NCBI RefSeq assembly: GCF_022788635.1
Contig: NZ_CP076024.1
Location: 1,550,001-1,614,000 of the forward strand
Length of the DNA: 64,000 bases
Reading direction: 5' to 3'
Source: Methylobacter sp. S3L5C
GTDB lineage: Bacteria; Pseudomonadota; Gammaproteobacteria; Methylococcales; Methylomonadaceae
In this document: one piece after another, positions 1 through 64,000 of the stretch
Layout of the letters: the number at the start of each line of letters is the position of its first letter
Numbering within the stretch: the first letter of the stretch is position 1
The notes under the pieces: generated by a model
What the model saw: the letters and a program-made list of their open reading frames with translations, nothing else
What the model was told of the DNA's origin: nothing
The model's database searches: none
Program-made: the position numbers and the translations under genes

Positions 1-106
<106 letters not shown>

Positions 107-136
107 TTATTCCTCTTGGGTTGTGTGAAGATTACA

Positions 137-703
137 TCAATCTTTGGTTACTTCAATCTGAATGGCAATATAGACGTCATCAGCCAGTTTTTGCGCATAT
201 TTGTCTATGCCAAAATCAGAGCGTTTGATGGTGGTCGTCGCATTTGCACCGCAGGTGTTCTTCATGTTGATCAGATTTATTCCGCAATAAAAATGATCTA
301 CCGTCAGATGTACGGGTTTGGAAATACCGTGTAGCGTTAATACGCCATCTGAAGCAACAAGTTGGTCTTTGATGAAGTGTAGCTTGTCTGATATAAATTT
401 AATTTGTGGATACCGATCAGCATCAAGAAATTCTTTGCCGCGTAAATGCTTTTCCAGTTCAGCAAGTCCGGTGCTGATAGACGCTGTTTCGATAGATATT
501 AAAATATAGCCGCTTGCCGATGCCGGGTCAATAAGCACTTTGCCGCTCGTCTCGTTAAAACGGCCTCTTTGAATTGAAAATCCTTGATGATTAATCTCAA
601 AGCTTGGAAAAGTATGCTTTGGATCAACGGTATAAGAATTGGCAGCGGTGGCGGAAAAACTCAATGTACTGCCAATAATCAGTGCAAGGATGGTCTTTGT
701 CAT
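137..703 (-). CDS. YceI family periplasmic lipid-binding protein
   Basis: The 188-residue product starts with a clear signal peptide (basic MTK, hydrophobic core, cleavage after SATAA). It then follows the YceI lipocalin-like pattern: YTVDPKHTFPSFEINHQGFS near the N-terminus, then G-x-F, a K-hLRG-EFLDAD-YP segment, and an L-T-HG-KPV segment near residue 130. YceI proteins form a beta-barrel that holds a polyisoprenoid chain; the physiological role is uncertain. It lies 33 bases after the glutathione S-transferase start on the same strand, so the two may be co-transcribed. The length is normal for the family. Confidence 0.85.
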   Translation of the reverse strand: MTKTILALIIGSTLSFSATAANSYTVDPKHTFPSFEINHQGFSIQRGRFNETSGKVLIDPASASGYILISIETASISTGLAELEKHLRGKEFLDADRYPQIKFISDKLHFIKDQLVASDGVLTLHGISKPVHLTVDHFYCGINLINMKNTCGANATTTIKRSDFGIDKYAQKLADDVYIAIQIEVTKD

Positions 704-726
704 AATGTTTTTGATATTATCACTTT

Positions 727-1371
727 TTAAATTAATGTTTTATTAACTGCTGCAGCTTGTGCCACTATCGCTAACCAAGGTTGCTCATGACGGGGTTTGC
801 CTGGTGGCCGGTAATAATGATCAAGCACTGCAAATCCGGCTTTTTCCAAAAATAGTCTGCAGGTTTCAATTTGCATGTAAAGGCCGTACCGTTGTTCTGA
901 CCAACCCTCATCATTACCGCGAGGGATGGATAAAAATAAAATTCCGCCAGGCTTCAAGGCGATGTAAAGGTCAGCAAGAACGCGAGGCAATTCCTGGCTG
1001 GGAACGTGAAACAGTGAAGCATTGGCAAAAATACCATCGAAAGCTTGGTTGGGTAATTCCAGGCCAAGAAATTTTTGATGAAGAATAACACAGCTTGTAT
1101 GGCGGCGAGCCATGTTACAAAATTCCTCGCTACCATCGAGGCCCACTGGCCGGTGTCCCAAGGATTTAAAGTAGTTGACATCTCGTCCTGGCCCACAGCC
1201 AAAGTCTAAAATATCCAGTTTTTTTCCTGCCGGGAAGGGTGCCAAAAACGCCTGATAGTTTTGAGCGACATCGTGATCTTTTGTACCATTCCAAAACGCT
1301 TCAGCATTTTGGTTGTAGTGTCCTACCGTTACTGTTTCGATTTCATCCAAGATCTGATTTGTTTGTTCCAT
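727..1371 (-). CDS. Class I SAM-dependent methyltransferase
   Basis: A 214-residue protein with a standard Rossmann-like SAM-binding core. Motif I is LDILDFGCGPGRDVNYF near residue 53, followed by VGLDGSEEFC (the acidic residue that binds the ribose) and the later segments FDGIFANASLFHVP and LKPGGILFLS. This is the Methyltransf_11/25 type of small-molecule methyltransferase. The substrate cannot be told from sequence. It sits upstream of and in line with the YceI gene on the minus strand, 23 bases apart. A dispersed hairpin repeat lies just upstream of its start. Confidence 0.8.
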   Translation of the reverse strand: MEQTNQILDEIETVTVGHYNQNAEAFWNGTKDHDVAQNYQAFLAPFPAGKKLDILDFGCGPGRDVNYFKSLGHRPVGLDGSEEFCNMARRHTSCVILHQKFLGLELPNQAFDGIFANASLFHVPSQELPRVLADLYIALKPGGILFLSIPRGNDEGWSEQRYGLYMQIETCRLFLEKAGFAVLDHYYRPPGKPRHEQPWLAIVAQAAAVNKTLI

Positions 1372-1420
1372 TATTACTTTTTATCTGTGTTACGTATGCT
1401 TTATGGTTTTTTATAGTACT

Positions 1421-1516
1421 GAAGCGTGACGGGGTTTGCAACCTTGTTACCCACGTTTTGAAAGCTACTGAAGTCTTCAAACGTGTTGGCCGGGGTTGGA
1501 GCGCCGGCCGGCGTTG
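1421..1516 (+). repeat. Dispersed double-hairpin repeat, copy A
   Basis: The stretch starts GAAGCGTGACGGGGTTTGCA and continues through CACGTTTTGAAAG and CTTCAAACGT to GGCCGGGGTTGG. The same order of words is found at 47512-47592 and 47914-47995. In the better preserved copies it forms two GC-rich hairpins built on GGGGTTTGTAACCCC-type palindromes. This copy is degenerate in both stems. It lies between the methyltransferase start and the end of the next minus-strand gene. Confidence 0.6.
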
Positions 1517-1535
1517 TTTGTCGTTTTTTACTGGA

Positions 1536-2033
1536 TCACGGTTTTTTCATGGTATCCAGAGCATTGAAATCTTCATAAATAATGGCAGGATCAGTGTTTA
1601 AAAACACGTTTTCATTTAATTGCTTTAAACAAACAGCATTTAAAGTCACTTGTTCATATAACCAATAATATCGGTCAGCTTCAAAAATACTATACCGGCA
1701 ATTATATTTGCATTGTATCCATTGATTATCCACAGAGCCAATTACTTGGCGCATCTCGGCTGATTTTGCACCGAGATACGTCATGATTTTCGTATCTAAA
1801 TCAATTTGAAAGCGATCAAACAGGATGTTTTTATTCATGTTTTTGGGCGGTTTTACGCGAGTACCTTGAATATCATCACCATGCTGATCGATAATGCATT
1901 GCCGGTCACACACATAAACAGCGGGTGGAAAGCTTAGCGGATATTTATCGGGGCTTTTGGCGCGCAAATTTTCATGAGCCTCGGTTCGTTGGCTTTTATC
2001 CCATTGCTTGATGACAATTTGTAAAATTAACAC
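1536..2033 (-). CDS. Hypothetical protein
   Basis: The reading frame is open over 165 codons from a GTG at 2033 that has AAGAA upstream. A TTG at 2057, directly after the stop of the HugZ-like gene, would add eight residues, so the start is unsure. The product has no signal peptide or membrane segment. It is rich in Tyr, Asp, Asn and Lys and has four Cys, two of them in a short CKYNCRY segment. I do not recognise the family. Its position directly behind the HugZ-like gene suggests the same transcript. The large size of the frame and the lack of a competing gene on the other strand support it as real, but only moderately. Confidence 0.5.
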   Translation of the reverse strand: MLILQIVIKQWDKSQRTEAHENLRAKSPDKYPLSFPPAVYVCDRQCIIDQHGDDIQGTRVKPPKNMNKNILFDRFQIDLDTKIMTYLGAKSAEMRQVIGSVDNQWIQCKYNCRYSIFEADRYYWLYEQVTLNAVCLKQLNENVFLNTDPAIIYEDFNALDTMKKP

Positions 2034-2057
2034 GTGTATTTCTTGGGCAAGAAGCAA

Positions 2058-2552
2058 CTAAACAGCATGTAAACTGCCATCTTGACTATTGATGTTGAAG
2101 GCTTTACCAAAGCCGAAAACGTAACGTCCACTTTCTGGATGCAAAGCAAATAAATGAAAGTCTGATAATGAGCGCAATACACTAACAACTTCGCCAAATT
2201 TATCCTGCAAGGCTTCTAGTTGAGCCGTATAAACGAGTTCATCGGGCATTATTTCTTTAACACGACAGCTTAATGCTACCCGTTCCCGTGCAAAAAGGTT
2301 ACCGGACTCAGCTTCTGGACGTATAAACAGGATTGATGCCAGCGGGTTATTGAGTAAATTGGTGGTATGGCTGGCCAGTTCACTGACATAGATATAAAAG
2401 GTGCCTGCGTGGTCACGTACAAAAGGTGCGTAGCTAATGCCAGGAACACCCAGTGTTGAGACGGTTGACAGTGTGAGTGTTTGCGAGGACAAGATCAGTT
2501 CATGATAACGCTGCGTAAACTCGTCAATTTCTCGTGTGCTTATTTCACTCAT
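2058..2552 (-). CDS. HugZ-like / pyridoxamine-phosphate-oxidase-fold protein
   Basis: A 164-residue protein with the split-barrel flavin-binding fold seen in HugZ heme-utilisation proteins and pyridoxamine 5'-phosphate oxidases. The signs are LTLSTVSTLGVPGISYAPFV at the N-terminus, FYIYVSELASHTTNLLNNP, SILFIRPEAES and a final HPESGRYVFGFGKAFNI segment. The HPESGRYVFGFGKA part is typical of the HugZ branch, linked in other bacteria to heme iron use. The ATG at 2552 overlaps the stop of the branching-enzyme gene (ATGAGTGA), which decides the start over an upstream frame extension. Translational coupling with the GH57 gene is likely, yet no heme-uptake gene lies nearby. Confidence 0.7.
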   Translation of the reverse strand: MSEISTREIDEFTQRYHELILSSQTLTLSTVSTLGVPGISYAPFVRDHAGTFYIYVSELASHTTNLLNNPLASILFIRPEAESGNLFARERVALSCRVKEIMPDELVYTAQLEALQDKFGEVVSVLRSLSDFHLFALHPESGRYVFGFGKAFNINSQDGSLHAV

Positions 2553-4149
2553 CGCGTTTTTTGGGATTGTAATCGCGAAAATCAATGTCGGGGAAAATGT
2601 TATCCATAATCTCCAGCGCGGCCAGATAACGTTCGTTTATTCTGTTTTTACGAATACAGTCGTGTAAATAGTTAAATCTGGCAAGGTGATCTGTTATGCG
2701 TTTATTCGCGTAGTCGATAGTCGTTCCTGATTTTATTATGAATGGCCAGTCAGATGCTTGTGCCAGTAAAATTGATCTTGCTGCCTGATTTAAGGCCCGG
2801 GTCTGTAATGGATTGACTGCCAAGCTTTGAAGATCTGACGCCAGTTTTTCCATATCGGTTTCGGCTTTGTGTAGAAAAGGATAAATCCAGCCATTGGTTT
2901 CATTGATCCAGTAACTGGAATAACCTTGGTCACCCCAGGTTGATGCACAAGGCGTGGCTATCTGGTGAGATGTTTGCCGTTTTAAATAATCACTACAACT
3001 AACCGTCTGCACGCTATTGGTATTTTCGCTTGCCAGACGCAGCACCGACTCTAACCAATGCGGTCCTTCAAACCACCAATGGCCAAAGAGTTCGGCATCG
3101 TAAGGGGCTACGATTATTGGCGGTCTATCCATGTTGGCACAAAGCGCATCAATCTGCTGCTGGCGTTTGTTGATAAAATCCCGGGCGTGTTGACGGGCTT
3201 TTTCTAGTGCTTTTTGAGGATTGTAGAGTTCCTTGGGCAAATCTTTGCCGGTCACGCGATAATATTTGATGCCGGTATTGATGCGTGTTTTATCATCGAG
3301 AATATAGGGGGCGATATAATCAAAATCAAGGTCGAAGCCTATATCCCGGTAGTATTCTCGGTAATCGAAATCACCAGGGTAACCTTCTTGAGAGCTCCAA
3401 ACCTGTCTTGATGATTCCGGATCGCGTGCAAAAGCAGCGACGCCATTGCCACAGTCCAGCGGTGCGTAGACACCGTTACGGGGAGCCTCGGTTGCATCCA
3501 TAATGCCATGGCTGTCGACAAAAAAATAGTTGATGCCGGCTTCTGCCAACAGTGTTTCAACGCCAGGGTAGTAGGCACATTCAGGTAACCAAAAGCCGGT
3601 AGGTGAGAAACCCAGATGCGCTTCAAAGGTTTTAACACCCATATTGATTTGATTGCGAACGGCCGTTTCGCTAACGTTGAGCAATGGCAGAAAGCCGTGA
3701 GTGGCTGCGCAGGTTATTAATTCAAGCGTACCTGCGTTGTGATGCTTTTTAAAAGCCGTTAACAAGTCACAGTTATAGTGATTCTGATAGATATCCAGCG
3801 TGTTTTGAAAGAAACCGAGGTAATACTGAGCCAGTTTTTGATAGTCAGGTTGTTGCCGGGTTCTGATGATTTCTTTTTCTGCCAGTTCCAGTAATTTATG
3901 CAGGTACTTGAGATAACGTGTTTGTAATAAATCATCACGCAGCATGGTAATTAGTGGCGGTGATAGAGATAGAGTCAGCCTATAATCCACACCATCTTTT
4001 TGCAGTCGGTCAAGTACGCCAATTAACGGAATGTAGCATTCGGTTATGGCTTCGAATAACCAGTTTTCTTCAAAAAAGCTTTCGTGCTCTGGATGTCGCA
4101 CATAGGGTAGGTGTGCATGGAGTATGATGCCAAGAAATCCTGTTTTCAT
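2545..4149 (-). CDS. GH57 family 1,4-alpha-glucan branching enzyme
   Basis: The 534-residue product begins MKTGFLGIILHAHLPYVRHP, the hallmark N-terminus of glycoside hydrolase family 57 branching enzymes. It keeps FGFWLPECAYYPG-type residues (here TGFWLPECAYYPG, carrying the catalytic Glu) and IVAPYDAELFGHWWFEGP (the catalytic Asp region), followed by a C-terminal helical DUF1957-type domain. It would form alpha-1,6 branches in glycogen or a related alpha-glucan. The ATG at 4149 fits the family N-terminus; an upstream GTG at 4182 would overlap the DUF4912 gene and add residues not seen in homologues. It follows the DUF4912 gene by 4 bases and overlaps the HugZ-like gene. Confidence 0.88.
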   Translation of the reverse strand: MKTGFLGIILHAHLPYVRHPEHESFFEENWLFEAITECYIPLIGVLDRLQKDGVDYRLTLSLSPPLITMLRDDLLQTRYLKYLHKLLELAEKEIIRTRQQPDYQKLAQYYLGFFQNTLDIYQNHYNCDLLTAFKKHHNAGTLELITCAATHGFLPLLNVSETAVRNQINMGVKTFEAHLGFSPTGFWLPECAYYPGVETLLAEAGINYFFVDSHGIMDATEAPRNGVYAPLDCGNGVAAFARDPESSRQVWSSQEGYPGDFDYREYYRDIGFDLDFDYIAPYILDDKTRINTGIKYYRVTGKDLPKELYNPQKALEKARQHARDFINKRQQQIDALCANMDRPPIIVAPYDAELFGHWWFEGPHWLESVLRLASENTNSVQTVSCSDYLKRQTSHQIATPCASTWGDQGYSSYWINETNGWIYPFLHKAETDMEKLASDLQSLAVNPLQTRALNQAARSILLAQASDWPFIIKSGTTIDYANKRITDHLARFNYLHDCIRKNRINERYLAALEIMDNIFPDIDFRDYNPKKRDE

Positions 4150-4153
4150 GTCG

Positions 4154-4822
4154 CTACGGGTTATTTTGCTGGCCGGAGGCACTATTATTTTGGTAACAGG
4201 AGGTTTCCCGACTAGCTGTGATGAGAGTTGGTATGGGTTTGAACAGATGCTGATTGTTTTTAGCCGGATTGAGCATTAGTTTTCCAGCTGGAACATGGGT
4301 CGTATTCGACTGAGCGAATGGAGTCAGACTATTGTTTTTATTGCGTTTTCCAATGGTCGCGCAATACGTTGTTTCATGGCTATGCATCGGTAGGGCAACA
4401 TTTTGTTGAGCCTGGGCACTATCAATGGCAACGTCGAAGTATGGTTTTGGTTTAGTGGTGTCTGTGTTTTTGTCAGGCTCGGCATAAATTCTTAAGGTCA
4501 GTTGCTGACCTGAAGACATTTTTTGGGCATCAATTAGTTTATCCTTTACCAGATTCCAGTAGACATAAAGATGATCAGGATCGACTGGCAAGAGTATTAG
4601 TTCCTGTGTGTTGTTTGATGCGATGGGCGCGAAGTCCCTGCTGATTTCTTCGCTGATCTCAAGCATTTCTTTCGGTGAGAAAGCTTGATGATGAGCGGGG
4701 CTTACAATTTTAGTAGCAAAAACAGGCGTAAATTCTCGATTAATTTCTTGACTAATTTCAAGTATTTCTTCGGAAGACAGTCTGATTTGGGGGTTATATC
4801 TTGAATGCAAAAATGTCATCAT
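4154..4822 (-). CDS. DUF4912 domain protein
   Basis: A 222-residue protein whose middle, around residues 75-140, carries ELILLPVDPDHLYVYWNL and LTLRIYAE, the DUF4912 signature. This domain is commonly found beside GH57 glucan-branching enzymes, as here, so a role in alpha-glucan binding or handling is a reasonable inference. The N-terminus holds a duplicated motif of about 20 residues: LSSEEILEISQEINREFTPV at residues 15-34 and FSPKEMLEISEEISRDFAPI near 49-68. The last 60 residues are Asn/Gln/Ser-rich and look unstructured. It is the first gene of the DUF4912-GH57-HugZ run. Confidence 0.75.
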   Translation of the reverse strand: MMTFLHSRYNPQIRLSSEEILEISQEINREFTPVFATKIVSPAHHQAFSPKEMLEISEEISRDFAPIASNNTQELILLPVDPDHLYVYWNLVKDKLIDAQKMSSGQQLTLRIYAEPDKNTDTTKPKPYFDVAIDSAQAQQNVALPMHSHETTYCATIGKRNKNNSLTPFAQSNTTHVPAGKLMLNPAKNNQHLFKPIPTLITASRETSCYQNNSASGQQNNP

Positions 4823-5114
4823 CAGCCCTAAATCGTTACTGTTACTTGTCTAAAGTTTTTCCATACAGCCATGTTAATGAATGAAGTGCTTGTTTGGTTT
4901 TTAAAGTTGATTTTGAAAAGCAGTCACGATTACCAGTATACTTGTTAAGTTGGGTGCTATCATCCAATTTGTTACAAAAAATGCCAAACTTTGGCGATTG
5001 TTTTTACAACAACCCAAAGCTGTCAGCATCGATGACATAGCTTGATAACGCTATTTATTTCGTTTCCGGAATGCCGGATAACAACAATTTATTAATTTGC
5101 CAATACATAAATCC
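4823..5114. other. Intergenic region between divergent DUF4912 and nadC genes
   Basis: About 290 bases between two divergent genes, so it must hold two promoters. It is AT-rich. A short palindrome TTCCGGAATGCCGGAT lies near 5062-5077. I see no convincing -35/-10 pair and no ORF. Confidence 0.4.
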
Positions 5115-5963
5115 ATGACCGTACCGCTAGATATTATAGACATAAAATACTTCCTTGATGAAGATATAGGATCCGGGGACATAACTGCTGCCATTATTCC
5201 TGAGGCCGATCATGCGCTTGCAGAAGTCGTTACGCGTGAAGATATGATAATGTGTGGCCAGGCTTGGTTTGATGCGGTATTCAAGCATTTGGATGCTAAC
5301 GTAACTATTAGTTGGTTGGTAGCAGAAGGCGAGGCCGTTAAAAAAAATAGCACATTATGTAAGCTCAGTGGTTTGGCGAGAGGGTTGCTAACCGGCGAGC
5401 GTACGGCGTTAAATTTTTTACAGTTTTTGTCGGCGACCGCAACCGTTGCCAAGCATTATTCAGATGCGGTTGCCGGCACCGGATGCAAAGTGCTGGATAC
5501 CCGCAAAACTATTCCGGGACTAAGAAATGCGCAAAAATATGCCGTTGCCTGTGGTGGCTGTTATAACCATCGTATAGGTTTGTATGATGGTGTGTTAATC
5601 AAAGAAAATCATATTATGGCAGCAGGCTCGATTACCGAGGCAATAGTAACGGCTAGATTACTAACTAAAGTGTTGGTGGAAGTTGAAGTTGAATCCATGA
5701 CGGAATTAATTGAGGCGCTTGCGGCAAAACCGGATCGGATTATGCTTGACAATTTCAGTCTTGACGATTTGTACGCAGCGGTAAAACTGACTGCCGGCGC
5801 CATAGAGCTTGAGGCATCCGGTAATATTGAACTCGATAATATACGCAGCATTGCTGAAACCGGCGTTGATTATATTTCTATCGGCGCATTAACTAAACAT
5901 GTTAAAGCGGTTGATTTATCCATGCGTATAAAAGTTGGTGAGTTAGATAAATCGTCAATGTAG
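5115..5963 (+). CDS. nadC: Nicotinate-nucleotide pyrophosphorylase (carboxylating)
   Basis: NadC converts quinolinate and PRPP to nicotinate mononucleotide in de novo NAD synthesis. The 282-residue protein shows the family pattern: LDEDIGSGDIT near the N-terminus, GERTALNFLQFLSATAT, then CKVLDTRKTIPGLRNAQKYA with the Lys/Arg that bind quinolinate, GGCYNHRIGLYDGVLIKENH, VEVEVE, IMLDNFS and the C-terminal DYISIGALTKH. The ATG at 5115 is chosen; a TTG at 5097 in frame would add six residues and neither has a strong ribosome site. No other NAD genes are nearby. The stop codon lies at the edge of a short tandem repeat. Confidence 0.93.
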   Translation: MTVPLDIIDIKYFLDEDIGSGDITAAIIPEADHALAEVVTREDMIMCGQAWFDAVFKHLDANVTISWLVAEGEAVKKNSTLCKLSGLARGLLTGERTALNFLQFLSATATVAKHYSDAVAGTGCKVLDTRKTIPGLRNAQKYAVACGGCYNHRIGLYDGVLIKENHIMAAGSITEAIVTARLLTKVLVEVEVESMTELIEALAAKPDRIMLDNFSLDDLYAAVKLTAGAIELEASGNIELDNIRSIAETGVDYISIGALTKHVKAVDLSMRIKVGELDKSSM

Positions 5964-6017
5964 AGGCAATGTTGTGTGATTGAAAAATAACGTAGGGGCA
6001 ATCCTGTGTGATTACCC
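5960..6017 (+). repeat. Short imperfect tandem repeat after nadC
   Basis: GTAGAGGCAATGTTGTGTGATT at 5960-5981 is repeated as GTAGGGGCAATCCTGTGTGATT at 5992-6013, a period of 32 bases, and is followed by ACCC. The first unit overlaps the nadC stop codon. It may be a decayed dispersed repeat. Confidence 0.5.
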
Positions 6018-6046
6018 AAGACAAGTAACCTAAAAAGGCGACTTAG

Positions 6047-6445
6047 ATGGCTGAAAATATTGAAGCATTATTTAAATAAACTAGTTGCGGGGGGTTATGT
6101 TATTGGCGTCAGCGATGGTGAGCGGAAAAATGCATTTATCGCAGCGTGGGTGATGCCCGTTTCTTTTACCCCGTCTTTGCTGGCGATCAGCATTAATCCG
6201 GAACATTATTCTTATCAGTTGTTGCAAGCTGGGGGCGTTTGTACGGTCAATATTTTGGGGCAAGACAATCTACCGTAGAGGAGCATTTTGGTCGCTCAGC
6301 CCAAGATAAAATAAGTGGCTTTCAATGGCAAAAAGGTAAAGCCGGTGCGCCGATTTTATTAGCAAGCCTGACATATTTTGATTGTGAGGTCAGTCATTAC
6401 GCCGATGCCGGCGACATGGATGGCAGTAGTCAGTTATATGAATAA
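6047..6445 (+). pseudogene. Flavin reductase-like protein, decayed
   Basis: An intact copy would start MAENIEALFKKL, run through YVIGV-DGE-KNAF-AAWVMPVSF-P and end with a TMDG-S-LYE-type tail. Here the ATG at 6047 gives MAENIEALFK and then a stop at 6077. The reading frame continues in another frame (LVAGGYVIGVSDGERKNAFI to VNILGQDNLP, stop near 6276) and resumes in a third frame with VEEHFGRSAQDKISG to CEVSHYADAGDMDGSSQLYE. So there are two frameshifts. There is also an internal deletion near 6412, where about 30 residues before the DMDGSS tail seem to be missing. The family is small FMN-binding flavin reductases common in methanotrophs and cyanobacteria. The gene is almost surely non-functional. 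Confidence 0.8.
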
Positions 6446-6680
6446 TTTGTTCTTGTTATCCACGAAAATTACAAAAAAATCAAATAGATAGGAGGCTGTA
6501 GATGCCTATAGATTGTTACCTGACGGTGAGTTAATATCTTGATATATTTGGTTTTTCTTGGATTCGTTTGTTTTGGGCTTTGGTGTTCGAGTCGCTATTT
6601 TAAAACGAGGCAGGCACCAAAGTTAGCCAAGGTGTTGCTCGGAAAACGCCAGTTGTTAGCGTCAAAAAATAGCGGGTTTT
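6446..6680. other. Intergenic region with inverted repeats
   Basis: No gene is visible. A strong-looking ribosome site (AGGAGG at 6490-6495) precedes only a ten-codon frame, MPIDCYLTVS, which may be the stump of a lost gene. CGCTATTTT at 6593-6601 pairs with AAAATAGCG at 6666-6674, and GCTTTGGTG near 6577 pairs with CACCAAAG near 6615. This gives a possible folded 3' end for the minus-strand dolP-like transcript. Confidence 0.4.
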
Positions 6681-7265
6681 TCAATCAACGTATTCAAAAA
6701 CGGTGATGATTTGTTTTATGCCAGGTTGGAGTCTGGTAACGTTGATAACAATAGTACCTTCATCACGATGGACTAAACCCATCAAGTAAACAATTCCATT
6801 TTCAGTAATGACTTTTATCATGGCCGGGTCAAAATCGGGCATTGTTCTAATTTGATCAAGTGCTACTTTTACGGTTTCGGTAATTAATTGGTCATTAGCG
6901 CGTGAACTGGAATCACTGGGATACGCAATAGTTAAATTGTCATGTATTAGTTTTACATTGGGAGCAACCTGGACGATAGCAATGATTTTTTTTTTCAATT
7001 CTTCGCTAGGGGCTTCTCCGGTAATCAGTACCGCACCATTATAGGCAGTTATAGTAAAGTGACATTGGCTGGGCAAATCATCTTCGGAATTTAGCTCCGA
7101 GTAGGCTTCCATTTCAATATTTTTATCAATTAAAATGGCTTCACGAGAACGACGGTCTTGTAATAACGATTGCTCTGTTATTTCCTGGTAGTTTCTTGGG
7201 GCGGTAGAGCATGCGCCAATCAAAAAGCAATTAAGCAGGATAAAGGACAAAAATATTTTTTTCAT
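6681..7265 (-). CDS. DolP-like outer-membrane lipoprotein with two BON domains
   Basis: The 194-residue product has a lipoprotein signal with lipobox LIGAC (Cys19). Two BON domains follow, about residues 65-115 (FTITAYNGAVLITGEAPSEE) and 128-190 (VKVITENGIVYLMGLVHRDE). E. coli DolP (YraP) has the same layout and length, sits in the outer membrane and supports envelope integrity. The neighbourhood fits: dolP follows diaA and yraN in E. coli too. It is 31 bases downstream of diaA on the minus strand. Small differences in the BON domains do not suggest loss of function. Confidence 0.8.
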   Translation of the reverse strand: MKKIFLSFILLNCFLIGACSTAPRNYQEITEQSLLQDRRSREAILIDKNIEMEAYSELNSEDDLPSQCHFTITAYNGAVLITGEAPSEELKKKIIAIVQVAPNVKLIHDNLTIAYPSDSSSRANDQLITETVKVALDQIRTMPDFDPAMIKVITENGIVYLMGLVHRDEGTIVINVTRLQPGIKQIITVFEYVD

Positions 7266-7296
7266 GGCTTAAGTAAAGTAAGTAGATAAATAGTTA

Positions 7297-7881
7297 TCAA
7301 CCGAATAATTGATGATCAATCAAATCACACAGGCAATGGGTAATTAGTACATGAATTTCCTGAATGCGTGCGTTTGAGCTTGACGGTACCCGAATTTCTA
7401 TATCTGTTTCACGCAGTAAGGGGGCAATCATGCCGCCATTGTTGCCGGTTAACGCGATAACTGATATGTCTTTGTCATGTGCAGTGGTAATCGCTTTGGC
7501 TATATTGGCTGAATTATTGCCATCGGTATATACCATTAATATATCTCCGCTTTGCCCTAGTGCTCTAAGTTGTTTCGCGAAAATGTCATCAAAGTTATAG
7601 TCATTAGCTATTGCAGTGATGGTTGCCGTGTCTGTGGTTAAGGCGATGACCGGTAACGAAGGGCGATCTCGCTCAAATTGGTTAAGCATGGCTGATGATA
7701 GTAGTTGTACGCAGGTTGCTGAGCGACCATTGCCACAGGCGAGTATTTTTTTATCATTCAGTAACGTAGTAACCAGTCGTTGCGAGGCATACTCTATCAG
7801 TTCACACAGGTAGGTCATGGCATCCTGCTGGGCTTGGATGCTGTCAGAGAAATGATTAATGATTCTGTCTTGTAAGTTCAT
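7297..7881 (-). CDS. diaA: SIS-domain protein, DiaA/GmhA type
   Basis: A 194-residue single SIS domain. The sugar-phosphate pocket residues are visible in KILACGNGRSATCVQLLSSA, where GmhA enzymes have GNGGSA, and in TDGNNSANI and ALTGNNGGMIA. DiaA in E. coli is a DnaA-binding initiation factor with this fold, and its gene lies between yraN and dolP exactly as here; GmhA enzymes act on sedoheptulose 7-phosphate. The synteny favours DiaA. The GNGRSA substitution (Arg for Gly) also fits a non-enzymatic or divergent member. It starts at 7881, 15 bases after the end of yraN. Confidence 0.75.
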   Translation of the reverse strand: MNLQDRIINHFSDSIQAQQDAMTYLCELIEYASQRLVTTLLNDKKILACGNGRSATCVQLLSSAMLNQFERDRPSLPVIALTTDTATITAIANDYNFDDIFAKQLRALGQSGDILMVYTDGNNSANIAKAITTAHDKDISVIALTGNNGGMIAPLLRETDIEIRVPSSSNARIQEIHVLITHCLCDLIDHQLFG

Positions 7882-7896
7882 GGTGTGATGATTAGT

Positions 7897-8262
7897 TTAA
7901 AAAGCATTTTGTATCCACTCCAGGTTACCATTGCCGGAAATGGCAACAACATCAAAGCGTAGTGGTCGGTCTTCTTTTTGGGTTGATAAGTAACTATGCG
8001 TTGCCGCTATTATACGTGATTGTTTTGCCCGCGTGATACTCTCTAAGGCACTACCGTATTGATCTGTTTTACGATAGCGAACTTCGATAACAACCAGGGT
8101 TTTCTGGTCGCTCATAATTAAATCGAGTTCCCCCATTTTACAGCGGTAGTTACGGCAAACCGGCTTTAGTCCTTTATTTACCAGAAATTTATGGGCCTGT
8201 TCTTCAGCGCTTTCACCGCGAATCAAGTGTGCCGCTTTGGTTTTTAATTTAGTAAACAGCAT
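7897..8262 (-). CDS. yraN: YraN/UPF0102 endonuclease-like protein
   Basis: A 121-residue protein of the UPF0102 family with the restriction-endonuclease-like core: GESAEEQAHKFLVNKGL, YRCKMGELDLIMSD (the E-x-D catalytic-type residues), LVVIEVRYRK (E-x-K) and the end RFDVVAISG. Its role is not settled. The ATG at 8262 is preceded by AGGAG at seven bases, which decides the start. The frame is open a further 32 codons upstream, but that part has no homology to the family. It is first in the yraN-diaA-dolP run and diverges from rsmI. Confidence 0.85.
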   Translation of the reverse strand: MLFTKLKTKAAHLIRGESAEEQAHKFLVNKGLKPVCRNYRCKMGELDLIMSDQKTLVVIEVRYRKTDQYGSALESITRAKQSRIIAATHSYLSTQKEDRPLRFDVVAISGNGNLEWIQNAF

Positions 8263-8419
8263 GGTTAATCTCCTGTTGGCATTTATTCTGTTAACAATAA
8301 AAAGATCAAGATACTGATATAATTTGGCACTATTTGGGCAAGTGCTGAACATAATCATGGTAGTCCATGATTTTTATAATGTATCTTTTAATTAGAGGTT
8401 ATATGAATGAGCGTATCGA

Positions 8420-9280
8420 ATGTTAACTGAGTTTGGCAAATTATACGTTGTTGCTACGCCAATAGGTAATTTAGGCGATATGAGTTTTAGGGCGGTCGAG
8501 GTATTAAAAAAAGTTGATTTGATTGCTGCTGAAGATACCCGGCACGTAAAAATGCTGTTACAGCATTATGGCATTACCAACAAGCTGGTTTCATTGCATC
8601 AGTATAACGAGGATAAAGCATCTTTGGTATTACTGGAAAAATTGCGGGAAGGACAGTCAGTTGCGCTGGTCTCCGATGCGGGAACGCCGTTGTTAAGCGA
8701 CCCGGGCATGCCGCTGGTGAAAATGGTGAAGGATGCGGGTCTTGATGTTGTGCCCATTCCGGGAGCTTGTGCGTTAATTGCAGCATTATCGGCGGCAGGG
8801 TTGCCGGTTACGCAGTTTTCATTTGAGGGCTTTTTACCGAGAACCTCATCGGCACGTAAAGCTTTTTTTAGCGAAAGGCTTTTGTCCCAAAAAACCTGGG
8901 TATTTTATGAGTCCTGTCATCGAATTTTGGCCTCATTACAAGATATGGCAGAGATATTACCTTTGGATCGCCAGATCGTCATTGCCAGAGAATTGACCAA
9001 AATTCATGAGACTATTGTGAAAACCACTTTGGGGGATGCCCTGCAATTGGTAGAGCAAAACGATAATATGAGAAAAGGCGAATTTGTTGTTATTGTCGAT
9101 GGGGCTGTTTTTGATAAAAAAGAACAACTTGTTACCCCTGATCAGGAAAAATTGCTTAATGTGTTATTGCGAGAGTGTTCTATTAAGACTGCTGTTGCAA
9201 TGGCTGTAGAAATTACCGGAGTTAGAAAGAAGTTGTTGTACCAGGCAGCATTAGAAATTGATAAAGGAAAAGACGCTTAA
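8420..9280 (+). CDS. rsmI: 16S rRNA (cytidine-1402 2'-O)-methyltransferase
   Basis: RsmI methylates the ribose of C1402 of 16S rRNA in the decoding centre. The 286-residue protein has the tetrapyrrole-methylase fold: LYVVATPIGNLGDMSFRAVE, IAAEDTRH, LVSLHQYNE, VALVSDAGTPLLSDPG, VVPIPGACALIAALSAAGLP, FEGFLPR, VFYESCHRIL and IARELTKIHET. These are all family hallmarks and the length is normal. It diverges from yraN. A TATAAT at 8375-8380 may be its -10 box, but the -35 is poor. In E. coli lpoA sits between rsmI and yraN; it is absent here. Confidence 0.93.
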   Translation: MLTEFGKLYVVATPIGNLGDMSFRAVEVLKKVDLIAAEDTRHVKMLLQHYGITNKLVSLHQYNEDKASLVLLEKLREGQSVALVSDAGTPLLSDPGMPLVKMVKDAGLDVVPIPGACALIAALSAAGLPVTQFSFEGFLPRTSSARKAFFSERLLSQKTWVFYESCHRILASLQDMAEILPLDRQIVIARELTKIHETIVKTTLGDALQLVEQNDNMRKGEFVVIVDGAVFDKKEQLVTPDQEKLLNVLLRECSIKTAVAMAVEITGVRKKLLYQAALEIDKGKDA

Positions 9281-9408
9281 CTTTAATGTTATCGATATGC
9301 GATAAATAATCTTGCTCACCTATGTTTTTACTATAAATAGTGCAAAAATTAAATAATTCTGGAGCAATTGCTTGATTTATTAGATTAGCGTTGGCTTGAT
9401 TAATACAG

Positions 9409-9414
9409 TATACT
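9409..9414 (+). promoter_or_regulatory. Putative -10 box of rnpB
   Basis: TATACT lies about 11 bases before the start of the RNase P RNA, the expected distance from a -10 box. No good -35 hexamer lies 17 bases upstream, so the promoter may be weak in that element or of an extended type. Confidence 0.4.
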
Positions 9415-9424
9415 AAGGAGTGAA

Positions 9425-9771
9425 AGAGTTGGCTGGACAGTCGCTGTTTTATCGTCATGATAAAATGGAGGAAAGTCCGGGCTCCATTGGGCAGGGTGCC
9501 AGGTAACGCCTGGGAGGCGTGAGCCTACGGAAAGTGCCGCAGAAAATATACCGCCTGTCATTTATGATCGGTAAGGGTGAAAAGGTGCGGTAAGAGCGCA
9601 CCGCGCAACTGGTAACAGGAGTGGCATGGTAAACCCCACCCGGAGCAAGATCAAATAGAGGGACAGACGCGTGGCCCGCGCGGTTCCTGGGTAGATTGCT
9701 TGAGCTGCAGGGTGACTTGCAGTCTAGATGAATGACTGTTCTCGACAGAACCCGGCTTACAGGCCGACTCT
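9425..9771 (+). ncRNA. rnpB: RNase P RNA, bacterial class A
   Basis: The catalytic RNA of RNase P, which matures tRNA 5' ends. The conserved core is easy to read: GAGGAAAGTCCGGGCTCC near 9463-9484, CAGGGTGCCAGGTAACGCC, GGGTGAAAAGGTGCGGTAAGA, AGCGCACCGC, the GTAAACCCCA region, CAAATAGAGGGACAGACG and the final GACAGAACCCGGCTTACAGG. The ends pair: GAGTTGGCTG at 9426-9435 with AGGCCGACTC at 9761-9770. A T-run at 9771-9780 follows. Its place between rsmI and mraZ is usual for gammaproteobacteria. Confidence 0.97.
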
Positions 9772-9780
9772 TTCTTTTTT
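9759..9780 (+). terminator. Probable rnpB terminator
   Basis: The closing helix of the RNase P RNA (CAGGCCGACTC) is directly followed by TTTCTTTTTT at 9771-9780. The terminal stem plus U-run could end transcription, as at other rnpB genes. Confidence 0.5.
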
Positions 9781-10079
9781 GTTGCTGCCGCGTGTTTTTT
9801 GATCATGGAATTACTTGATATCAATGAAATTCATTGATATTTTTGACTTAAAGAAGCGCCGGTTAGCATAGCGCCACAATATCCTCTTCGTTATTCCACT
9901 CCTCATTAAAAAGCCTACCTCCTTTTTGTAAGCTTGTACTTAAAGTATTACCTTAACTAGAGTAATTAACCACCTGATAAAACATAGGATTTTTTTTGCC
10001 GTATTTTGCGTGGTGTAAGCTTTTTTGGAGGGACAGGCAAGTCATTGTAAAAAAAAAAAGACTTTAAGTGAAATCATCC
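9781..10079. other. Intergenic region between rnpB and the mraZ promoter
   Basis: About 300 bases with no ORF. There is an inverted repeat ATATCAATGAAATTCATTGATAT at about 9818-9840. AT-rich runs (T8 at 9990-9997 and A11 at 10050-10060) follow. No gene is seen. Confidence 0.5.
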
Positions 10080-10108
10080 TTGACTATGAACAGTTTGGAA
10101 TTTATAGT
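10080..10108 (+). promoter_or_regulatory. Sigma-70 promoter of the dcw cluster
   Basis: TTGACT at 10080-10085 and TATAGT at 10103-10108 are separated by exactly 17 bases, a near-consensus promoter. Transcription would start near 10115, about 53 bases before mraZ. This matches the place of the mraZ promoter (Pmra) in E. coli. Confidence 0.7.
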
Positions 10109-10115
10109 GATTCCA

Positions 10116-10142
10116 AGTGGTAATAAAGTGGTTAAAAGTGGT
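10116..10142 (+). promoter_or_regulatory. Putative MraZ operator (three direct repeats)
   Basis: AGTGGT occurs three times, at 10116, 10127 and 10137, with periods of 11 and 10 bases. MraZ in E. coli and other bacteria binds several short TGGG-like direct repeats spaced about 10 bases apart just upstream of its own gene and so represses the dcw cluster. The position between the start site and mraZ is as expected. The base motif (GTGGT) and the 11-base step differ slightly from the known boxes. Confidence 0.6.
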
Positions 10143-10167
10143 TTTTTTAGGGTATATGGATTAAGTC

Positions 10168-10635
10168 ATGTTTCGGGGAATCAGTTTAATTAATTTGGAT
10201 GATAAAGGACGTCTTGCAATTCCAACCCGTTACCGGGAAGAATTACAGGATTGTTGTGAGCGTCAAATGATTGTAACGGTTGCTGTAGACGAACGATGTA
10301 TTGGAGAAAATGGCTGTTTATGGCTTTATCCACTACCTGAATGGGAAAAGCTTGAGTTAACTATTAGCAAGTTACCAACTTTAAATAAGATGGCCGGAAA
10401 GTTAAGGCGCTTTGTTATTGGTAACGCATCTGAATGCGAAGTTGATGGACAAGGTCGTTTGTTATTACCGGACAAGCTAAGGAAATTTGCTGGTATGGAT
10501 AAAAAAATTATCTTGGTCGGTCAGCTTAACAAGTTTGAAATATGGAATGAAAGTGCCTGGACAGCCAAAGAAAAACAATGGCTGGATGGTGATGATAATG
10601 AAGGTCTGGAAGAGTTGGGGTCTTTATCTTTTTAA
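10168..10635 (+). CDS. mraZ: MraZ transcriptional regulator
   Basis: MraZ is a DNA-binding ring-shaped protein of the AbrB/SpoVT superfamily that represses the dcw operon. The 155-residue product shows both domains: MFRGISLINLDDKGRLAIPT at the N-terminus and ASECEVDGQGRLLLPDKLR near residue 90, each with the DxxGR loop that contacts DNA. The length is normal. It is the first gene of the cluster, downstream of a clear promoter and of three direct repeats that are likely its own operator, so negative autoregulation is probable. Confidence 0.95.
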   Translation: MFRGISLINLDDKGRLAIPTRYREELQDCCERQMIVTVAVDERCIGENGCLWLYPLPEWEKLELTISKLPTLNKMAGKLRRFVIGNASECEVDGQGRLLLPDKLRKFAGMDKKIILVGQLNKFEIWNESAWTAKEKQWLDGDDNEGLEELGSLSF

Positions 10636-10653
10636 ATTACGGGAGATTTGTTA

Positions 10654-11580
10654 GTGAAGCATTTACCCGTTATGTATGCAGAAGCCCTGCAGCAATTGGC
10701 GATTAAAGAAGATGGTATTTATCTTGATTGTACATTTGGACGTGGTGGGCATAGTCAGGGTATCTTGAATCTGCTGGGCGAAAATGGACAGCTAATTGCT
10801 TTTGATCGTGATTCTGATGCGATCAACTCAGATTATGCAGAGGCAATGCTTTCGGACAAGCGGTTCACGCTAAAGCATAGCTGCTTTTCTCAATTGGAAA
10901 GTATAGTCGAAAGTGTAAGCTTGGTAGGAAAAGTTGATGGAATCTTGCTGGATTTAGGGGTGTCGTCACCTCAATTGGATAATCCTGAGAGAGGTTTTAG
11001 TTTTTTGCGGGATGGTCCTTTGGATATGCGCATGGATGGTAATGCAGGTGTTTCTGCCGAGCAGTGGTTGGCAAGTGTTGATGAGAAAGATCTGGTTAAG
11101 GTCTTGTTTGAGTATGGTGAAGAAAAATTTGCACGGCGTATAGCTCGGGCAATAGTAGAAAAAAGGGTGGAATCATCTATTTCAACAACCCGGCAATTAG
11201 CCCAGCTAATTGAAGATGTAGTTCCGTTAAGAGAGAAGCACAAGCATCCTGCAACACGGACTTTTCAAGCAATACGTATTGAAATTAATAGCGAACTGGA
11301 TGAATTAAAAAATGTTTTGGAGCAGTCGGCTCGGGTGCTTGCACCGGAAGGGCGATTGGTCGTGATTTCTTTTCACTCGTTGGAAGACAGAATTGTAAAG
11401 CGTTTTATTAGAAACGAATCCGGTGCCAAGTATAACCCTGGTAAATTACCTATAAAGGAAGTTGATATTGCCAAAGGTATCTTAAAGAAAGTGAGTAAAG
11501 CGTTGAAAGCTGATGCGCAGGAAATAAGAGAAAATCCAAGAGCCAGAAGTGCCGTCATGCGAGTTGCTGAGAGAGTTTAA
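10654..11580 (+). CDS. rsmH: 16S rRNA (cytosine-1402 N4)-methyltransferase
   Basis: RsmH (MraW) adds the N4-methyl group to C1402 of 16S rRNA, the same base RsmI modifies; both enzymes are therefore in this window. The 308-residue protein shows HLPVMYAEAL, the SAM motif YLDCTFGRGGHSQGIL, LLDLGVSSPQLD, RGFSFLRDGPLDMRMD, HPATRTFQAIRIEIN and VVISFHSLEDRIVKRF. GTG at 10654 is chosen because GGGAG lies eight bases upstream; a TTG at 10648 is also in frame. It follows mraZ by 18 bases and touches ftsL. Confidence 0.95.
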   Translation: MKHLPVMYAEALQQLAIKEDGIYLDCTFGRGGHSQGILNLLGENGQLIAFDRDSDAINSDYAEAMLSDKRFTLKHSCFSQLESIVESVSLVGKVDGILLDLGVSSPQLDNPERGFSFLRDGPLDMRMDGNAGVSAEQWLASVDEKDLVKVLFEYGEEKFARRIARAIVEKRVESSISTTRQLAQLIEDVVPLREKHKHPATRTFQAIRIEINSELDELKNVLEQSARVLAPEGRLVVISFHSLEDRIVKRFIRNESGAKYNPGKLPIKEVDIAKGILKKVSKALKADAQEIRENPRARSAVMRVAERV

Positions 11581-11847
11581 GTGGTTATAAATCGGCTGGT
11601 AAGTGTGGTAGGTATCGTACTTTTATTGTCGGCGTTAGCAGTGATTTATAGTAAATACTACTCACGTTTGATTTTTATTGAGATCCAAAAACAGGAAAGA
11701 GCTTTGGATCAATATGAAGTTGAATGGGGACAGATGCAGTTAGAGTTGACTATGCTGGCAGAACAAAATCGGATAGAACTGGTGGCACGCGAGCAATTGA
11801 AGTTGGTTATGCCATTACGAGAAAAAATTATTTATATCAAACCGTAA
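11581..11847 (+). CDS. ftsL: Cell division protein FtsL
   Basis: FtsL is a small bitopic protein that forms the FtsQLB subcomplex and activates FtsWI at the septum. The 88-residue product has one membrane helix (residues 7-22, VSVVGIVLLLSALAVI) followed by a periplasmic coiled coil rich in Glu, Gln and Leu. The sequence itself is poorly conserved; identity comes from size, topology and place between rsmH and ftsI. The GTG start follows the rsmH stop with no gap, and the stop abuts the ftsI ATG, so coupling is likely. Confidence 0.9.
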   Translation: MVINRLVSVVGIVLLLSALAVIYSKYYSRLIFIEIQKQERALDQYEVEWGQMQLELTMLAEQNRIELVAREQLKLVMPLREKIIYIKP

Positions 11848-13575
11848 ATGTTAGATTTTCGAGCAAGAAGTACGACAAAACAATCGACAGACAATTTTTC
11901 AGGTAGAAGAAAATTTCTGGTTATTTTTATGATGGTTTGCATGCTGTTACTGACCGGGCGTGCGATTGATTTACAAGTCGTGAGCAAACAATTTCTTAAG
12001 CACCAGGGTGATATGAGGCAGGTTGATGAGGTTTCTGTCTCAGCATACAGGGGTATGATTACAGACAGAAATGGTGATCCTCTGGCAATTAGTACGCCAG
12101 TCGAATCTATCTGGATAAATCCCCGAGAGCTTAAGTTTGCGAAAGAAGATCAGTTAAGACTGATGGAAAAACTGTTGCATTTGCCAATTGGAAAAGTCAC
12201 TGAATGGATTAAGGAGGATTCACACAGACAGTTTCTTTATATTGCACGCCGGGTTAATCCACAACTGGGTACTCAAGTGAAAGAGTTAAAACTTGAAGGC
12301 GTTTATTTTGAGCGCGAATTCAAACGTTTTTATCCTTCAGGGGGCGTTTCTGCACATTTGGTCGGCTTTACCAATGTTGATGATATCGGGCAGGCAGGAA
12401 TGGAGTCTGGTTATGAACAATTGTTGAAAGGAATTTCTGGTAGCAAGCGGGTTATCAGGGATGGTCAGCGTCGAATTATTGCTGATATAGAAAATATACA
12501 AGAACCTGTTTCAGGAAAAACTCTTGAGTTAAGTATTGATCAGCGTATTCAATATCTGGCGTATCGAGAATTGCAATTGGCAGTTAGCGCCAATAAGGCA
12601 AAGTCCGGGGCATTAGTGGTATTGGATGCAAAAAATGGGGAAGTTTTGGCGGCAGTTAGCCAGCCATCTTTTAATCCGAATACCAGAAGTAATTTGAAAG
12701 AGAGTTTGTATCGGAATAGGGCGGTTACTGATGTATTTGAGCCCGGATCAACGGTTAAGCCTTTTGTTGTTGCTGCGGCTTTGGACGGCGGTTATATAAG
12801 TCCTAATGCCATTTTTGCTACGCATGGAACCTATCAAATAGGGCGCAATACCGTTAAAGATACCCATAATTACGGCACCATGGATTTAACACATGTTATC
12901 AAGAAATCCAGCAATATTGGTGTCACTATGATGTCCTTAAAAATGCCACCGAAATATTTTTGGGGTATTTATCATCAGCTTGGTTTTGGCGTTTCAGCGG
13001 GTTCAGGTTTTCCAGGCGAGGCCAGTGGTACTTTGCTGGGTTATAAAAAATGGCACGATTTCGATCGGGCTATTTTGTCATTCGGTTATGGTTTGAGTAG
13101 TTCGACATTGCAACTGGCAAGGGCTTATACGGCGTTGGCAGATGATGGTATTTTGCATTCGGTAAGCTTGCTAAAACGTGAAGAAGATGATGATGCTGTG
13201 CGGATATTTTCAGCTAAAACAGCAAAAAGTGTCAGGAAAATGATGGAAACCGTGATTATGAAAGATGGTACTGCTTATGAAGCCAGAGTAGACGGTTACA
13301 GTGCCGCAGGTAAAACCGGGACAGCAAAAAAAGCCGGCTCCAGAGGCTATACAGAGAAGAGTTATTTTGCTGTTTTTGCCGGAATGGCGCCTGCCAGTGA
13401 CCCGCGTTTGATTATTGTCGTTATGATTGATGAGCCTTCTGCCGGTCAGTATTATGGCGGTCTGGTTTCAGCACCGGTATTTTCAAAAGTAATGGCTGGA
13501 GCATTAAGAATACTTGGGGTTGCTCCCGATCAAGAAGGAACTATGCCGGTTTTGTTAACGCAGAAAAGTCAGTAA
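11848..13575 (+). CDS. ftsI: Septal peptidoglycan transpeptidase FtsI (PBP3)
   Basis: FtsI cross-links septal peptidoglycan. The 575-residue protein has one N-terminal membrane helix (about residues 24-44), a pedestal domain (RGMITDRNGDPLAIS near residue 69) and the transpeptidase domain. The active-site motifs are present: STVKP (catalytic Ser), SSN within KKSSNIG and KTGTAKK. The length is normal for class B PBPs. It starts immediately after ftsL and ends eight bases before murE, inside the dcw operon. Confidence 0.96.
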   Translation: MLDFRARSTTKQSTDNFSGRRKFLVIFMMVCMLLLTGRAIDLQVVSKQFLKHQGDMRQVDEVSVSAYRGMITDRNGDPLAISTPVESIWINPRELKFAKEDQLRLMEKLLHLPIGKVTEWIKEDSHRQFLYIARRVNPQLGTQVKELKLEGVYFEREFKRFYPSGGVSAHLVGFTNVDDIGQAGMESGYEQLLKGISGSKRVIRDGQRRIIADIENIQEPVSGKTLELSIDQRIQYLAYRELQLAVSANKAKSGALVVLDAKNGEVLAAVSQPSFNPNTRSNLKESLYRNRAVTDVFEPGSTVKPFVVAAALDGGYISPNAIFATHGTYQIGRNTVKDTHNYGTMDLTHVIKKSSNIGVTMMSLKMPPKYFWGIYHQLGFGVSAGSGFPGEASGTLLGYKKWHDFDRAILSFGYGLSSSTLQLARAYTALADDGILHSVSLLKREEDDDAVRIFSAKTAKSVRKMMETVIMKDGTAYEARVDGYSAAGKTGTAKKAGSRGYTEKSYFAVFAGMAPASDPRLIIVVMIDEPSAGQYYGGLVSAPVFSKVMAGALRILGVAPDQEGTMPVLLTQKSQ

Positions 13576-13583
13576 CACAGATT

Positions 13584-15092
13584 ATGAAACTCAGTGATTT
13601 GTTGGAGGATTTTGTCTCATTTCCTGGTTCAAGCTTGGACTTGATAAATACTGTGCCCATTACGGGTCTGACTTTAGACAGTCGGAAAGTCGCTAAGGGT
13701 AATGTATTTATTGCCTTGGCAGGTGCCAGCCAACATGGACTGGTTCATGTTGTACAAGCTCTTGATAAGGGTGCTTGTACGGTTGTTTTTGATCCTGCCG
13801 GTGAGGGCAGGCAATTGGCTGGTCAGATTAGTTATGTGCCGATTATTGCGGTCGACGATCTGAGTTTGAAGCTGGGTGATATGGCATCCCGTTATTATGA
13901 TCAACCGTCTAAATTTATGGCGGTGATTGGTATAACCGGGACTAACGGAAAAACGTCTTGTAGTCAGTTTTTAAGTCAGATGCTTAATGATTGCGGCATC
14001 ATCGGCACATTGGGCTGGGGTGAGTGGGGCAAGCTGGATAAAACGCTTAATACCACGCCTGATGCCTTGGAAACACAACGCATATTGGCAGAATTAAAAA
14101 AAGACAACAAAAAAATAGTCGCTATGGAGGTTTCGTCGCATGGTTTGGAGCAGGGCAGGGTTAATGGCGTTACTTTTAAAGGTGCGGTGTTTACCAATAT
14201 TAGCCGTGATCATTTGGATTATCACGGGACTATGGAAGCCTATTTACAGGCTAAATTAAAACTGCTTAACAAGCCGGGGCTGGAATTTGCCGTAGTCAAC
14301 CTTGATGATTTCTATAGCGACCGTATTATTGCCGCTGTGCCTGAATCAGCAGTTGTCTGGGGTACTAGTGTTCAAGGGAGAATGCTCGGCTCCTGCGAAT
14401 CCGTTAGCGCAGACGCTGTTGTGCATAAAGCCGATGGTATTGAATTTGATGTCCGCTGGAGGCAAGACAGTCAGCGGGTAAAAGTGCCACTTTATGGTGA
14501 CTTTAATATTGAAAATATCTTGACCGTGCTTGCTGTGATGTTGGCAATGGGTGTTTCAATGTCTGAGGCGGTAAAAAAATTACATTTTATAACGCCGGTT
14601 ACAGGACGTATGGAGCGTTTTGGTGGCGATGGACAGCCACTGATTTTTGTCGATTATGCACATACTCCTGACGCACTGGACAAAGTTTTATCCAGCTTGA
14701 GAAAACATTGCGAGCAAGCTTTATGGGTGGTATTCGGCTGTGGAGGCAACAGGGACAAGGGTAAACGTCCACAAATGGGGCATATTGCCGAGCAGTGGGC
14801 GGATCATGTGATTGTTACCGATGATAATCCGCGATTTGAAAATAGACTGGACATAGTTAAGGATATTTTAGCGGGTTGTACTGAGCTGATTGATCAAAAT
14901 TCCAGCGGTAAAATTGAAGTGATAGAGCATAGAGAGCAGGCAATACATAGTGCGATAGCCAGGGCTGGTGAACAAGATTGTATTGTGATCGCAGGTAAGG
15001 GCCATGAAAGTTATCAGGATATCAGTGGAGTGCAAATAGCATTCAATGATAGTCAGGTTGTTATTGACGCATTAAAAATGAGAACCGGATAA
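13584..15092 (+). CDS. murE: UDP-MurNAc-tripeptide ligase (meso-DAP adding)
   Basis: MurE adds meso-diaminopimelate to UDP-MurNAc-L-Ala-D-Glu. The 502-residue ligase has the N-terminal UDP-binding part (LDSRKVAKGNVFIALAG), the ATP loop GITGTNGKTS, MEVSSHGLEQGRV, the central NISRDHLDYHGTM and the C-terminal domain. There DDNPRFE carries the DNPR motif that marks the DAP-specific branch, as opposed to lysine-adding enzymes. It lies between ftsI and murF, two bases before the latter. Confidence 0.96.
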   Translation: MKLSDLLEDFVSFPGSSLDLINTVPITGLTLDSRKVAKGNVFIALAGASQHGLVHVVQALDKGACTVVFDPAGEGRQLAGQISYVPIIAVDDLSLKLGDMASRYYDQPSKFMAVIGITGTNGKTSCSQFLSQMLNDCGIIGTLGWGEWGKLDKTLNTTPDALETQRILAELKKDNKKIVAMEVSSHGLEQGRVNGVTFKGAVFTNISRDHLDYHGTMEAYLQAKLKLLNKPGLEFAVVNLDDFYSDRIIAAVPESAVVWGTSVQGRMLGSCESVSADAVVHKADGIEFDVRWRQDSQRVKVPLYGDFNIENILTVLAVMLAMGVSMSEAVKKLHFITPVTGRMERFGGDGQPLIFVDYAHTPDALDKVLSSLRKHCEQALWVVFGCGGNRDKGKRPQMGHIAEQWADHVIVTDDNPRFENRLDIVKDILAGCTELIDQNSSGKIEVIEHREQAIHSAIARAGEQDCIVIAGKGHESYQDISGVQIAFNDSQVVIDALKMRTG

Positions 15093-15094
15093 AA

Positions 15095-16474
15095 ATGAAA
15101 ATGATGCTAAGTGAATGTGCTGAAGCAGTAAAAGGGATGCTGGTTGGAGAAGATACCGCCATTACATCTATCAGCATAGACACGCGGGCAATTAAGCCGG
15201 GACAACTTTATATTGCTATTAAAGGATACAACTTTGATGGTAATGAGTTTGTTGATCAAGCCGAACAAGCAGGAGCAGCTGCGGCTGTTGTGCACCAAGG
15301 TGTTAAATCAACTTTGCCGCATATTATTGTCGACGATACACGCTTGGCCTTGGCTGGACTGGCAGGAGCTTGGCGACGGTATCTGGCCGGGCATGGAAGC
15401 CAGGCACTTTCGGTAGTCGGTATTACCGGTAGTAACGGTAAGACGACGGTCAAGGAAATGGTTGCTGCAATCTTGGCAGTTGATGCGTCTGTACTGTTTA
15501 CGCAGGGTAACCTGAACAACGATATTGGGGTGCCATTGACGTTGCTGCGATTGAATGAACAGCATCGTTATGCGGTGATTGAAATGGGCGCCAATCATGC
15601 AGGAGAAATTGCCTACACCAGTACTTATGCGCAGGCTGATGTTGTCATTATTACCAATGCAGGCGCGGCACATCTGGAAGGCTTTGGAACTATTGAGGGT
15701 GTTGCAAAAGCGAAAGGCGAACTTATTGAGACACTTAAAAAAGACGGCATTGCTGTTATTAATCATGATGACGACTATTTTGACTATTGGAAAGCAGTCG
15801 CCGGAACTAGACAAATTACCTCATTCGGTCTGAATGACGGTGCCGATGTATCGGCTAAAATGATTAAAGCGGAAATACGTAATCAAGCTTTTGTTACCAC
15901 ATTTGATTTGGTTACCAGGCTGGGTACGGTTGATATTATTTTAAAACTGGCAGGTCAGCATAATGTGGTTAATGCTCTCGCGGCTACGGCGGCAAGTCTG
16001 GCTTTGGGGTTGAACCTCAAACAGATTAAGCAGGGCCTGGAAAGTGTCAAGCCGGTGACCGGAAGGTTGCAGCCTTTGGTTAGTCGTTTGGGCAATATCG
16101 TTATTGACGATACTTATAATGCAAATTCGGCTTCACTGACAGCAGGGCTTGATGTGCTGGCTAATTTTACGGGTAAGCCTTGGTTGGTCTTCGGTGCTTT
16201 TGGTGAATTGGGTCCTGATAGTCCAAAAATACATGAGGAAATGGGTGTTTTTATTAAAGCCAAGGGCGTTGTAAGGCTGTTGGCTGTTGGTGAGGATAGT
16301 AAAAATACTGTAAAAGCCTTTGGCGATGGAGCCACTTTTTTTGAAAAACAACAAGATTTGATTGACGCACTAAAACAAGAATTAAAAGGCGATGAAACGA
16401 TTTTGATTAAAGGCTCACGAGTGCAGCACATGGAAAATGTAGCGGCAGCTTTAGTTGAAAATTTCAGGAATTAA
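15095..16474 (+). CDS. murF: UDP-MurNAc-tripeptide-D-Ala-D-Ala ligase
   Basis: MurF completes the UDP-MurNAc-pentapeptide by adding D-Ala-D-Ala made by Ddl. The 459-residue protein shows SIDTRAIKPGQLYIAIKG, the ATP loop GITGSNGKTTVKEM, the GNLNNDIGVPLTLL segment typical of MurF, EMGANHAGEIAY, and ITNAGAAHLEGFG. The C-terminal domain has DDTYNANSAS. It starts two bases after murE and is followed three bases later by mraY. Confidence 0.96.
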   Translation: MKMMLSECAEAVKGMLVGEDTAITSISIDTRAIKPGQLYIAIKGYNFDGNEFVDQAEQAGAAAAVVHQGVKSTLPHIIVDDTRLALAGLAGAWRRYLAGHGSQALSVVGITGSNGKTTVKEMVAAILAVDASVLFTQGNLNNDIGVPLTLLRLNEQHRYAVIEMGANHAGEIAYTSTYAQADVVIITNAGAAHLEGFGTIEGVAKAKGELIETLKKDGIAVINHDDDYFDYWKAVAGTRQITSFGLNDGADVSAKMIKAEIRNQAFVTTFDLVTRLGTVDIILKLAGQHNVVNALAATAASLALGLNLKQIKQGLESVKPVTGRLQPLVSRLGNIVIDDTYNANSASLTAGLDVLANFTGKPWLVFGAFGELGPDSPKIHEEMGVFIKAKGVVRLLAVGEDSKNTVKAFGDGATFFEKQQDLIDALKQELKGDETILIKGSRVQHMENVAAALVENFRN

Positions 16475-16477
16475 ACG

Positions 16478-17560
16478 ATGTTACTTTATTTTGCAGATTA
16501 TTTAATGACTTTTGATGGCGGTTTCAGGGTATTTCATTACCTGACTTTTCGCGCCATTTTGGGTGCATTAACCGCATTGCTGATTTCTTTTATTATCGGT
16601 CCGGTAATGATTAGAAAATTAAGTCATAAAAAAATAGGCCAAAGTATTCGTGAACTGGGACCGCAATCACATTACGAGAAATCAGGAACGCCTACCATGG
16701 GCGGAACTTTAATACTGGTTGCCATTGCGGTTAGTACTTTGCTTTGGGCTGATCTTGGTAACCGTTATATATGGGTAATCCTTTTGGTAACAATGGGTTA
16801 TGGCGTCATTGGTTTTGTCGATGATTACCGCAAAGTTGTCAAGCGCAATAGCGATGGTTTGTCGGCTAAAGCCAAATATCTGGCGCAATCAGTCATAGGT
16901 TTAACGGCTGCGATTTTTTTGTATAAAACGGCAATTTTACCGGCAGAGACCCAATTCATCATTCCCTTTTTTAAGGACGTTATGGTGGATATGGGCTGGA
17001 TGTATATTGTCCTGACTTATTTTGTCATCGTTGGAACCAGTAACGCCGTAAATTTGACTGATGGACTGGATGGTTTGGCAATTATGCCGACAGTTATGGT
17101 TGCCGCAGGTTTGGGTATTTTTGCTTATCTGTCAGGACATGTGACTTTTTCAGATTATCTGGCTATTCCTTATCTGCCTAATGCCGGGGAGTTGATGGTA
17201 TTTTGCGCTGCTTTAGTGGGTGCCGGACTAGGTTTTTTATGGTTTAACGCCTATCCCGCCATGGTGTTTATGGGGGATGTCGGAGCATTGGCACTGGGTG
17301 CTGCTTTAGGTGTGTTGGCGGTGTTGGTCAGGCAAGAAATTGTATTGATGATTATGGGTGGTGTTTTTGTCATGGAAACGTTATCAGTGATCATTCAGGT
17401 TGCCTCTTTTAAGCTAACGGGAAAACGGGTTTTTCGCATGGCTCCGATACATCATCATTTTGAATTGAAAGGATGGCCGGAACCCAGGGTTATTGTTCGA
17501 TTCTGGATTATCACGTTCATTCTGGTGCTGATTGGCTTGGCAACATTAAAATTGAGATGA
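16478..17560 (+). CDS. mraY: Phospho-MurNAc-pentapeptide transferase
   Basis: MraY transfers phospho-MurNAc-pentapeptide to undecaprenyl phosphate to give lipid I at the inner face of the membrane. The 360-residue protein is polytopic (about ten helices). It keeps the family motifs: [20 protein letters not shown] (the Asp pair), [23 protein letters not shown] and the [15 protein letters not shown] loop near the C-terminus. The length matches E. coli MraY (360 residues). Confidence 0.97.
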
Positions 17561-17582
17561 TAAAAATGCACAAGATAAGTAA

Positions 17583-18998
17583 ATGGTTTTGTCTGCTTTC
17601 AGCTTGGCGAGTGATTTCAAGATGATCATGGATAGTGTGGCGATTATCAACTCGTTAAAAAAGAATTTTGCACTGGATCCACAAACTTCAAAAGTTTTGG
17701 TGGTAGGGCTTGGACATACCGGTATTTCGGTTGCGCATTATTTACACAAACTCGGGTTTAATTTCGCCATCACTGATAGTCGTGATAAGCCGCCATTAAT
17801 TGATGAATTTTTGCAGGTGATGCCTGATATGCCGGTTTTTAGCGGCGGTTTTGATGAGGCTGCTTTTAAAGTGGCAACACATTTGGTGGTCAGTCCAGGC
17901 GTCCCTCTGACTGAAAAGTCGATTGTCAAAGCAATTGCCAATGGTTCAAAGATAGTTAGTGATATTGATCTGCTCGCCTGTTCCGTTAACGTACCGATTG
18001 TCGCAATTACCGGCTCTAACGGTAAAAGTACGGTTACGACCATGCTCGGCGAAATGGCAAAATATGTAGGGAAAAAAGTTGGCGTTGGTGGCAATTTGGG
18101 TACGCCAGCATTGGAATTGTTGGAGCCGTCCACCGAATTGTTTGTCCTGGAGCTTTCCAGCTTTCAGCTTGAACGAACTACTGTTCTGAATGCCGCTGCG
18201 GCAACTGTGCTTAATATTTCTGCCGATCATCTTGACAGGCATGTCGATATACAAAATTACGCACAGGAAAAACAGCGCGTGTTTAGAGGTAATGGTGTCA
18301 TGGTCATTAATATCGATGACCCTATTGTCGACGCGATGCAAAAAACAGGGAGGCGTATTTTGACATTTTCGATTAAAAAAGAGGCTGATTTTTATATCTC
18401 CCATAAGCAGGGTGTCGAGTATCTGATGCACAATCAACAGTGTTTGATGCCATTAGCCCAATTACCGCTTGAAGGCAGGCATAATGCCGCCAATGCGCTG
18501 GCTGCGCTGGCGCTGGGTGTGTCGATAGGATTAGATGAACAAGTAATGTGTCAGGCCTTGAAAACATTTAAAGGGCTTGATCACCGAATGCAACTAGTCG
18601 CAGAAATAGCTGGTATTACTTGGGTAAACGATTCAAAAGCAACCAATATTGGTGCCTGTATTGCAGCATTACAAGGTTATGATCGTAAGGTCATTCTGAT
18701 TGCGGGTGGTGACGCGAAAGGGGCTGATATGAACGAATTGACACCTGCCATCAAAGAAAAAGCAAAAAGTGTTGTGTTAATGGGTAAGGATGCTGGCTTG
18801 ATAAAACAGGCCTTGAATGATTGTGTTCCTGTTTATACGGCTGAAAATATGGCGCAAGCGGTACAAATTTCCGCTGGTCTTGCACAGGTTGGCGACAGTG
18901 TATTGTTGTCTCCTGCGTGTGCCAGTCTTGATCAATATAAAAATTATCAGGATAGAGGCGATCAATTTTCTAAAGCAGTATTAGGGTTGCTTGCATGA
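17583..18998 (+). CDS. murD: UDP-MurNAc-L-alanine-D-glutamate ligase
   Basis: MurD adds D-Glu to UDP-MurNAc-L-Ala. The frame gives 471 residues with VLVVGLGHTGISVAHYL, the ATP loop ITGSNGKSTVTTML, ELSSFQLE, ISADHLDRH and the C-terminal LSPACASLDQYKNYQDRG, all typical. E. coli MurD has 438 residues. The first 13-15 residues here are probably not all translated; ATG codons at 17622 and 17628 are alternative starts, the former with a GGCGAG-like site. The stop overlaps the ftsW ATG by four bases. Confidence 0.94.
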   Translation: MVLSAFSLASDFKMIMDSVAIINSLKKNFALDPQTSKVLVVGLGHTGISVAHYLHKLGFNFAITDSRDKPPLIDEFLQVMPDMPVFSGGFDEAAFKVATHLVVSPGVPLTEKSIVKAIANGSKIVSDIDLLACSVNVPIVAITGSNGKSTVTTMLGEMAKYVGKKVGVGGNLGTPALELLEPSTELFVLELSSFQLERTTVLNAAAATVLNISADHLDRHVDIQNYAQEKQRVFRGNGVMVINIDDPIVDAMQKTGRRILTFSIKKEADFYISHKQGVEYLMHNQQCLMPLAQLPLEGRHNAANALAALALGVSIGLDEQVMCQALKTFKGLDHRMQLVAEIAGITWVNDSKATNIGACIAALQGYDRKVILIAGGDAKGADMNELTPAIKEKAKSVVLMGKDAGLIKQALNDCVPVYTAENMAQAVQISAGLAQVGDSVLLSPACASLDQYKNYQDRGDQFSKAVLGLLA

Positions 18999-20170
18999 AT
19001 AAACGAGCGAAGCCATCCCGGATAGGACGGTTTCATTTTGATCCCATACTGATTGTTGTAACTACCAGTTTATTACTGATGGGTTATGTCATGGTGGCAT
19101 CATCATCTCTGCATTTGGGGGTAAAAATAAGTGGTAACAGCTTTTATTATCCGATCAGGCAGACTCTGCATATAGGTCTTGGCTTGTTTTTAGGAACCTG
19201 TGTAGCACTAACACCTATCCATGTCTGGGAAAAAGCCGGGCAATGGTTGTTCATCGGCGGCTTGTTATTATTGGTGATTGTTCTGATTCCGGGGCTTGGC
19301 GTAAAGGTTAACGGGAGTACACGTTGGCTGTCACTAGGTGGTTTGAGGATACAGGTATCAGAAGTCGTTAAGTATTTTTCTATTATATATATGGCCGGGT
19401 ACGTCACCCGACATCATAAATCAATACGGGAATCTGCTTTCGGCTTGATTAAGCCGTTGATTTTGTTTTCAGTAGCTAGCGTATTGTTGTTAATGGAACC
19501 GGATTTTGGTTCATCTGTGGTGATACTGGTTATTGCCATGGGTATTATGTTTTTGGCAGGCGCACGGCTATCGCAATTTATCATGTTGTTATCTTTTGTG
19601 GGTTTGCTGGCAGGATTACTGGTTTATTTTGAGCCTTATCGTATGAAACGGGTAACCAGTTTTATGGATCCATGGGCCGATCCTAAAGATACCGGTTATC
19701 AATTGGTTCATGCCCTTATTTCATTTGGACGTGGAGAATGGACGGGCGTGGGTTTGGGTAGTGGAATACAAAAGTTATTTTATTTACCTGAAGCGCATAC
19801 CGATTTTTTATTTTCAGTTATCGCTGAAGAGTTAGGGTTGGTTGGCGTATTGACTGTTATCGGTTTATTTTCATTATTGGTCTGGCGCACTTTTCAGATA
19901 GGTATGGCAGCAGAGAAAGCCGGCGAGCAGTTTTCTGCTTTTATTGCTTATGGTTTGGGTATCTGGTTTGGATTTCAATCATTTGTCAACATGGGCGTTA
20001 ATATGGGAATTTTGCCAACGAAAGGATTGACCTTGCCATTAATGAGTTATGGTGGAGGCAGTATGATGATTATGTGTTGTGCAGTGGCGTTGTTATTCCG
20101 GGTACAAAGCGAAGTTGCGGAGATCAATGCGAACACGCCAAAAGAAAGGTCAAAATGGTCAAGCGTATAG
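18995..20170 (+). CDS. ftsW: Septal peptidoglycan glycosyltransferase FtsW
   Basis: FtsW is the SEDS-family polymerase that works with FtsI at the septum. The 391-residue protein is polytopic (about ten helices). It carries the SEDS signatures LLLMEPDFGSSVVIL (with the conserved Asp/Glu region), GYQLVHALISFGRGEWTGVGLG, LPEAHTDFLFSVIAEELG and TKGLTLPLMSYGGGSMM. It overlaps murD by four bases (ATGA) and murG by 16 bases. Confidence 0.96.
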   Translation: MNKRAKPSRIGRFHFDPILIVVTTSLLLMGYVMVASSSLHLGVKISGNSFYYPIRQTLHIGLGLFLGTCVALTPIHVWEKAGQWLFIGGLLLLVIVLIPGLGVKVNGSTRWLSLGGLRIQVSEVVKYFSIIYMAGYVTRHHKSIRESAFGLIKPLILFSVASVLLLMEPDFGSSVVILVIAMGIMFLAGARLSQFIMLLSFVGLLAGLLVYFEPYRMKRVTSFMDPWADPKDTGYQLVHALISFGRGEWTGVGLGSGIQKLFYLPEAHTDFLFSVIAEELGLVGVLTVIGLFSLLVWRTFQIGMAAEKAGEQFSAFIAYGLGIWFGFQSFVNMGVNMGILPTKGLTLPLMSYGGGSMMIMCCAVALLFRVQSEVAEINANTPKERSKWSSV

Positions 20171-21231
20171 TTATTATGGCCGGAGGAACCGGTGGACATG
20201 TATTTCCGGCATTGGCAGTTGCACAATTGCTAACCGAAAAAGGCTGGCAAGTTAGCTGGTTAGGTACGCATAAGGGCTTGGAAAGTCGTGTAATTCCAGA
20301 GCATGGCATTGAAATCGACTGGTTGTCTGTTGCCGGTGTTCGTGGCAAGGGTTTGGCTGCCAAGATAACGGCCGTATTTATGCTGTTCAAAGCAGGTGTT
20401 CAGGCTATGAAAATATTACGCCGGCGTAAACCTGATGTGGTATTGGGGATGGGTGGCTTTGTTGCCGGTCCCGGTGGTTTGGTAGCAAAGCTGTTAGGTT
20501 TGCCTTTGGTTATTCATGAGCAAAACCGCATACCAGGCACTACCAATCGCTTGCTTGCACGTTTGGCGAATCAGGTGCTGGAGGCATTTCCAGGCAGTTT
20601 TAATGTCAAGATTAAAGCAAAGTGCACCGGTAACCCGCTAAGAAAACAGTTTCTTACCGCCTTGGAAAATGGCCGTCAGCGGCCTGAAAAAGAGGTCAGA
20701 ATATTGGTTTTTGGTGGTAGTCAGGGTGCGCAAATATTAAATGAAATGGTACCGGAAGCTATCGCCGAATTTCAAAAATTCGGCTTGGCAACACAATCCG
20801 TGCAAATCAGGCATCAAACTGGCGCAGCTATGTTGTCTCAGGTTGAAAGTCGATATCAAGCTTTAGGTATTAAAGCAGAAACCAGTGCGTTTATTGATGA
20901 CATGGTAGCGGCTTATCAAGAAGCTGATTTAGTGATTTGTAGGGCAGGAGCAATGACCGTCAGTGAAGTTGCGGCAATGGGTATTCCCGCCATTTTTATA
21001 CCGTTACCAAGTGCTATTGATGATCATCAAACGGCTAATGCACGCTATTTAACTGATGCAGGCGCAGGACTACTATTAATGCAAAATAATTTAAATCCGC
21101 TAACGCTGGCAGAGCATATCACCAAGGCTCTCAATAATCTGGCTGTCATGAGCGATGCTGCACAACACTGCGCGCGTCTCGATGCAACAGCGGTTGTTGC
21201 CGGTTATTGTATTGCTGAGGCCGGTTTATGA
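20155..21231 (+). CDS. murG: UDP-GlcNAc transferase MurG
   Basis: MurG adds GlcNAc to lipid I, making lipid II at the cytoplasmic membrane. The 358-residue GT28 protein begins [20 protein letters not shown], with the first glycine-rich loop. It has [58 protein letters not shown] and [11 protein letters not shown]. The ATG at 20155 is chosen over longer frame starts because the family begins there and AAAGG precedes it. The gene overlaps both ftsW (16 bases) and murC (4 bases). Confidence 0.96.
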
Positions 21232-22694
21232 ATATCCCAAGCAGTACGCATGTGGCTTCTACCTTTGGTAATATTGAACGCATACATTTCGTTGGCATAG
21301 GCGGCACGGGAATGAGTGGTATCGCGGAGGTTTTATCTAATCTGGGTTATAAAGTTTCGGGTTCAGATATCAAAGCCAGTCCGGTGACGCAAAGACTCGT
21401 GGATTTGGGTGTGACGGTAACTATTGGCCATAAGCGTGAAAATGTCACGAAAGTTGATGTGGTGGTTGCGTCAACTGCCATAGATCGTAGTAATGAAGAA
21501 ATTGACCAGGCGTATCTTAATAGAATTCCGGTGATTCCGCGTGCGGAAATGCTGGCTGAATTAATGCGCTTTCGATTTGGTATTGCGGTTGCCGGCACCC
21601 ATGGTAAAACGACGACTACCAGCCTGACAGCCAGCATACTCGCAGAAGGTGGGTTGGATCCTACATTTGTTATTGGCGGTCGTTTAAATAGTTCGGGTAG
21701 TAATGCCAAGCTGGGTTTGGGTAATTATTTGGTTGCCGAAGCCGATGAAAGTGATGCGTCATTTTTATATCTCCAGCCCATGATGGCGGTGGTCACGAAT
21801 ATAGATCAAGATCATATGGAAACTTATCAGAATAGCTATCAACGCTTAAAAGATACGTTTGTAGAATTTTTACATCACTTGCCATTTTACGGTTTGGCGG
21901 TGATGTGTCTGGATGACGAAGGCGTAAGAGAAGTTTTACCGCAGCTATCCAAGCCGGTAATAACCTACGGGGTTCATGAAGATGCGGATATTCGTGCGGT
22001 AGCTATTAAGCAAGACGGGATGCTGACGACTTTTAGCGTCATTCGTCGAGGTGACTATCCGCCGTTACAAGTAACCTTAAATATGCCTGGTTGGCATAAC
22101 ATGCTTAATTCACTGGCGGCTATTGCTGTGGCAACCAAGTTGGAAGTTGCTGATGATGCCATCGTTAAAAGTCTGGGTGCATTTAAAGGCGTAGGCAGGC
22201 GTTTTCAGGTTCAGGGCGATTTGGCACTTGATGGCGGCAAGCTTACTCTGGTTGATGATTATGGACATCATCCTCGAGAAATTGCTGCAACTCTGGAGGC
22301 ATTACGTCAAGCCTGGCCTGATAGGCGTTCTGTGGTCATTTTTCAACCACATAGATACACAAGAACTCGTGACTTGTTTGAAGATTTTGTACAAATACTG
22401 TCAACGGTCGATATCCTGATTCTTATGGATGTTTATTCGGCAGGCGAAGCCGAAATTGCCGGCGCAGATGGCAGGGCATTATGTCGGGCCATTCGAATGC
22501 GTGCACAAGTTGACCCAATATTTGTTGATGAATGGCAAGAGCTGCCAACAATATTGGCCGGCATCGTCAAGCCTGATGATGTGATTCTGACCATGGGCGC
22601 CGGCAATGTTGGACACTTTGCTACGCAGTTGCCCGAGTTATTGGCTGAAGCGCTAGAGTGTCGGACTTTGTCTGCGCATACGTTACCGGTATGA
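21228..22694 (+). CDS. murC: UDP-MurNAc-L-alanine ligase
   Basis: MurC adds L-Ala to UDP-MurNAc, the first step of the stem peptide. The 488-residue protein has [28 protein letters not shown] (ATP loop), [23 protein letters not shown] and the C-terminal [10 protein letters not shown] and [12 protein letters not shown]. It overlaps murG and the fused murB-ddl gene by four bases each (ATGA), indicating coupled translation. The length is normal, so MurC itself is not part of the downstream fusion. Confidence 0.96.
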
Positions 22695-24502
22695 AAGGAC
22701 GCTTGTTAAGCAATGAGAAACTGGCCAAATATACCAGTTGGCGTGTGGGCGGCCCCGCTGACCGACTGTATATTCCTTTTGACAAGCAAGACTTGTGTGA
22801 GTTTATAGGAGCTTTGCCAGCTTTAGAACCGGTATTTTGGATGGGATTGGGTAGCAATTTATTGGTCAGGGATGGTGGTATACGTGGCACGGTTATTAAT
22901 ACCAAGGGACGCTTGAAAGCAATGGAACTTGCCGAAGATGGTTCGGTTTATGTTGAGGTGGGTGTGCCTTGCGCCCATGTGGCCCGTTTTTGTGCAGAAC
23001 AAGGTTTGATCGGTGCCGAGTTTTTGGCAGGTATACCCGGAACCATGGGCGGTGCTCTAAAAATGAATGCCGGAGCCTTTGGCGGAGAGACGTGGGGCAT
23101 TGTTAAGCAGGTAGAAACGGTTGATTTGGCGGGTAAAACAGCATGTCGATATCCCGCAGATTTTAAGGTCAGCTACCGCTCGGTAAAAAGTATTGAAAAC
23201 CAATGGTTTCTGAGTTGCCGATTGGAGCTGACGCAAGGTGACACCTTGACCAGTCAGCAAAAAATAAAAGGCTTTTTGGAAGCGAGGGCAAAAACACAGC
23301 CAACCAACCAGCCTAGTTGCGGATCGGTATTTAAAAATCCGGACGGTGATTATGCGGCAAGATTAATAGAAGCAGCAGGGCTAAAAGGATTTGCAATTGG
23401 TGGGGCCTGCGTATCGACAAAACATGCCAATTTTATTGTCAATACGGGTAACGCGACTGCTACTGATATCGAAGAATTAATTTACACTGTTCAACATAAA
23501 GTAAAGGAGTATCAAGGCGTGGAATTGCTGACTGAGGTTTGTATGGTAGGCGAACGTGACATAGAAACGAAAAATCTTGTTTCGCTACAAAACCCCGAAA
23601 AATTTGGCCGTGTTGCCGTATTGATGGGGGGATCAGCTGCAGAAAGACCGGTTTCACTAAGAAGTGGTGCCGCTGTTTATGACGCGCTAATACGTAAAGG
23701 TGTAGATGCTGTTGCTATTGATGTCAAGGGTAGCCCTATCGACGCGTTGGCCGGCATAAAAGTGGATAGGGTATTTAATATTATTCATGGTCGTGGCGGT
23801 GAAGACGGAGTACTTCAGGGTGTTCTGCAGGTTATGGGCATTCCTTATACCGGTAGCGGCGTTATGGCTTCGGCATTAACCATGGATAAGCTCAGAACCA
23901 AATTATGTTGGCAGGGATACGGCTTGACAACACCCGAATGGTGTTTGTTGCAAGATGAAAATGACATTGATAGCTGTATCGAAAAATTGGGTTTCCCTGT
24001 TATCGTCAAGCCTGCACAGGAAGGTTCGAGTATAGGAATGAGTAAAGCAAACTCAAGAGATGAGCTGCAAAAAGCGCTGCAAGTCGCATTGGCCTATCGT
24101 TGTGATGTTTATGCCGAAAGCTGGGTTACGGGCAAGGAATATACGGTTGCGATATTAAATGATGGGTCCTTACCGGTCATTCGTCTGGAATCTCCCAACG
24201 CTTTTTATGATTACGAAGCAAAATATAACGCGACGACGACTCAATATCATTGTCCTTGTGGTTTGGATCAAGAGCAGGAATTGTTCGTCAGAAATCTGGC
24301 ATTAACTGCCAGTAAAGTCGTCGGCGTAAAGGGGTGGTCAAGAGTCGATGTTTTTATTGATGATTCTGGGCAGTATCAACTGATTGAAATCAATACCGTG
24401 CCCGGTATGACCGATCATAGTTTGGTGCCGATGGCCGCCAAACAGGCCGGTATCGATTTTGAAGAATTGGTCTGGCGGGTATTAGAAACCAGCCTAGAGT
24501 AA
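22691..24502 (+). CDS. murB-ddl: Fused UDP-MurNAc dehydrogenase (MurB) and D-Ala-D-Ala ligase (Ddl)
   Basis: One frame of 603 residues holds two enzymes. Residues 1-289 are MurB (enolpyruvyl-UDP-GlcNAc reductase): [50 protein letters not shown] and SCGSVFKNP with the catalytic Ser, ending [11 protein letters not shown] linker of about 15 residues follows, and from about residue 305 the protein is Ddl: [63 protein letters not shown] and [20 protein letters not shown]. No stop separates them. An internal ATG near 23540 could also make a separate Ddl, but no MurB stop exists. ATG 22691 overlaps murC; an upstream GTG at 22658 is unlikely. Confidence 0.93.
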
Positions 24503-25266
24503 TGAGTAACGTCGGCACTAAAATCTTGGTGATCGGGTTACTATTATTCGGTCTGGTTGGAATAGTTGGGTATGAAGTAGTAACGAATGAGTACATTAGG
24601 TCATTGCCTATTAAAAGTGCCTCACTACCCATTAAGTATGTGAGAACTGAGGGTGTTTTTCAATACCTTGCCAAAGACGAGGTAAAGGTTGTTTTAGAAC
24701 CATTAGTCTTAACCGGTTTTTTTGATGCGGATATGCAGGCTATACACTTGGCGGTTTCAACCCTGCCATGGGTAGATTCAGTGACGGTAAAGCGTATTTG
24801 GCCTGATGCGATTGATATAAAAGTGCATGAAAAAAAACCTTATGCACGATGGGGTAAGGATAGTTTGATTACCGGGCAGGGTGCGATATTTACGCCAAAG
24901 AATATAGAGGGGTTTCAGAAGCTGACGGTTGTGACCGGGCCGGAGTTACAGCAAGTAAAAGTCCTGGAAATAATGAAGGGTATTAAAACAGCGTTGGCCG
25001 ATCAGTCTATGGAATTGGCTGAGTTTAGTGTTAATAATCGGGGTGCCTGGAAAATCAAGTTGGCAACCGGCCTGGAAATACTGTTGGGGCGAAATGAGCA
25101 ATTAAAAAAATTACAACGTTTTTTAAAAACGTTGACAGTACTAAAAAAAGAGCAAGTTGAGCAAATAGCAATTGTTGATTTGAGATATCCCAATGGCTAT
25201 GCAGTTTCATGGAAACCTGGAGTCGCTGAGATTGATTGGCATGCCATGCAACCGACCCCCCAATGA
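24502..25266 (+). CDS. ftsQ: Cell division protein FtsQ
   Basis: FtsQ is a bitopic divisome scaffold that binds FtsB/FtsL. The 254-residue product has a short cytoplasmic tail, one membrane helix (about residues 7-25, ILVIGLLLFGLVGIVGYEV), a POTRA domain (about 45-115, ending VKRIWPDAIDIKVHEKKPYARWG) and a beta domain. The WPD-x-hxhxhxE-x-xPxAxW pattern is typical. The start ATG shares one base with the murB-ddl stop (TAATG). The gene ends 39 bases before ftsA. Confidence 0.93.
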   Translation: MSNVGTKILVIGLLLFGLVGIVGYEVVTNEYIRSLPIKSASLPIKYVRTEGVFQYLAKDEVKVVLEPLVLTGFFDADMQAIHLAVSTLPWVDSVTVKRIWPDAIDIKVHEKKPYARWGKDSLITGQGAIFTPKNIEGFQKLTVVTGPELQQVKVLEIMKGIKTALADQSMELAEFSVNNRGAWKIKLATGLEILLGRNEQLKKLQRFLKTLTVLKKEQVEQIAIVDLRYPNGYAVSWKPGVAEIDWHAMQPTPQ

Positions 25267-25305
25267 ACAAGCAAGAACACGAAAAGGCGAGACAGAGTAA
25301 ATAAC

Positions 25306-26532
25306 ATGGCAAAAAAAACAGAGCGTAATTTAATAGTCGGATTGGACATCGGAACGTCAAAAGTCGCGGCTATTGTTGGTGAGCTCACCAGTGATGGCAA
25401 CATAGAAATAATAGGCATAGGCACTTCGCCATCGCGAGGTCTTAAAAAAGGCGTTGTAGTCAATCTGGAGTCAACTGTTCATTCTATACAAAAAGCAATT
25501 GAAGAAGCCGAGCTAATGGCAGGATGCCAGATTAAGTCAGTTTTTGCGGGTATTGCAGGTAGTCATATTAGAAGTCTTAATTCTCATGGCATTGTGGCCA
25601 TTAAGGATAAAGAAGTTACCCAATATGATATAGATAGGGTGATTGATTCTGCACGCGCTGTTGCCATTCCTGCTGACCAGAAAATTTTACATATTTTGCC
25701 GCAGGAGTTTGTTATTGATCTTCAGGACGGGATTAAAGAACCAATCGGGATGTCGGGTATTCGTCTGGAAGCTAAAGTACATATGGTTACAGGGAGCGTT
25801 AGCGCATCTCAGAATATCATTAAATGTATTCGCCGTTGTGGACTGGAAGTTGAGGATATAGTCCTTGAGCAATTGGCATCTTGTAACTCTGTGCTTACCG
25901 AAGATGAAAAGGAATTGGGTGTCTGTTTAATTGATATTGGCGGCGGCACAACGGATATTGCTATTTTTGTCGAAGGCGCAATTAAGCATACTGCGGTTAT
26001 ACCCATAGCTGGCGATCAGGTGACTAATGATATTGCCGTTGCTTTACGCACGCCAACGATAAATGCAGAAGATATCAAACGAAAATATGCCTGTGCGTTA
26101 ACCCAATTAGCGAATGTTGATGGCATTATTGAAGTGCCGAGCATCGGCGATAGGGCACCACGAAAAATTTCAATGCAAAATCTGGCCGAGATTATAGAGC
26201 CGCGCTATGAAGAATTAATGTTGTTGGTGCAGTCGGAACTTAGGCGCAGTGGCAATGAAGAGTTAATAGCTGCTGGAGTTGTATTGACGGGTGGTAGTTC
26301 AAAAGTAATGGGATTAATTGAGCTGGCAGAAGAGATTTTTCACATGCCGGTGCGGATGGGTGGACCACAAAATGTTACCGGGTTAACTGAAGTGGTGAGA
26401 AATCCTATTCACTCCACGGGGGTAGGATTATTAATGTATGGAAAAGAACATCAAAGCTTGGGTAGAAGCATTGATTCTGAAGGTTTAGGGTGGTTTGCAA
26501 AAATGAAAAACTGGTTTCAGGGTAATTTTTAA
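25306..26532 (+). CDS. ftsA: Cell division protein FtsA
   Basis: FtsA is the actin-like ATPase that tethers FtsZ to the membrane. The 408-residue protein has NLIVGLDIGTSKVAAIVGE (phosphate 1 loop), the 1C domain, GVCLIDIGGGTTDIAIF (phosphate 2), GVVLTGGSSKVMGL (adenosine loop) and a C-terminal amphipathic tail, WFAKMKNWFQGNF, that binds the membrane. The length is close to the E. coli protein (420). It lies 39 bases after ftsQ and 32 before ftsZ. Confidence 0.97.
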   Translation: MAKKTERNLIVGLDIGTSKVAAIVGELTSDGNIEIIGIGTSPSRGLKKGVVVNLESTVHSIQKAIEEAELMAGCQIKSVFAGIAGSHIRSLNSHGIVAIKDKEVTQYDIDRVIDSARAVAIPADQKILHILPQEFVIDLQDGIKEPIGMSGIRLEAKVHMVTGSVSASQNIIKCIRRCGLEVEDIVLEQLASCNSVLTEDEKELGVCLIDIGGGTTDIAIFVEGAIKHTAVIPIAGDQVTNDIAVALRTPTINAEDIKRKYACALTQLANVDGIIEVPSIGDRAPRKISMQNLAEIIEPRYEELMLLVQSELRRSGNEELIAAGVVLTGGSSKVMGLIELAEEIFHMPVRMGGPQNVTGLTEVVRNPIHSTGVGLLMYGKEHQSLGRSIDSEGLGWFAKMKNWFQGNF

Positions 26533-26564
26533 TAATATAAATTGTTTTTTTAAGGGGTAGTGTC

Positions 26565-27725
26565 GTGAAATATGAATTGGTTGATACATATAGTGAAACA
26601 GCCGTCATTAAAGTTATTGGTGTTGGTGGTGGTGGTGGTAATGCAGTTAATCACATGGTTGGTTGCCATATTGAGGGGGTTGAATTTATCTGTGCAAACA
26701 CCGATGCACAGGCATTAAGAAAATTAACTGTTGATACCATCATCCAGTTAGGCGTCGAATTGACCAAAGGTTTGGGCGCAGGTACCAATCCTGAAATTGG
26801 CAAACATGCCGCAGAAGAAAATAAAGAGCGTATAAAAGAAGTTTTACAAGGCGCAGATATGGTTTTTCTGACTGCCGGTATGGGCGGTGGCACAGGTACT
26901 GGTGCTATTCCTGTTATTGCCCAAATCGCAAGAGAGATGGGTATCTTGACGGTTGCTGTAGTCACCAAGCCTTTTCTGTTTGAAGGCAAGAAGAAGCAGA
27001 TCGTTGCAGAGCAAGGTATTGTAGAGCTTGAAAAATATGTAGATTCATTGATTACTATTCCTAACCAGAAATTATTGCCGGTACTGGGTAATAATGTGTC
27101 CTTGATAAATGCCTTTAAAGCGGCAAATGATGTATTACTGGATGCGGTACAAGGCATTACCGAGCTTATTATTCATCCCGGCATGATCAATGTCGATTTT
27201 GCCGATGTCAGAACGGTAATGTCGGGTATGGGTGCCGCTATTATGGGCATGGGTTCTGCATCTGGCGAGCATCGTGCACGTGAAGCTGCTGAAAAAGCCA
27301 TTGCTTGCCCATTACTTGAAGATATCAATCTTCAAGGTGCGCGAGGTATTCTGGTTAACATTTCTGCAGCTGATATGGGGGTTGCCGAGTTTAATGAAGT
27401 GGGTAATATAGTTCATGAGTTCGCCTCAGAAGATGCCATTATTAAAATTGGTATGGCTATTGATTCTACCTTGGGTGATGAACTTAAAGTAACTGTTGTG
27501 GCTACCGGCATGGGTGCACCTCCGATGGCTGTTAAAGCACCGGTTAAAATGATGCAGAAATCGACTGCCAGTAATGCTAATTATGATGAATTGGATAAAC
27601 CAACAGTTATGCGGCAGGGGGGCAAGAGCGAAAACAGAGAAACCCGTTTTGGTGCGCAAAGTAAAAAAGAGGTCGATTTGGATTATCTGGATATTCCGGC
27701 TTTTTTAAGACGGCAGGCAGATTGA
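26565..27725 (+). CDS. ftsZ: Cell division protein FtsZ
   Basis: FtsZ is the tubulin-like GTPase that builds the Z ring. The 386-residue protein begins with a GTG codon preceded by AAGGGG. It contains VIGVGGGGGNAVNHM, FICANTDAQAL, the tubulin signature GGGTGTGAIPVIA, NVDFADVRTVM and the T7 synergy region. The C-terminal peptide DYLDIPAFLRRQ binds FtsA and other partners. It closes the dcw cluster in this window; lpxC, often the next gene, is not present, and a palindrome follows. Confidence 0.97.
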   Translation: MKYELVDTYSETAVIKVIGVGGGGGNAVNHMVGCHIEGVEFICANTDAQALRKLTVDTIIQLGVELTKGLGAGTNPEIGKHAAEENKERIKEVLQGADMVFLTAGMGGGTGTGAIPVIAQIAREMGILTVAVVTKPFLFEGKKKQIVAEQGIVELEKYVDSLITIPNQKLLPVLGNNVSLINAFKAANDVLLDAVQGITELIIHPGMINVDFADVRTVMSGMGAAIMGMGSASGEHRAREAAEKAIACPLLEDINLQGARGILVNISAADMGVAEFNEVGNIVHEFASEDAIIKIGMAIDSTLGDELKVTVVATGMGAPPMAVKAPVKMMQKSTASNANYDELDKPTVMRQGGKSENRETRFGAQSKKEVDLDYLDIPAFLRRQAD

Positions 27726-27759
27726 TTGTACTGAAAACAAAAAGCATAAATTCGGGAAA

Positions 27760-27781
27760 GGACAGGGTGCTCACCCTGTCC
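27760..27781 (+). terminator. Perfect 10-bp hairpin after ftsZ
   Basis: GGACAGGGTG and CACCCTGTCC pair with only two bases (CT) between the arms, 35 bases after the ftsZ stop. A T-rich stretch follows, but no clean U-run, so it may be a weak terminator, an RNA-stabilising hairpin or a protein-binding site. Its place at the end of the dcw cluster favours transcript end formation. Confidence 0.45.
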
Positions 27782-27943
27782 TGAACTTTATGTTGGTTTT
27801 TATCCCTGATCATGCCAACCAGGAATTTTGGGTTAATGTTGATTGGGTATTTGTTTAGCCTTGAAAATTATCGCGAGGAGTCTTGGTATTCTTCAGTCTA
27901 CACAAAATTAAAGTACCTATTAATATCTGACATGAGCAATTAT

Positions 27944-30175
27944 TTAGAAATCGTAACTTAAGGTAACCCGACCGGTAATGGGGGAGCCAGGCATGATGTT
28001 ATTGTTATTATGTGCGGTCAGTACATAATTTTCGTTGGTTAAATTTTCCATATTCACTTGTAAACGTAACTTCTGGGTAAGTTTGGCGAAGAGTGCTGCA
28101 TCCAGACGAGCATAAGCTGGGAGTACGGCACTTTGCGTTGCTGTTGGTAATTGTGCATACATATCAGAACGACTGACCACACCAATCGCAGCACCCCACA
28201 TATTATTGATGTTATATCGATTCCACAGTGAGAAGGTATGCTTGGGTGTTTGCGCCAATTGGGTACCTTTCAGGATTGCGTTAGCACCGTTACCTTGTTG
28301 TTTGGTAATTTCACCATCCTGATAAGCGTAACCACCGAAAACACTCCATTTTTCAGTGATGTTGCCCGAAAAACCTAATTCTATACCGCGAGTTTCCTGA
28401 CCATCTACCAGAATCGATTGTGTGCTATTTTGTGGGTCGGTAATGGCGACATTGGCCCGCTCCAATATATATAGTGCTGATGTAAGCGCAAAATTGGAAT
28501 TTACGTCCCATTTAGCACCAATTTCATAGTTGGTAAATTTTTCCGGGTCAAATGTTTTATTGCTTAGCGTCAGTGAGGTCAGTTGATCGCCTGCACGTGG
28601 CACATATGAGATACTATAATTGGCATAAATAGAAACCGGTTCTATAGGTTTAAAAATCAACCCGGCGCGTGGTGACAAAAGATTATTGGTAACATCAAAG
28701 TTCTCGGAAACAGTTGTGCCACTGGTAGTGCCTTTTTTTATACTATCAACATTAGTTTGAAATTTATCATATCTAAGGCCCAGAATGGCTTGCCATTTCG
28801 GCGAAAATATAATTTGGTCTTGAACATAAAGCCCTACGGTATCGACCATGGATTTATTATCACTAAACGGACTGTTACTGTTGACAAGGTTGGGTCTAAA
28901 GCTGACCGGCATGTTACCAATTTGTGTGGTGTTATTGGCATTTAAATTTACTTGGGTGCCTGTGCTTGTAAAGTCATTGTTAAAAAAACCTGCCATACGC
29001 AAGTCTTTTGTATCTTGCGAGACAAGTTCCATACCGGTAAGCAGTTTATTCTCAATACCCCACCACTTTGCGGTATAAGTCAAATCTGTTTGGTTAACAA
29101 CATTTTCACGGTTAGTTGCGTTGTTATAAGCACTTACTGCGAAAGTACCATCATTGGCAACAGAGCTATTAGCAAACACATTTTGATAGAATTTGTTGTA
29201 ATTTGCCCAGCGGGTACGATTTTTTACGTTAATGCCGCTATTAAACTGATGTTCAATCATGGCATTAAATGCAAATGTCTCTGTATCGGTGGGGCTAAGC
29301 TCTGAGCTACCAAAGAATGCAGAGTTATCACCAAGATTAAAAGGTTTTCTGCTGTTAACGTCATTATATGCACCGTTTGCAGAGGGAATACCTCGATCAG
29401 CAATACGTTTATCTTTAAAGTATTCTGCTCCTATTACAACTTTAGTGTTGTCAGAAGGACGGATTGTGAAAGTTGGCGTAGCGCCATAACGCTCAATATT
29501 CACTCCATCACGATAGGAGTTGGAATTTTCATAAACTGAATTGAGGCGAAACGCTATATCCTCGGTTAACGATTGACCAAGATCGCCGGCAATGCGTCTT
29601 TGGTTATATGCACCATAACTGGCAGTAAGTTGCCTGACAGGATCCCAACCAGCTTCTTTAGAGACGCGATTAACTACTCCGCCTGCGCCGCCACGACCAA
29701 ATATCATGCCGTTAGAACCTTTTAATACTTCAATGCGGTCTGTATTATATAAATCGCGGTAGGTTTGTACATCATCACGAACACCATCAACAAAAAAATC
29801 ACCTGTGGTTGCATTTCCGCGAAGCACAATGGCGTCACGGTTACCTTCACCCTGAGATGCCTGTACGCCAGGAACGTAACGAATAGCTTCAGCAACACTT
29901 TGAACAGATTGGTCTTTGATTATATCTTGCGTGACGACTGAAATTGATTGCGGTATATCAAGCAGTTTTGTGTCAGTTTTTGTGGCTGTTGTGCTGCTTA
30001 TGGCATTATACCCATCTACGGGTCTTGTATCGCTTGCTATAGGTGCAGTAACGTCTATTGTTTCAAGTTTAATGATATTATTTTCAGCAGGTTGCGTCAT
30101 TGCGTTACCTGATACCAAAGTAGCCGAGACTGAGACTGCCAAGCTAAAAATTTTTTTGTTTATTTTTGACTTCAT
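27944..30175 (-). CDS. TonB-dependent siderophore receptor 1
   Basis: An outer-membrane receptor of the catecholate/Fiu-like type, 743 residues. A signal peptide ends near SGNAMTQP, a TonB box (LETIDVTAP) follows, then the plug domain (IPQSISVVTQDIIKDQ, AEAIRYVPGVQASQGEG, VLKGSNGMIFGRGGAGGVVN) and a 22-strand barrel ending in VTLSYDF with the terminal Phe. The longest frame would start at 30223, but that ATG lies within the Fur box itself; the ATG at 30175 begins the signal peptide. It is a paralogue of the receptor at 31487-33655 and seems to have its own Fur-regulated promoter. Confidence 0.9.
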   Translation of the reverse strand: MKSKINKKIFSLAVSVSATLVSGNAMTQPAENNIIKLETIDVTAPIASDTRPVDGYNAISSTTATKTDTKLLDIPQSISVVTQDIIKDQSVQSVAEAIRYVPGVQASQGEGNRDAIVLRGNATTGDFFVDGVRDDVQTYRDLYNTDRIEVLKGSNGMIFGRGGAGGVVNRVSKEAGWDPVRQLTASYGAYNQRRIAGDLGQSLTEDIAFRLNSVYENSNSYRDGVNIERYGATPTFTIRPSDNTKVVIGAEYFKDKRIADRGIPSANGAYNDVNSRKPFNLGDNSAFFGSSELSPTDTETFAFNAMIEHQFNSGINVKNRTRWANYNKFYQNVFANSSVANDGTFAVSAYNNATNRENVVNQTDLTYTAKWWGIENKLLTGMELVSQDTKDLRMAGFFNNDFTSTGTQVNLNANNTTQIGNMPVSFRPNLVNSNSPFSDNKSMVDTVGLYVQDQIIFSPKWQAILGLRYDKFQTNVDSIKKGTTSGTTVSENFDVTNNLLSPRAGLIFKPIEPVSIYANYSISYVPRAGDQLTSLTLSNKTFDPEKFTNYEIGAKWDVNSNFALTSALYILERANVAITDPQNSTQSILVDGQETRGIELGFSGNITEKWSVFGGYAYQDGEITKQQGNGANAILKGTQLAQTPKHTFSLWNRYNINNMWGAAIGVVSRSDMYAQLPTATQSAVLPAYARLDAALFAKLTQKLRLQVNMENLTNENYVLTAHNNNNIMPGSPITGRVTLSYDF

Positions 30176-30205
30176 AAGATAGAAACAATGATTATTATTT
30201 GTCTC

Positions 30206-30224
30206 AATGATAATCGTTCTCATT
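30206..30224 (-). promoter_or_regulatory. Fur box upstream of siderophore receptor 1
   Basis: The 19 bases AATGATAATCGTTCTCATT closely match the Fur consensus of GATAAT hexamers in inverted and direct order. It lies 31 bases before the receptor ATG, so iron-loaded Fur would block the promoter. Confidence 0.75.
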
Positions 30225-30471
30225 AATAAAGTAAACTGTTTATCTTAAATTTAATAGCCTTTGCATTTACCAATTGTTTGGAATACTTTGGACTTTAATG
30301 ATTTTATAATGGAGTCCTCTCATAGGCCTTTGGTGCTGGATTTTTGTATTGATAGGACTAACGAGCGCTATTAACGATTTCTTGATATTCGCGTAAATTA
30401 TAGTGGCAATCAGCCAGGTCGGCTCTTGAAGAGCTATCGATCTGAGTGCTCGGAATCCCTCTCAACAAGGT

Positions 30472-31167
30472 TTACCCTTCAATGGTTTGTAATGCGAAAA
30501 ATATCGCCAATCCTAACGAACCGAAACCAAGACCTGCGGCTACCAGTCGCTTGCCGTGCAGCCCCGTCCATAGTAGGGTGCCAGTCAAACTCAGTAATAT
30601 CAAGCCGCCAGCTAAGGTATCAACTAGTAGCACCCAGCCCACCCCCATACCGGTACCTTTATGTAGATTAGTCAGTACCGATAATATATTGCCTTGACCT
30701 TGTTTGACGCTGACAAAGGCATTACCTTCCCAGTATTCGGCCTGCATCATTCGTTTAGGATTACGCACAGTGATTTTCCAGAACGACGGCTGTTGAAACT
30801 GGACATTATTCCATATCACCATTTTTCTGGCTTCTTGCTGGATTTTGGCGTGATTGGTGTTTAGTCCCAATGATTGACCGAGCCAAGCCGCCATAGCTTC
30901 AGGATCGGCAGGTCGTGGTTCCGGTAGCGCCAGTTGGATTTCCTGTTGTTCCATTTTACCGATCGGGATTTTCATAACATCACGGTGATTGAGTAAAATA
31001 CCGGAAAATCCAAACAATAATCCTAGCGCTGCACCCCACAACCCTACCCAGGCATGAGTTCGGCGCAGCCATTTTAAAAAGGTGCCGCGCGACAAGCGTT
31101 TGGGGAGGAATAAATAGCCGCCTGAAGGTTTATGAGGTGGTGGCACGATAGTGTTTGGAATATTCAT
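30472..31167 (-). CDS. PepSY-associated membrane protein
   Basis: A 231-residue membrane protein with a PepSY-type transmembrane pattern. After a basic N-terminus comes KWLRRTHAWVGLWGAALGLL (helix 1, residues 32-55, with the conserved His), then a periplasmic part of about 110 residues, a second helix with GWVLLVDTLAGGLILLSLTG and a third (GFGSLGLAIFFALQ). Proteins of this group sit beside siderophore receptors and are thought to act in reduction or release of ferric siderophores. It follows receptor 2 on the minus strand, after a gap of 319 bases. Confidence 0.75.
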   Translation of the reverse strand: MNIPNTIVPPPHKPSGGYLFLPKRLSRGTFLKWLRRTHAWVGLWGAALGLLFGFSGILLNHRDVMKIPIGKMEQQEIQLALPEPRPADPEAMAAWLGQSLGLNTNHAKIQQEARKMVIWNNVQFQQPSFWKITVRNPKRMMQAEYWEGNAFVSVKQGQGNILSVLTNLHKGTGMGVGWVLLVDTLAGGLILLSLTGTLLWTGLHGKRLVAAGLGFGSLGLAIFFALQTIEG

Positions 31168-31486
31168 TGTTTATTTTTTCAAGTTTGAATGGGTTGATAT
31201 TTATTATGAGGTTCGTAGAATTAGTTGAAGTAAAAGGCATCTGAAAAAACGTCTTTCCCGTGAAGGCAGGAAATCCGTTTGTCGATTTAACTGGGTTCCA
31301 GATTTAATAGGGATGACTATTAATTTAATAAGAATGTCCTGAATAAGAGCCTTTTTAAAAAGTATTGTTGGGCAAGCAGGTTCAATGACTTATCCTGTAA
31401 GCTACCATAGTTTACAAAAACGACAGAGTTTGTTTGGGAATCGATTTTTATTGCTTTTTACCAGTGCTAATCAAGTATAAATTTTA
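31168..31486. other. Gap between receptor 2 and the PepSY gene
   Basis: About 320 bases without an ORF of any size. I see no Fur box, repeat or clear terminator, so whether the PepSY gene has its own promoter is open. Confidence 0.5.
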
Positions 31487-33655
31487 CTAAAACTTTATAG
31501 TGATTCCGCCGTTAACAGCAATTGGTGATCCTGGCGTGATATTGTTGTTACTGTGGGCCGAAGCATAATACTGTTTGTCAAACAGGTTTTCGATATTCAC
31601 TTGCAGTTGAATATTTTTAGTAACCTTATAGTAAACGGCTGCATCGAAACGCAGGAAGCCCGGTAGGGTCACCAGATTGTCCGTGGCCGCATACATTTTG
31701 CCGCGATATATCGAGCCTAGGCCGACGCCCCATTGTTGGGTAATGTCATAACGGTTCCACAGCGAAAAAGAGTGTTCCGGCACTTGCGCCATGGTTGCAC
31801 CCGCCAAGGCGGAACTTGAAATACTTTTGGTTATCTCGCCATTCTGGTAGGCATAGCCGCCAAAGACTTTCCATGCATCGGTAATGCTACCGCTCAGACC
31901 CAATTCTATGCCTCGTGAACGCTGGCCATCGACCAAAAACGATAGCGCTGAATTATTGGGGTCAGTAGCAATGGCATTGAGGCGATCCAGTTGGTAAAAT
32001 GCCAGAGTCGCCGATATATCGGGGATAATATCCCACTTGGCACCCACTTCGTAATTTCTGAATTCTTCCGGTTTTAGCGCTTGATTACTCAGCGTAAGCG
32101 ATGATAGTTGTTCGCCGGCCCTGGGTACATAGGCAATGCTGTAATTAGTATACAAGGAGAAGTTGTCAAAAGGTTTATAGAGTAAACCACCTCGTGGTGA
32201 CACCAAGTTGTTGGCAGTCGTAATATTTTGACCATTGTTGTTATTCTGGAAATCGACGTCAAAGCGATCATAGCGTACCCCCATAATAGCCTGCCAATGC
32301 TGCGTTAATTCGATCTGATCCTGCACATAACCTGCGGCGGTAGTTGCAACGCCGTGATTATTCGCGTCTGTGGCGCTATGCCGGAAAGCGACAGCGCCGT
32401 TATATCTTGGATTGGCCACGGAAACATTAGCTGACGTAGCATTAGCTCCTATATCGGTAAAATAACCACTATTCCTGAAGTTATCGGTTTCCTGATGGCC
32501 AAACTCGGCTCCGGTCAGAAACTTATGCTTGAAAGGCCCGGTGTGCAGCGAAAAGGTCAGATCGGTTTGGTTAAAGAAATTCTCACGCTGGGTAGCGCTA
32601 TTATAGGCTGCGATCGCTACCTGGTCGCCTACGGCGTTGACCGCGCCGGCAAATATATTTTGAGCGAACTGATCATAACTAGCGTAACGACTGCTATTAC
32701 GAACCGAGACACCACTACCAAAGTCATGATCAATTATTGCACTGAAAGAATCAACCTTTGCTCCGGTTGGACTTCGATCCGGATCCCCAAAAAACGTAGA
32801 GGCATCGGTGTTGACCGGCCGACCATTGAATGAGGAAATTCCTCGATCCGCCGTTCTGTTATCCTCGTAATGCTCATAGCCCAGCGTTACATTAGTCTGG
32901 TCGTTGGGACGCCAGGATGCAGTAGGATTAATCCCCCAGCGCCGGGCATTGAAGCCGTCCCTATAGCTGCGGGAATTTTCCCACATACTGGTCAGGCGCA
33001 CGGCAAAGTTATCGTTAATAGCTTGATCGACGTCCCCTGTTAACCGGTATTTATCGAAGGAACCAAACTGTATATTCATTTCGCGGCCAGTATTCCAGTT
33101 TGCTTGTTTGGTAGCCCGATTAATCAAGCCGCCCGAGCCGCCGCGACCGAAGATCATCGCGTTGGGGCCCTTCAGTACATCTACCCTTTCGATGTTGTAA
33201 AGATCACGATAATACTGTACGTCATCGCGTATGCCATCGACATACATATCTGAACTTGAACTGTTGCCACGAAAAATCGGATTATCTCGCCTGCCTTCAC
33301 CTTGAGCGATACTAACACCAGGTACATAGCGAACGGTATCGGCTATGCTCTGCATGTTTTGGTCCTTGATTAATTCTTGCGAGATAACGGTGATTGACTG
33401 CGGGAGGTCGATCAGGGCAGTGTCGGTTTTAACGGCTGTGGCGTTACTTTTGGCTTGATAGCCTTTAATTATATTTGGCTTTTTATTGCGTACCGCCTTA
33501 ACTTTAACGTCCTTTAGAATGATTTCCTGCTCTTCATTCACTGCGGGTTTCTTGATCGGTTCGGCGGCCACTGCCATACTGCTTAATAGCGCTCCCAGCG
33601 GTAACAAAGTCCTCAGTAGCCAGCTGTTTTTTATTTTTGCATTTTTTTGATACAT
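31487..33655 (-). CDS. TonB-dependent siderophore receptor 2
   Basis: A 722-residue outer-membrane receptor paralogous to the one at 27944-30175. It has a signal peptide ending SMAVAAEP and a TonB-box-like ILKDVKVKAV. The plug is LPQSITVISQELIKDQNMQS, RYVPGVSIAQGEGRRDN, VLKGPNAMIFGRGGSGGLIN. A barrel follows and ends in a terminal Phe (GGITIKF). Shared runs with receptor 1, such as the RYVPGV and MIFGRGG parts and NNNI-PGSPI near the end, show a recent common origin. It follows exbD by 72 bases, so it is probably in the hemP-tonB-exbB-exbD transcript. Confidence 0.9.
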   Translation of the reverse strand: MYQKNAKIKNSWLLRTLLPLGALLSSMAVAAEPIKKPAVNEEQEIILKDVKVKAVRNKKPNIIKGYQAKSNATAVKTDTALIDLPQSITVISQELIKDQNMQSIADTVRYVPGVSIAQGEGRRDNPIFRGNSSSSDMYVDGIRDDVQYYRDLYNIERVDVLKGPNAMIFGRGGSGGLINRATKQANWNTGREMNIQFGSFDKYRLTGDVDQAINDNFAVRLTSMWENSRSYRDGFNARRWGINPTASWRPNDQTNVTLGYEHYEDNRTADRGISSFNGRPVNTDASTFFGDPDRSPTGAKVDSFSAIIDHDFGSGVSVRNSSRYASYDQFAQNIFAGAVNAVGDQVAIAAYNSATQRENFFNQTDLTFSLHTGPFKHKFLTGAEFGHQETDNFRNSGYFTDIGANATSANVSVANPRYNGAVAFRHSATDANNHGVATTAAGYVQDQIELTQHWQAIMGVRYDRFDVDFQNNNNGQNITTANNLVSPRGGLLYKPFDNFSLYTNYSIAYVPRAGEQLSSLTLSNQALKPEEFRNYEVGAKWDIIPDISATLAFYQLDRLNAIATDPNNSALSFLVDGQRSRGIELGLSGSITDAWKVFGGYAYQNGEITKSISSSALAGATMAQVPEHSFSLWNRYDITQQWGVGLGSIYRGKMYAATDNLVTLPGFLRFDAAVYYKVTKNIQLQVNIENLFDKQYYASAHSNNNITPGSPIAVNGGITIKF

Positions 33656-33727
33656 ACGTTTCCCGCTTTTGTCGCTTAAAAAGTAAATGGCTGCCTGGCG
33701 GAAAACGCGGGGTGGCTGATTATTTTG

Positions 33728-34153
33728 TTATTGGTTATTAGTATCTGGTTCAGAAACAAAACCGATGTGGGTAATACCGGCCTTGGTTGCATCAGCCAGG
33801 GTTTCGGCAACAAGTCGATATGGCGCGGCTTGGTCGGCCCTGATATGCAATTCCGGTTGCGGCAGTTGTACGGTGATTTCCAATAAGTGTTGTTGTAGTT
33901 CTGTACGTGTTACCGGTATTTCGTTCCAGAATAACTGCTCGTCAAGATTGATGGATAAGGTAATATGTTCAGGTTGTTCGGGCTGCGCCTGACTGCCCGC
34001 TTTGGGCAAGTCAATTTTCACCGTATGCGTCATCATCGGTGCTGTGATCATAAAAATGATCAGCAGCACCAGCATCACATCAATTAGTGGCACCATATTG
34101 ATTTCGGCGACAGGGTGGGTGTTTTTACTTTGATCGAAACCGCCGAATGCCAT
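33728..34153 (-). CDS. exbD: Biopolymer transport protein ExbD
   Basis: ExbD is part of the ExbB-ExbD motor that energises TonB with the proton gradient. The 141-residue product has one membrane helix (residues 21-42, MVPLIDVMLVLLIIFMI) with the conserved Asp26 that takes the proton. The segment before the helix reads HPVAEINMVPLIDVMLV, a hallmark of the ExbD/TolR family. The rest is the periplasmic domain. Its ATG shares one base with the exbB stop (TAATG), which indicates coupled translation. Confidence 0.93.
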   Translation of the reverse strand: MAFGGFDQSKNTHPVAEINMVPLIDVMLVLLIIFMITAPMMTHTVKIDLPKAGSQAQPEQPEHITLSINLDEQLFWNEIPVTRTELQQHLLEITVQLPQPELHIRADQAAPYRLVAETLADATKAGITHIGFVSEPDTNNQ

Positions 34154-34842
34154 TACTCTGCTCCTGAATTAAGCGGTACAGACGCACCTGTGGTTAGAAA
34201 AGCAAATAAGTCATGGGCAAAAGCATCCAGCTTTGCCAGCACCAGTCGATTGGATCGGGAGCAATCGTTGTACGCCAGCACCGCAGGGATAGCCACGGCT
34301 AGCCCTAAGCCTGTCATAATCAAAGCTTCGCCGACCGGCCCGGCAATTTGGTCGAGTGTGCCCAGACCGCTTTGGCCAATACCGATCAGAGCGTGGTAAA
34401 CCCCCCATACCGTGCCGAACAAACCGACAAAGGGTGCAGTGCTGGCAATCGACGCCAGCGCGGTCAAGCCCCATTCCAGATGGGTGGTTTCCTCATCAAT
34501 AATACGACGCATGGCACGCGTTAAAAATTCGGTGGATGAGCCAGCCTCATGCAGTCTATGGGCACCATGTTTGGCATGGTGCCGGGCAGCAGCGATGGCA
34601 TGGCTGGTCAAATGCCCAAACGGTTCGCTGCTTGGGTGTTGCTTTAGTGACTTGGCTACTTCATCCAGCGAAGCGGCATCCCAAAAAGTGTTTAAAAATT
34701 GCTTGCTGCAATGGCGTGCCCGCCTGACTTGCCAAGCCTTGATAATAATAAAATACCAACTGGCCATCGACATAAAGATAAGCATGCCAAACAGGAACAG
34801 CCCTACTGTGTCGTTTTGTGTTAAAAAATGTTTGAAATCCAT
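34153..34842 (-). CDS. exbB: Biopolymer transport protein ExbB
   Basis: ExbB forms the pentameric membrane channel around ExbD. The 229-residue protein has three membrane helices (about residues 14-33, 125-150 and 165-190). The family motif is ASIASTAPFVGLFGTVWGVYHALIGIG, and the last helix region is GEALIMTGLGLAVAIPAVLAYN. The ATG at 34842 has GAAGGA eight bases upstream; the in-frame TTG at 34857 is less likely. It lies between tonB (4 bases away) and exbD. Confidence 0.93.
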   Translation of the reverse strand: MDFKHFLTQNDTVGLFLFGMLIFMSMASWYFIIIKAWQVRRARHCSKQFLNTFWDAASLDEVAKSLKQHPSSEPFGHLTSHAIAAARHHAKHGAHRLHEAGSSTEFLTRAMRRIIDEETTHLEWGLTALASIASTAPFVGLFGTVWGVYHALIGIGQSGLGTLDQIAGPVGEALIMTGLGLAVAIPAVLAYNDCSRSNRLVLAKLDAFAHDLFAFLTTGASVPLNSGAE

Positions 34843-34846
34843 ATAT

Positions 34847-35704
34847 TTATCCTTCAAGTGAAAATGTAACGGGTACTACAATCCAAGCCGATATTTTCTG
34901 TTCGCCACGCTGAGCAGGAACAAATCGCCATTTTTTAACGGTATCCAGTGCGGCTTGGTCCAACCGGTTAAATCCGCTACTTTTTCGTAGTACTACTTGT
35001 GCAACAGTGCCATCGCTATTGATCATGGCGCGTAGCAGTACCCGGCCTTGTTCGCCAAGTTCGCGTGAAACAGATGGGTAATCCGGTGCCGGATTATTTA
35101 GATAGTCGGCATTAAGATTCGGTAGTGTTACCGGCACATCGTTGGCAGTAGTATCTGGTGTCACGGTTATCGCATTGATTGCCGCAACAGTCGGGAGTTC
35201 TGCGTGAGTGTTCTGTGACTGTGTTATAGTCGATTCGGCTTCCGGACTGGGTGCGGCGATGACTGGTTTAGAAGCAGCTATTTTTTTAGATTTTAGTTTG
35301 GGTTTGGATTTGACGGCTGGTTTTACAGTAACCTGTTTAGGTTGAGTTGCAGGTTTGACGGGTTCTGCATGAGTTGGCGAATTGTCAAGCCATTCCACCA
35401 TGATGGGTTTTGGCGGTGCAATGGTTTGCTTGGTTTCGACTATCGGAGTCGTAACAAACCATAGTAGATGTAGTGCCAGGGTTAACAAAATACCAATCAG
35501 GTATTCATTGCGTGTTAAAGAGGCGTATAAATTCAAACGACCATGTTTATTAGGTCGATTTTTGTCGGTTGCGTCAGGGTATTTGTTACTGCTGTTAACA
35601 ACAGTTAATAGCCTGGTAACAGGTAGTTGATTGTGTGTAGTCGAATTAAGATTTTGTTCGGAAGATGCCGGAAAATCTGGTTTCTTTAGAAAATTTACTG
35701 ACAT
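34847..35704 (-). CDS. tonB: TonB energy-transducing protein
   Basis: TonB links the ExbBD motor to outer-membrane receptors. The 285-residue product has an N-terminal cytosolic part of about 70 residues, longer than in E. coli TonB, then one membrane helix (YLIGILLTLALHLLWFV, about residues 68-86). A Pro/Lys-rich spacer (KPKLKSKK) follows and a C-terminal TonB domain: PDYPSVSRELGEQGRVLLRA, SSGFNRLDQAALDTVKKWRFVPA. ATG 35704 has AAGG seven bases upstream and is preferred over the ATG at 35710. The gene is 89 bases downstream of hemP. Confidence 0.92.
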   Translation of the reverse strand: MSVNFLKKPDFPASSEQNLNSTTHNQLPVTRLLTVVNSSNKYPDATDKNRPNKHGRLNLYASLTRNEYLIGILLTLALHLLWFVTTPIVETKQTIAPPKPIMVEWLDNSPTHAEPVKPATQPKQVTVKPAVKSKPKLKSKKIAASKPVIAAPSPEAESTITQSQNTHAELPTVAAINAITVTPDTTANDVPVTLPNLNADYLNNPAPDYPSVSRELGEQGRVLLRAMINSDGTVAQVVLRKSSGFNRLDQAALDTVKKWRFVPAQRGEQKISAWIVVPVTFSLEG

Positions 35705-35793
35705 AACCATACCTTGAGTTTAAATGAAGGCTGGCTGGCTTCCTGTCCCAATAGGCAAGGTGGCTGGCTGTGCTGCTAATAAGAGGGTTTGAA

Positions 35794-35985
35794 CTATTTG
35801 GTCAAAATCAGTTTGCCGTTACTGGTAATGCGAAGACGATAGTCGTCACTCTGATGCTCAATGATAATTTCATTTTGCGTACCAAAAAGCTGTTGACAGT
35901 TAAACCGAGGCTTGGCGATTGCAATTTCGCGCCTGTCTTGCGATTTTATTAAATCAGATACCTGATCGTTAACGGGGATTTTCAT
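35794..35985 (-). CDS. hemP: Hemin uptake protein HemP
   Basis: A 63-residue protein ending EIIIEHQSDDYRLRITSNGKLILTK, which matches the conserved HemP tail (I-H-G-x-YRLR-T-x-GKLILTK). HemP is a small protein found at the head of heme and iron uptake operons; in some bacteria it acts as a regulator of heme receptor genes. Here it is the first gene after the Fur box at 36155 and precedes tonB-exbB-exbD. The size fits the family. Confidence 0.85.
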   Translation of the reverse strand: MKIPVNDQVSDLIKSQDRREIAIAKPRFNCQQLFGTQNEIIIEHQSDDYRLRITSNGKLILTK

Positions 35986-36376
35986 TTTTATAAGTACATA
36001 AGTTGTTTATATAATCAGTTTAATTACATTAACTCTGTTGGTGTGGTTTCTGGCATGTTGATGTTACTGACGAGAAGTTAATGGGCATGTACTGATTCGA
36101 CTATTGGGTGACTAAACAGGTGTAGCAATAATAGCAAAATAGCCATTACTTGTAAATGATAATGATTGTTATTTGTAAATAAAATAATAGGATTTTAATT
36201 TGTTTTGGCTTTTTGAAAAACAAACAATACTTCAGATAAATAAATTCTATTCTTTGAGTAGGGTAACTCTAATTTTAATGAGAAAATTTGGAAATTTAAA
36301 TTCTGAAGATTTCTGTTTTCATAATTCTTGCACAGTTAATGATAACAATAGGTTATTCATTGTTGGGAGTGTAGCC
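35986..36376. other. Divergent regulatory region between hemP and the histidine kinase
   Basis: About 390 AT-rich bases with one Fur box (36155-36173). The frame of the kinase stays open back to 36200, but the real start at 36377 has a strong ribosome site, so the segment before it is best read as noncoding leader. Confidence 0.55.
36155..36173 (-). promoter_or_regulatory. Fur box upstream of hemP-tonB-exbBD
   Basis: AATGATAATGATTGTTATT resembles the 19-base Fur consensus, with three partial NATAAT hexamers. It lies 170 bases upstream of hemP and about 200 upstream of the BaeS-like kinase, so it could act on either divergent promoter; the iron genes are the more likely target. Confidence 0.65.
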
Positions 36377-37819
36377 ATGCATAAAACAATCCGGGCCAAA
36401 TTTTTTTTAACGTTTCTTATGACTACGCTTCTGGTCGTTTCAGGGATGTATGTTTTTATGCGCTGGTCTTTAAATCAAGGCTTTACTGAATTTGTAGAGA
36501 CCCGGCAGCAGGAACAGGTGACAAACCTGATTGAAGAACTGACCGAATATTATGCAGGTAATCAGAGCTGGAGCAATCTTGCCACTGACAAGCAAAAATG
36601 GATTGATTTGTTGTGGCAGTCCAATCCCCACGGTCATCATCGACCTCCACTGTGGGCCAAGCAGGCACAGAAAGAAGCCAATAATATTTGGCCGCCGGTA
36701 ATACCTGATTTGCCTGTAAAAAAACGTTTTATCCCTCTTGAGCTTCGAGCTATGTTATTAAATAGTGACAAGACGATTATTTTTGGTCGTAAAGAAGCTC
36801 TACTACAACTAGCCTTGCAACCTGTTTTTTTTCAAGAAAAAATAGTTGGTTTTCTTGGGCTTTTACCGGGTAAAACAATTAACCAAGTCAGTGAAGTCCG
36901 ATTTATGGAGCGGCAATCTGAAGCCTTTATCTGGATTGCCTTGCTGATGATTTTTTTGTCTGCCGGTCTTGCCTGGTTACTGGCCTACACCTTGGGACGA
37001 CCGCTCAAACGTATCACCACAGCGGCAAAGGCGCTTGCTGTAGGTCGTTATGATAGCCGCTTACCCGTCGAATCTAACGATGAGTTAGGCCAATTGGCCC
37101 GAGATTTTAATGATATGGCTGCAGCATTGGAGCAATCAGAACAGGCAAGGCGGCGCTGGGTGGCGGATATTTCTCATGAATTGCGTACCCCTCTGGCCAT
37201 ATTACGTGGTGAACTGGAAGCCTTGCAAGATGGCATTCGACCTCTTACCGCTGAGGCTATAGATTCGCTATTTGGTGATGTGATGCGACTTAATCGTTTA
37301 ACGGAAGATCTTTATCAATTGTCCCTGTCTGACCAAGGTGCATTAAGTTATCGCAAAGTACACGTTGATCCGGTGGAACTATTAAAAGAAGACTTGGCGG
37401 CATTAAAACCGGAATTTCAAAATAAAAAAATCACTATTGAGCTGACTAATAAACTGGCCGGCTCTATCCGTATTTACGCTGATCCAGACCGCTTGTCCCA
37501 ACTTTATCGAAACCTGCTTAACAATAGCGCGAATTACACCGACAATAATGGACAGTTAGCTATTATCATCTTTCAGGAAGGCGATAAGCTGGTGCTCAAC
37601 TTCTCTGATAGTTCACCTGGCGTGCCCGAAAGCGAACTGCCCAAATTATTCGACCGGTTTTATCGACTGGAAAGCTCACGCAACCGTCATCATGGCGGTG
37701 CTGGTCTTGGCTTGGCTATTTGCAGTAATATTGTTGAGGCTCATAATGGTACGATACAAGCACAACTGTCGCCTTTAAAAGGGCTTACTATCCGCATTGA
37801 ATTACCGATTAGCTCATGA
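36377..37819 (+). CDS. BaeS-like sensor histidine kinase
   Basis: A 480-residue membrane histidine kinase. It has helix 1 at residues 10-30, a periplasmic loop of about 140 residues, helix 2 near 180-205 and a HAMP domain (LGRPLKRITTAAKAL to NDMAAALEQ). The H-box is ADISHELRTPLAIL. The kinase domain shows NNSANYTDN (N box), DSSPGVPESELPKLFDRFYR and GGAGLGLAICSNIVEAH (G boxes). It looks like BaeS, which senses envelope stress and metals. ATG 36377 has GGGAG seven bases upstream. The stop overlaps the regulator ATG by four bases. Confidence 0.85.
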   Translation: MHKTIRAKFFLTFLMTTLLVVSGMYVFMRWSLNQGFTEFVETRQQEQVTNLIEELTEYYAGNQSWSNLATDKQKWIDLLWQSNPHGHHRPPLWAKQAQKEANNIWPPVIPDLPVKKRFIPLELRAMLLNSDKTIIFGRKEALLQLALQPVFFQEKIVGFLGLLPGKTINQVSEVRFMERQSEAFIWIALLMIFLSAGLAWLLAYTLGRPLKRITTAAKALAVGRYDSRLPVESNDELGQLARDFNDMAAALEQSEQARRRWVADISHELRTPLAILRGELEALQDGIRPLTAEAIDSLFGDVMRLNRLTEDLYQLSLSDQGALSYRKVHVDPVELLKEDLAALKPEFQNKKITIELTNKLAGSIRIYADPDRLSQLYRNLLNNSANYTDNNGQLAIIIFQEGDKLVLNFSDSSPGVPESELPKLFDRFYRLESSRNRHHGGAGLGLAICSNIVEAHNGTIQAQLSPLKGLTIRIELPISS

Positions 37820-38502
37820 ATCATATCCTGATTGTAGAAGATGAATTAAAACTGGCTCGCCTGCAAGTCGATTATCTGCAAAACGCAGGCTTTGACACCG
37901 ATTTTTTAAGTAATGGTTTGGAGGTGTTCCCGTGGCTTAAAGTAAATCACACTGATTTAATCTTGCTGGATTTAATGTTGCCGGGCCGTGATGGTCTGGA
38001 TATTTGCCGTGAACTTCGACGTTTCAGTACTGTGCCTATTATCATGATTACTGCGCGTATTGAAGAAATAGACCGCTTGCTAGGACTGGAGCTGGGAGCA
38101 GATGATTATATTTGTAAACCTTTTAGTCCTCGTGAAATGGTTGCCCGCGTCAAAGCAGTGCTTCGCCGGCAGCAAGTGCCAACGATAGAGGCTGGCGCCA
38201 GGGCTGTAAAGCTGGATCATAACAGTTTCCGGGTACTGGCCGGTGAGCAAGACATAGAATTAACCACAGTCGAATTTCAGTTGTTACAGGCTTTATATCA
38301 GCAGCCCGGGCGTATTTTTTCACGTTCAAAATTAATGGATCTTATTTATCCCGATCAACGTATCGTTTCAGACCGGACTATTGATAGCCATATCAAAAAA
38401 CTTAGAAAAAAATTAACCGATTTATTGCCAGATCAGGAATTGATTCATTCGGTTTATGGTGCCGGCTATCGATACGATCCTCAGGACAGAGTTGTCGATT
38501 AA
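37816..38502 (+). CDS. BaeR-like OmpR-family response regulator
   Basis: A 228-residue regulator. The receiver domain (1-120) has VEDE, the phospho-acceptor Asp in LILLDLMLPGRDGLDIC, MITAR and YICKPFSPREM. A winged-helix domain of the OmpR type follows, with LTTVEFQLLQAL and SDRTIDSHIKKLRKKL. Sequence and partner kinase point to BaeR, which in E. coli turns on spy and drug efflux genes. The next gene here is a Spy-like protein, which fits that role. Phosphorylation would come from the upstream kinase. Confidence 0.88.
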   Translation: MNHILIVEDELKLARLQVDYLQNAGFDTDFLSNGLEVFPWLKVNHTDLILLDLMLPGRDGLDICRELRRFSTVPIIMITARIEEIDRLLGLELGADDYICKPFSPREMVARVKAVLRRQQVPTIEAGARAVKLDHNSFRVLAGEQDIELTTVEFQLLQALYQQPGRIFSRSKLMDLIYPDQRIVSDRTIDSHIKKLRKKLTDLLPDQELIHSVYGAGYRYDPQDRVVD

Positions 38503-38614
38503 CAGATTCACATTATTTACACATTTTCTTCAAATTTTTTGCGCTTTTCATCGTTAAAGTAATAACCAAGAACAGAGAACTGTTCGGTAACCTTAAATCA
38601 ATGAGAGAGCAAAC

Positions 38615-38929
38615 ATGAACAAGAAAATCATAATTTTGGCAATGGCATTAGCGCTTCCATTAACTGTAGCGGCATCTTCTGGCGATAAAAACCATGTCGG
38701 CGGCCATCATGGCAACAGAATTGAACATATGACCAAGAGTTTGGACTTGACGGCTGAGCAAAAAACCAAAGTGGAAGCCTTATTCAAGGAACAAGGCGAA
38801 AAATCAAAAATCATTCACGAAGAAACCCAAGCACGATTACAGTCTGTTTTGAGCAAAGAACAACTAACAAAAATGACGGAGCTGAAAAAACAACGTCATG
38901 AAAAATGGCAAAAAAACATGAAGCATTAA
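38615..38929 (+). CDS. Spy-like periplasmic LTxxQ protein
   Basis: A 104-residue protein with a signal peptide (MNKKIIILAMALALPLTVAA). A basic, His-rich helical part follows with the two motifs of the Spy/CpxP family, LTAEQ near residue 49 and LSKEQ near 86. Spy acts as an ATP-free chaperone in the periplasm. E. coli spy is under BaeR control; here the gene is 112 bases after the baeR-like gene. The His-rich start (HVGGHHGNRIEH) may bind metal. A stretch TTTTCTTCAAATTT near 38524 is vaguely like a BaeR site, not enough to call. Confidence 0.75.
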   Translation: MNKKIIILAMALALPLTVAASSGDKNHVGGHHGNRIEHMTKSLDLTAEQKTKVEALFKEQGEKSKIIHEETQARLQSVLSKEQLTKMTELKKQRHEKWQKNMKH

Positions 38930-38983
38930 CCGGTCAAAAAGCCGTTGAACAAACGCAATAATTTTCTACTTTCTGCATAAATA

Positions 38984-39015
38984 AAAATGCCTGATCGATA
39001 TTGATCAGGCATTTT
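38984..39015. terminator. Bidirectional terminator
   Basis: AAAATGCCTGATC and GATCAGGCATTTT form a perfect 13-bp stem with a six-base loop. A-runs and T-runs at the two sides make it work in both directions, between the Spy-like gene and the converging amylosucrase gene. Confidence 0.85.
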
Positions 39016-39050
39016 AGTATCAAAAATAGTGACTACTTTGTCTGATGACC

Positions 39051-41006
39051 TTATATTTCTGTTAACCAATAAAATTGATAAGGCTGTAAGATAATTTGGC
39101 GATCATGTTGAGTAGGACTGCTGCCAGTATATAAATCAACGACGTGGTTATAAAAATTAATACCTTTGCCGTTTAAGGATTCCAAATCAAGATATTGAGG
39201 TTTGGCATCAAAATTGGCGATGACCATGACCCGATCTGCGGGACGTAGGGGATTAAATCGGACAAAACAAATTAAATGTTCATTGCTGATATCCAGTAAT
39301 TCACGATTGTTGAAATCGGCAAATGCTGATGTTTCTTTGCGAATAGCGATCATCTTTTTCAGGCCATTAAACAAGGTATATTCTACTGTGCCTTGTTTTT
39401 TTCGTAATTCAGCCCTTTCCCAGTCGATTGTGGGGCGGTTAATCCAGCGGCTATCGTCGCTTTTGCTGGGATTATCCTGATAACTATAGTCGTTGGTTAC
39501 ACCAAGTGCATCGCCACTATAAAGCAGAGGAATACCGCCAAAAGACATAATAATACTGTGTAGTAACAGAATTTTATTGATGGAGGCCGAAATCAGGGTC
39601 TGGTCATCATTTTCCAATGCTGACTCCAGGCCTGCCAAAGATGCCAGAGAACCGCAAATACGTGCATCGCCGGTTTCGTTGTTAAACATAAAGACCATGC
39701 CTCTGGCAGGAGAAGCATTGAACTGACCACTAAAATAATCGACCAGAAATTTTCGATGTGCAAAAGGCTCGTACCCTGAGGCCCGGACGTCGTTGTCATC
39801 GAAACCGAAGCCGATGTCATCGTGGCAGCGCACATAGTTGAGCCAGGTTGCCCGTTCCAGTTTGTCAGGCAGGTTTTTTATCCCTTGATAGAGCAATTTA
39901 GTATTTTTGGTGGCAATGCCATCCCACAACAATGCCATCAACGTGGCGTTGTAAGCAATTTCACATTCCTTGGCAATGATGGCATCTTCGCCGAAATATT
40001 TAATGATTTCAACCGGTGCAACAATTGCTTCAGCAATAAACAATACGCCAGGTGCGGTCACTTGGCAGCAATCTTTCATCAACTGTAAAATCAAGTGTGC
40101 ATTGCGCTCATTCTGGGAGGCTGAGCCGATTTTTTTCCACAGGAAAGCAACGGCATCAAGACGTAGCACGTCAACACCCTGATTGGCCCAGAACAGGATG
40201 ATATCGAGCATCTCAATAAGTACGGTAGGGTTACTATAATTTAAATCCCACTGGTAATTGTGGAAGACTGTCATTACCCATTTTTGCGTCTCTTCATTCC
40301 AGGTAAAGTTACCCGGATCGCTTTCGTGAAAAATTTCCGGCATATTCTGCTCGAACATATCCGGAACTTCACGGTTATCGAACATAAAGTAATAATCTTG
40401 ATAACGGGGATCGCCGCTCATCGCTTTTTGGGCCCATTCATGTTCATCGGAAGTATGATTCAGCACGATATCCAGAACCAATAGAATATCGCGTTTCCTG
40501 AATTCTTCCGCTACCCTGTGTAAATCCTTGAGATCGCCGATCCGGTCGTCGATTTGCCGGAAATTACTGATGGCATAGCCGCCATCACTTTTACCGGCAG
40601 GGCACATCAAAATGGGCATAATATGTACCATATTGATGCCTAGCTCCTGGAAATAAGGCGTTTTGTCAGCCAAATCATCTAAACTCTCGGCAAAACCGTT
40701 GGTATAAAGTGCCATACCGACCCAGTTTTGTGACAAGAACCAGTTATGATCCTGCTCACGTTGGATATCGATACCTTCAAGTTCCGAAGAACGATTAATA
40801 TAGCCTTCGGCCATCGTTTCAACAAGGCGTAACATTTGCTCTTTAAAGTCCTCACGATGTCCGTAGAGGGTAAAAAAAAGCGAATAAATAGCATAAAAAT
40901 TGGCGCCCAGACGAGTATAAAAATGCCGTAAATTCTGCCTCCTGATTTCCGGTTTTAAATCATCCAGAATGGCATTCAAGAGGGAGTGGGAAACTTGTTC
41001 GTACAT
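39051..41006 (-). CDS. ams: Amylosucrase
   Basis: Amylosucrase (GH13 subfamily 4) cleaves sucrose and passes the glucose onto an alpha-1,4-glucan, releasing fructose. The 651-residue protein keeps the GH13 regions: VLDIVLNHTSDEHEWA, VLRLDAVAFLW (nucleophile Asp), GVLFIAEAIVAP (acid Glu), VRCHDDIGFGFDDND (transition-state Asp). It also has the N-terminal helical domain typical of amylosucrase, and the length fits. It is the last gene of the sucrose operon, 171 bases after the fructokinase gene, and would feed glycogen synthesis. Confidence 0.92.
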   Translation of the reverse strand: MYEQVSHSLLNAILDDLKPEIRRQNLRHFYTRLGANFYAIYSLFFTLYGHREDFKEQMLRLVETMAEGYINRSSELEGIDIQREQDHNWFLSQNWVGMALYTNGFAESLDDLADKTPYFQELGINMVHIMPILMCPAGKSDGGYAISNFRQIDDRIGDLKDLHRVAEEFRKRDILLVLDIVLNHTSDEHEWAQKAMSGDPRYQDYYFMFDNREVPDMFEQNMPEIFHESDPGNFTWNEETQKWVMTVFHNYQWDLNYSNPTVLIEMLDIILFWANQGVDVLRLDAVAFLWKKIGSASQNERNAHLILQLMKDCCQVTAPGVLFIAEAIVAPVEIIKYFGEDAIIAKECEIAYNATLMALLWDGIATKNTKLLYQGIKNLPDKLERATWLNYVRCHDDIGFGFDDNDVRASGYEPFAHRKFLVDYFSGQFNASPARGMVFMFNNETGDARICGSLASLAGLESALENDDQTLISASINKILLLHSIIMSFGGIPLLYSGDALGVTNDYSYQDNPSKSDDSRWINRPTIDWERAELRKKQGTVEYTLFNGLKKMIAIRKETSAFADFNNRELLDISNEHLICFVRFNPLRPADRVMVIANFDAKPQYLDLESLNGKGINFYNHVVDLYTGSSPTQHDRQIILQPYQFYWLTEI

Positions 41007-41177
41007 TTTTTATTATCCTAGATATGTTAAGTGTGCCGGATACGGCAAGGCAATTGTTGTATTGATATGGGCGATTGACTTTTATCGCTCATACCCTTCG
41101 GGAGACTGCTTTCAAAAAAGTGTAAATCGTGACGGTTTGCCGTATTGTCGAACATTATTGGCTATTAATTGTGGTGT

Positions 41178-42071
41178 TCAATGCCATTGTTCGCTGAATA
41201 ATTGATAAAATTCTTTATCAGTTACGGTAGCTCCACGTCTGCCAACCAAGGCACAGGCGAACGCTTGCGCCCGGTCGAGGGTTACTTCAACAGGCCATTG
41301 TTTGCTCAGTCCCAGTAGCAACACTGAAGCGAAAGCATCGCCGGCACCGACGGTATCAATTACCGGTGTGCTTGCCGGTGGCTCGACAGTTATGAAGTGT
41401 AGTTGCTTATCGTAAGCGGCGGCACCTTTTGCGCCACAAGTTACGACCAGCGTTTCCAGGTCGAATTGCGCACAAAATGCCTGCATGATCTTTTCCAGTC
41501 CCTGGTCTTTAAAGCCTTCAGGGCATAAGGCAGCCAGTTCGAGTTCATTGAGTTTGACCCAATCGGCATCATGTAGCAATGGCACCAGTATTTCTAGCTC
41601 CCACCAGGGTTGCCGTAAATTGATATCAATAAAAACCTTGCCTTGATGGCTGGCTTTAATGACTTGCAATGCTGCAAGTGAGACAGGATTTCTGATGGCT
41701 AACGAGCCATGGTATAAAATGCCTGCGGTGTCTTTTTTTTCCAGTAATGCCGTGTCGATAAAATCGTAGGCACTATCGGCAACGATATCGTAATATGGCT
41801 CTCCATCCTTGATGATTACCCGAACACTGCCGGTAGGATGCTTACAATCTTTTTGCACGGCATCACGGTTCATGCCCCAGGTATCCATTAACGTGGCAAT
41901 TTCATGGCCCGCAAGATCATTGCCAATCCTGCTAATGAAGCGGGGAGCTTGTCCAAAGGCCTGCAAATGCCATGCGACATTAAATGGTGCGCCGCCCAGA
42001 ACATCGCTGCCATCGGGGAAATGGTCGATTAGTACTTCCCCGAAAATATGGATAAGAGGATTATTGCTCAT
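41178..42071 (-). CDS. Fructokinase (PfkB family)
   Basis: A 297-residue sugar kinase with LGGAPFNVAWHL near residue 26, FISRIGNDLAGHE and the C-terminal PfkB signature DTVGAGDAFASVLLLG, which carries the catalytic Asp. It would phosphorylate the fructose freed by sucrose cleavage. The ATG at 42071 overlaps the 3' end of the phosphatase gene by 11 bases; a longer frame starting at 42137 lies inside that gene and is unlikely. Its place in the cluster matches the fructokinase of methanotroph sucrose operons. Confidence 0.85.
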   Translation of the reverse strand: MSNNPLIHIFGEVLIDHFPDGSDVLGGAPFNVAWHLQAFGQAPRFISRIGNDLAGHEIATLMDTWGMNRDAVQKDCKHPTGSVRVIIKDGEPYYDIVADSAYDFIDTALLEKKDTAGILYHGSLAIRNPVSLAALQVIKASHQGKVFIDINLRQPWWELEILVPLLHDADWVKLNELELAALCPEGFKDQGLEKIMQAFCAQFDLETLVVTCGAKGAAAYDKQLHFITVEPPASTPVIDTVGAGDAFASVLLLGLSKQWPVEVTLDRAQAFACALVGRRGATVTDKEFYQLFSEQWH

Positions 42072-42915
42072 GGTTTTCTTCCATCCAAAGTCGTGTTTCA
42101 GGGTGATAATGGGCGATGCCCTCAAGAATTCCGGCACTATAATTGCCGTTCATGCCCAGAAAACCACCTTGCGCAAGATAAAATGCCGCCATCGTTTTCA
42201 GTTTTCGGGCTTCGATTTTAGCCTGCTCAATAACATCGCCATCGGCATTGGCAACCAATACCGATTGAATGGCGCTAGTGAGTACCGGTAAATCGTTACC
42301 GCTATCGCCAGCGAAAACTGTATTGGCGTAGTCAAAGCCCTGATGCTGCATTAAAAATTCTACCGCATGCAGTTTTGTGGCGTGCGCAGGTAATATATCC
42401 AAGAGCCCCATCGACGTTGCCTCATCAACGCTGTAGATCAAACTGGCAGCCAAGTTTTGCGCTTCCAAGCGCTGTGCCATTGTTTTTTGCAGGGCAGTAA
42501 TATCTGTTTGTAATGGCACATAATAGCTTAATTTGTAGCGATTTTGCTTGGCTTCTTCCTGTAAGCATAACGCGGGTAAATCTGTAAATAAAGCGCGTAA
42601 ATCGTTGGCTGTTCTTCCTTGCCAATCAGTGGCGATTTCCTGTTCCCATTCAAACCAATGTAGCCATTCCCGGTTCTGTAACCGGTAAATAGTTGTGCCG
42701 ACATCACCGATAATCCAATCGGGTAACGGCAGTTCGTATTCACTGATGGCATTTTTGACTAATTCAAGATGCCGACCACTGACATAAGCCAGTGTCACTT
42801 CGGGGCGCGAAACCAAACGGCTAAAAACTGATCGGGCTTTGGGCGATTCTGGTTGCTTGCCATTTGGCAACAACGTCCGGTCGAGATCGGTGCAAATCAG
42901 GATATGCTTAGGCAT
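42061..42915 (-). CDS. spp: Sucrose-phosphate phosphatase (HAD family)
   Basis: SPP removes phosphate from sucrose 6-phosphate. The 284-residue HAD protein has an intact motif I, CTDLDRTLL (nucleophile Asp10, acid-base Asp12), YVSGRH, a Lys in the middle part, and VFAGDSGNDLPVL (motif IV). It starts 15 bases after the SPS gene and overlaps the fructokinase gene. The C-terminal YSAGILEGIAHY segment is typical of SPP. This protein supplies the phosphatase activity the C-terminal domain of SPS seems to have lost. Confidence 0.88.
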   Translation of the reverse strand: MPKHILICTDLDRTLLPNGKQPESPKARSVFSRLVSRPEVTLAYVSGRHLELVKNAISEYELPLPDWIIGDVGTTIYRLQNREWLHWFEWEQEIATDWQGRTANDLRALFTDLPALCLQEEAKQNRYKLSYYVPLQTDITALQKTMAQRLEAQNLAASLIYSVDEATSMGLLDILPAHATKLHAVEFLMQHQGFDYANTVFAGDSGNDLPVLTSAIQSVLVANADGDVIEQAKIEARKLKTMAAFYLAQGGFLGMNGNYSAGILEGIAHYHPETRLWMEENHEQ

Positions 42916-42930
42916 GGGCTCTATGCTCCA

Positions 42931-45078
42931 TTAAAGGTTAAGAAAATCATAGTGCTTGATCGCTTCCAATATGCCCCAGGCATGCGGTCCCTCGGCGAAA
43001 TAGACATGTTCGGTATCGCCCAGTAACGATAATTCTTCACGGTGGCGGTTGGCAACCACTACACCGAGTGTGTTGCCACGCAGCATGTCTTCATCGGCAC
43101 CGGAGCCGCCTGTAACCAGGATACGCTCCAGAGGAATATTCCATTGCCGGGCAATATAGCGTAAGGCAAGTCCTTTGGAGGCTCTGGCCGGGATAATGTC
43201 GAAAAATTGACCAAACGAGAGTGTCGGGTTGGCAGGTAGTTCATGTTGTCGCAGTAGCGTAAGGATTTCTTCAATTGACGGTGCAATATTGCTGTCGTAA
43301 TGATAGGAAAGTTTAAACCGGCTTTGCTCGCTTTTAACTTGTGGTGTCAGACCGGGTAAACCACTAACGATGCGTTGTAGCACTTTTGGTGTCCACAAGT
43401 GATCAATATGATGAGCCCAGGTGATGTCAGCAACTAATTGCGGGGCGTAATAGATTTCAGTGCCGAGACTGGAAATTAAAATATCCGGCATGGGGATGTG
43501 GTGTTTTTTTAAAACGGCCAGTGCCGAATCCATTCGTCGTCCAGTGGCTATGCCGAACAGAAATTTTTTACGATTCTCGCGAATAAATTGTACGAATTGT
43601 TCAAGCCCTTTGGGATCGCCCAATAGGGTATGATCAATAGAGGTGAAAATGGCACGTGCAGGATAGCGCCCTGTTTTGGTAACCGGAGGCATTTTCGGAA
43701 GGTTTTCACGGTATTGCGAAAATGTCTGTATTTTCTGCAAATAGGCTTGTGCGTGGGTTTCCCAGGAATAAAGTCGGGCAACGTTCTTCAGCCCGTTTTC
43801 GGAGAATTTTTGCCAGATTTTTGGATTTTCGAGGATAGTCAACAGTGCCTTGGCAATTGCCGGTTTATCCAATGGATCGACCAATAAGCCGTTATGGCAA
43901 TTACCGATAATATCGACCGGACCGCCATTTTCCGTGGCAACTAGCGGCAATCCACTAGCCGCAGCTTCCAACAAGGTTAAACCAAACGGTTCGGTTAATG
44001 CCGGGTTGATAAAAATACCGCCAGTTGCCGCCGCAAGACGATAAATATCGGCAACTTCATCAGATGAGTGGTGTTTGGGTAGGGCGACAAGGCCGTAGAG
44101 ATCGTAGTAATCTGTCACCAGTAATAATTCGGTTAAAACGCCTTGCGGGCCGTCACTCATTTCCCTGATATCTTCCCTATTACCAGCGACTATCACCAGA
44201 TTGGCTAATTGTTGTAATCGTGGTGATTCACCATAGGCTTCCAAAAGCCCTATGATGTTTTTTCGTTCATCGGGTCGGGAAAGCGCCAAAATCATCGGCT
44301 TATCCTGCTTATGCAGAGACATTTCAAGAGTTGCTGCAAAACTAATGTCTTTGCCTGCGCAGGTGGGCGGATGAAACATGTCGAGATCGGTTCCCGGCGG
44401 AATGATAGCCATCTTTTCAGGCATATAGCAATCGTAGAGCTCGTATTGCTCTTCAATTTCATTACGGGTACTGGTTATCACCATATCGGCATTGGTCAGC
44501 GTATCTTCTTCGGCATCAATGCGGCGTGATAAATGATAGCGTTGTTCGATATCTTCCATCGACAAGCCGTTGGCCAGCAGTTGGCGGCATTTGTCGCGCC
44601 CCAGAGAATGCCCGGTATGAATTAACGGTAAGCCTGTTCTATGCGAAAGGCGGACGCCAACATAGCCGGCATCGGCATAATGGCTGTGCAAAATATCCGG
44701 TAATCGGGGCTGACGGTGTAGCCAACTGAGTAAATTATCGGCGAAACTGTCCAGATGATCCCATAGTTCTTCTTTGCAGATATAGGCTTCGGGACCGCCT
44801 TCAATACGGATTATTTGTAAATTTTTAGCCAGTAGTTCGATGGGTTCTGCATAATCGGTGCTTACTTGACTGTCGATTATTCGCCGCGTTACCAAATCCA
44901 CGCGTTCGACATCCGGTTGCTGTGCGAGCGCTTTAGCCAGCTCAACGACATATTTGGTTTGGCCTCCCGTATCGGCATCACGTCCCAATTCCAGGTCGTG
45001 TCCCCGAATCAGACCGTGGATGCTAATTAATACAATATACAGTGGACCGGTTTTAGTATGTTCAATCATGATGGTCAT
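42931..45078 (-). CDS. sps: Sucrose-phosphate synthase with degenerate phosphatase-like domain
   Basis: SPS joins UDP-glucose or ADP-glucose to fructose 6-phosphate. Residues 10-450 are a GT4 glycosyltransferase: SIHGLIRGHDLELGRDADTG, HSHYADAGYVG, LIHTGHSLGRDK, IIPPGTDLDMF and TEPFGLTLLEAAASGLP. Residues 470-715 are a HAD domain similar to SPP, but motif I reads FTSIDHTLL: the nucleophilic Asp is Ser480. The motif IV start is also changed (GGSGADED). So this domain is likely structural or regulatory. The start is at 45078 or at the ATG at 45069. It is the first gene of the sucrose operon. Confidence 0.92.
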   Translation of the reverse strand: MTIMIEHTKTGPLYIVLISIHGLIRGHDLELGRDADTGGQTKYVVELAKALAQQPDVERVDLVTRRIIDSQVSTDYAEPIELLAKNLQIIRIEGGPEAYICKEELWDHLDSFADNLLSWLHRQPRLPDILHSHYADAGYVGVRLSHRTGLPLIHTGHSLGRDKCRQLLANGLSMEDIEQRYHLSRRIDAEEDTLTNADMVITSTRNEIEEQYELYDCYMPEKMAIIPPGTDLDMFHPPTCAGKDISFAATLEMSLHKQDKPMILALSRPDERKNIIGLLEAYGESPRLQQLANLVIVAGNREDIREMSDGPQGVLTELLLVTDYYDLYGLVALPKHHSSDEVADIYRLAAATGGIFINPALTEPFGLTLLEAAASGLPLVATENGGPVDIIGNCHNGLLVDPLDKPAIAKALLTILENPKIWQKFSENGLKNVARLYSWETHAQAYLQKIQTFSQYRENLPKMPPVTKTGRYPARAIFTSIDHTLLGDPKGLEQFVQFIRENRKKFLFGIATGRRMDSALAVLKKHHIPMPDILISSLGTEIYYAPQLVADITWAHHIDHLWTPKVLQRIVSGLPGLTPQVKSEQSRFKLSYHYDSNIAPSIEEILTLLRQHELPANPTLSFGQFFDIIPARASKGLALRYIARQWNIPLERILVTGGSGADEDMLRGNTLGVVVANRHREELSLLGDTEHVYFAEGPHAWGILEAIKHYDFLNL

Positions 45079-45100
45079 TCTCTAAATTATCGGTTTCTTA

Positions 45101-45129
45101 ATTAAAATAAGTCTCTAAGTAGGGTTCAA
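45101..45129 (-). promoter_or_regulatory. Putative sucrose operon promoter
   Basis: On the minus strand, TTGAAC (45129-45124) and TTTAAT (45106-45101) are 17 bases apart. A start near 45094 would give a leader of 15-25 bases before the SPS start. The match is fair rather than strong. Confidence 0.4.
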
Positions 45130-45524
45130 TAAAGGCCTGATTTTATGGGTATATTTTATTATTGAAGAGCGTTCAGTAATCATTCAATATAGCCAGATAA
45201 ATTTTCTGATGTGATATTTTTAGTTATTGACTGGGATATCAAACAAATAATTTTGAAATTTTGATAATCCTTAGCGGTAGGAAAGTCATTGATACCAACT
45301 TGTTTCCTAAAGGCTTACTCTCATAGTAACAGTATCGAGGTCATTTGTGTGATTGGTCTTTGAATTAATTACCGTTAATTAGTTGAATAGTTAGTGGTTT
45401 ATTCTGGTTAATTGACATTGTTTTAAATAGACAGGGTATGCCAAATTTTATCGGAATTGAATATTTTAAATGCAGTAATAACCGTATTTTTAAGGATAAG
45501 GAGCAAATTTAAAAGCAGTCTGTT

Positions 45525-45553
45525 TAGTCACTGAGGTACTGATTAAATATAAT
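45525..45553 (+). promoter_or_regulatory. Putative ndh promoter
   Basis: TAGTCA at 45525-45530 and a consensus TATAAT at 45548-45553 are 17 bases apart, about 42 bases before the NADH dehydrogenase start. The -10 box is perfect, the -35 weaker. Confidence 0.45.
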
Positions 45554-45594
45554 GTTATAGTACGCAAACACATTTGAGTGGGGAAGGAAGGACA

Positions 45595-46902
45595 ATGGCT
45601 GAAAATAATAATGAAAAACATAAAATAGTAATCGTTGGTGGCGGAGCTGCTGGTCTTGAGCTGGCGACCAGTTTAGGCAGTAAGTTAGGTAAAAAAGGCT
45701 TGGCGGAAGTGACGTTAATTGATGCAGCATCGACGCACATCTGGAAACCGTTATTACACGAAGTTGCCGCAGGAACATTGGATGAGTCAGAACAGGTTGA
45801 ATATTTGCCACAAGGGCATCGTAACCATTTCCGTTTTAGATTAGGCAAAATGGAAGGTCTGGACAGGCAGAAAAAGCAAATTTTTGTCAGCCCCACGCTG
45901 AGTGACAGCGGCGAAGAGCTTATCCCTGGTCGTACTTTTAGTTATGATACCTTGGTCATGTCGGTTGGTAGCGTCAGCAATACCTTTAATATTAAAGGTG
46001 TCGCAGAACATTGTCTGTTTTTGGATGTAACTGCTCAAGCGTTTAAATTTCAAAAGCAATTATTTGAATCTTATCTAAAAAGTTATATAGGTAAAGACAG
46101 TGCCAATGTTAAGCCTTTGTCCATCGCTATTGTAGGTGCAGGTGCTACCGGCGTTGAGTTAGCTGCACAACTGCACGAAGTAACCAATGTTCTGGCAATT
46201 TACGGCTTAAATGAAAAAAGTACGGTTAAGTTGACAATTATTGAGGCAGCAACGCAATTATTACCGGCTTTACCGATTAAACTGGCTGCTGCCACACAGC
46301 AGCAACTTATTGATTTGGGCGTTGATCTTAAAATGGGCCGCCGGGTCATCGAAATAACCAAAGAAGGTATCACGACCCATGATGGTGAATTTATTGAAGC
46401 CGATCTTAAGGTTTGGGCTGCGGGTATTAAAGCACCGGATTGGATGAAAAATCTGGATGGGTTGGAAACCAATCATATTAATCAGTTAGTCGTTGATAGT
46501 ACCTTAAAAACCAATGATGATGATATTTTTGCCATGGGTGATTGTGCGGCTTGTGTTTGGCAAGGCCATACCGGCAACGTACCTCCCAGAGCGCAAGCGG
46601 CTCATCAACAGGCATCAGTTTTATGTAAATCAATTATCAATCGCTTAAAAGGCCGTCATCTGGTTAATTTTGTTTATTATGATTACGGCTCGCTGGTTTC
46701 CTTGGGTAAATACACTACGGTCGGTAATTTGATGGGTAATTTAATGGGAACGGTGAGCATTGGCGGTTTTATTGCCAAAGTCGTTTATTTGTCCCTTTAT
46801 AAAATGCATCAGGTAGCCATTCATGGTTATTTTAGAACGGCCATGTTAACGCTTTCCAATGCTTTCAGGCGTGGTGTTTATACCAAAATAAAAATGCACT
46901 AA
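45595..46902 (+). CDS. ndh: Type II NADH:quinone oxidoreductase
   Basis: NDH-2 moves electrons from NADH to quinone without pumping protons. The 435-residue flavoprotein has two dinucleotide-binding folds: IVIVGGGAAGLELATSLG (FAD) at the N-terminus and IAIVGAGATGVELAAQLHE (NADH) near residue 175. WAAGIKAPDW and FAMGDCAAC, which contacts the flavin, follow. The C-terminal part is amphipathic for membrane attachment. ATG 45595 is chosen because AAGGA lies just upstream; the frame opens at 45574. The gene stands alone or leads the YcxB-like gene, 30 bases downstream. Confidence 0.9.
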   Translation: MAENNNEKHKIVIVGGGAAGLELATSLGSKLGKKGLAEVTLIDAASTHIWKPLLHEVAAGTLDESEQVEYLPQGHRNHFRFRLGKMEGLDRQKKQIFVSPTLSDSGEELIPGRTFSYDTLVMSVGSVSNTFNIKGVAEHCLFLDVTAQAFKFQKQLFESYLKSYIGKDSANVKPLSIAIVGAGATGVELAAQLHEVTNVLAIYGLNEKSTVKLTIIEAATQLLPALPIKLAAATQQQLIDLGVDLKMGRRVIEITKEGITTHDGEFIEADLKVWAAGIKAPDWMKNLDGLETNHINQLVVDSTLKTNDDDIFAMGDCAACVWQGHTGNVPPRAQAAHQQASVLCKSIINRLKGRHLVNFVYYDYGSLVSLGKYTTVGNLMGNLMGTVSIGGFIAKVVYLSLYKMHQVAIHGYFRTAMLTLSNAFRRGVYTKIKMH

Positions 46903-46932
46903 TATTTTTTAAACTTCAAAAGAACTAAGACT

Positions 46933-47463
46933 ATGTTTGAAATAGAATACGAATTTGGCGAAGAAGATTTAATTCATTTTAATGAAATTCAATTCATGAA
47001 GAATGACGAGATACAGTTCAACATTAAGAAAAATCGCTGGATAGTGCCTGGTATGATGGGGCTTATCGGGGCTTTTTATTATTTTTATTATGGTGATAAG
47101 AACTCGGCAGGCTATGTACTGGTTATTGCCGTTCTTTGGGCGCTGCTGTCACCTAAAATAATGATGTTGGATTTACGCAGACAAATCCTTAAAAATTATA
47201 CCCCTAAAGAAAAAATCAATTTATTTGGTACTTACACCTTAACCATAGACCCTGCCAATCCTAATTATTTACTGGAGCAATCACCCAGTGGTAAAAATAA
47301 AATGGCATGGGGGGATTTAGTCAGAGTGGAATATGGCAAACGCTATGTTTATATCTATATTGATTTAAGCACCGCTCTGGTTATTCCCGTCGATAAGATA
47401 AAAAAAGGTAATCTTGAGCAGTTCGCTGAACAAGCCGAAAAAATGATTGAACGATTTGCGTAA
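46933..47463 (+). CDS. YcxB-like membrane protein
   Basis: A 176-residue protein with two close membrane helices (about residues 36-50 and 57-75). A cytosolic C-terminal domain follows with NLFGTYTLTIDPANPNYLLE, MAWGDLVRVEYGKRYVYIYI and ALVIPVDKI, the pattern of the YcxB-like C-terminal domain (PH-like fold). The function is unknown. It follows ndh by 30 bases with no terminator, so the pair may be co-transcribed. It ends just upstream of the second copy of the dispersed repeat. Confidence 0.7.
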   Translation: MFEIEYEFGEEDLIHFNEIQFMKNDEIQFNIKKNRWIVPGMMGLIGAFYYFYYGDKNSAGYVLVIAVLWALLSPKIMMLDLRRQILKNYTPKEKINLFGTYTLTIDPANPNYLLEQSPSGKNKMAWGDLVRVEYGKRYVYIYIDLSTALVIPVDKIKKGNLEQFAEQAEKMIERFA

Positions 47464-47511
47464 AAAATATAAGACGCAAGGCAAAAGGTGAAAATATCAT
47501 GGATATTTGCC

Positions 47512-47592
47512 GAAGCGTGACGGGGGGTTGTAATCCCGTCACTCACTCCTTGCGACCTTCAAACGTTCTGGTCGGGGTTACAAACCCCGACC
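47512..47592 (+). repeat. Dispersed double-hairpin repeat, copy B (best preserved)
   Basis: GAAGCGTGACGGGGGGTTGT opens the unit. The first palindrome TGACGGG...CCCGTCA folds on itself, CTTGCGACCTTCAAACGTT follows, and a second perfect palindrome GGTCGGGGTT/ACAAACCCCGACC closes it at 47592. Copies A (1421) and C (47914) share the order of words. It lies right after the YcxB-like gene and may also act as a terminator. Confidence 0.7.
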
Positions 47593-47683
47593 AGTTTAGT
47601 AGATTTTTGTCAATGGTACTTCGTTTAAGCTCGATGAACGGCATTCCGTTTTCCAGTATCGCTAGTTGGCGAAGAAGCATTTT

Positions 47684-47908
47684 ATGATCGCGAGAATATT
47701 ATTTGGCATTTTCGGTTTGCTGATGATTCTGTTAGGAGTATTGATTATTGTGTTTGACTCGACGGCGCGATGGGAATGTATGGTATTAGGTATTTGCTTT
47801 TGCATTATTGGTGTATTCATGGTTCGCGAGTCGTACTGCGGAACTACTGGCACTGTTGTGCAAGCTCTTGGTACTTTTATTGAGGGCTTTTTCAGGGGGT
47901 TATATTAA
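47684..47908 (+). CDS. Small two-helix membrane protein
   Basis: A 74-residue protein with two hydrophobic helices: IARILFGIFGLLMILLGVLI (residues 2-21) and CMVLGICFCIIGVFMV (about 33-48). A soluble tail with TGTVVQALGTFIEGFF follows. I do not recognise a family. The ATG at 47684 has a modest GAAGAAG site upstream; a TTG at 47666 would add six residues. The gene sits between two direct copies of the dispersed repeat, 91 bases after one and five before the next, so repeat-flanked transfer is possible. Confidence 0.55.
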   Translation: MIARILFGIFGLLMILLGVLIIVFDSTARWECMVLGICFCIIGVFMVRESYCGTTGTVVQALGTFIEGFFRGLY

Positions 47909-47913
47909 CAAAC

Positions 47914-47995
47914 GAAGCGTGACGGGGTTTGTAACCCCGTTACTCACGTTTTGTAAATCCTTGCGGTGTTCAAACATTCCGGTCAGTTACAGGTT
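47914..47995 (+). repeat. Dispersed double-hairpin repeat, copy C
   Basis: Opens GAAGCGTGACGGGGTTTGTA, with a good first palindrome (ACGGGGTTTGTAACCCCGTTA), then CTCACGTTTTG, CTTGCGGTGTTCAAACATT and a decayed second palindrome GGTCAGTTACAGGTT. It is in the same orientation as copies A and B and lies just upstream of the MAPEG gene. Confidence 0.65.
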
Positions 47996-48016
47996 AAAAA
48001 AACAATAAGGGTATCC

Positions 48017-48412
48017 ATGATTACGTCACTATATGCATCGCTCTTAGCTTTATTGATAGTGAGACTTTCTCTTTCAGTAATAAAACTTCGTAGAAAAAAC
48101 CGGATAATTATTGGTGACGGGGGAAATGAAGAGCTGCAATTAGCAATTCGCACGCAAGCTAATGCATTGGAATATATTCCTATAACACTGTTGCTTTTAT
48201 TAGCGCTCGAATTAAACGGAGCGCCGAAAATACTTATCCATATATTGGGAGCCACGCTGATAATAGGGCGAATAATTCATGCGATCGGTCTTCCCGCAAA
48301 GAATCTCCGGAAAAGAGTATTGGGAATGCAGATAACCATTTATCTATTAATTGCCTTGGCAATACTGAATATACTATTCTTGGTATTTTCTGGGCCGCTT
48401 AAACTTTATTAA
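48017..48412 (+). CDS. MAPEG family membrane protein
   Basis: A 131-residue protein with four membrane helices and the MAPEG pattern: LSVIKLRRKNRIIIGDGGNEELQ, then IRTQANALEYIPITLLLLLALELNG, GRIIHAIGL and a last helix. MAPEG proteins include membrane glutathione transferases and eicosanoid enzymes; bacterial ones of this size often belong to the YecN branch of unknown role. The ATG at 48017 has AAGGG upstream at seven bases. It stands between repeat copy C and the ABC-F gene, all on the plus strand. Confidence 0.75.
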   Translation: MITSLYASLLALLIVRLSLSVIKLRRKNRIIIGDGGNEELQLAIRTQANALEYIPITLLLLLALELNGAPKILIHILGATLIIGRIIHAIGLPAKNLRKRVLGMQITIYLLIALAILNILFLVFSGPLKLY

Positions 48413-48467
48413 TCACAGACATATGAAGCATTTGTCCACAAACTTTAACCTTTTTTCTTGAACATTA

Positions 48468-50351
48468 ATGCTAAATTTTAAAAATATAGCCCTGCGCCGT
48501 GGAGTGCGGGTGCTGTTTGCCAACTCTACTTTTACTATTCACAAAGGCCAAAAAGTCGGCTTTACCGGTGCGAATGGCGCCGGTAAGTCCAGTTTATTTG
48601 CGCTGGTAAAAAATGAACTACATTTGGATGAAGGCGATTTTTCCATGCCGCCCAATCTGGAAATCGCTCACGTTGCCCAGGAAACTCCTGCTGTTTCCAG
48701 TTCGGCAATTGATTATGTTATTGATGGCGATCAGGAATTAAGGCGATTAGAGGCCAGATTAAAGCTTGCGGAAGAGGCTGATGATGGTTTAAAGCAGGCC
48801 GAATTACACGCGGTTTTAGATAACGTTGGCGGTTATACGGCTCAAGCCAGAGCTTCCCGACTATTGAACGGTTTGGGTTTTACGGCTGATCAGGAACACA
48901 ATGCCGTCAACTCGTTTTCCGGTGGTTGGCGGATGCGTCTTAATCTGGCGCAAGCCTTGATGTGCCGTTCCGATGTGTTACTGCTGGATGAGCCAACCAA
49001 CCATCTTGATTTGGATGCGGTTATCTGGTTACAAGACTGGTTATGCAAATATCCGGGTACTTTGTTGTTGATTTCTCATGATCGTGATTTTCTTGATTCT
49101 ATCAGCGATCACATCGTGCATATTGAGCAAGGTAAAGCCGAAATATATACCGGCAACTATTCCGCCTTTGAAAAAATGCGCGCCGAAAAATTGTCGCAGC
49201 AACAATCCGCTTTCCAGAAACAACAACGCGAGATTGCCCATATTCAAAGTTTTGTTGACCGCTTTAAAGCGCAAGCGACAAAAGCGCGGCAAGCACAAAG
49301 TCGTATCAAAGCCTTGGAGCGTATGGAGTTAATTGCCATGGCGCATGTGGATTCGCCGTTTAATTTTAGTTTTGCCAAGCCGGGGAAAATGCCTAATCCC
49401 TTATTAACCCTTGATAAAGCCGATATAGGTTATGGCGATACCTGTGTGATCAAGCAGGCCGGATTATCCATTTCACCGGGTGATCGTATCGGGTTGTTGG
49501 GGCCGAATGGGGCAGGTAAATCCAGCTTAATTAAAGTGCTGGCGGGCGATATGTTGCCTTTATCGGGCAAAAGACAGGAAGCTGAATCTTTAAAAATCGG
49601 TTATTTTGCCCAGCATCAACTGGAGCAATTACATCTGGATGAAAGTCCGTTATGGCATTTACAAAAGCTGGATAATCAGGCTACGGAAAAAGACTTACGT
49701 AATTTTTTGGGTGGTTTTGATTTTCAGGGTGATAAGGTTTTAGAGGCGGTAAAACCTTTTTCCGGTGGTGAAAAAGCGCGTCTGGTTTTGGCGTTGTTGG
49801 TTTATCAAAATCCCAACCTGTTATTACTGGATGAGCCAACCAATCATTTGGATCTGGATATGCGCCATGCCTTGAGTGTGGCTTTACAAGGCTACGAAGG
49901 AGCTATTGTGGTGGTCTCGCATGATCGACATTTATTGCGCTCAGTGACAGATCAGCTATTATTGGTTGCTGGAGGTAAAGTACAGCCTTTTGATGGTGAT
50001 CTTGACGATTATCGGTTATGGTTGACCGAGCAGAAAAAGGGTGATGAAAGAACGGAGATTGAGGTTTCGCCAACGGTATCACGCAAAGACCAAAGAAAGC
50101 TGGATGCAGAACGCAGGCAAAAACATAAGCCTTTGTTTGATGCGTTGAAAAAAGCGGAAATTGCTGTTGAAAAATATCATAACGAACAGCGACAACTGGA
50201 GCACCAATTGGCTGATCCCGAGATTTATGCGGAATCCGAAAAGGTGCGTTTGAAGCAGTTGCTGGAAAAAAAAGTACAAATTGATAAGGCGCTGGATGAA
50301 GCAGAAACGGCGTGGATGGAAGCAGAAGAAAAGATTGAAAATACTGAGTGA
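48468..50351 (+). CDS. ABC-F family ATPase, YheS type
   Basis: A soluble protein of 627 residues with two ABC ATPase domains and no membrane part. Domain 1 has the P-loop GANGAGKSS, signature FSGGWRMRLNLAQAL and Walker B LLLDEPTNHLDLDA. Domain 2 has LGPNGAGKSSLIK, FSGGEKARLVLALL and LLLDEPTNHLDLDM. An arm/linker with many Gln and Lys lies between them, and a coiled-coil tail (KADAERRQKHKP region to the end) follows. The layout matches E. coli YheS, a ribosome-associated ABC-F protein that can rescue certain stalled translation. The start follows the MAPEG gene by 55 bases. Confidence 0.88.
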   Translation: MLNFKNIALRRGVRVLFANSTFTIHKGQKVGFTGANGAGKSSLFALVKNELHLDEGDFSMPPNLEIAHVAQETPAVSSSAIDYVIDGDQELRRLEARLKLAEEADDGLKQAELHAVLDNVGGYTAQARASRLLNGLGFTADQEHNAVNSFSGGWRMRLNLAQALMCRSDVLLLDEPTNHLDLDAVIWLQDWLCKYPGTLLLISHDRDFLDSISDHIVHIEQGKAEIYTGNYSAFEKMRAEKLSQQQSAFQKQQREIAHIQSFVDRFKAQATKARQAQSRIKALERMELIAMAHVDSPFNFSFAKPGKMPNPLLTLDKADIGYGDTCVIKQAGLSISPGDRIGLLGPNGAGKSSLIKVLAGDMLPLSGKRQEAESLKIGYFAQHQLEQLHLDESPLWHLQKLDNQATEKDLRNFLGGFDFQGDKVLEAVKPFSGGEKARLVLALLVYQNPNLLLLDEPTNHLDLDMRHALSVALQGYEGAIVVVSHDRHLLRSVTDQLLLVAGGKVQPFDGDLDDYRLWLTEQKKGDERTEIEVSPTVSRKDQRKLDAERRQKHKPLFDALKKAEIAVEKYHNEQRQLEHQLADPEIYAESEKVRLKQLLEKKVQIDKALDEAETAWMEAEEKIENTE

Positions 50352-50515
50352 TCTATCATTTCTGGTGAATTAATAGCTGGCAAAAATTAACCTCCAAGTT
50401 GACCGGTAAGGTCGGCGTGTTGAATTTTCTGGTGGCTTTCGTGTATTTCATGGAATGAGGTTATTGCTGATAGTCGTATTTTTGCCAACGTTGTTTATGG
50501 ATCAGGAAGAAGCTA

Positions 50516-51028
50516 ATGTTTGACATTATAAAGTTGGTATTTGATATTTGTCTGTTTAAAAAAGGACCCCAGGATTTACCCGGCTCTATATGGCTGTTAC
50601 GGTTATTATTGGCTGGTTATATCGTTATCCGGGCCTTAATGTTAAGGATCTACTTCGATTGGCTTGATACGCTATTACAGCTCATGGTTGAGATTTTTCT
50701 GCTGGTCGGATTTGTCTGGATATCATTATATCTGGTGCGAAAGTTGGGGCGATTTTCTCAAATGCTGGCGGCTTTATTGGGTACCGATGCGCTGATCAGT
50801 TTTTTTGCTCTGCCCGCAATAGCCTCAATGGCTTCGGGGCACGGCGGAATATTCGCATTTTCGGTCATGCTGGGATTAATTGGCTGGCATTGGGCGGTTA
50901 CCGGGCATATCATTCGTCATGCGTTGGACAAAAACTTAATTTTTAGTTTAGGTCTGGCATTTTTATATCTACTGGGATCTTATCAGGTAATGGCGTTATT
51001 ATTTCCTGAAGTTGCCGGCGTTGAATAG
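50516..51028 (+). CDS. Hypothetical polytopic membrane protein
   Basis: A 170-residue protein with about five hydrophobic segments: residues 25-42 (IWLLRLLLAGYIVIRAL), 50-75, 85-105, 108-125 and 140-160. I do not recognise a domain. It stands 164 bases after the ABC-F gene and ten bases before the universal stress protein gene, so co-transcription with the latter is likely. The start codon ATG follows GAAGAAG. A role in membrane stress would fit the neighbour, but there is no direct evidence. Confidence 0.6.
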   Translation: MFDIIKLVFDICLFKKGPQDLPGSIWLLRLLLAGYIVIRALMLRIYFDWLDTLLQLMVEIFLLVGFVWISLYLVRKLGRFSQMLAALLGTDALISFFALPAIASMASGHGGIFAFSVMLGLIGWHWAVTGHIIRHALDKNLIFSLGLAFLYLLGSYQVMALLFPEVAGVE

Positions 51029-51038
51029 GGGGAGAATC

Positions 51039-51485
51039 ATGGAAAGCTATACACATATTTTATTGGCAGTGGATTTTTACGAACACTGTGAAGTTGTTGC
51101 AAACAGGGCGAAGGATTTGGCTCTTAAATATCAGGCAAAGCTGAGTATTATTCATGTGGTGGATAGTTTGCCGATTACGGATGCCAGTTATGGGGGGGAT
51201 ATTCCTTTTAACATGGATATAACAACAGAGTTAATGACCGGGGCGAAAAAAAGACTGGCTAAATTGGCTGAAAAGCTGGCTGTTACCGAAGACAGGCAAT
51301 GGTTGGAAATGGGCAGTCCCAAGACAGAAATAGTAAGGGTTGCCGAAGAAAACAAGGTAGATTTAATTGTTGTTGGTTCCCATGGTCGACATGGCTTGGC
51401 TTTGTTGCTGGGGTCGACTGCCAACGGGGTGCTACATCATGCAAATTGTGATGTGTTGGCGGTGCGTTTGCTGGATGATGAATAG
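51039..51485 (+). CDS. Universal stress protein (UspA family)
   Basis: A 148-residue UspA-fold protein: YTHILLAVDFYEHCEVVANRA at the N-terminus, LSIIHVV, and the nucleotide-binding end IVVGSHGRHGLALLLGSTANGVLHHANCDVL. The last part is G-2x-G-9x-G(S/T), the pattern of ATP-binding or UspA-type members. These proteins respond to starvation and other stress; the exact role is not known. ATG 51039 has GGGGAGA upstream, which favours it over an in-frame start at 51012 inside the previous gene. It ends the plus-strand group. Confidence 0.85.
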   Translation: MESYTHILLAVDFYEHCEVVANRAKDLALKYQAKLSIIHVVDSLPITDASYGGDIPFNMDITTELMTGAKKRLAKLAEKLAVTEDRQWLEMGSPKTEIVRVAEENKVDLIVVGSHGRHGLALLLGSTANGVLHHANCDVLAVRLLDDE

Positions 51486-51990
51486 TCAACGATACGTCTC
51501 GCAACATTTATAACACCGTCACTAAAACACTATACCTAATATACTATAAGGTAGCCACATAAGCTCTTTTCTCTCCGTGTAGCAAATATAAGCTGTAGAG
51601 TTGGATTTATCCGCAGTACAATGCGAATAAATCCGCCGCTACAAAGGACAAAATCCCCCCGGGTAGCGATATCAATCGGGCTCACTAACTAAAAAATAAA
51701 AGTGCTTATACAATGACCCAATTTTTAAATTGGCTGATTTCGTAAAGCCCTTATTGGTAGCTGAAATTCAAATTTTCATAGCTGCCAGTCGATTTTAGTA
51801 AACTAACCGGATGATAAAAGCGTGTCAAAGATGGCTAAATGAGTAACCAGCACAGATAACTTTGTATTTTATTGCATACCTTCATGATGTGCGTATATGA
51901 TGTTTTACTAAAATTACAGTGTTTGATTGGGGTGAAGGTAATGCGCGTAAGAACGACAAGCATGGCGTTTCAATGGCTGAAACTGTAAAG
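51486..51990. other. Gene-free region next to a transposase remnant
   Basis: About 500 bases with no gene. It holds a REP-like palindrome at 51595-51642. The rest is AT-rich with many stops in all frames. Near 51890-51990 the bases may still belong to the rearranged end of the broken insertion sequence. Confidence 0.5.
51595..51642. repeat. REP-like palindrome
   Basis: GTAG...GGATTTATCCGCAGTACA is mirrored by ATGCGAATAAATCC...CTAC, giving a long imperfect hairpin with GTAG/CTAC ends. Such units that read as GTAG-GGATTTAT-CGCATTGTACTGCG are common intergenic repeats in many bacteria. Only one copy is seen here. Confidence 0.55.
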
Positions 51991-52305
51991 TGAACCGTTC
52001 TAAAACCAGTCCAGGCCGTAACTGCTGCGACCGCTTTTGGGTAAAAAGCTGGCATCAATTGCTGATATCCATTCACCTTTATCCGTTGAATCTTTCAAGC
52101 TCAGCAAATTGAAGGTAACAAAATAGAACGAGCGATGAAACCATCTTGAAAAGGTTTTTTCATTCAGAGGACTATAACGGCCAAGGTTTCGGAAATTCAT
52201 CCTTCGCGGCAGATATGTCAGGGCTGTTAGCAAAATGAATATAAACTTACGCTGCGGTTTTTCTACACTGGAAATTTGCTGAAAAATGGGTTCTATTAAG
52301 TTCAT
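51991..52305 (-). pseudogene. Transposase remnant, N-terminal part
   Basis: From the ATG at 52305 the frame reads MNLIEPIFQQISSVEKPQRK and on to SLKDSTDKGEWISAIDASFL and PKSGRSSYGLDWF, an N-terminal part of a DDE transposase (DAS being the likely first catalytic Asp). Then TAG (52002-52000) replaces an expected Trp codon and after NGS the match is lost. So there is a nonsense change and a truncation; about three quarters of the gene is gone. The flanking 52306-52400 may be the old left end of the element. This family occurs in several methanotroph genomes (recognised from memory). Confidence 0.75.
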
Positions 52306-52541
52306 GGAGGCCTTTGGCGTGTTGGGCTGTTATCGTCGTTGACGACATCTTCACATGTTAGAGGCTTCCAGACTATTTTTTAATCAAATCAAAACTGTCC
52401 GAAGTATTGATATCTGTGTTGGTTAATTTTAACTTTTTACGGTTACTTAAACCTTTCCCGAAAATCTTACCGGATTTTTTCAGCATTGTAGTCAAGTCTG
52501 TACACTATTTTTGGGGCTCCATGAATTTACGACAGGCTTTC

Positions 52542-54296
52542 CTAATTTCCATGTATCTGCTTCATAAGAAATTCTTCGGTTTGTGCCATTGGTAGAGGCT
52601 TACTCAGAAGATACCCCTGTACTTCGTTACAGCCCTTATTGGTCAGAAATGCCAGCTGGCCTTGGGTTTCAACGCCTTCTGCTATAACTTTTAATCTAAT
52701 GCCTTTGGCCATGTTGATGATAGCGACTACAATCGCCGCACTGTCCGAATTTAGTTCCAAGTCGCTAACAAAACTTTGATCTATCTTCAATCGATCGATG
52801 GGAAAATTATTGAGTCGACTCAAGCTGGAGTAGCCTGTCCCAAAGTCATCTATCGCCAATTGGACGCCTATTTTCTTCAGCGATCGCAGGATGTCCAGAA
52901 CGATAGTTTCATCATTGATCAAAATGCTTTCGGTTAGCTCCAATTCCAACACGTCAGGCTCTAGTCCTGTTTCAGCCAATATCATCTCTACTTGTTTGGA
53001 GAAACCTTTTTGCAGGAATTGAGTTGCCGAGATATTGACGGCCATGTTGCTCAAAGGAATACCCTGATCTCGCCATTTTTTGGCCTGTTGGCAGGCCTCG
53101 CGTAGCACCCACACACCAATAGTTACGATCAGACCGATCTCTTCTGCCAAAGGAATAAATTGATCAGGAGAAAGGCGACCCAACTCCCGGCAGTTCCAAC
53201 GTATTAATGCTTCCAGACCGCTAAACTCACCTGTTCGAATATCGAGTTGCGGCTGGTAATGTAGCTCCAGTTCATTGAGTTCTATAGCCTTACGCAGATG
53301 ATTTTCCAGATTGAGTCGAAGTAATGCCGTTTCTGACATCTTGGCCGTGAAATACTGGTATGTATTACCCCCAAGGCGTTTTGCGTAGTACATGGCCAAA
53401 TCGGCATTTTTTAGCAGTTCCTCTGCGGTCTCTCCGTCGTTCGGGTATATGGCAATACCGATACTGGTACTCGTGTAGAGTTCTTGATCACCACAGAGGA
53501 ATGGTTGGGCCAAACTGGTACATATTCGCTGGGCAACGGTTGCAGCATCTTCATTACGATCTATCATCGGCAAGAGTACGGTGAATTCATCACCACCCAG
53601 TCGTGCTATTGAGAGTCCGTCTTGGGTCGCGCCCGTTCTTACCAAGGTATCACTACTTCGTATGTTTTTGCGCAAGCGGTCGCCAGTAGTCTGAAGAACC
53701 AAATCGCCCAGATGGTGCCCTAAGGTATCATTGATTCGCTTAAAGCCGTCAAGATCCATAAACAGTACAGCTAGTTTTATTTTTTTCCGTTGCGCCAAAT
53801 TAATCATGATCTGTAAGTGTTCTAGAAAAAAATGTCGGTTGGGTAATTCGGTCAGACAGTCAAAATAAGCCAAGTTGTGTAAGCGTTGCTCACTTTCTAC
53901 CAAGCGCCGTGTAGTTTGACTGGCTCTGAGCATATAGCGAACCCGGTAACCCAACAACGGGATATTGATGGGTTTGGTTATGAAGTCGGTCGCACCGACT
54001 TCAAAAGCGTGATTAATTGACTCCATATCCTCCAAGCCTGTCATCATCAGCACTGGGATGTACTTGGCTGTCGGCAATTTTCGAAACTCCGAACAGGTCT
54101 CAAAACCATCCATGCCGCCCGGCATGATGACGTCCAGCAAGATCGCGTCCGCTCCTTTTTTATGAAATAATTGCAAGCCTTCTTTGCCGCTAGCCGCTTC
54201 GCTGGTTATAAAGCCGGCCGCCTGTAGTGCCATGGCAACCACTAATCGGATCAGGGAGTCATCGTCGATGATGATAATGTGGGATGGGACTTGCAT
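52542..54296 (-). CDS. Response regulator with GGDEF and EAL domains
   Basis: A 584-residue protein. The receiver domain (1-125) has DDDSLIR, the phospho-acceptor in AILLDVIMPGG and FITKPINI. The GGDEF domain (about 160-320) has the intact active motif in ARLGGDEFTVL for making cyclic di-GMP. The EAL domain (about 335-580) has SGLEALIRW, NISATQF, ELTESIL, AIDDFGTGYSSL and IAEGVETQ, all needed for cyclic di-GMP hydrolysis. Both activities look possible, controlled by phosphorylation from the hybrid kinase whose gene is 8 bases upstream. It is the last gene of the four-gene operon. Confidence 0.92.
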   Translation of the reverse strand: MQVPSHIIIIDDDSLIRLVVAMALQAAGFITSEAASGKEGLQLFHKKGADAILLDVIMPGGMDGFETCSEFRKLPTAKYIPVLMMTGLEDMESINHAFEVGATDFITKPINIPLLGYRVRYMLRASQTTRRLVESEQRLHNLAYFDCLTELPNRHFFLEHLQIMINLAQRKKIKLAVLFMDLDGFKRINDTLGHHLGDLVLQTTGDRLRKNIRSSDTLVRTGATQDGLSIARLGGDEFTVLLPMIDRNEDAATVAQRICTSLAQPFLCGDQELYTSTSIGIAIYPNDGETAEELLKNADLAMYYAKRLGGNTYQYFTAKMSETALLRLNLENHLRKAIELNELELHYQPQLDIRTGEFSGLEALIRWNCRELGRLSPDQFIPLAEEIGLIVTIGVWVLREACQQAKKWRDQGIPLSNMAVNISATQFLQKGFSKQVEMILAETGLEPDVLELELTESILINDETIVLDILRSLKKIGVQLAIDDFGTGYSSLSRLNNFPIDRLKIDQSFVSDLELNSDSAAIVVAIINMAKGIRLKVIAEGVETQGQLAFLTNKGCNEVQGYLLSKPLPMAQTEEFLMKQIHGN

Positions 54297-54304
54297 GTCT
54301 GTTC

Positions 54305-57271
54305 CTAATTAATGGGTAAGGATTGCTCAAGATACGTGTTCAACGCAGCATGGGTATTGGAGAATTCCTGTTTTATACGTAAAAGCGTTTGCTCCGAAGT
54401 ATCATAGCAATGATTTCGCGCATCGTTTTCTACCTCATGGCACAGCTGGGCCAGCCCATTGGCACCGACCTGATTGCTGCTGGACTTTAGCGTGTGAGAC
54501 GCCGAGCGGATGGCACCGAGATCGCCTGTGGCCCAGCCTTGTTCTAATGATTGTAGGAGTGTGTGGGCATTACTCAGATAGAGTGTAATTACGCGGAGCA
54601 GTAATTCATTACCGCCTATGGTGCGAATTGCTACCAGCGCGGTATCATTGATGACCAATTTTGCTGCTATGGCAGGATCTCCGATGTTATCGGCCATAAT
54701 TGCGAAAGCTTTTACCCATAGTTTAATTAAGCGGAGCAAGGCTTCAGTCCTGAACGGTTTAGCCAAGTAATCGTCCATGCCGGCCATTATGCATTTCTCG
54801 CGGTCACCTTCGATCGCATTGGCTGTCAAGGCAATGATGGGAATATGGGGTAACTTACCGGAGCTTTGGCGGAGTCTTATTTCCTTAGTTGCAGCGTAGC
54901 CGTCCATTTCCGGCATCATGCAATCCATCAGCACCAGGTTATAGGAATTGTGCTCAATGGCCTGGAGCGCTTCCAAACCATTTTGGGCGATGTCAACCAA
55001 GCAACCGAAGCCTTGCAACATGGCTTGGACAACCTCCCGATTGACGGGATTATCCTCGACCAGCAGGATATGTGCGCTTGGCGATGTCGATGTGGAGCAA
55101 GAAACGTCGATATTTTCTGTCGTTGTCAGGTTTGAGTCAGGCAACAAGGCGCTCAGCAGAGATTGATAAAGTTCGGCCTTACGTATTGGTTTGATAATAA
55201 AAGCTGCAAATTCGGTTTTTTTCGCTTCGGTGACTTCGGCTTTAAACTGCGTAGAGGCCAGCATAACTAGAGGTATGAGTGCCAATTTCTGGTCGGCTTT
55301 GATGTGTTGACCTAATTCGAGTCCATTCATGTCGACTATCTTCATATCGATTATCACCAAGTTGTATTGCGATTGGTGATCGGCCGATTTTCTGAGCAAG
55401 CCCAAGGCCGATAAGCCGCTTGATACAGCGTCCACCGACATGCCCCAAGACATTGCGTAGTTTTTTAAAATATCCCTGTTGGTATCATTATCTGCAACGA
55501 TCAGTAGCTTAAGGCCCGCCAGCCCTGAAGGCTCCAACGATAGGTTTGGTTCTAAACTGTTTGCTGTCAATAGAGGGAGGGTAAAGGAGAAGGTGCTTCC
55601 TTGGTCGGGATAAGAGTTTACGCTGATCTTCCCCCCCATTAATTCTACCAATTGCTTGGAAATCGCTAATCCTAGACCGGTGCCACCATATTTACGAGTG
55701 GTTGAGCCATCGGCTTGAGAGAATGCTTTGAATAGATGTGACAGTTCATCTTCACTGATGCCAATACCGGTGTCGCGCACTGTAATGCGAATATTCAACG
55801 GGGCGGCATCGGCTACCTGCGCGGATGCTCCCGGATTGTCGTTTAGGCTGACATCAACCATTATTTCGCCATGTCCGGTAAATTTGACGGCATTATTTAC
55901 CAGATTGCCAAGAACTTGCTGTATTCGGGTAGGATCGCCTTTGAATATTTCGGGTATTTCTGATGCAATACGGTAGTTCAGTCGCAGGCCCTTGTCATGG
56001 GCTTGTTCAGCAAAAATTTCAACAACGTCCTCAATGATTTTATGGAGTTTGAAATCCAGATTTTCCAATTCCAAGTGTCCTGCTTCGATTTTGGAAAAAT
56101 CGAGGATGTCGTTTATGATCGATAGCAGTAATTCCCCGGATTTATGCGCCATTAGCGCGAAACGCCTTTGTTTTTCCGATAAGTCGGTACGTAGCAATAA
56201 TTCGGTCATACCCAGCACTCCGTTCATAGGGGTGCGGATTTCATGACTCATATTGGCAAGAAATTGGGATTTGGCATTGCTGGCAGCTTCAGCCTGCTCT
56301 TTTGCCGTGATTGCATCTTGAATAGCTGCTTCAAGGCTCTGGTTTTTCTCGGATAACTCCTGGGTACGAGCGATAACTTGTTGTTCCAGATGCATTCTAT
56401 ATTGCTGTAATTGTTCGTCACGTTCCTGAACTTCGATCAGCATGCTGTTATAAACAGTTGCCATTTCACCAAATTCATCAGCGCCGATTTTGGTGATCCG
56501 ATGTGTGAAGTTTTTTTCACGGGCTACGGTTTGCATAGCCAGTATCAGTTCCAATAGAGGCGCCAGAAAAACCTGTTGTAATTTAGTGGAGACAATGATG
56601 ATTGCGATGCCGGTAACAACAAAAATCAGACTAATGATTAAATAAAATCTGTTAAGTAAGGCTTGCAGTCCACTTTGGTCATCAGCTAAATGTAAAATAC
56701 CTTGTAGTTCATCATCTTGTAAAATAGGCCTGAATAAATTTAAAATATTGTTTTCATCATAAGTAATGACTTGTCTATAACGTGGTAATGGTGCATTTTT
56801 TGTATTTGGCTGTAATAATTGACTATACCAAGTGATTAATTGTGATTGTAGGTATTCAATCAGGCTATGTGTTGGCGTACTGTTTTGAGGGATAGCGATG
56901 ATGTTTTTGATGGTTTCGCTGGTTCGGATTGTTACCGGCTCTTTTGATGATTGGTAAGCCGCAAAAATAGTGCCGTTCTTGTCATACAAACGGGCAGCGA
57001 TTACGCTGGACTGGCTACGCATACCGTTTAGAAGTTCCTGACCAGTTTGGACGTCATTAAAAGTTAATGAGGCGGAAGCGTTCCAGACGATAATATCCGC
57101 TATTAACGACAGCTGATTTTCGGTGGCGTGCTTTTTGGTGAAGTATTCATTAATTACTACGGAAGCCATTACCAGAAGCAGAGCCAGCATGGTTGTTAAA
57201 GTCATGATCGAGATTAACTTTACCCGTATCGGAGCGTTATTAAACCATTTTATAGTCATTTTTTCATTCAC
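54305..57271 (-). CDS. Hybrid histidine kinase (CHASE8-HAMP-HisKA-HATPase-REC-REC-HPt)
   Basis: A 988-residue membrane kinase. It has helix 1 (about 18-40), a periplasmic CHASE8-like domain (45-200; [19 protein letters not shown]), helix 2 (208-230) and HAMP (235-290). The HisKA domain has [11 protein letters not shown] (His near 343). HATPase follows ([27 protein letters not shown]). There are two receivers with Asp near 642 (VIIDMK) and 783 ([12 protein letters not shown]), and a C-terminal HPt domain, [14 protein letters not shown] (His near 926). So it is a full phosphorelay that could pass phosphate to the GGDEF-EAL regulator. ATG 57271 overlaps the yfiR stop. Confidence 0.92.
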
Positions 57272-57809
57272 CGATAATTTTGGCCAGTTTTAATAATCTT
57301 GCGCTGATATTCAGCTTTGATTCGTGCACTACAGGCAAATTGACATGTAAGGTAATTTTTCCGTCCACATTTTCCAGGCCTACCATGCCGCCTTGCGCGG
57401 CAAAATCGTAGCCTTGGCCGATGGTTAGTAGTGGATGTTTGTTTATGTCGGCAAAAACTTGTAACAAAACGTTTTGCTTTAATTCGCTGATATATAGGAC
57501 GTGACAATCTTCAAAATTGCGCAAGCGCGATAAATTGATAATTTGTAGCGTTTTATTGCCTACGACTTTATTGTTAATACTGATAAAGGATTCTTGTACG
57601 ACGTTATCGCCTATCACACAGAAATCAATTGATTCTTTGATGCGCGTTTGCGCTTCATCAGGCCAAGTGGTGAAACGTACAATATTCAGCGCCAGGGCTG
57701 CCAATACCGTTTGTTCTTCCAATGATTGGGCATACATTTGCGAGTGAGTGTTGAGTAATAAACTTAGCCCCAGTAATGGCGGTAGAAATTTTTTGACCTG
57801 ATTTATCAT
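57264..57809 (-). CDS. YfiR family periplasmic protein (DUF4154)
   Basis: A 181-residue protein with a signal peptide ([21 protein letters not shown]). The YfiR pattern follows: [14 protein letters not shown] (lead motif), [58 protein letters not shown] and a tail of helices. In Pseudomonas, YfiR is a periplasmic repressor of the membrane cyclase YfiN. Here it would act between the receptor and the kinase. It sits three bases downstream of the receptor gene and overlaps the kinase gene by eight bases. Confidence 0.85.
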
Positions 57810-57812
57810 ATG

Positions 57813-59849
57813 TCAAAATTTCCAGCTTACTTTTCCATACATCCCACGGTTAATTAAGGTTGGAAAGGTCTGGTTTTCTGCTATATATTCAAGATGATTT
57901 GGTGACAGCAGATTTTGGCCAACCAGCGACAATTCAATATCTTTGATGGGGTGCCACGCCGCGCGCAAATCCAGTGTGGCGTAGCCTTTGACAGTAGTCT
58001 TGCCAAATGAGCCTACTGAAAAATTGCTGTCCACATAACGAAGCCAGAAATCCAGGTCTATGGATTGCCAAGGCGAGAATGCGCCACGCAATGACATCCG
58101 CTGTTGAGGGCTGATGTTAGTCTGCGTAAAGGGCATATTGTTAATCTGTGTCTGTAACCAACTGTAATTGGCATCCCAGCGCCACCAGTCCAGCATTTGC
58201 CAGACAGTGGCGATTTCGACACCATAAGTTTTACCTGCCAAGGCGTTGGTAAAATCTAGTGGCACAACCATTGCGTTACCTGTGAAGTACGGCGTTCCTT
58301 GAAGCGCATAACGCAGGTCGTGGTAATCATTGTAAAATCCGGTAACATCCAGAGAAATTGCTTTGGAAAAGGTCGTTCTATAACCCGCTTCATAAGTCAT
58401 GACTTCTTCAGACATATAGTCAGAGTTACCTTGGGCTAATGTTGCTACAGGTGGCGTACCAAAAGGGGGAAAAGGCAGGGTTTGGGGAGGAATAACGCCG
58501 GTTAGAACCGAACCACCTTTTTCTATCCGTGATGGCGTACGAACAGCTCTTGAAACGCCAGTCCACAGCCTATGTTGATTGTGCGGTGCCCACATGATTT
58601 TGGCTGATGGTTGACCCTCGAAACCACTGTAGTCGTTATGTTCGAATCTGGAGCCGATCGTTAGCCAGAGTTTGTTGTTTATTAGTGTCAGTTCATCCTG
58701 AATAAAGGCACTGTACAATTGGTCATTGACACTGGCCGGATTTATATTTGCGATTGGTGCTGAACCATTTTGGAGCTGGTTACCTGCAATACGGTCATGA
58801 CCATAACGGTAACCCGATCCCCAGATGATTTCATGCCAGTCCAGCATGGCAAAACGGTGTTGGAATTCCAGATCCAGGGTGTCACGATTATCGCTATACA
58901 TACTCTCATTATGGGCGTAGGTATCGTAATAAAACTGTAGCGAATAATCCGATGTTGGTGAAAAAGTATGCTGCAAGCGACTAAGGAGGTTGCCGCCAGA
59001 GTCGCTGTTTTTAACATTTTGGGTGCCCTGATAAGGAGACGTGATTTGCGAAAAATAGGCAAGTTGGTTGATATTGGCTTGATAAATATCACCCTGAACT
59101 GTCAGTGCATCCTGGGTGCTTAGGTGCGAGTCCAATCGAAAGCCACCTTGCACTTTATCCCAGTTATCACCGGCTTTCCCGCCTGACTGCAATGTGTTTT
59201 GGCTGCGATCAAAACCTTTCACATAGGCTCTTGCCGTGGTGTTTTCACCTAATTTTGTGCCATAGCGCAATGAGCCAAAGCCCTGCTCTTGGGTGCCGCC
59301 GCCTGCATTTACCAAGCCACCCTGAGTTTGGGATGAAGATTTGGTGATTACGTTGATAACGCCATTTACCGCATTATTGCCCCACAATGCTGCTCCCGGG
59401 CCGCGGATGATTTCGATGCGGTCGATGTCTTCCATCATGACATCTTGGTTTTCCCAGTACACGCCGGAAAAAGAACGACTATAGGCGTTACGGCCGTCAA
59501 TAAGAACCAGTAATTTATTGGCAAAACGGCCGTTAAAACCTCGGGAGCTGACTGCCCATTGGTTGGCGTCAATTCTGGCAACATCCAGACCAGGCGCAAG
59601 ACGTAAAGCATCTGGAATGTTAGTGGCACCGGAGCGTTTTATGTCGTCATTGGAAATAACAAACGCAGCGGCAGGCGCATCATTCAGGGATTGGGCTTTT
59701 TTGGCCACGGAAGTGACTTCGACATTGAGTAGGTCTTCTACACTCAAGTCGACTGCCTCAGTTTGTTTTTCAGCGATAACCAGCGGGCTGAAACATAAAA
59801 TAAGTAAGGATAGATAATAGTCAATGACTACTTTTTTATTATTAATCAT
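57813..59849 (-). CDS. TonB-dependent outer-membrane receptor
   Basis: A 678-residue receptor that differs from the siderophore receptors. The signal peptide is YLSLLILCFSPLVIAEK. It then has the lead VDLSVEDLLNVEVTSVAKKA and a plug domain (LNDAPAAAFVISNDDIKRSG, DALRLAPGLDVARIDANQWAV, SRGFNGRFANKLLVLIDG, IEIIRGPGAALWGNNAVNGVINVITK). The barrel ends in YGKVSWKF with a terminal Phe. Receptors with the EDLLNVEVTSV start tend to be coded with YfiR and hybrid kinases (family knowledge), as here. The ligand is unknown. It is the first gene of the operon. Confidence 0.88.
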   Translation of the reverse strand: MINNKKVVIDYYLSLLILCFSPLVIAEKQTEAVDLSVEDLLNVEVTSVAKKAQSLNDAPAAAFVISNDDIKRSGATNIPDALRLAPGLDVARIDANQWAVSSRGFNGRFANKLLVLIDGRNAYSRSFSGVYWENQDVMMEDIDRIEIIRGPGAALWGNNAVNGVINVITKSSSQTQGGLVNAGGGTQEQGFGSLRYGTKLGENTTARAYVKGFDRSQNTLQSGGKAGDNWDKVQGGFRLDSHLSTQDALTVQGDIYQANINQLAYFSQITSPYQGTQNVKNSDSGGNLLSRLQHTFSPTSDYSLQFYYDTYAHNESMYSDNRDTLDLEFQHRFAMLDWHEIIWGSGYRYGHDRIAGNQLQNGSAPIANINPASVNDQLYSAFIQDELTLINNKLWLTIGSRFEHNDYSGFEGQPSAKIMWAPHNQHRLWTGVSRAVRTPSRIEKGGSVLTGVIPPQTLPFPPFGTPPVATLAQGNSDYMSEEVMTYEAGYRTTFSKAISLDVTGFYNDYHDLRYALQGTPYFTGNAMVVPLDFTNALAGKTYGVEIATVWQMLDWWRWDANYSWLQTQINNMPFTQTNISPQQRMSLRGAFSPWQSIDLDFWLRYVDSNFSVGSFGKTTVKGYATLDLRAAWHPIKDIELSLVGQNLLSPNHLEYIAENQTFPTLINRGMYGKVSWKF

Positions 59850-60090
59850 ATAACTTAATCTTCAGTATTTTGGAAAAATCAGTAAAAATAATTTATTTTA
59901 TGCCATTTATTTTTTACCTATATTGGCGTAAATATTATTTTATGCGCAGTATGTAAAGTAAAATAATAGAACTTATTGGCAGGATGATACATTATGATTT
60001 GTGATTAATAATAATGATTAGCGAGGATTTATGGTCATTAATCATAATAAATATGAAAAATTTACGTGCATTGCCTCACTAAAAATTAAA
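59850..60090. other. Promoter region of the receptor operon
   Basis: About 240 strongly AT-rich bases between the receptor start and the first transposase remnant. It must hold the operon promoter. I see no clear operator, Fur box or ORF. Confidence 0.45.
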
Positions 60091-60362
60091 CTACTTAAGT
60101 ATCGTTGCTTCATCTAAAACCATACTACTTTTAAATACTATTTTTGCCGATAAAAGCGGTGAAAAAGGGACCACGAACAAGGAGAAGTTGGCCGCATTGT
60201 TGACTTGCATTTCTTTGGCATTCATAAAATCTTCCAACCCCAATATTGTTTGACATCGCGGAAGTTAAACTCGATTTGAAACCGCAAAGAGTAGTAGCTG
60301 ATCAATTTTTCACTGGCAAGCGTCAGGCCATCACTAAACAACAGTACCTTTGCGATACTGGT
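60091..60362 (-). pseudogene. Transposase remnant 1 of the insertion-sequence cluster
   Basis: On the minus strand, from about 60362, the frame reads VLLFSDGLTLASEKLISYYS and LRFQIEFNFRDVKQYWG, the C-terminal part of an IS4-like DDE transposase with the catalytic Glu in QIEFNFRD. A one-base loss then shifts the frame; the old frame continues LEDFMNAKEMQVNNAANFSL to a stop at 60091. The N-terminal half is missing. It directly abuts remnant 2, in the opposite orientation. Confidence 0.7.
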
Positions 60363-60774
60363 CTGGTTGAAGGACTATGGAAACGTTAAACTTTTTCGAA
60401 TACGGCTAAAAGACCAGCTGCGTCATTATGTGGTTTATCTGCCCAACGAAGAAAAACTCAGCCAGTTTGATCGTCAAGCATTTGACCTTGAACATGATAA
60501 GCATTGGCAAATCGAACAATATCATCGTGCCATCAAACAGGTTTGTAATACCGAAAAGTTTCAAGTGCGTGGTAAGCAGGCTACAAAGAATCATTTGTTT
60601 GCCGCTATTTATGGTTATTTTCAATTACAAAGACTTACGACAAATAAGACCATCATGAACTGTTACCAAATACGCCATGAATTGTTCAAAAAGGTCGTCG
60701 CTACTTTCATTTCTGAATTCATCATTGGGAATGAAAGTTTAAACCCCGTTCTTTCATTTGCCGTCAATACGTAA
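60361..60774 (+). pseudogene. Transposase remnant 2 (IS701-like C-terminus)
   Basis: From 60361 the frame reads VWLKDYGNVKLFRIRLKDQL, VVYLPNEEKLSQFDR and KHWQIEQYHRAIKQVCNTEK, ending at 60774. The HWQIEQYHRAIKQ part holds the last acidic residue of a DDE transposase of the IS701 type. The front of the gene is missing at 60361, where it meets remnant 1. Confidence 0.72.
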
Positions 60775-60779
60775 ATTCT

Positions 60780-61227
60780 AGAAGACAAGAAATAAGAACG
60801 CTTTGTACGAATCAGTCAACTGGAATTGACAGATAAAAAAGCAGTGCGTGGCTGGATGAAAGGTTTCCCTCATGAGGTGCTTTTTGTCAGCAGAATCTTT
60901 ACAAACAAAGACGGCAGCATTGGCTTATTGAATCTGGTGTGCAGTGATTTAACGTGCAATGGCGAACAAGTAGCAGCAATCTACCAAAAACGATGGAAAG
61001 TTGAGGAGTTTCATAAATCATTAAAACCCAATGCGGGGTTGGCGAAATCACCAACCCGTACCATCACCACACAGAACAATCATGTCTTCATGTCGATTTA
61101 TGCTGTATTCAAGCTGGAATGTCTGAAGATAAAACACAAGGCCAATCATTTTGTATTACTAACTAAGCTGTTCATCAAGGCGAACCAAATGGCTTATGCA
61201 GAGCTGCAAAAATTACGGACTGCGTAA
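60780..61227 (+). pseudogene. Transposase remnant 3 (C-terminus)
   Basis: The frame carries, after a TAA at about 60796, ERFVRISQLELTDKKAVRGW, EVLFVSRIFTNKDGSIGLLN, AAIYQKRWKVEEFHKSLKPN and AVFKLECLKIKHKANHFVLL, ending at 61227. YQKRWKVEEFHKSLK is the last catalytic region of an IS4/IS701-like DDE transposase. The start of the gene is missing. It is distinct from remnant 2 (other wording around the Glu), so two elements are involved. Confidence 0.72.
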
Positions 61228-61459
61228 CATCAGATATAATTAAGAAAAATACGATATGATGTTGTGCCATCCTTGTTTTTTATTTTTTTGAGCGGTTGCC
61301 ATTATTTTTATCCTAAGTGTACCGTCAAACTATCGGTGCAGATATGGTGCGGCATAAATTAAAACAAGCAAGAATAGTAACAAATAAACGATAATAAATG
61401 TTTGATAAAACAGACGGTTAGCTGTTAAGTCTACAAGCTGAATATAATAGAGGGTATAA

Positions 61460-61873
61460 ATGATTGGATATATTGAAAGTTATGATGCCGATAGCCAAAC
61501 CGGGGTGGTAAAAAGCGAGAAAAATTCTTATACGTTTCATTTGGATGACTGGGTTGCGCAAGTATCTCCAGACGTGGGTGATGATGTCAGCTTTGACTCG
61601 GAAGGAACGCTGGCGCGACAGATTAAATTGGTAGGTGCTTATTTGACTCCGCCTACAGCCGTTAAATATAAGTATGTAGCGGCGGTGTTGGCTTTGCTTT
61701 TGGGTGGTGTAGGCGTGCATAGGTTTTATTTGGGCTATTATAAAATAGGGCTTATGCAGTTAGCGTTGACCGTAGCAACTCATGGATATGGAGTGCTATG
61801 GGGATTTATCGATGCCATTCTGCTTTTTGGCGGTCATATCAATAAAGATGCTAAAGGCCGTCCTTTTAAATAA
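61460..61873 (+). CDS. Cold-shock-like OB domain fused to TM2 domain
   Basis: A 137-residue protein. Residues 1-55 look like a short OB/cold-shock-like domain: MIGYIESYDADSQTGVVKSE, YTFHLDDWV and VGDDVSFD. Residues 68-130 are a TM2 domain with KYVAAVLALLLGGVGVHRFYLGYYKIGLMQL and the end GYGVLWGFIDAILLFGGHI, two helices with the GxHRFYLG loop. The function is unknown. It faces cspA across a shared terminator, so the OB part and the neighbour are both cold-shock-like. The ATG at 61460 has GAGGG upstream. Confidence 0.75.
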   Translation: MIGYIESYDADSQTGVVKSEKNSYTFHLDDWVAQVSPDVGDDVSFDSEGTLARQIKLVGAYLTPPTAVKYKYVAAVLALLLGGVGVHRFYLGYYKIGLMQLALTVATHGYGVLWGFIDAILLFGGHINKDAKGRPFK

Positions 61874-61908
61874 TTTTAAAAAATAATCGATATAAAATTT
61901 CCGGACAT

Positions 61909-61945
61909 AAAAAAAGGCTCTTGCCAAATAACAAGAGCCTTTTTT
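61909..61945. terminator. Bidirectional terminator between TM2 gene and cspA
   Basis: AAAAAAAGGCTCTTG and CAAGAGCCTTTTTT pair in a 14-bp stem with an eight-base loop, with A- and T-runs on each side. It can end both converging transcripts. Confidence 0.88.
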
Positions 61946-61964
61946 GAAACTGAGTGGTTATCGC

Positions 61965-62168
61965 TTATTTGGGATAAACATTAACAGCGGTTAAGCCTTT
62001 TGGTCCAGATTCAATGTCAAAAGTCACGGTTTGACCTTCAATCAGGGTTTTAAAGCCATCACCCTGAATTACGGAATGATGAACGAAAACATCTTCGCCG
62101 CCATCAGAAGGTGCTATAAAACCAAAACCTTTAGTGTTGTTAAACCACTTTACAGTGCCTGTTGCCAT
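61965..62168 (-). CDS. Cold-shock protein
   Basis: A 67-residue CspA-family RNA chaperone with [20 protein letters not shown] (RNP1 is KGFGFI), DVFVHHSVI (RNP2), [14 protein letters not shown] and the end AVNVYP. It is the usual size. An AGGAG ribosome site lies ahead of the ATG at 62168. The upstream 130 bases may hold the promoter and a leader, but I could not show a cold-box. It stands alone on the minus strand between the CBS gene and the shared terminator. Confidence 0.93.
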
Positions 62169-62298
62169 TTTGAAAAACTCCTAAAATAAAACTTACGGTT
62201 AACACAGAACTACAACATTGATAACCGGGAGATCCACTCGTTCAACATCTTTACTCTGCTGGGGGAGGATTGTACTGCTATTTTCAACAGGATGCCAT

Positions 62299-62709
62299 TT
62301 ATTGAACTGTTTTGTACAGCCCATCCAGAACCATTGAATTAGGACTGACCATACCGATAACTATCTTGTTTTCAACAACAGGAGCTCTGATCAGGTTGTA
62401 ATTGGCAAAAAGCCGCGAGCAATAACGGATATCCATATCGGGATGTACAGTAATTACCGGTTTACTCATGATCTCATAAACATTGACCCGGTCAGGTGCG
62501 CGGTCTTTGGCGAGCACGTGACGAGCGATATCACCTGAAGTCAGCATACCGTATTCATCATTTTCATTGCGTTTATTGACAATAAGCACCGCTGTTTTAA
62601 GTGTTTTCATCTTTATTAAGGCCTCCGCTACCGTGGCAATGCCGTCAATGGTAGCAAAATCGGTTTTCATGACGTCTTTGACACGGATGGGGTTGCTTTT
62701 TTCTATCAT
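62299..62709 (-). CDS. CBS-domain pair protein
   Basis: A 136-residue protein made of two CBS repeats: VKDVMKTDFATIDGIATVAEALIKM to GMLTSGDIARHVL, and VYEIMSKPVITVHPDMDIRYCSRLF to IGMVSPNSMVLDG. CBS pairs bind adenine nucleotides such as AMP or ATP and regulate a partner protein. The ATG overlaps the PII-like stop by four bases (ATGA), so it is coupled with the PII-like and DUF1538 genes and may regulate the DUF1538 membrane pair. Confidence 0.85.
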   Translation of the reverse strand: MIEKSNPIRVKDVMKTDFATIDGIATVAEALIKMKTLKTAVLIVNKRNENDEYGMLTSGDIARHVLAKDRAPDRVNVYEIMSKPVITVHPDMDIRYCSRLFANYNLIRAPVVENKIVIGMVSPNSMVLDGLYKTVQ

Positions 62710-63056
62710 ATTGAATCCTCAAGTTCATGGGTTAGTTCTTCAACCTGGTGCATGACGCCAATGGCGTCTTCAACATCAATCTGGAAAGCAATGCCGGTGC
62801 CGGGTTTATTATCAAATTCCGCCGTTGCAGCAATGGTTTCCAGAATGCGCCTGCTGTGGTGTTCTTCGACCAGAAATAACAGTACATCCCGTTGAGTTTC
62901 GAGGGTCAGGCCAAAAAAGGTTTTGGAGCGCTTGCGGCCTTCGCCGCGTGCATTATTGACAACAGTTGCGCCTTTGGCACCATTTTTACGCGCCGTTTCA
63001 ATCACCAGATCGGTTTTATCATCTTCGACAAGGGCAATAATTAATTTGAAATGCAT
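62706..63056 (-). CDS. PII-like nitrogen-regulator-family protein
   Basis: A 116-residue protein with a PII-like ferredoxin fold: FKLIIALVEDDKTDLVIETA at the start, KGATVVNNARGEGRKR in the T-loop region, VLLFLVEEHHSRRILETIA and TGIAFQIDVEDAIGV. The T-loop lacks the Tyr51 uridylylation context of GlnB, so it is a divergent member. Such PII-like proteins next to membrane transporters act as sensors that bind nucleotides and gate the transporter. It lies 20 bases after the DUF1538 gene and overlaps the CBS gene. Confidence 0.78.
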   Translation of the reverse strand: MHFKLIIALVEDDKTDLVIETARKNGAKGATVVNNARGEGRKRSKTFFGLTLETQRDVLLFLVEEHHSRRILETIAATAEFDNKPGTGIAFQIDVEDAIGVMHQVEELTHELEDSI

Positions 63057-63076
63057 GGTTTTTCTCAGAGTTTAGA

Positions 63077-63838
63077 TTAAGTTCTGTTTAGCCATTGGGC
63101 AATTTGCGCATAACCCAGAACAGCAATGATGGGGAATAAACTGGCAAAGGCTATTAAGCCAAAGCCATCCAATAACGGGTTTCTGCCCGGTACGGCTTCG
63201 GCCAGTCCCAAGCCTAACGCAGTCACCATAGGTACGGTAACCATTGAAGTCGTTATCCCGCCCGAGTCATAAGCCAGCCCGATAATCATTTTAGGGGTAA
63301 ACCGGGTTTGGATCAGCACAATAACATAGCCCGGGATTATGAAATAATAAAGTTCTATTCCTGTGACAATTCGAAAAGAACCAAGAGCCAGGCCAAAACC
63401 AACGCCGATGGCTACAGCAATTCGCAATCCCCATGCATTTATGGTGCCGCCGGAAATTTGTTCGGCTTTAAGGGCAACAGCGAGTAAAGAAGGTTCGGCT
63501 AATGCCGTAGCGAAACCGATGCTGGCAGCAAAAATATAAATCCAGAAATAAGTTTGCCAGAAAATGGTTTGATCGAGTGGATTAATGCCTAAAAATTCAG
63601 GGGTAGTCAATTGCGATGCCATTATACTTCCCAGCGGAAACAACGCCATATCCAGGCCTTCCAAAAAGAAAGCAATTCCTAGTAGAACATACAAAAAACC
63701 GATCAATGTTTTTTTAAGACGAGGTAGGGGTTTACGAATAACCAATAATTGAAAACCGATGATAACGGCAACAATAGGCAAAATATCTTTACAGGTTTCC
63801 AGTAGTTGCAGGGCAAAATTAACCATCCATTCAATCAT
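63077..63838 (-). CDS. DUF1538 family membrane protein (UmpB-like)
   Basis: A 253-residue protein with about seven membrane helices. It has the DUF1538 signs: [58 protein letters not shown] (here [19 protein letters not shown]), [20 protein letters not shown] and the end [35 protein letters not shown]. Paired DUF1538 proteins have been described as a two-component Na+(Li+,K+)/H+ antiporter, UmpAB. The ATG overlaps the stop of the upstream DUF1538 gene by four bases. PII-like and CBS genes follow. Confidence 0.8.
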
Positions 63839-64000
63839 ATAATCATCCCGTAAGCCATCACAAAAATCATCGGTGTTATTGAGGCAAGGATGATCAGTCC
63901 AAAGCCGTCTGTCATCGGGTTACGACCCTTGATGGCAGTGGCCAGTCCGACACCCAGAGCAGTTACTAAAGGCACGGTAATCGTTGAGGTGGCGATACCA
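63835..64000 (-). CDS. DUF1538 family membrane protein, C-terminal part (cut by window edge)
   Basis: The minus-strand frame entering at 64000 ends [40 protein letters not shown] and [14 protein letters not shown], stop at 63835. This repeats the C-terminal pattern of the next DUF1538 protein ([20 protein letters not shown]), so two related membrane proteins are coded in tandem with a four-base ATGA overlap. The front is outside the window. Confidence 0.8.

Follow-up and report, generated by a model that had tools for sequence, protein, structure and literature searches.

The three repeat units in the window, the 64,000-nucleotide stretch of the Methylobacter sp. S3L5C genome analysed here, are very probably REPIN-like miniature mobile elements, that is, inverted pairs of REP palindromes with a short spacer, multiplied now or formerly by a cognate transposase that we call RAYT-D. 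RAYTs (REP-associated tyrosine transposases) are HUH/Y1 single-strand nucleases and are regarded as transposases that became domesticated and disseminate REPs. An earlier note on this DNA had left the choice between a non-autonomous mobile or REP-type family and a structured RNA. The first reading agrees with the dozens of copies, the patchy presence among congeners, the REP doublet and the linked RAYT lineage, whereas the second finds neither an Rfam match nor a clear wobble strand.

A full unit measures ~97 bp rather than the ~80 bases first estimated and runs from TGAAGC through the palindrome GTGACGGGGTTTGTAACCCCGTYAC, the inner box CTCACGTTTT, a spacer of ~15-20 bp, the inner box CTTCAAACGTTT and the palindrome CGGTCGGGGTTRCAAACCCCGACCG to GGCATC. 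Both palindromes are GC-rich, and the second is the first one inverted and somewhat diverged. The inner boxes read ACGTTT and AAACGT, and the ends are conserved as (C)TGAAGC and GGCATC(G). Two inverted REP palindromes around a short spacer are the arrangement of a REPIN. The covariance model R1 matches all three window units on the forward strand (Table 1), confirming their places and common orientation. The second palindrome, earlier ascribed to every copy, is intact in copy 2, diverged in copy 1 and reduced to a remnant in copy 3.

Table 1. Repeat units in the window (window positions) and RAYT genes of the S3L5C genome (genome positions)
Feature	Position	Strand	Basis or score
Unit copy 1, full length, right palindrome diverged	1420-1515	+	R1 covariance model, 91.1 bits, E 5.9e-16; sequence
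Copy 1 left palindrome GTGACGGGGTTTGCAACCTTGTTAC	1426-1450	+	sequence
Copy 1 right palindrome, diverged	1487-1510	+	sequence; hairpin in centroid fold as single-stranded DNA
Unit copy 2, spacer shortened, the 'best copy' of the earlier note	47511-47598	+	R1, 79.1 bits; single-stranded DNA fold z -5.26
Copy 2 left palindrome GTGACGGG...CCCGTCAC	47517-47542	+	sequence, fold
Copy 2 inner AACGTT box	47562-47567	+	sequence; AACGTTT box conserved in REPs beside RAYT-D
Copy 2 right palindrome CTGGTCGGGGTTACAAACCCCGACCAG, inverted relative of the left one	47568-47594	+	sequence, fold
Unit copy 3, right palindrome lost	47913-47997	+	R1, 59.8 bits
Copy 3 left palindrome GTGACGGGGTTTGTAACCCCGTTAC	47919-47943	+	sequence; exact 23-mer match
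Copy 3 right-palindrome remnant	47980-47991	+	sequence compared with full copies
RAYT-D gene, broken	4339912-4340407	-	
Class A RAYT gene, uninterrupted, best-scoring intact RAYT of the genome	4590806-4591246		199.8 bits to NF047646
Class B RAYT gene, uninterrupted	4576007-4576465		

The units had been described as free of open reading frames. Mechanically called ORFs do cross them: 120 aa at 1239-1601 in copy 1; 62 aa at 47499-47687 and 63 aa at 47355-47546 (minus strand) in copy 2; and 66 aa at 47808-48008, 90 aa at 47983-48255 (minus strand) and the start of 47966-48412 in copy 3. We judged these ORFs to be spurious except for 47966-48412, whose start we judged to be called too long because an in-frame ATG lies at 48017. 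Copy 3 is one of three genome copies scored as overlapping chosen ORFs of at least 100 aa. The interval 47464-48016, between a 176-aa gene and the gene that begins at 48017, is strongly variable among the congeners compared, with other inserts and partial units, and may be a frequent landing site of mobile DNA. Rfam matches in the window are RNase P RNA class A at 9425-9775 and the cspA thermoregulator at 61911-62293 on the minus strand (101 bits, in a non-enteric genome).

Further copies, for which the earlier note had proposed a count, are abundant. The R1 model, built from 15 copies, gave 92 matches at E ≤1 on both strands of the 4.8-Mb genome, which correspond to 54 distinct places after opposite-strand duplicates, overlapping matches and matches below 35 bits were left out. 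The common orientation of the window copies does not extend to the genome, in which 32 of the 54 copies lie on the plus and 22 on the minus strand. A search with the 23-mer GCGTGACGGGGTTTGTAACCCCG, allowing up to 3 mismatches, gave 28 genome matches (with some right ends among them, and one place matched on each strand and so counted twice) compared with 0 for the reversed control. Across 61 genomes, 25 contain a model match at E ≤0.001: the S3L5C genome, 23 of 34 congeners and 1 of 26 genomes outside the genus (G057, of the same order, with 2 matches). Presence among congeners is patchy, ranging from 0 to at least 68 copies, where high counts are lower bounds since 68 candidates were scored per genome.

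The copies are dispersed and mainly intergenic, as REPINs are. By automatic ORF choice, 51 of the 54 lie outside chosen ORFs of at least 100 aa, and the genes flanking these 51 are tandem in 36 cases, convergent in 11, divergent in 3 and undetermined in 1. REPs are described in the text of Di Nocera et al. (PMC3733652) as sitting mainly between unidirectional and convergent genes. Four units with a period of 131 bp form a tandem array at genome positions 155975-156463 (L125). Repeats of different families cluster: next to several units (flanks of L017, L021, L031 and L032) stands a further repeat that is identical or similar to TCGGGTTAGGCGCCAGCCGTAACCCGACA.

Analysis of the stems showed compensatory changes, which the earlier note had proposed to look for. 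Among 51 distinct copies, 12 of 22 stem pairs have changes on both sides, compared with a mean of 2.4 in shuffled alignments and with none of 500 shuffles as high. In the same copies, 94.3% of the cells pair in the stems, and at most 51% once the partner is slid. The alignment was fitted to the model's own structure, and gene conversion within a palindrome could add to the covariation. A central stem between ACGTTT and AAACGT was tried and left out of the model, as none of its pairs had changed on both sides. The earlier note was ready to give up its reading if neither further copies nor covariation turned up; both are present. A longer variant of ~140 bp has similar ends and the inner stretch TTTACC...CTAACGCAAACTTTTTGAATAA (L015, L022, L028 and L253:2509-2941), and it makes up an array upstream of RAYT-D in the genome G028.

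RAYT-D is our label for a divergent RAYT lineage of 167 aa. The protein of G028 scores 83.2 bits against NF047646 (cut-off 80), and that of G030 falls just below with 78.6 bits; Pfam gave no match at E ≤0.001. His61 and Tyr132 are invariant in all 18 uninterrupted sequences and His63 is kept in 17 of them (Gln in L378). The sole PDB sequence match at E ≤10 is TnpA-REP (4ER8, E 1.3e-4). The AlphaFold model (mean pLDDT 78.1, pTM 0.75) is matched best by the same structure in Foldseek (E 8.1e-8, TM 0.57), where every one of the 30 matches at E ≤0.001 is a Y1/IS200-type transposase. RAYT-D thus carries the HUH motif, the catalytic tyrosine and the TnpA-REP fold of a RAYT. A search of the whole order at E ≤1e-35 located it in 27 of 311 genomes and 10 of 50 genera.

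The palindromes of the units accompany this lineage, a likely candidate for the RAYT-type transposase that the earlier note had proposed to look for. The core GGGGTTTGYAACCCC, with up to 3 mismatches, lies within 600 bp at 26 of 28 RAYT-D loci, from 9 of the 10 genera, a count that omits L285 and L386, each the second piece of a broken gene. At other RAYT ORFs the core lies within 600 bp in 7 of 70 cases (5/32, 2/31 and 0/7, the first two for class A and B ORFs), a count that omits three RAYT-D loci and takes a gene in two pieces (L243) twice. The two RAYT-D loci without the core are L375, from the tenth genus, which has similarly built hairpins with another core, and L380, at which no hairpins were found. 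The palindromes vary by genus (ACGGGGTATGTTACCCCGT in L371, GGGACGGGATGTGTATCCCGTCCC in L375) and are palindromic throughout, as expected if REP and RAYT change together.

Within the genus, RAYT-D is uninterrupted in three congeners in which R1 units adjoin the gene: five unit matches lie just upstream in L253, units lie on both sides in L259, and in L254 one unit lies just upstream and another ~1.7 kb downstream. The gene is broken in S3L5C (G000), G013 and G002. The G002 remnant is flanked by two units of 90 and 87 bits, and the G013 remnant has the core 163 bp upstream. In S3L5C the core lies 152 bp upstream, with a weak model match of 26 bits, and a worn copy of the longer unit variant was recognised by eye downstream. 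RAYT-D loci are thus flanked by the same REPs, as the cognate RAYT of a REPIN is, with the gene of S3L5C itself broken. Within the genus, at least 20 copies are present in each of the 6 genomes that have RAYT-D, be it whole or broken (S3L5C included), compared with 7 of the 29 without it (Fisher p 0.001, relatedness ignored). RAYT-D was not found in those seven congeners, one of which, G034, is called 100% complete; gene loss, draft gaps or another RAYT would each explain this. RAYT-D is likely the partner transposase of the units.

The REPs beside RAYT-D share features that a transposase might read. The consensus of 47 oriented cores from 27 loci is approximately GC-GGGA-CGGGGTTTGYAACCCCG-TCCC-WAACGTTT, where L380 (without a core), cores near the 600-bp edge and cores without the loop TTT were dropped. 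The REPs point inward: 23 upstream of the gene point towards it (+) and 8 away (-), and 12 downstream point towards it (-) and 4 away (+). GTAG and GTGG are absent from the 12 nt 5' of the core in all 47, so that these are not canonical GTAG-REPs. At the position of that tag, units of the window type mostly carry GAAG in the left half and an inverted GATG in the right. The G of the 5' foot is kept in 43 of the 47 and the C in 42, and each base of the AACGTTT box 3' of the hairpin is kept in 35 to 46. On this pattern we put at even chances that RAYT-D, with its repeats, is a RAYT lineage in its own right, belonging to one gammaproteobacterial order and using a recognition code of its own, in which a GC foot and a 3' AACGTTT box replace the GTAG guide and two unlike ends (GTGAC-type and GGTCG-type) give an oriented ~97-bp element and the ~140-bp variant.

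Target-site duplications, also suggested as a check, were not found. Exact duplications of 3-9 bases flanking 42 full copies (selected by us, 16 from S3L5C and 26 from relatives) showed no excess over shuffled flanks, in a comparison of exact k-mers that would miss decayed duplications. The counts were 7 of 42 vs. 10.2 in shuffles for k=4, 2 vs. 3.4 for k=5, 1 vs. 0.6 for k=6 and 1 vs. 0.2 for k=7 (17 of 100 shuffles as high). The lack of duplications is as expected for a single-strand (IS200/IS605-type) mechanism. Comparison with the nearest congener, G034 (40 of 254 first-look candidates scored), gave two-sided matches at 8 of 16 probed sites, and the remaining 8 gave one-sided, repeat-mediated or no matches. 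Both genomes have the unit at 349921, 1655041, 2357887 and 4109, and G034 has a partial one at 1983558 and 3694990. At window copy 1 and at 4572127 the unit is absent from G034, with borders that are not cleanly readable. The 16 flank pairs searched against three congeners returned occupied sites, partial copies and replaced DNA and no clean empty site; from the linkage to RAYT-D we infer that the units have moved.

A mechanism in keeping with these features can be proposed. When the locus becomes single-stranded, for instance as lagging-strand template, both palindromes would fold into hairpins. A RAYT-D dimer would recognise the hairpin together with the GC foot on its 5' side and the AACGTTT box on its 3' side, the tyrosine of the enzyme would cut beside the foot, and the ends would be joined. 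The unit would thereby be moved or copied between genes through a single-strand intermediate, without duplication of the target. In the text of PMC8266576, REP cutting and rejoining are reported in vitro for group 2 and 3 RAYTs on their own REPs at CT or CA sites, the GTAG motif is said to matter in the biochemistry of these groups, and REP dissemination is still called poorly understood. For the copies in genomes now without RAYT-D, we infer that the same enzyme made them. The unit population of S3L5C is probably decaying because its own RAYT-D gene is broken, in line with copies such as copy 3 that miss one palindrome.

A conventional MITE, derived by deletion from a DDE transposon and bounded by the two related palindromes as its terminal inverted repeats, would account for unit ends that are inverted relatives of each other and for the patchy distribution. 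However, target-site duplications are not in excess over shuffled flanks at the 42 copies, each end of a unit is itself a hairpin, and the linked transposase is a Y1/HUH RAYT, which leaves this origin highly improbable. A structured RNA repeated in many transcripts, be it a cis-regulatory element, a terminator or a small RNA, would have stable, covarying hairpins in intergenic positions seldom between divergent genes (3/51), all of which the units have. Counting all wobble pairs on the unit strand (58 G.T vs. 30 A.C) also seems to favour it, but the counts are 31 vs. 29 once the single pair with G.T as its commonest state is set aside. A folded transcript had been suggested by a first pair count (23 G.T vs. 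6 A.C), which with 51 distinct copies rests on that one pair. In addition, the window units have no Rfam match, the units within tandem gene pairs lie on the strand of the genes 21 times and on the opposite strand 15 times, and copy number varies from none to dozens among congeners. The structure thus does not appear to be kept on one transcribed strand: the palindromes are kept, with no sign that the fold of one transcript is what is kept. We consider this reading the most improbable of those weighed here.

The same type of REPIN might instead be mobilised by a class A or class B RAYT. Both genes are uninterrupted in S3L5C, where RAYT-D is broken, and the seven congeners without RAYT-D have many copies. 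The class B gene also has units at a distance of ~2 to 4 kb, and in G016 a unit directly adjoins it (L233). However, class A is flanked by a different REP, GGATGGGCTGAGG..., as is its relative in M. psychrophilus, and class B in G016 stands among GTTCCCACGCTCC...GGGAAT repeats. The core accompanies few ORFs of either class compared with RAYT-D, and mobilisation by class A or B therefore appears very unlikely. Class A had been tried as the partner and was rejected with a different REP alongside and the core within 300 bp at 0 of 79 RAYT loci from named genomes; L054 has two cores at 332 and 403 bp from its RAYT.

Other RAYT/REP associations were observed in the genus. The intact class A RAYT (L043:1230-1420 and 1970-2075; genome 4589375-4592698) has a further REP family, GGATGGGCTGAGGCAACGATGCCCATC, on its flanks, and this family is arrayed beside the class A relative of M. 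psychrophilus (L045). The nearest class A protein among named genomes is that of Methylobacter psychrophilus Z-0021 (90%), a match that does not prove the genus, as RAYTs can be transferred. The class B RAYT of G016 stands among GTTCCCACGCTCCAGCGTGGGAAT repeats (L233:5600-5760 and 6250-6450), possibly a third RAYT/REP pair of the genus. The S3L5C genome also has interrupted copies of a Y1 transposase (PF01797) at 675343, 3906723, 4064553, 4201523 and 4260533 and an uninterrupted copy at 2931137, which are apparently IS200-type elements. It contains one gene for ammonia/methane monooxygenase subunit A (PF02461, 429 bits), and the host is probably a methane-eating bacterium.

The units closely resemble the REPINs or BIMEs with RAYTs of E. 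coli (Y/Z2) and P. fluorescens SBW25 as set out in the texts of PMC3116915, PMC2817692 and PMC6006769. They share the inverted REP doublet with spacer, the intergenic location, dozens of copies, clusters, a cognate RAYT flanked by inward REPs, and REPs that change with the RAYT. The E. coli REPtron, in the text of PMC6006769, also pairs two REP subtypes, Y and Z2. In contrast to these systems, the units here lack a GT[AG]G tag; they have the 5' GC foot and, on the 3' side, the AACGTTT box instead, and their long stems around GGGGTTTGYAACCCC are nearly perfect.

Subclasses 2.6 and 3 are reported in the text of PMC6006769 to have atypical REPs that lack the tag. TnpA-Y1 subclass 2.6 (RAYT group 5), as characterised there and in table 1 of that paper, agrees in part with RAYT-D in its motifs, namely the HuH motif (NH[IL]H in 17 of 18 RAYT-D sequences, NH[LIV]H in the subclass) and the Y motif (YIH[EQD]NP in 15 of 18, close to YIH[QN]NP), and likewise has REP-like structures without GT[AG]G and with copies elsewhere in the genome. 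At the WQ motif of the subclass, RAYT-D has WM, WQ, WH or WR. However, the structures of subclass 2.6 are called weaker in that text, whereas the palindromes here are strong; its members are mostly Bacteroidetes, whereas the RAYT-D hosts all belong to the order of the window, the sole order searched; and the HuH-Tyr spacing of RAYT-D is ~70 residues compared with a median of 82. TIRtrons with TIRYTs, in the text of Di Nocera et al. 2013 (PMC3733652), similarly have tyrosine transposase genes with long inverted repeat flanks, some self-complementary, and some genomic dimers. However, 20 of 26 TIRYTs fall in subclass 2.1 with an extra C-terminal domain according to the text of PMC6006769, whereas RAYT-D has only ~167 aa.

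In the literature searched, in its text rather than its figures, we found no description of this repeat and no core sequence in print. The listed titles of literature on Methylobacter and repetitive extragenic palindromic sequences concern no such repeats, and the word start 'methylo' is absent from the main text of PMC3733652, PMC6006769, PMC8266576 and PMC2817692. The kind of system, a REPIN with its RAYT, is already known; what sets the RAYT-D lineage apart is the absence of a GT[AG]G tag and the presence of the AACGTTT box.

Intergenic hairpins of this kind could be annotated in error as terminators or small RNAs, and the family accounts for dozens of them in these genomes. As a GTAG-free lineage whose cognate hairpins are conserved and whose enzymes are intact in several genera, RAYT-D offers a natural test of what a RAYT reads. 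In the S3L5C genome, the REPs of the units seem to have survived as a population longer than their own transposase.
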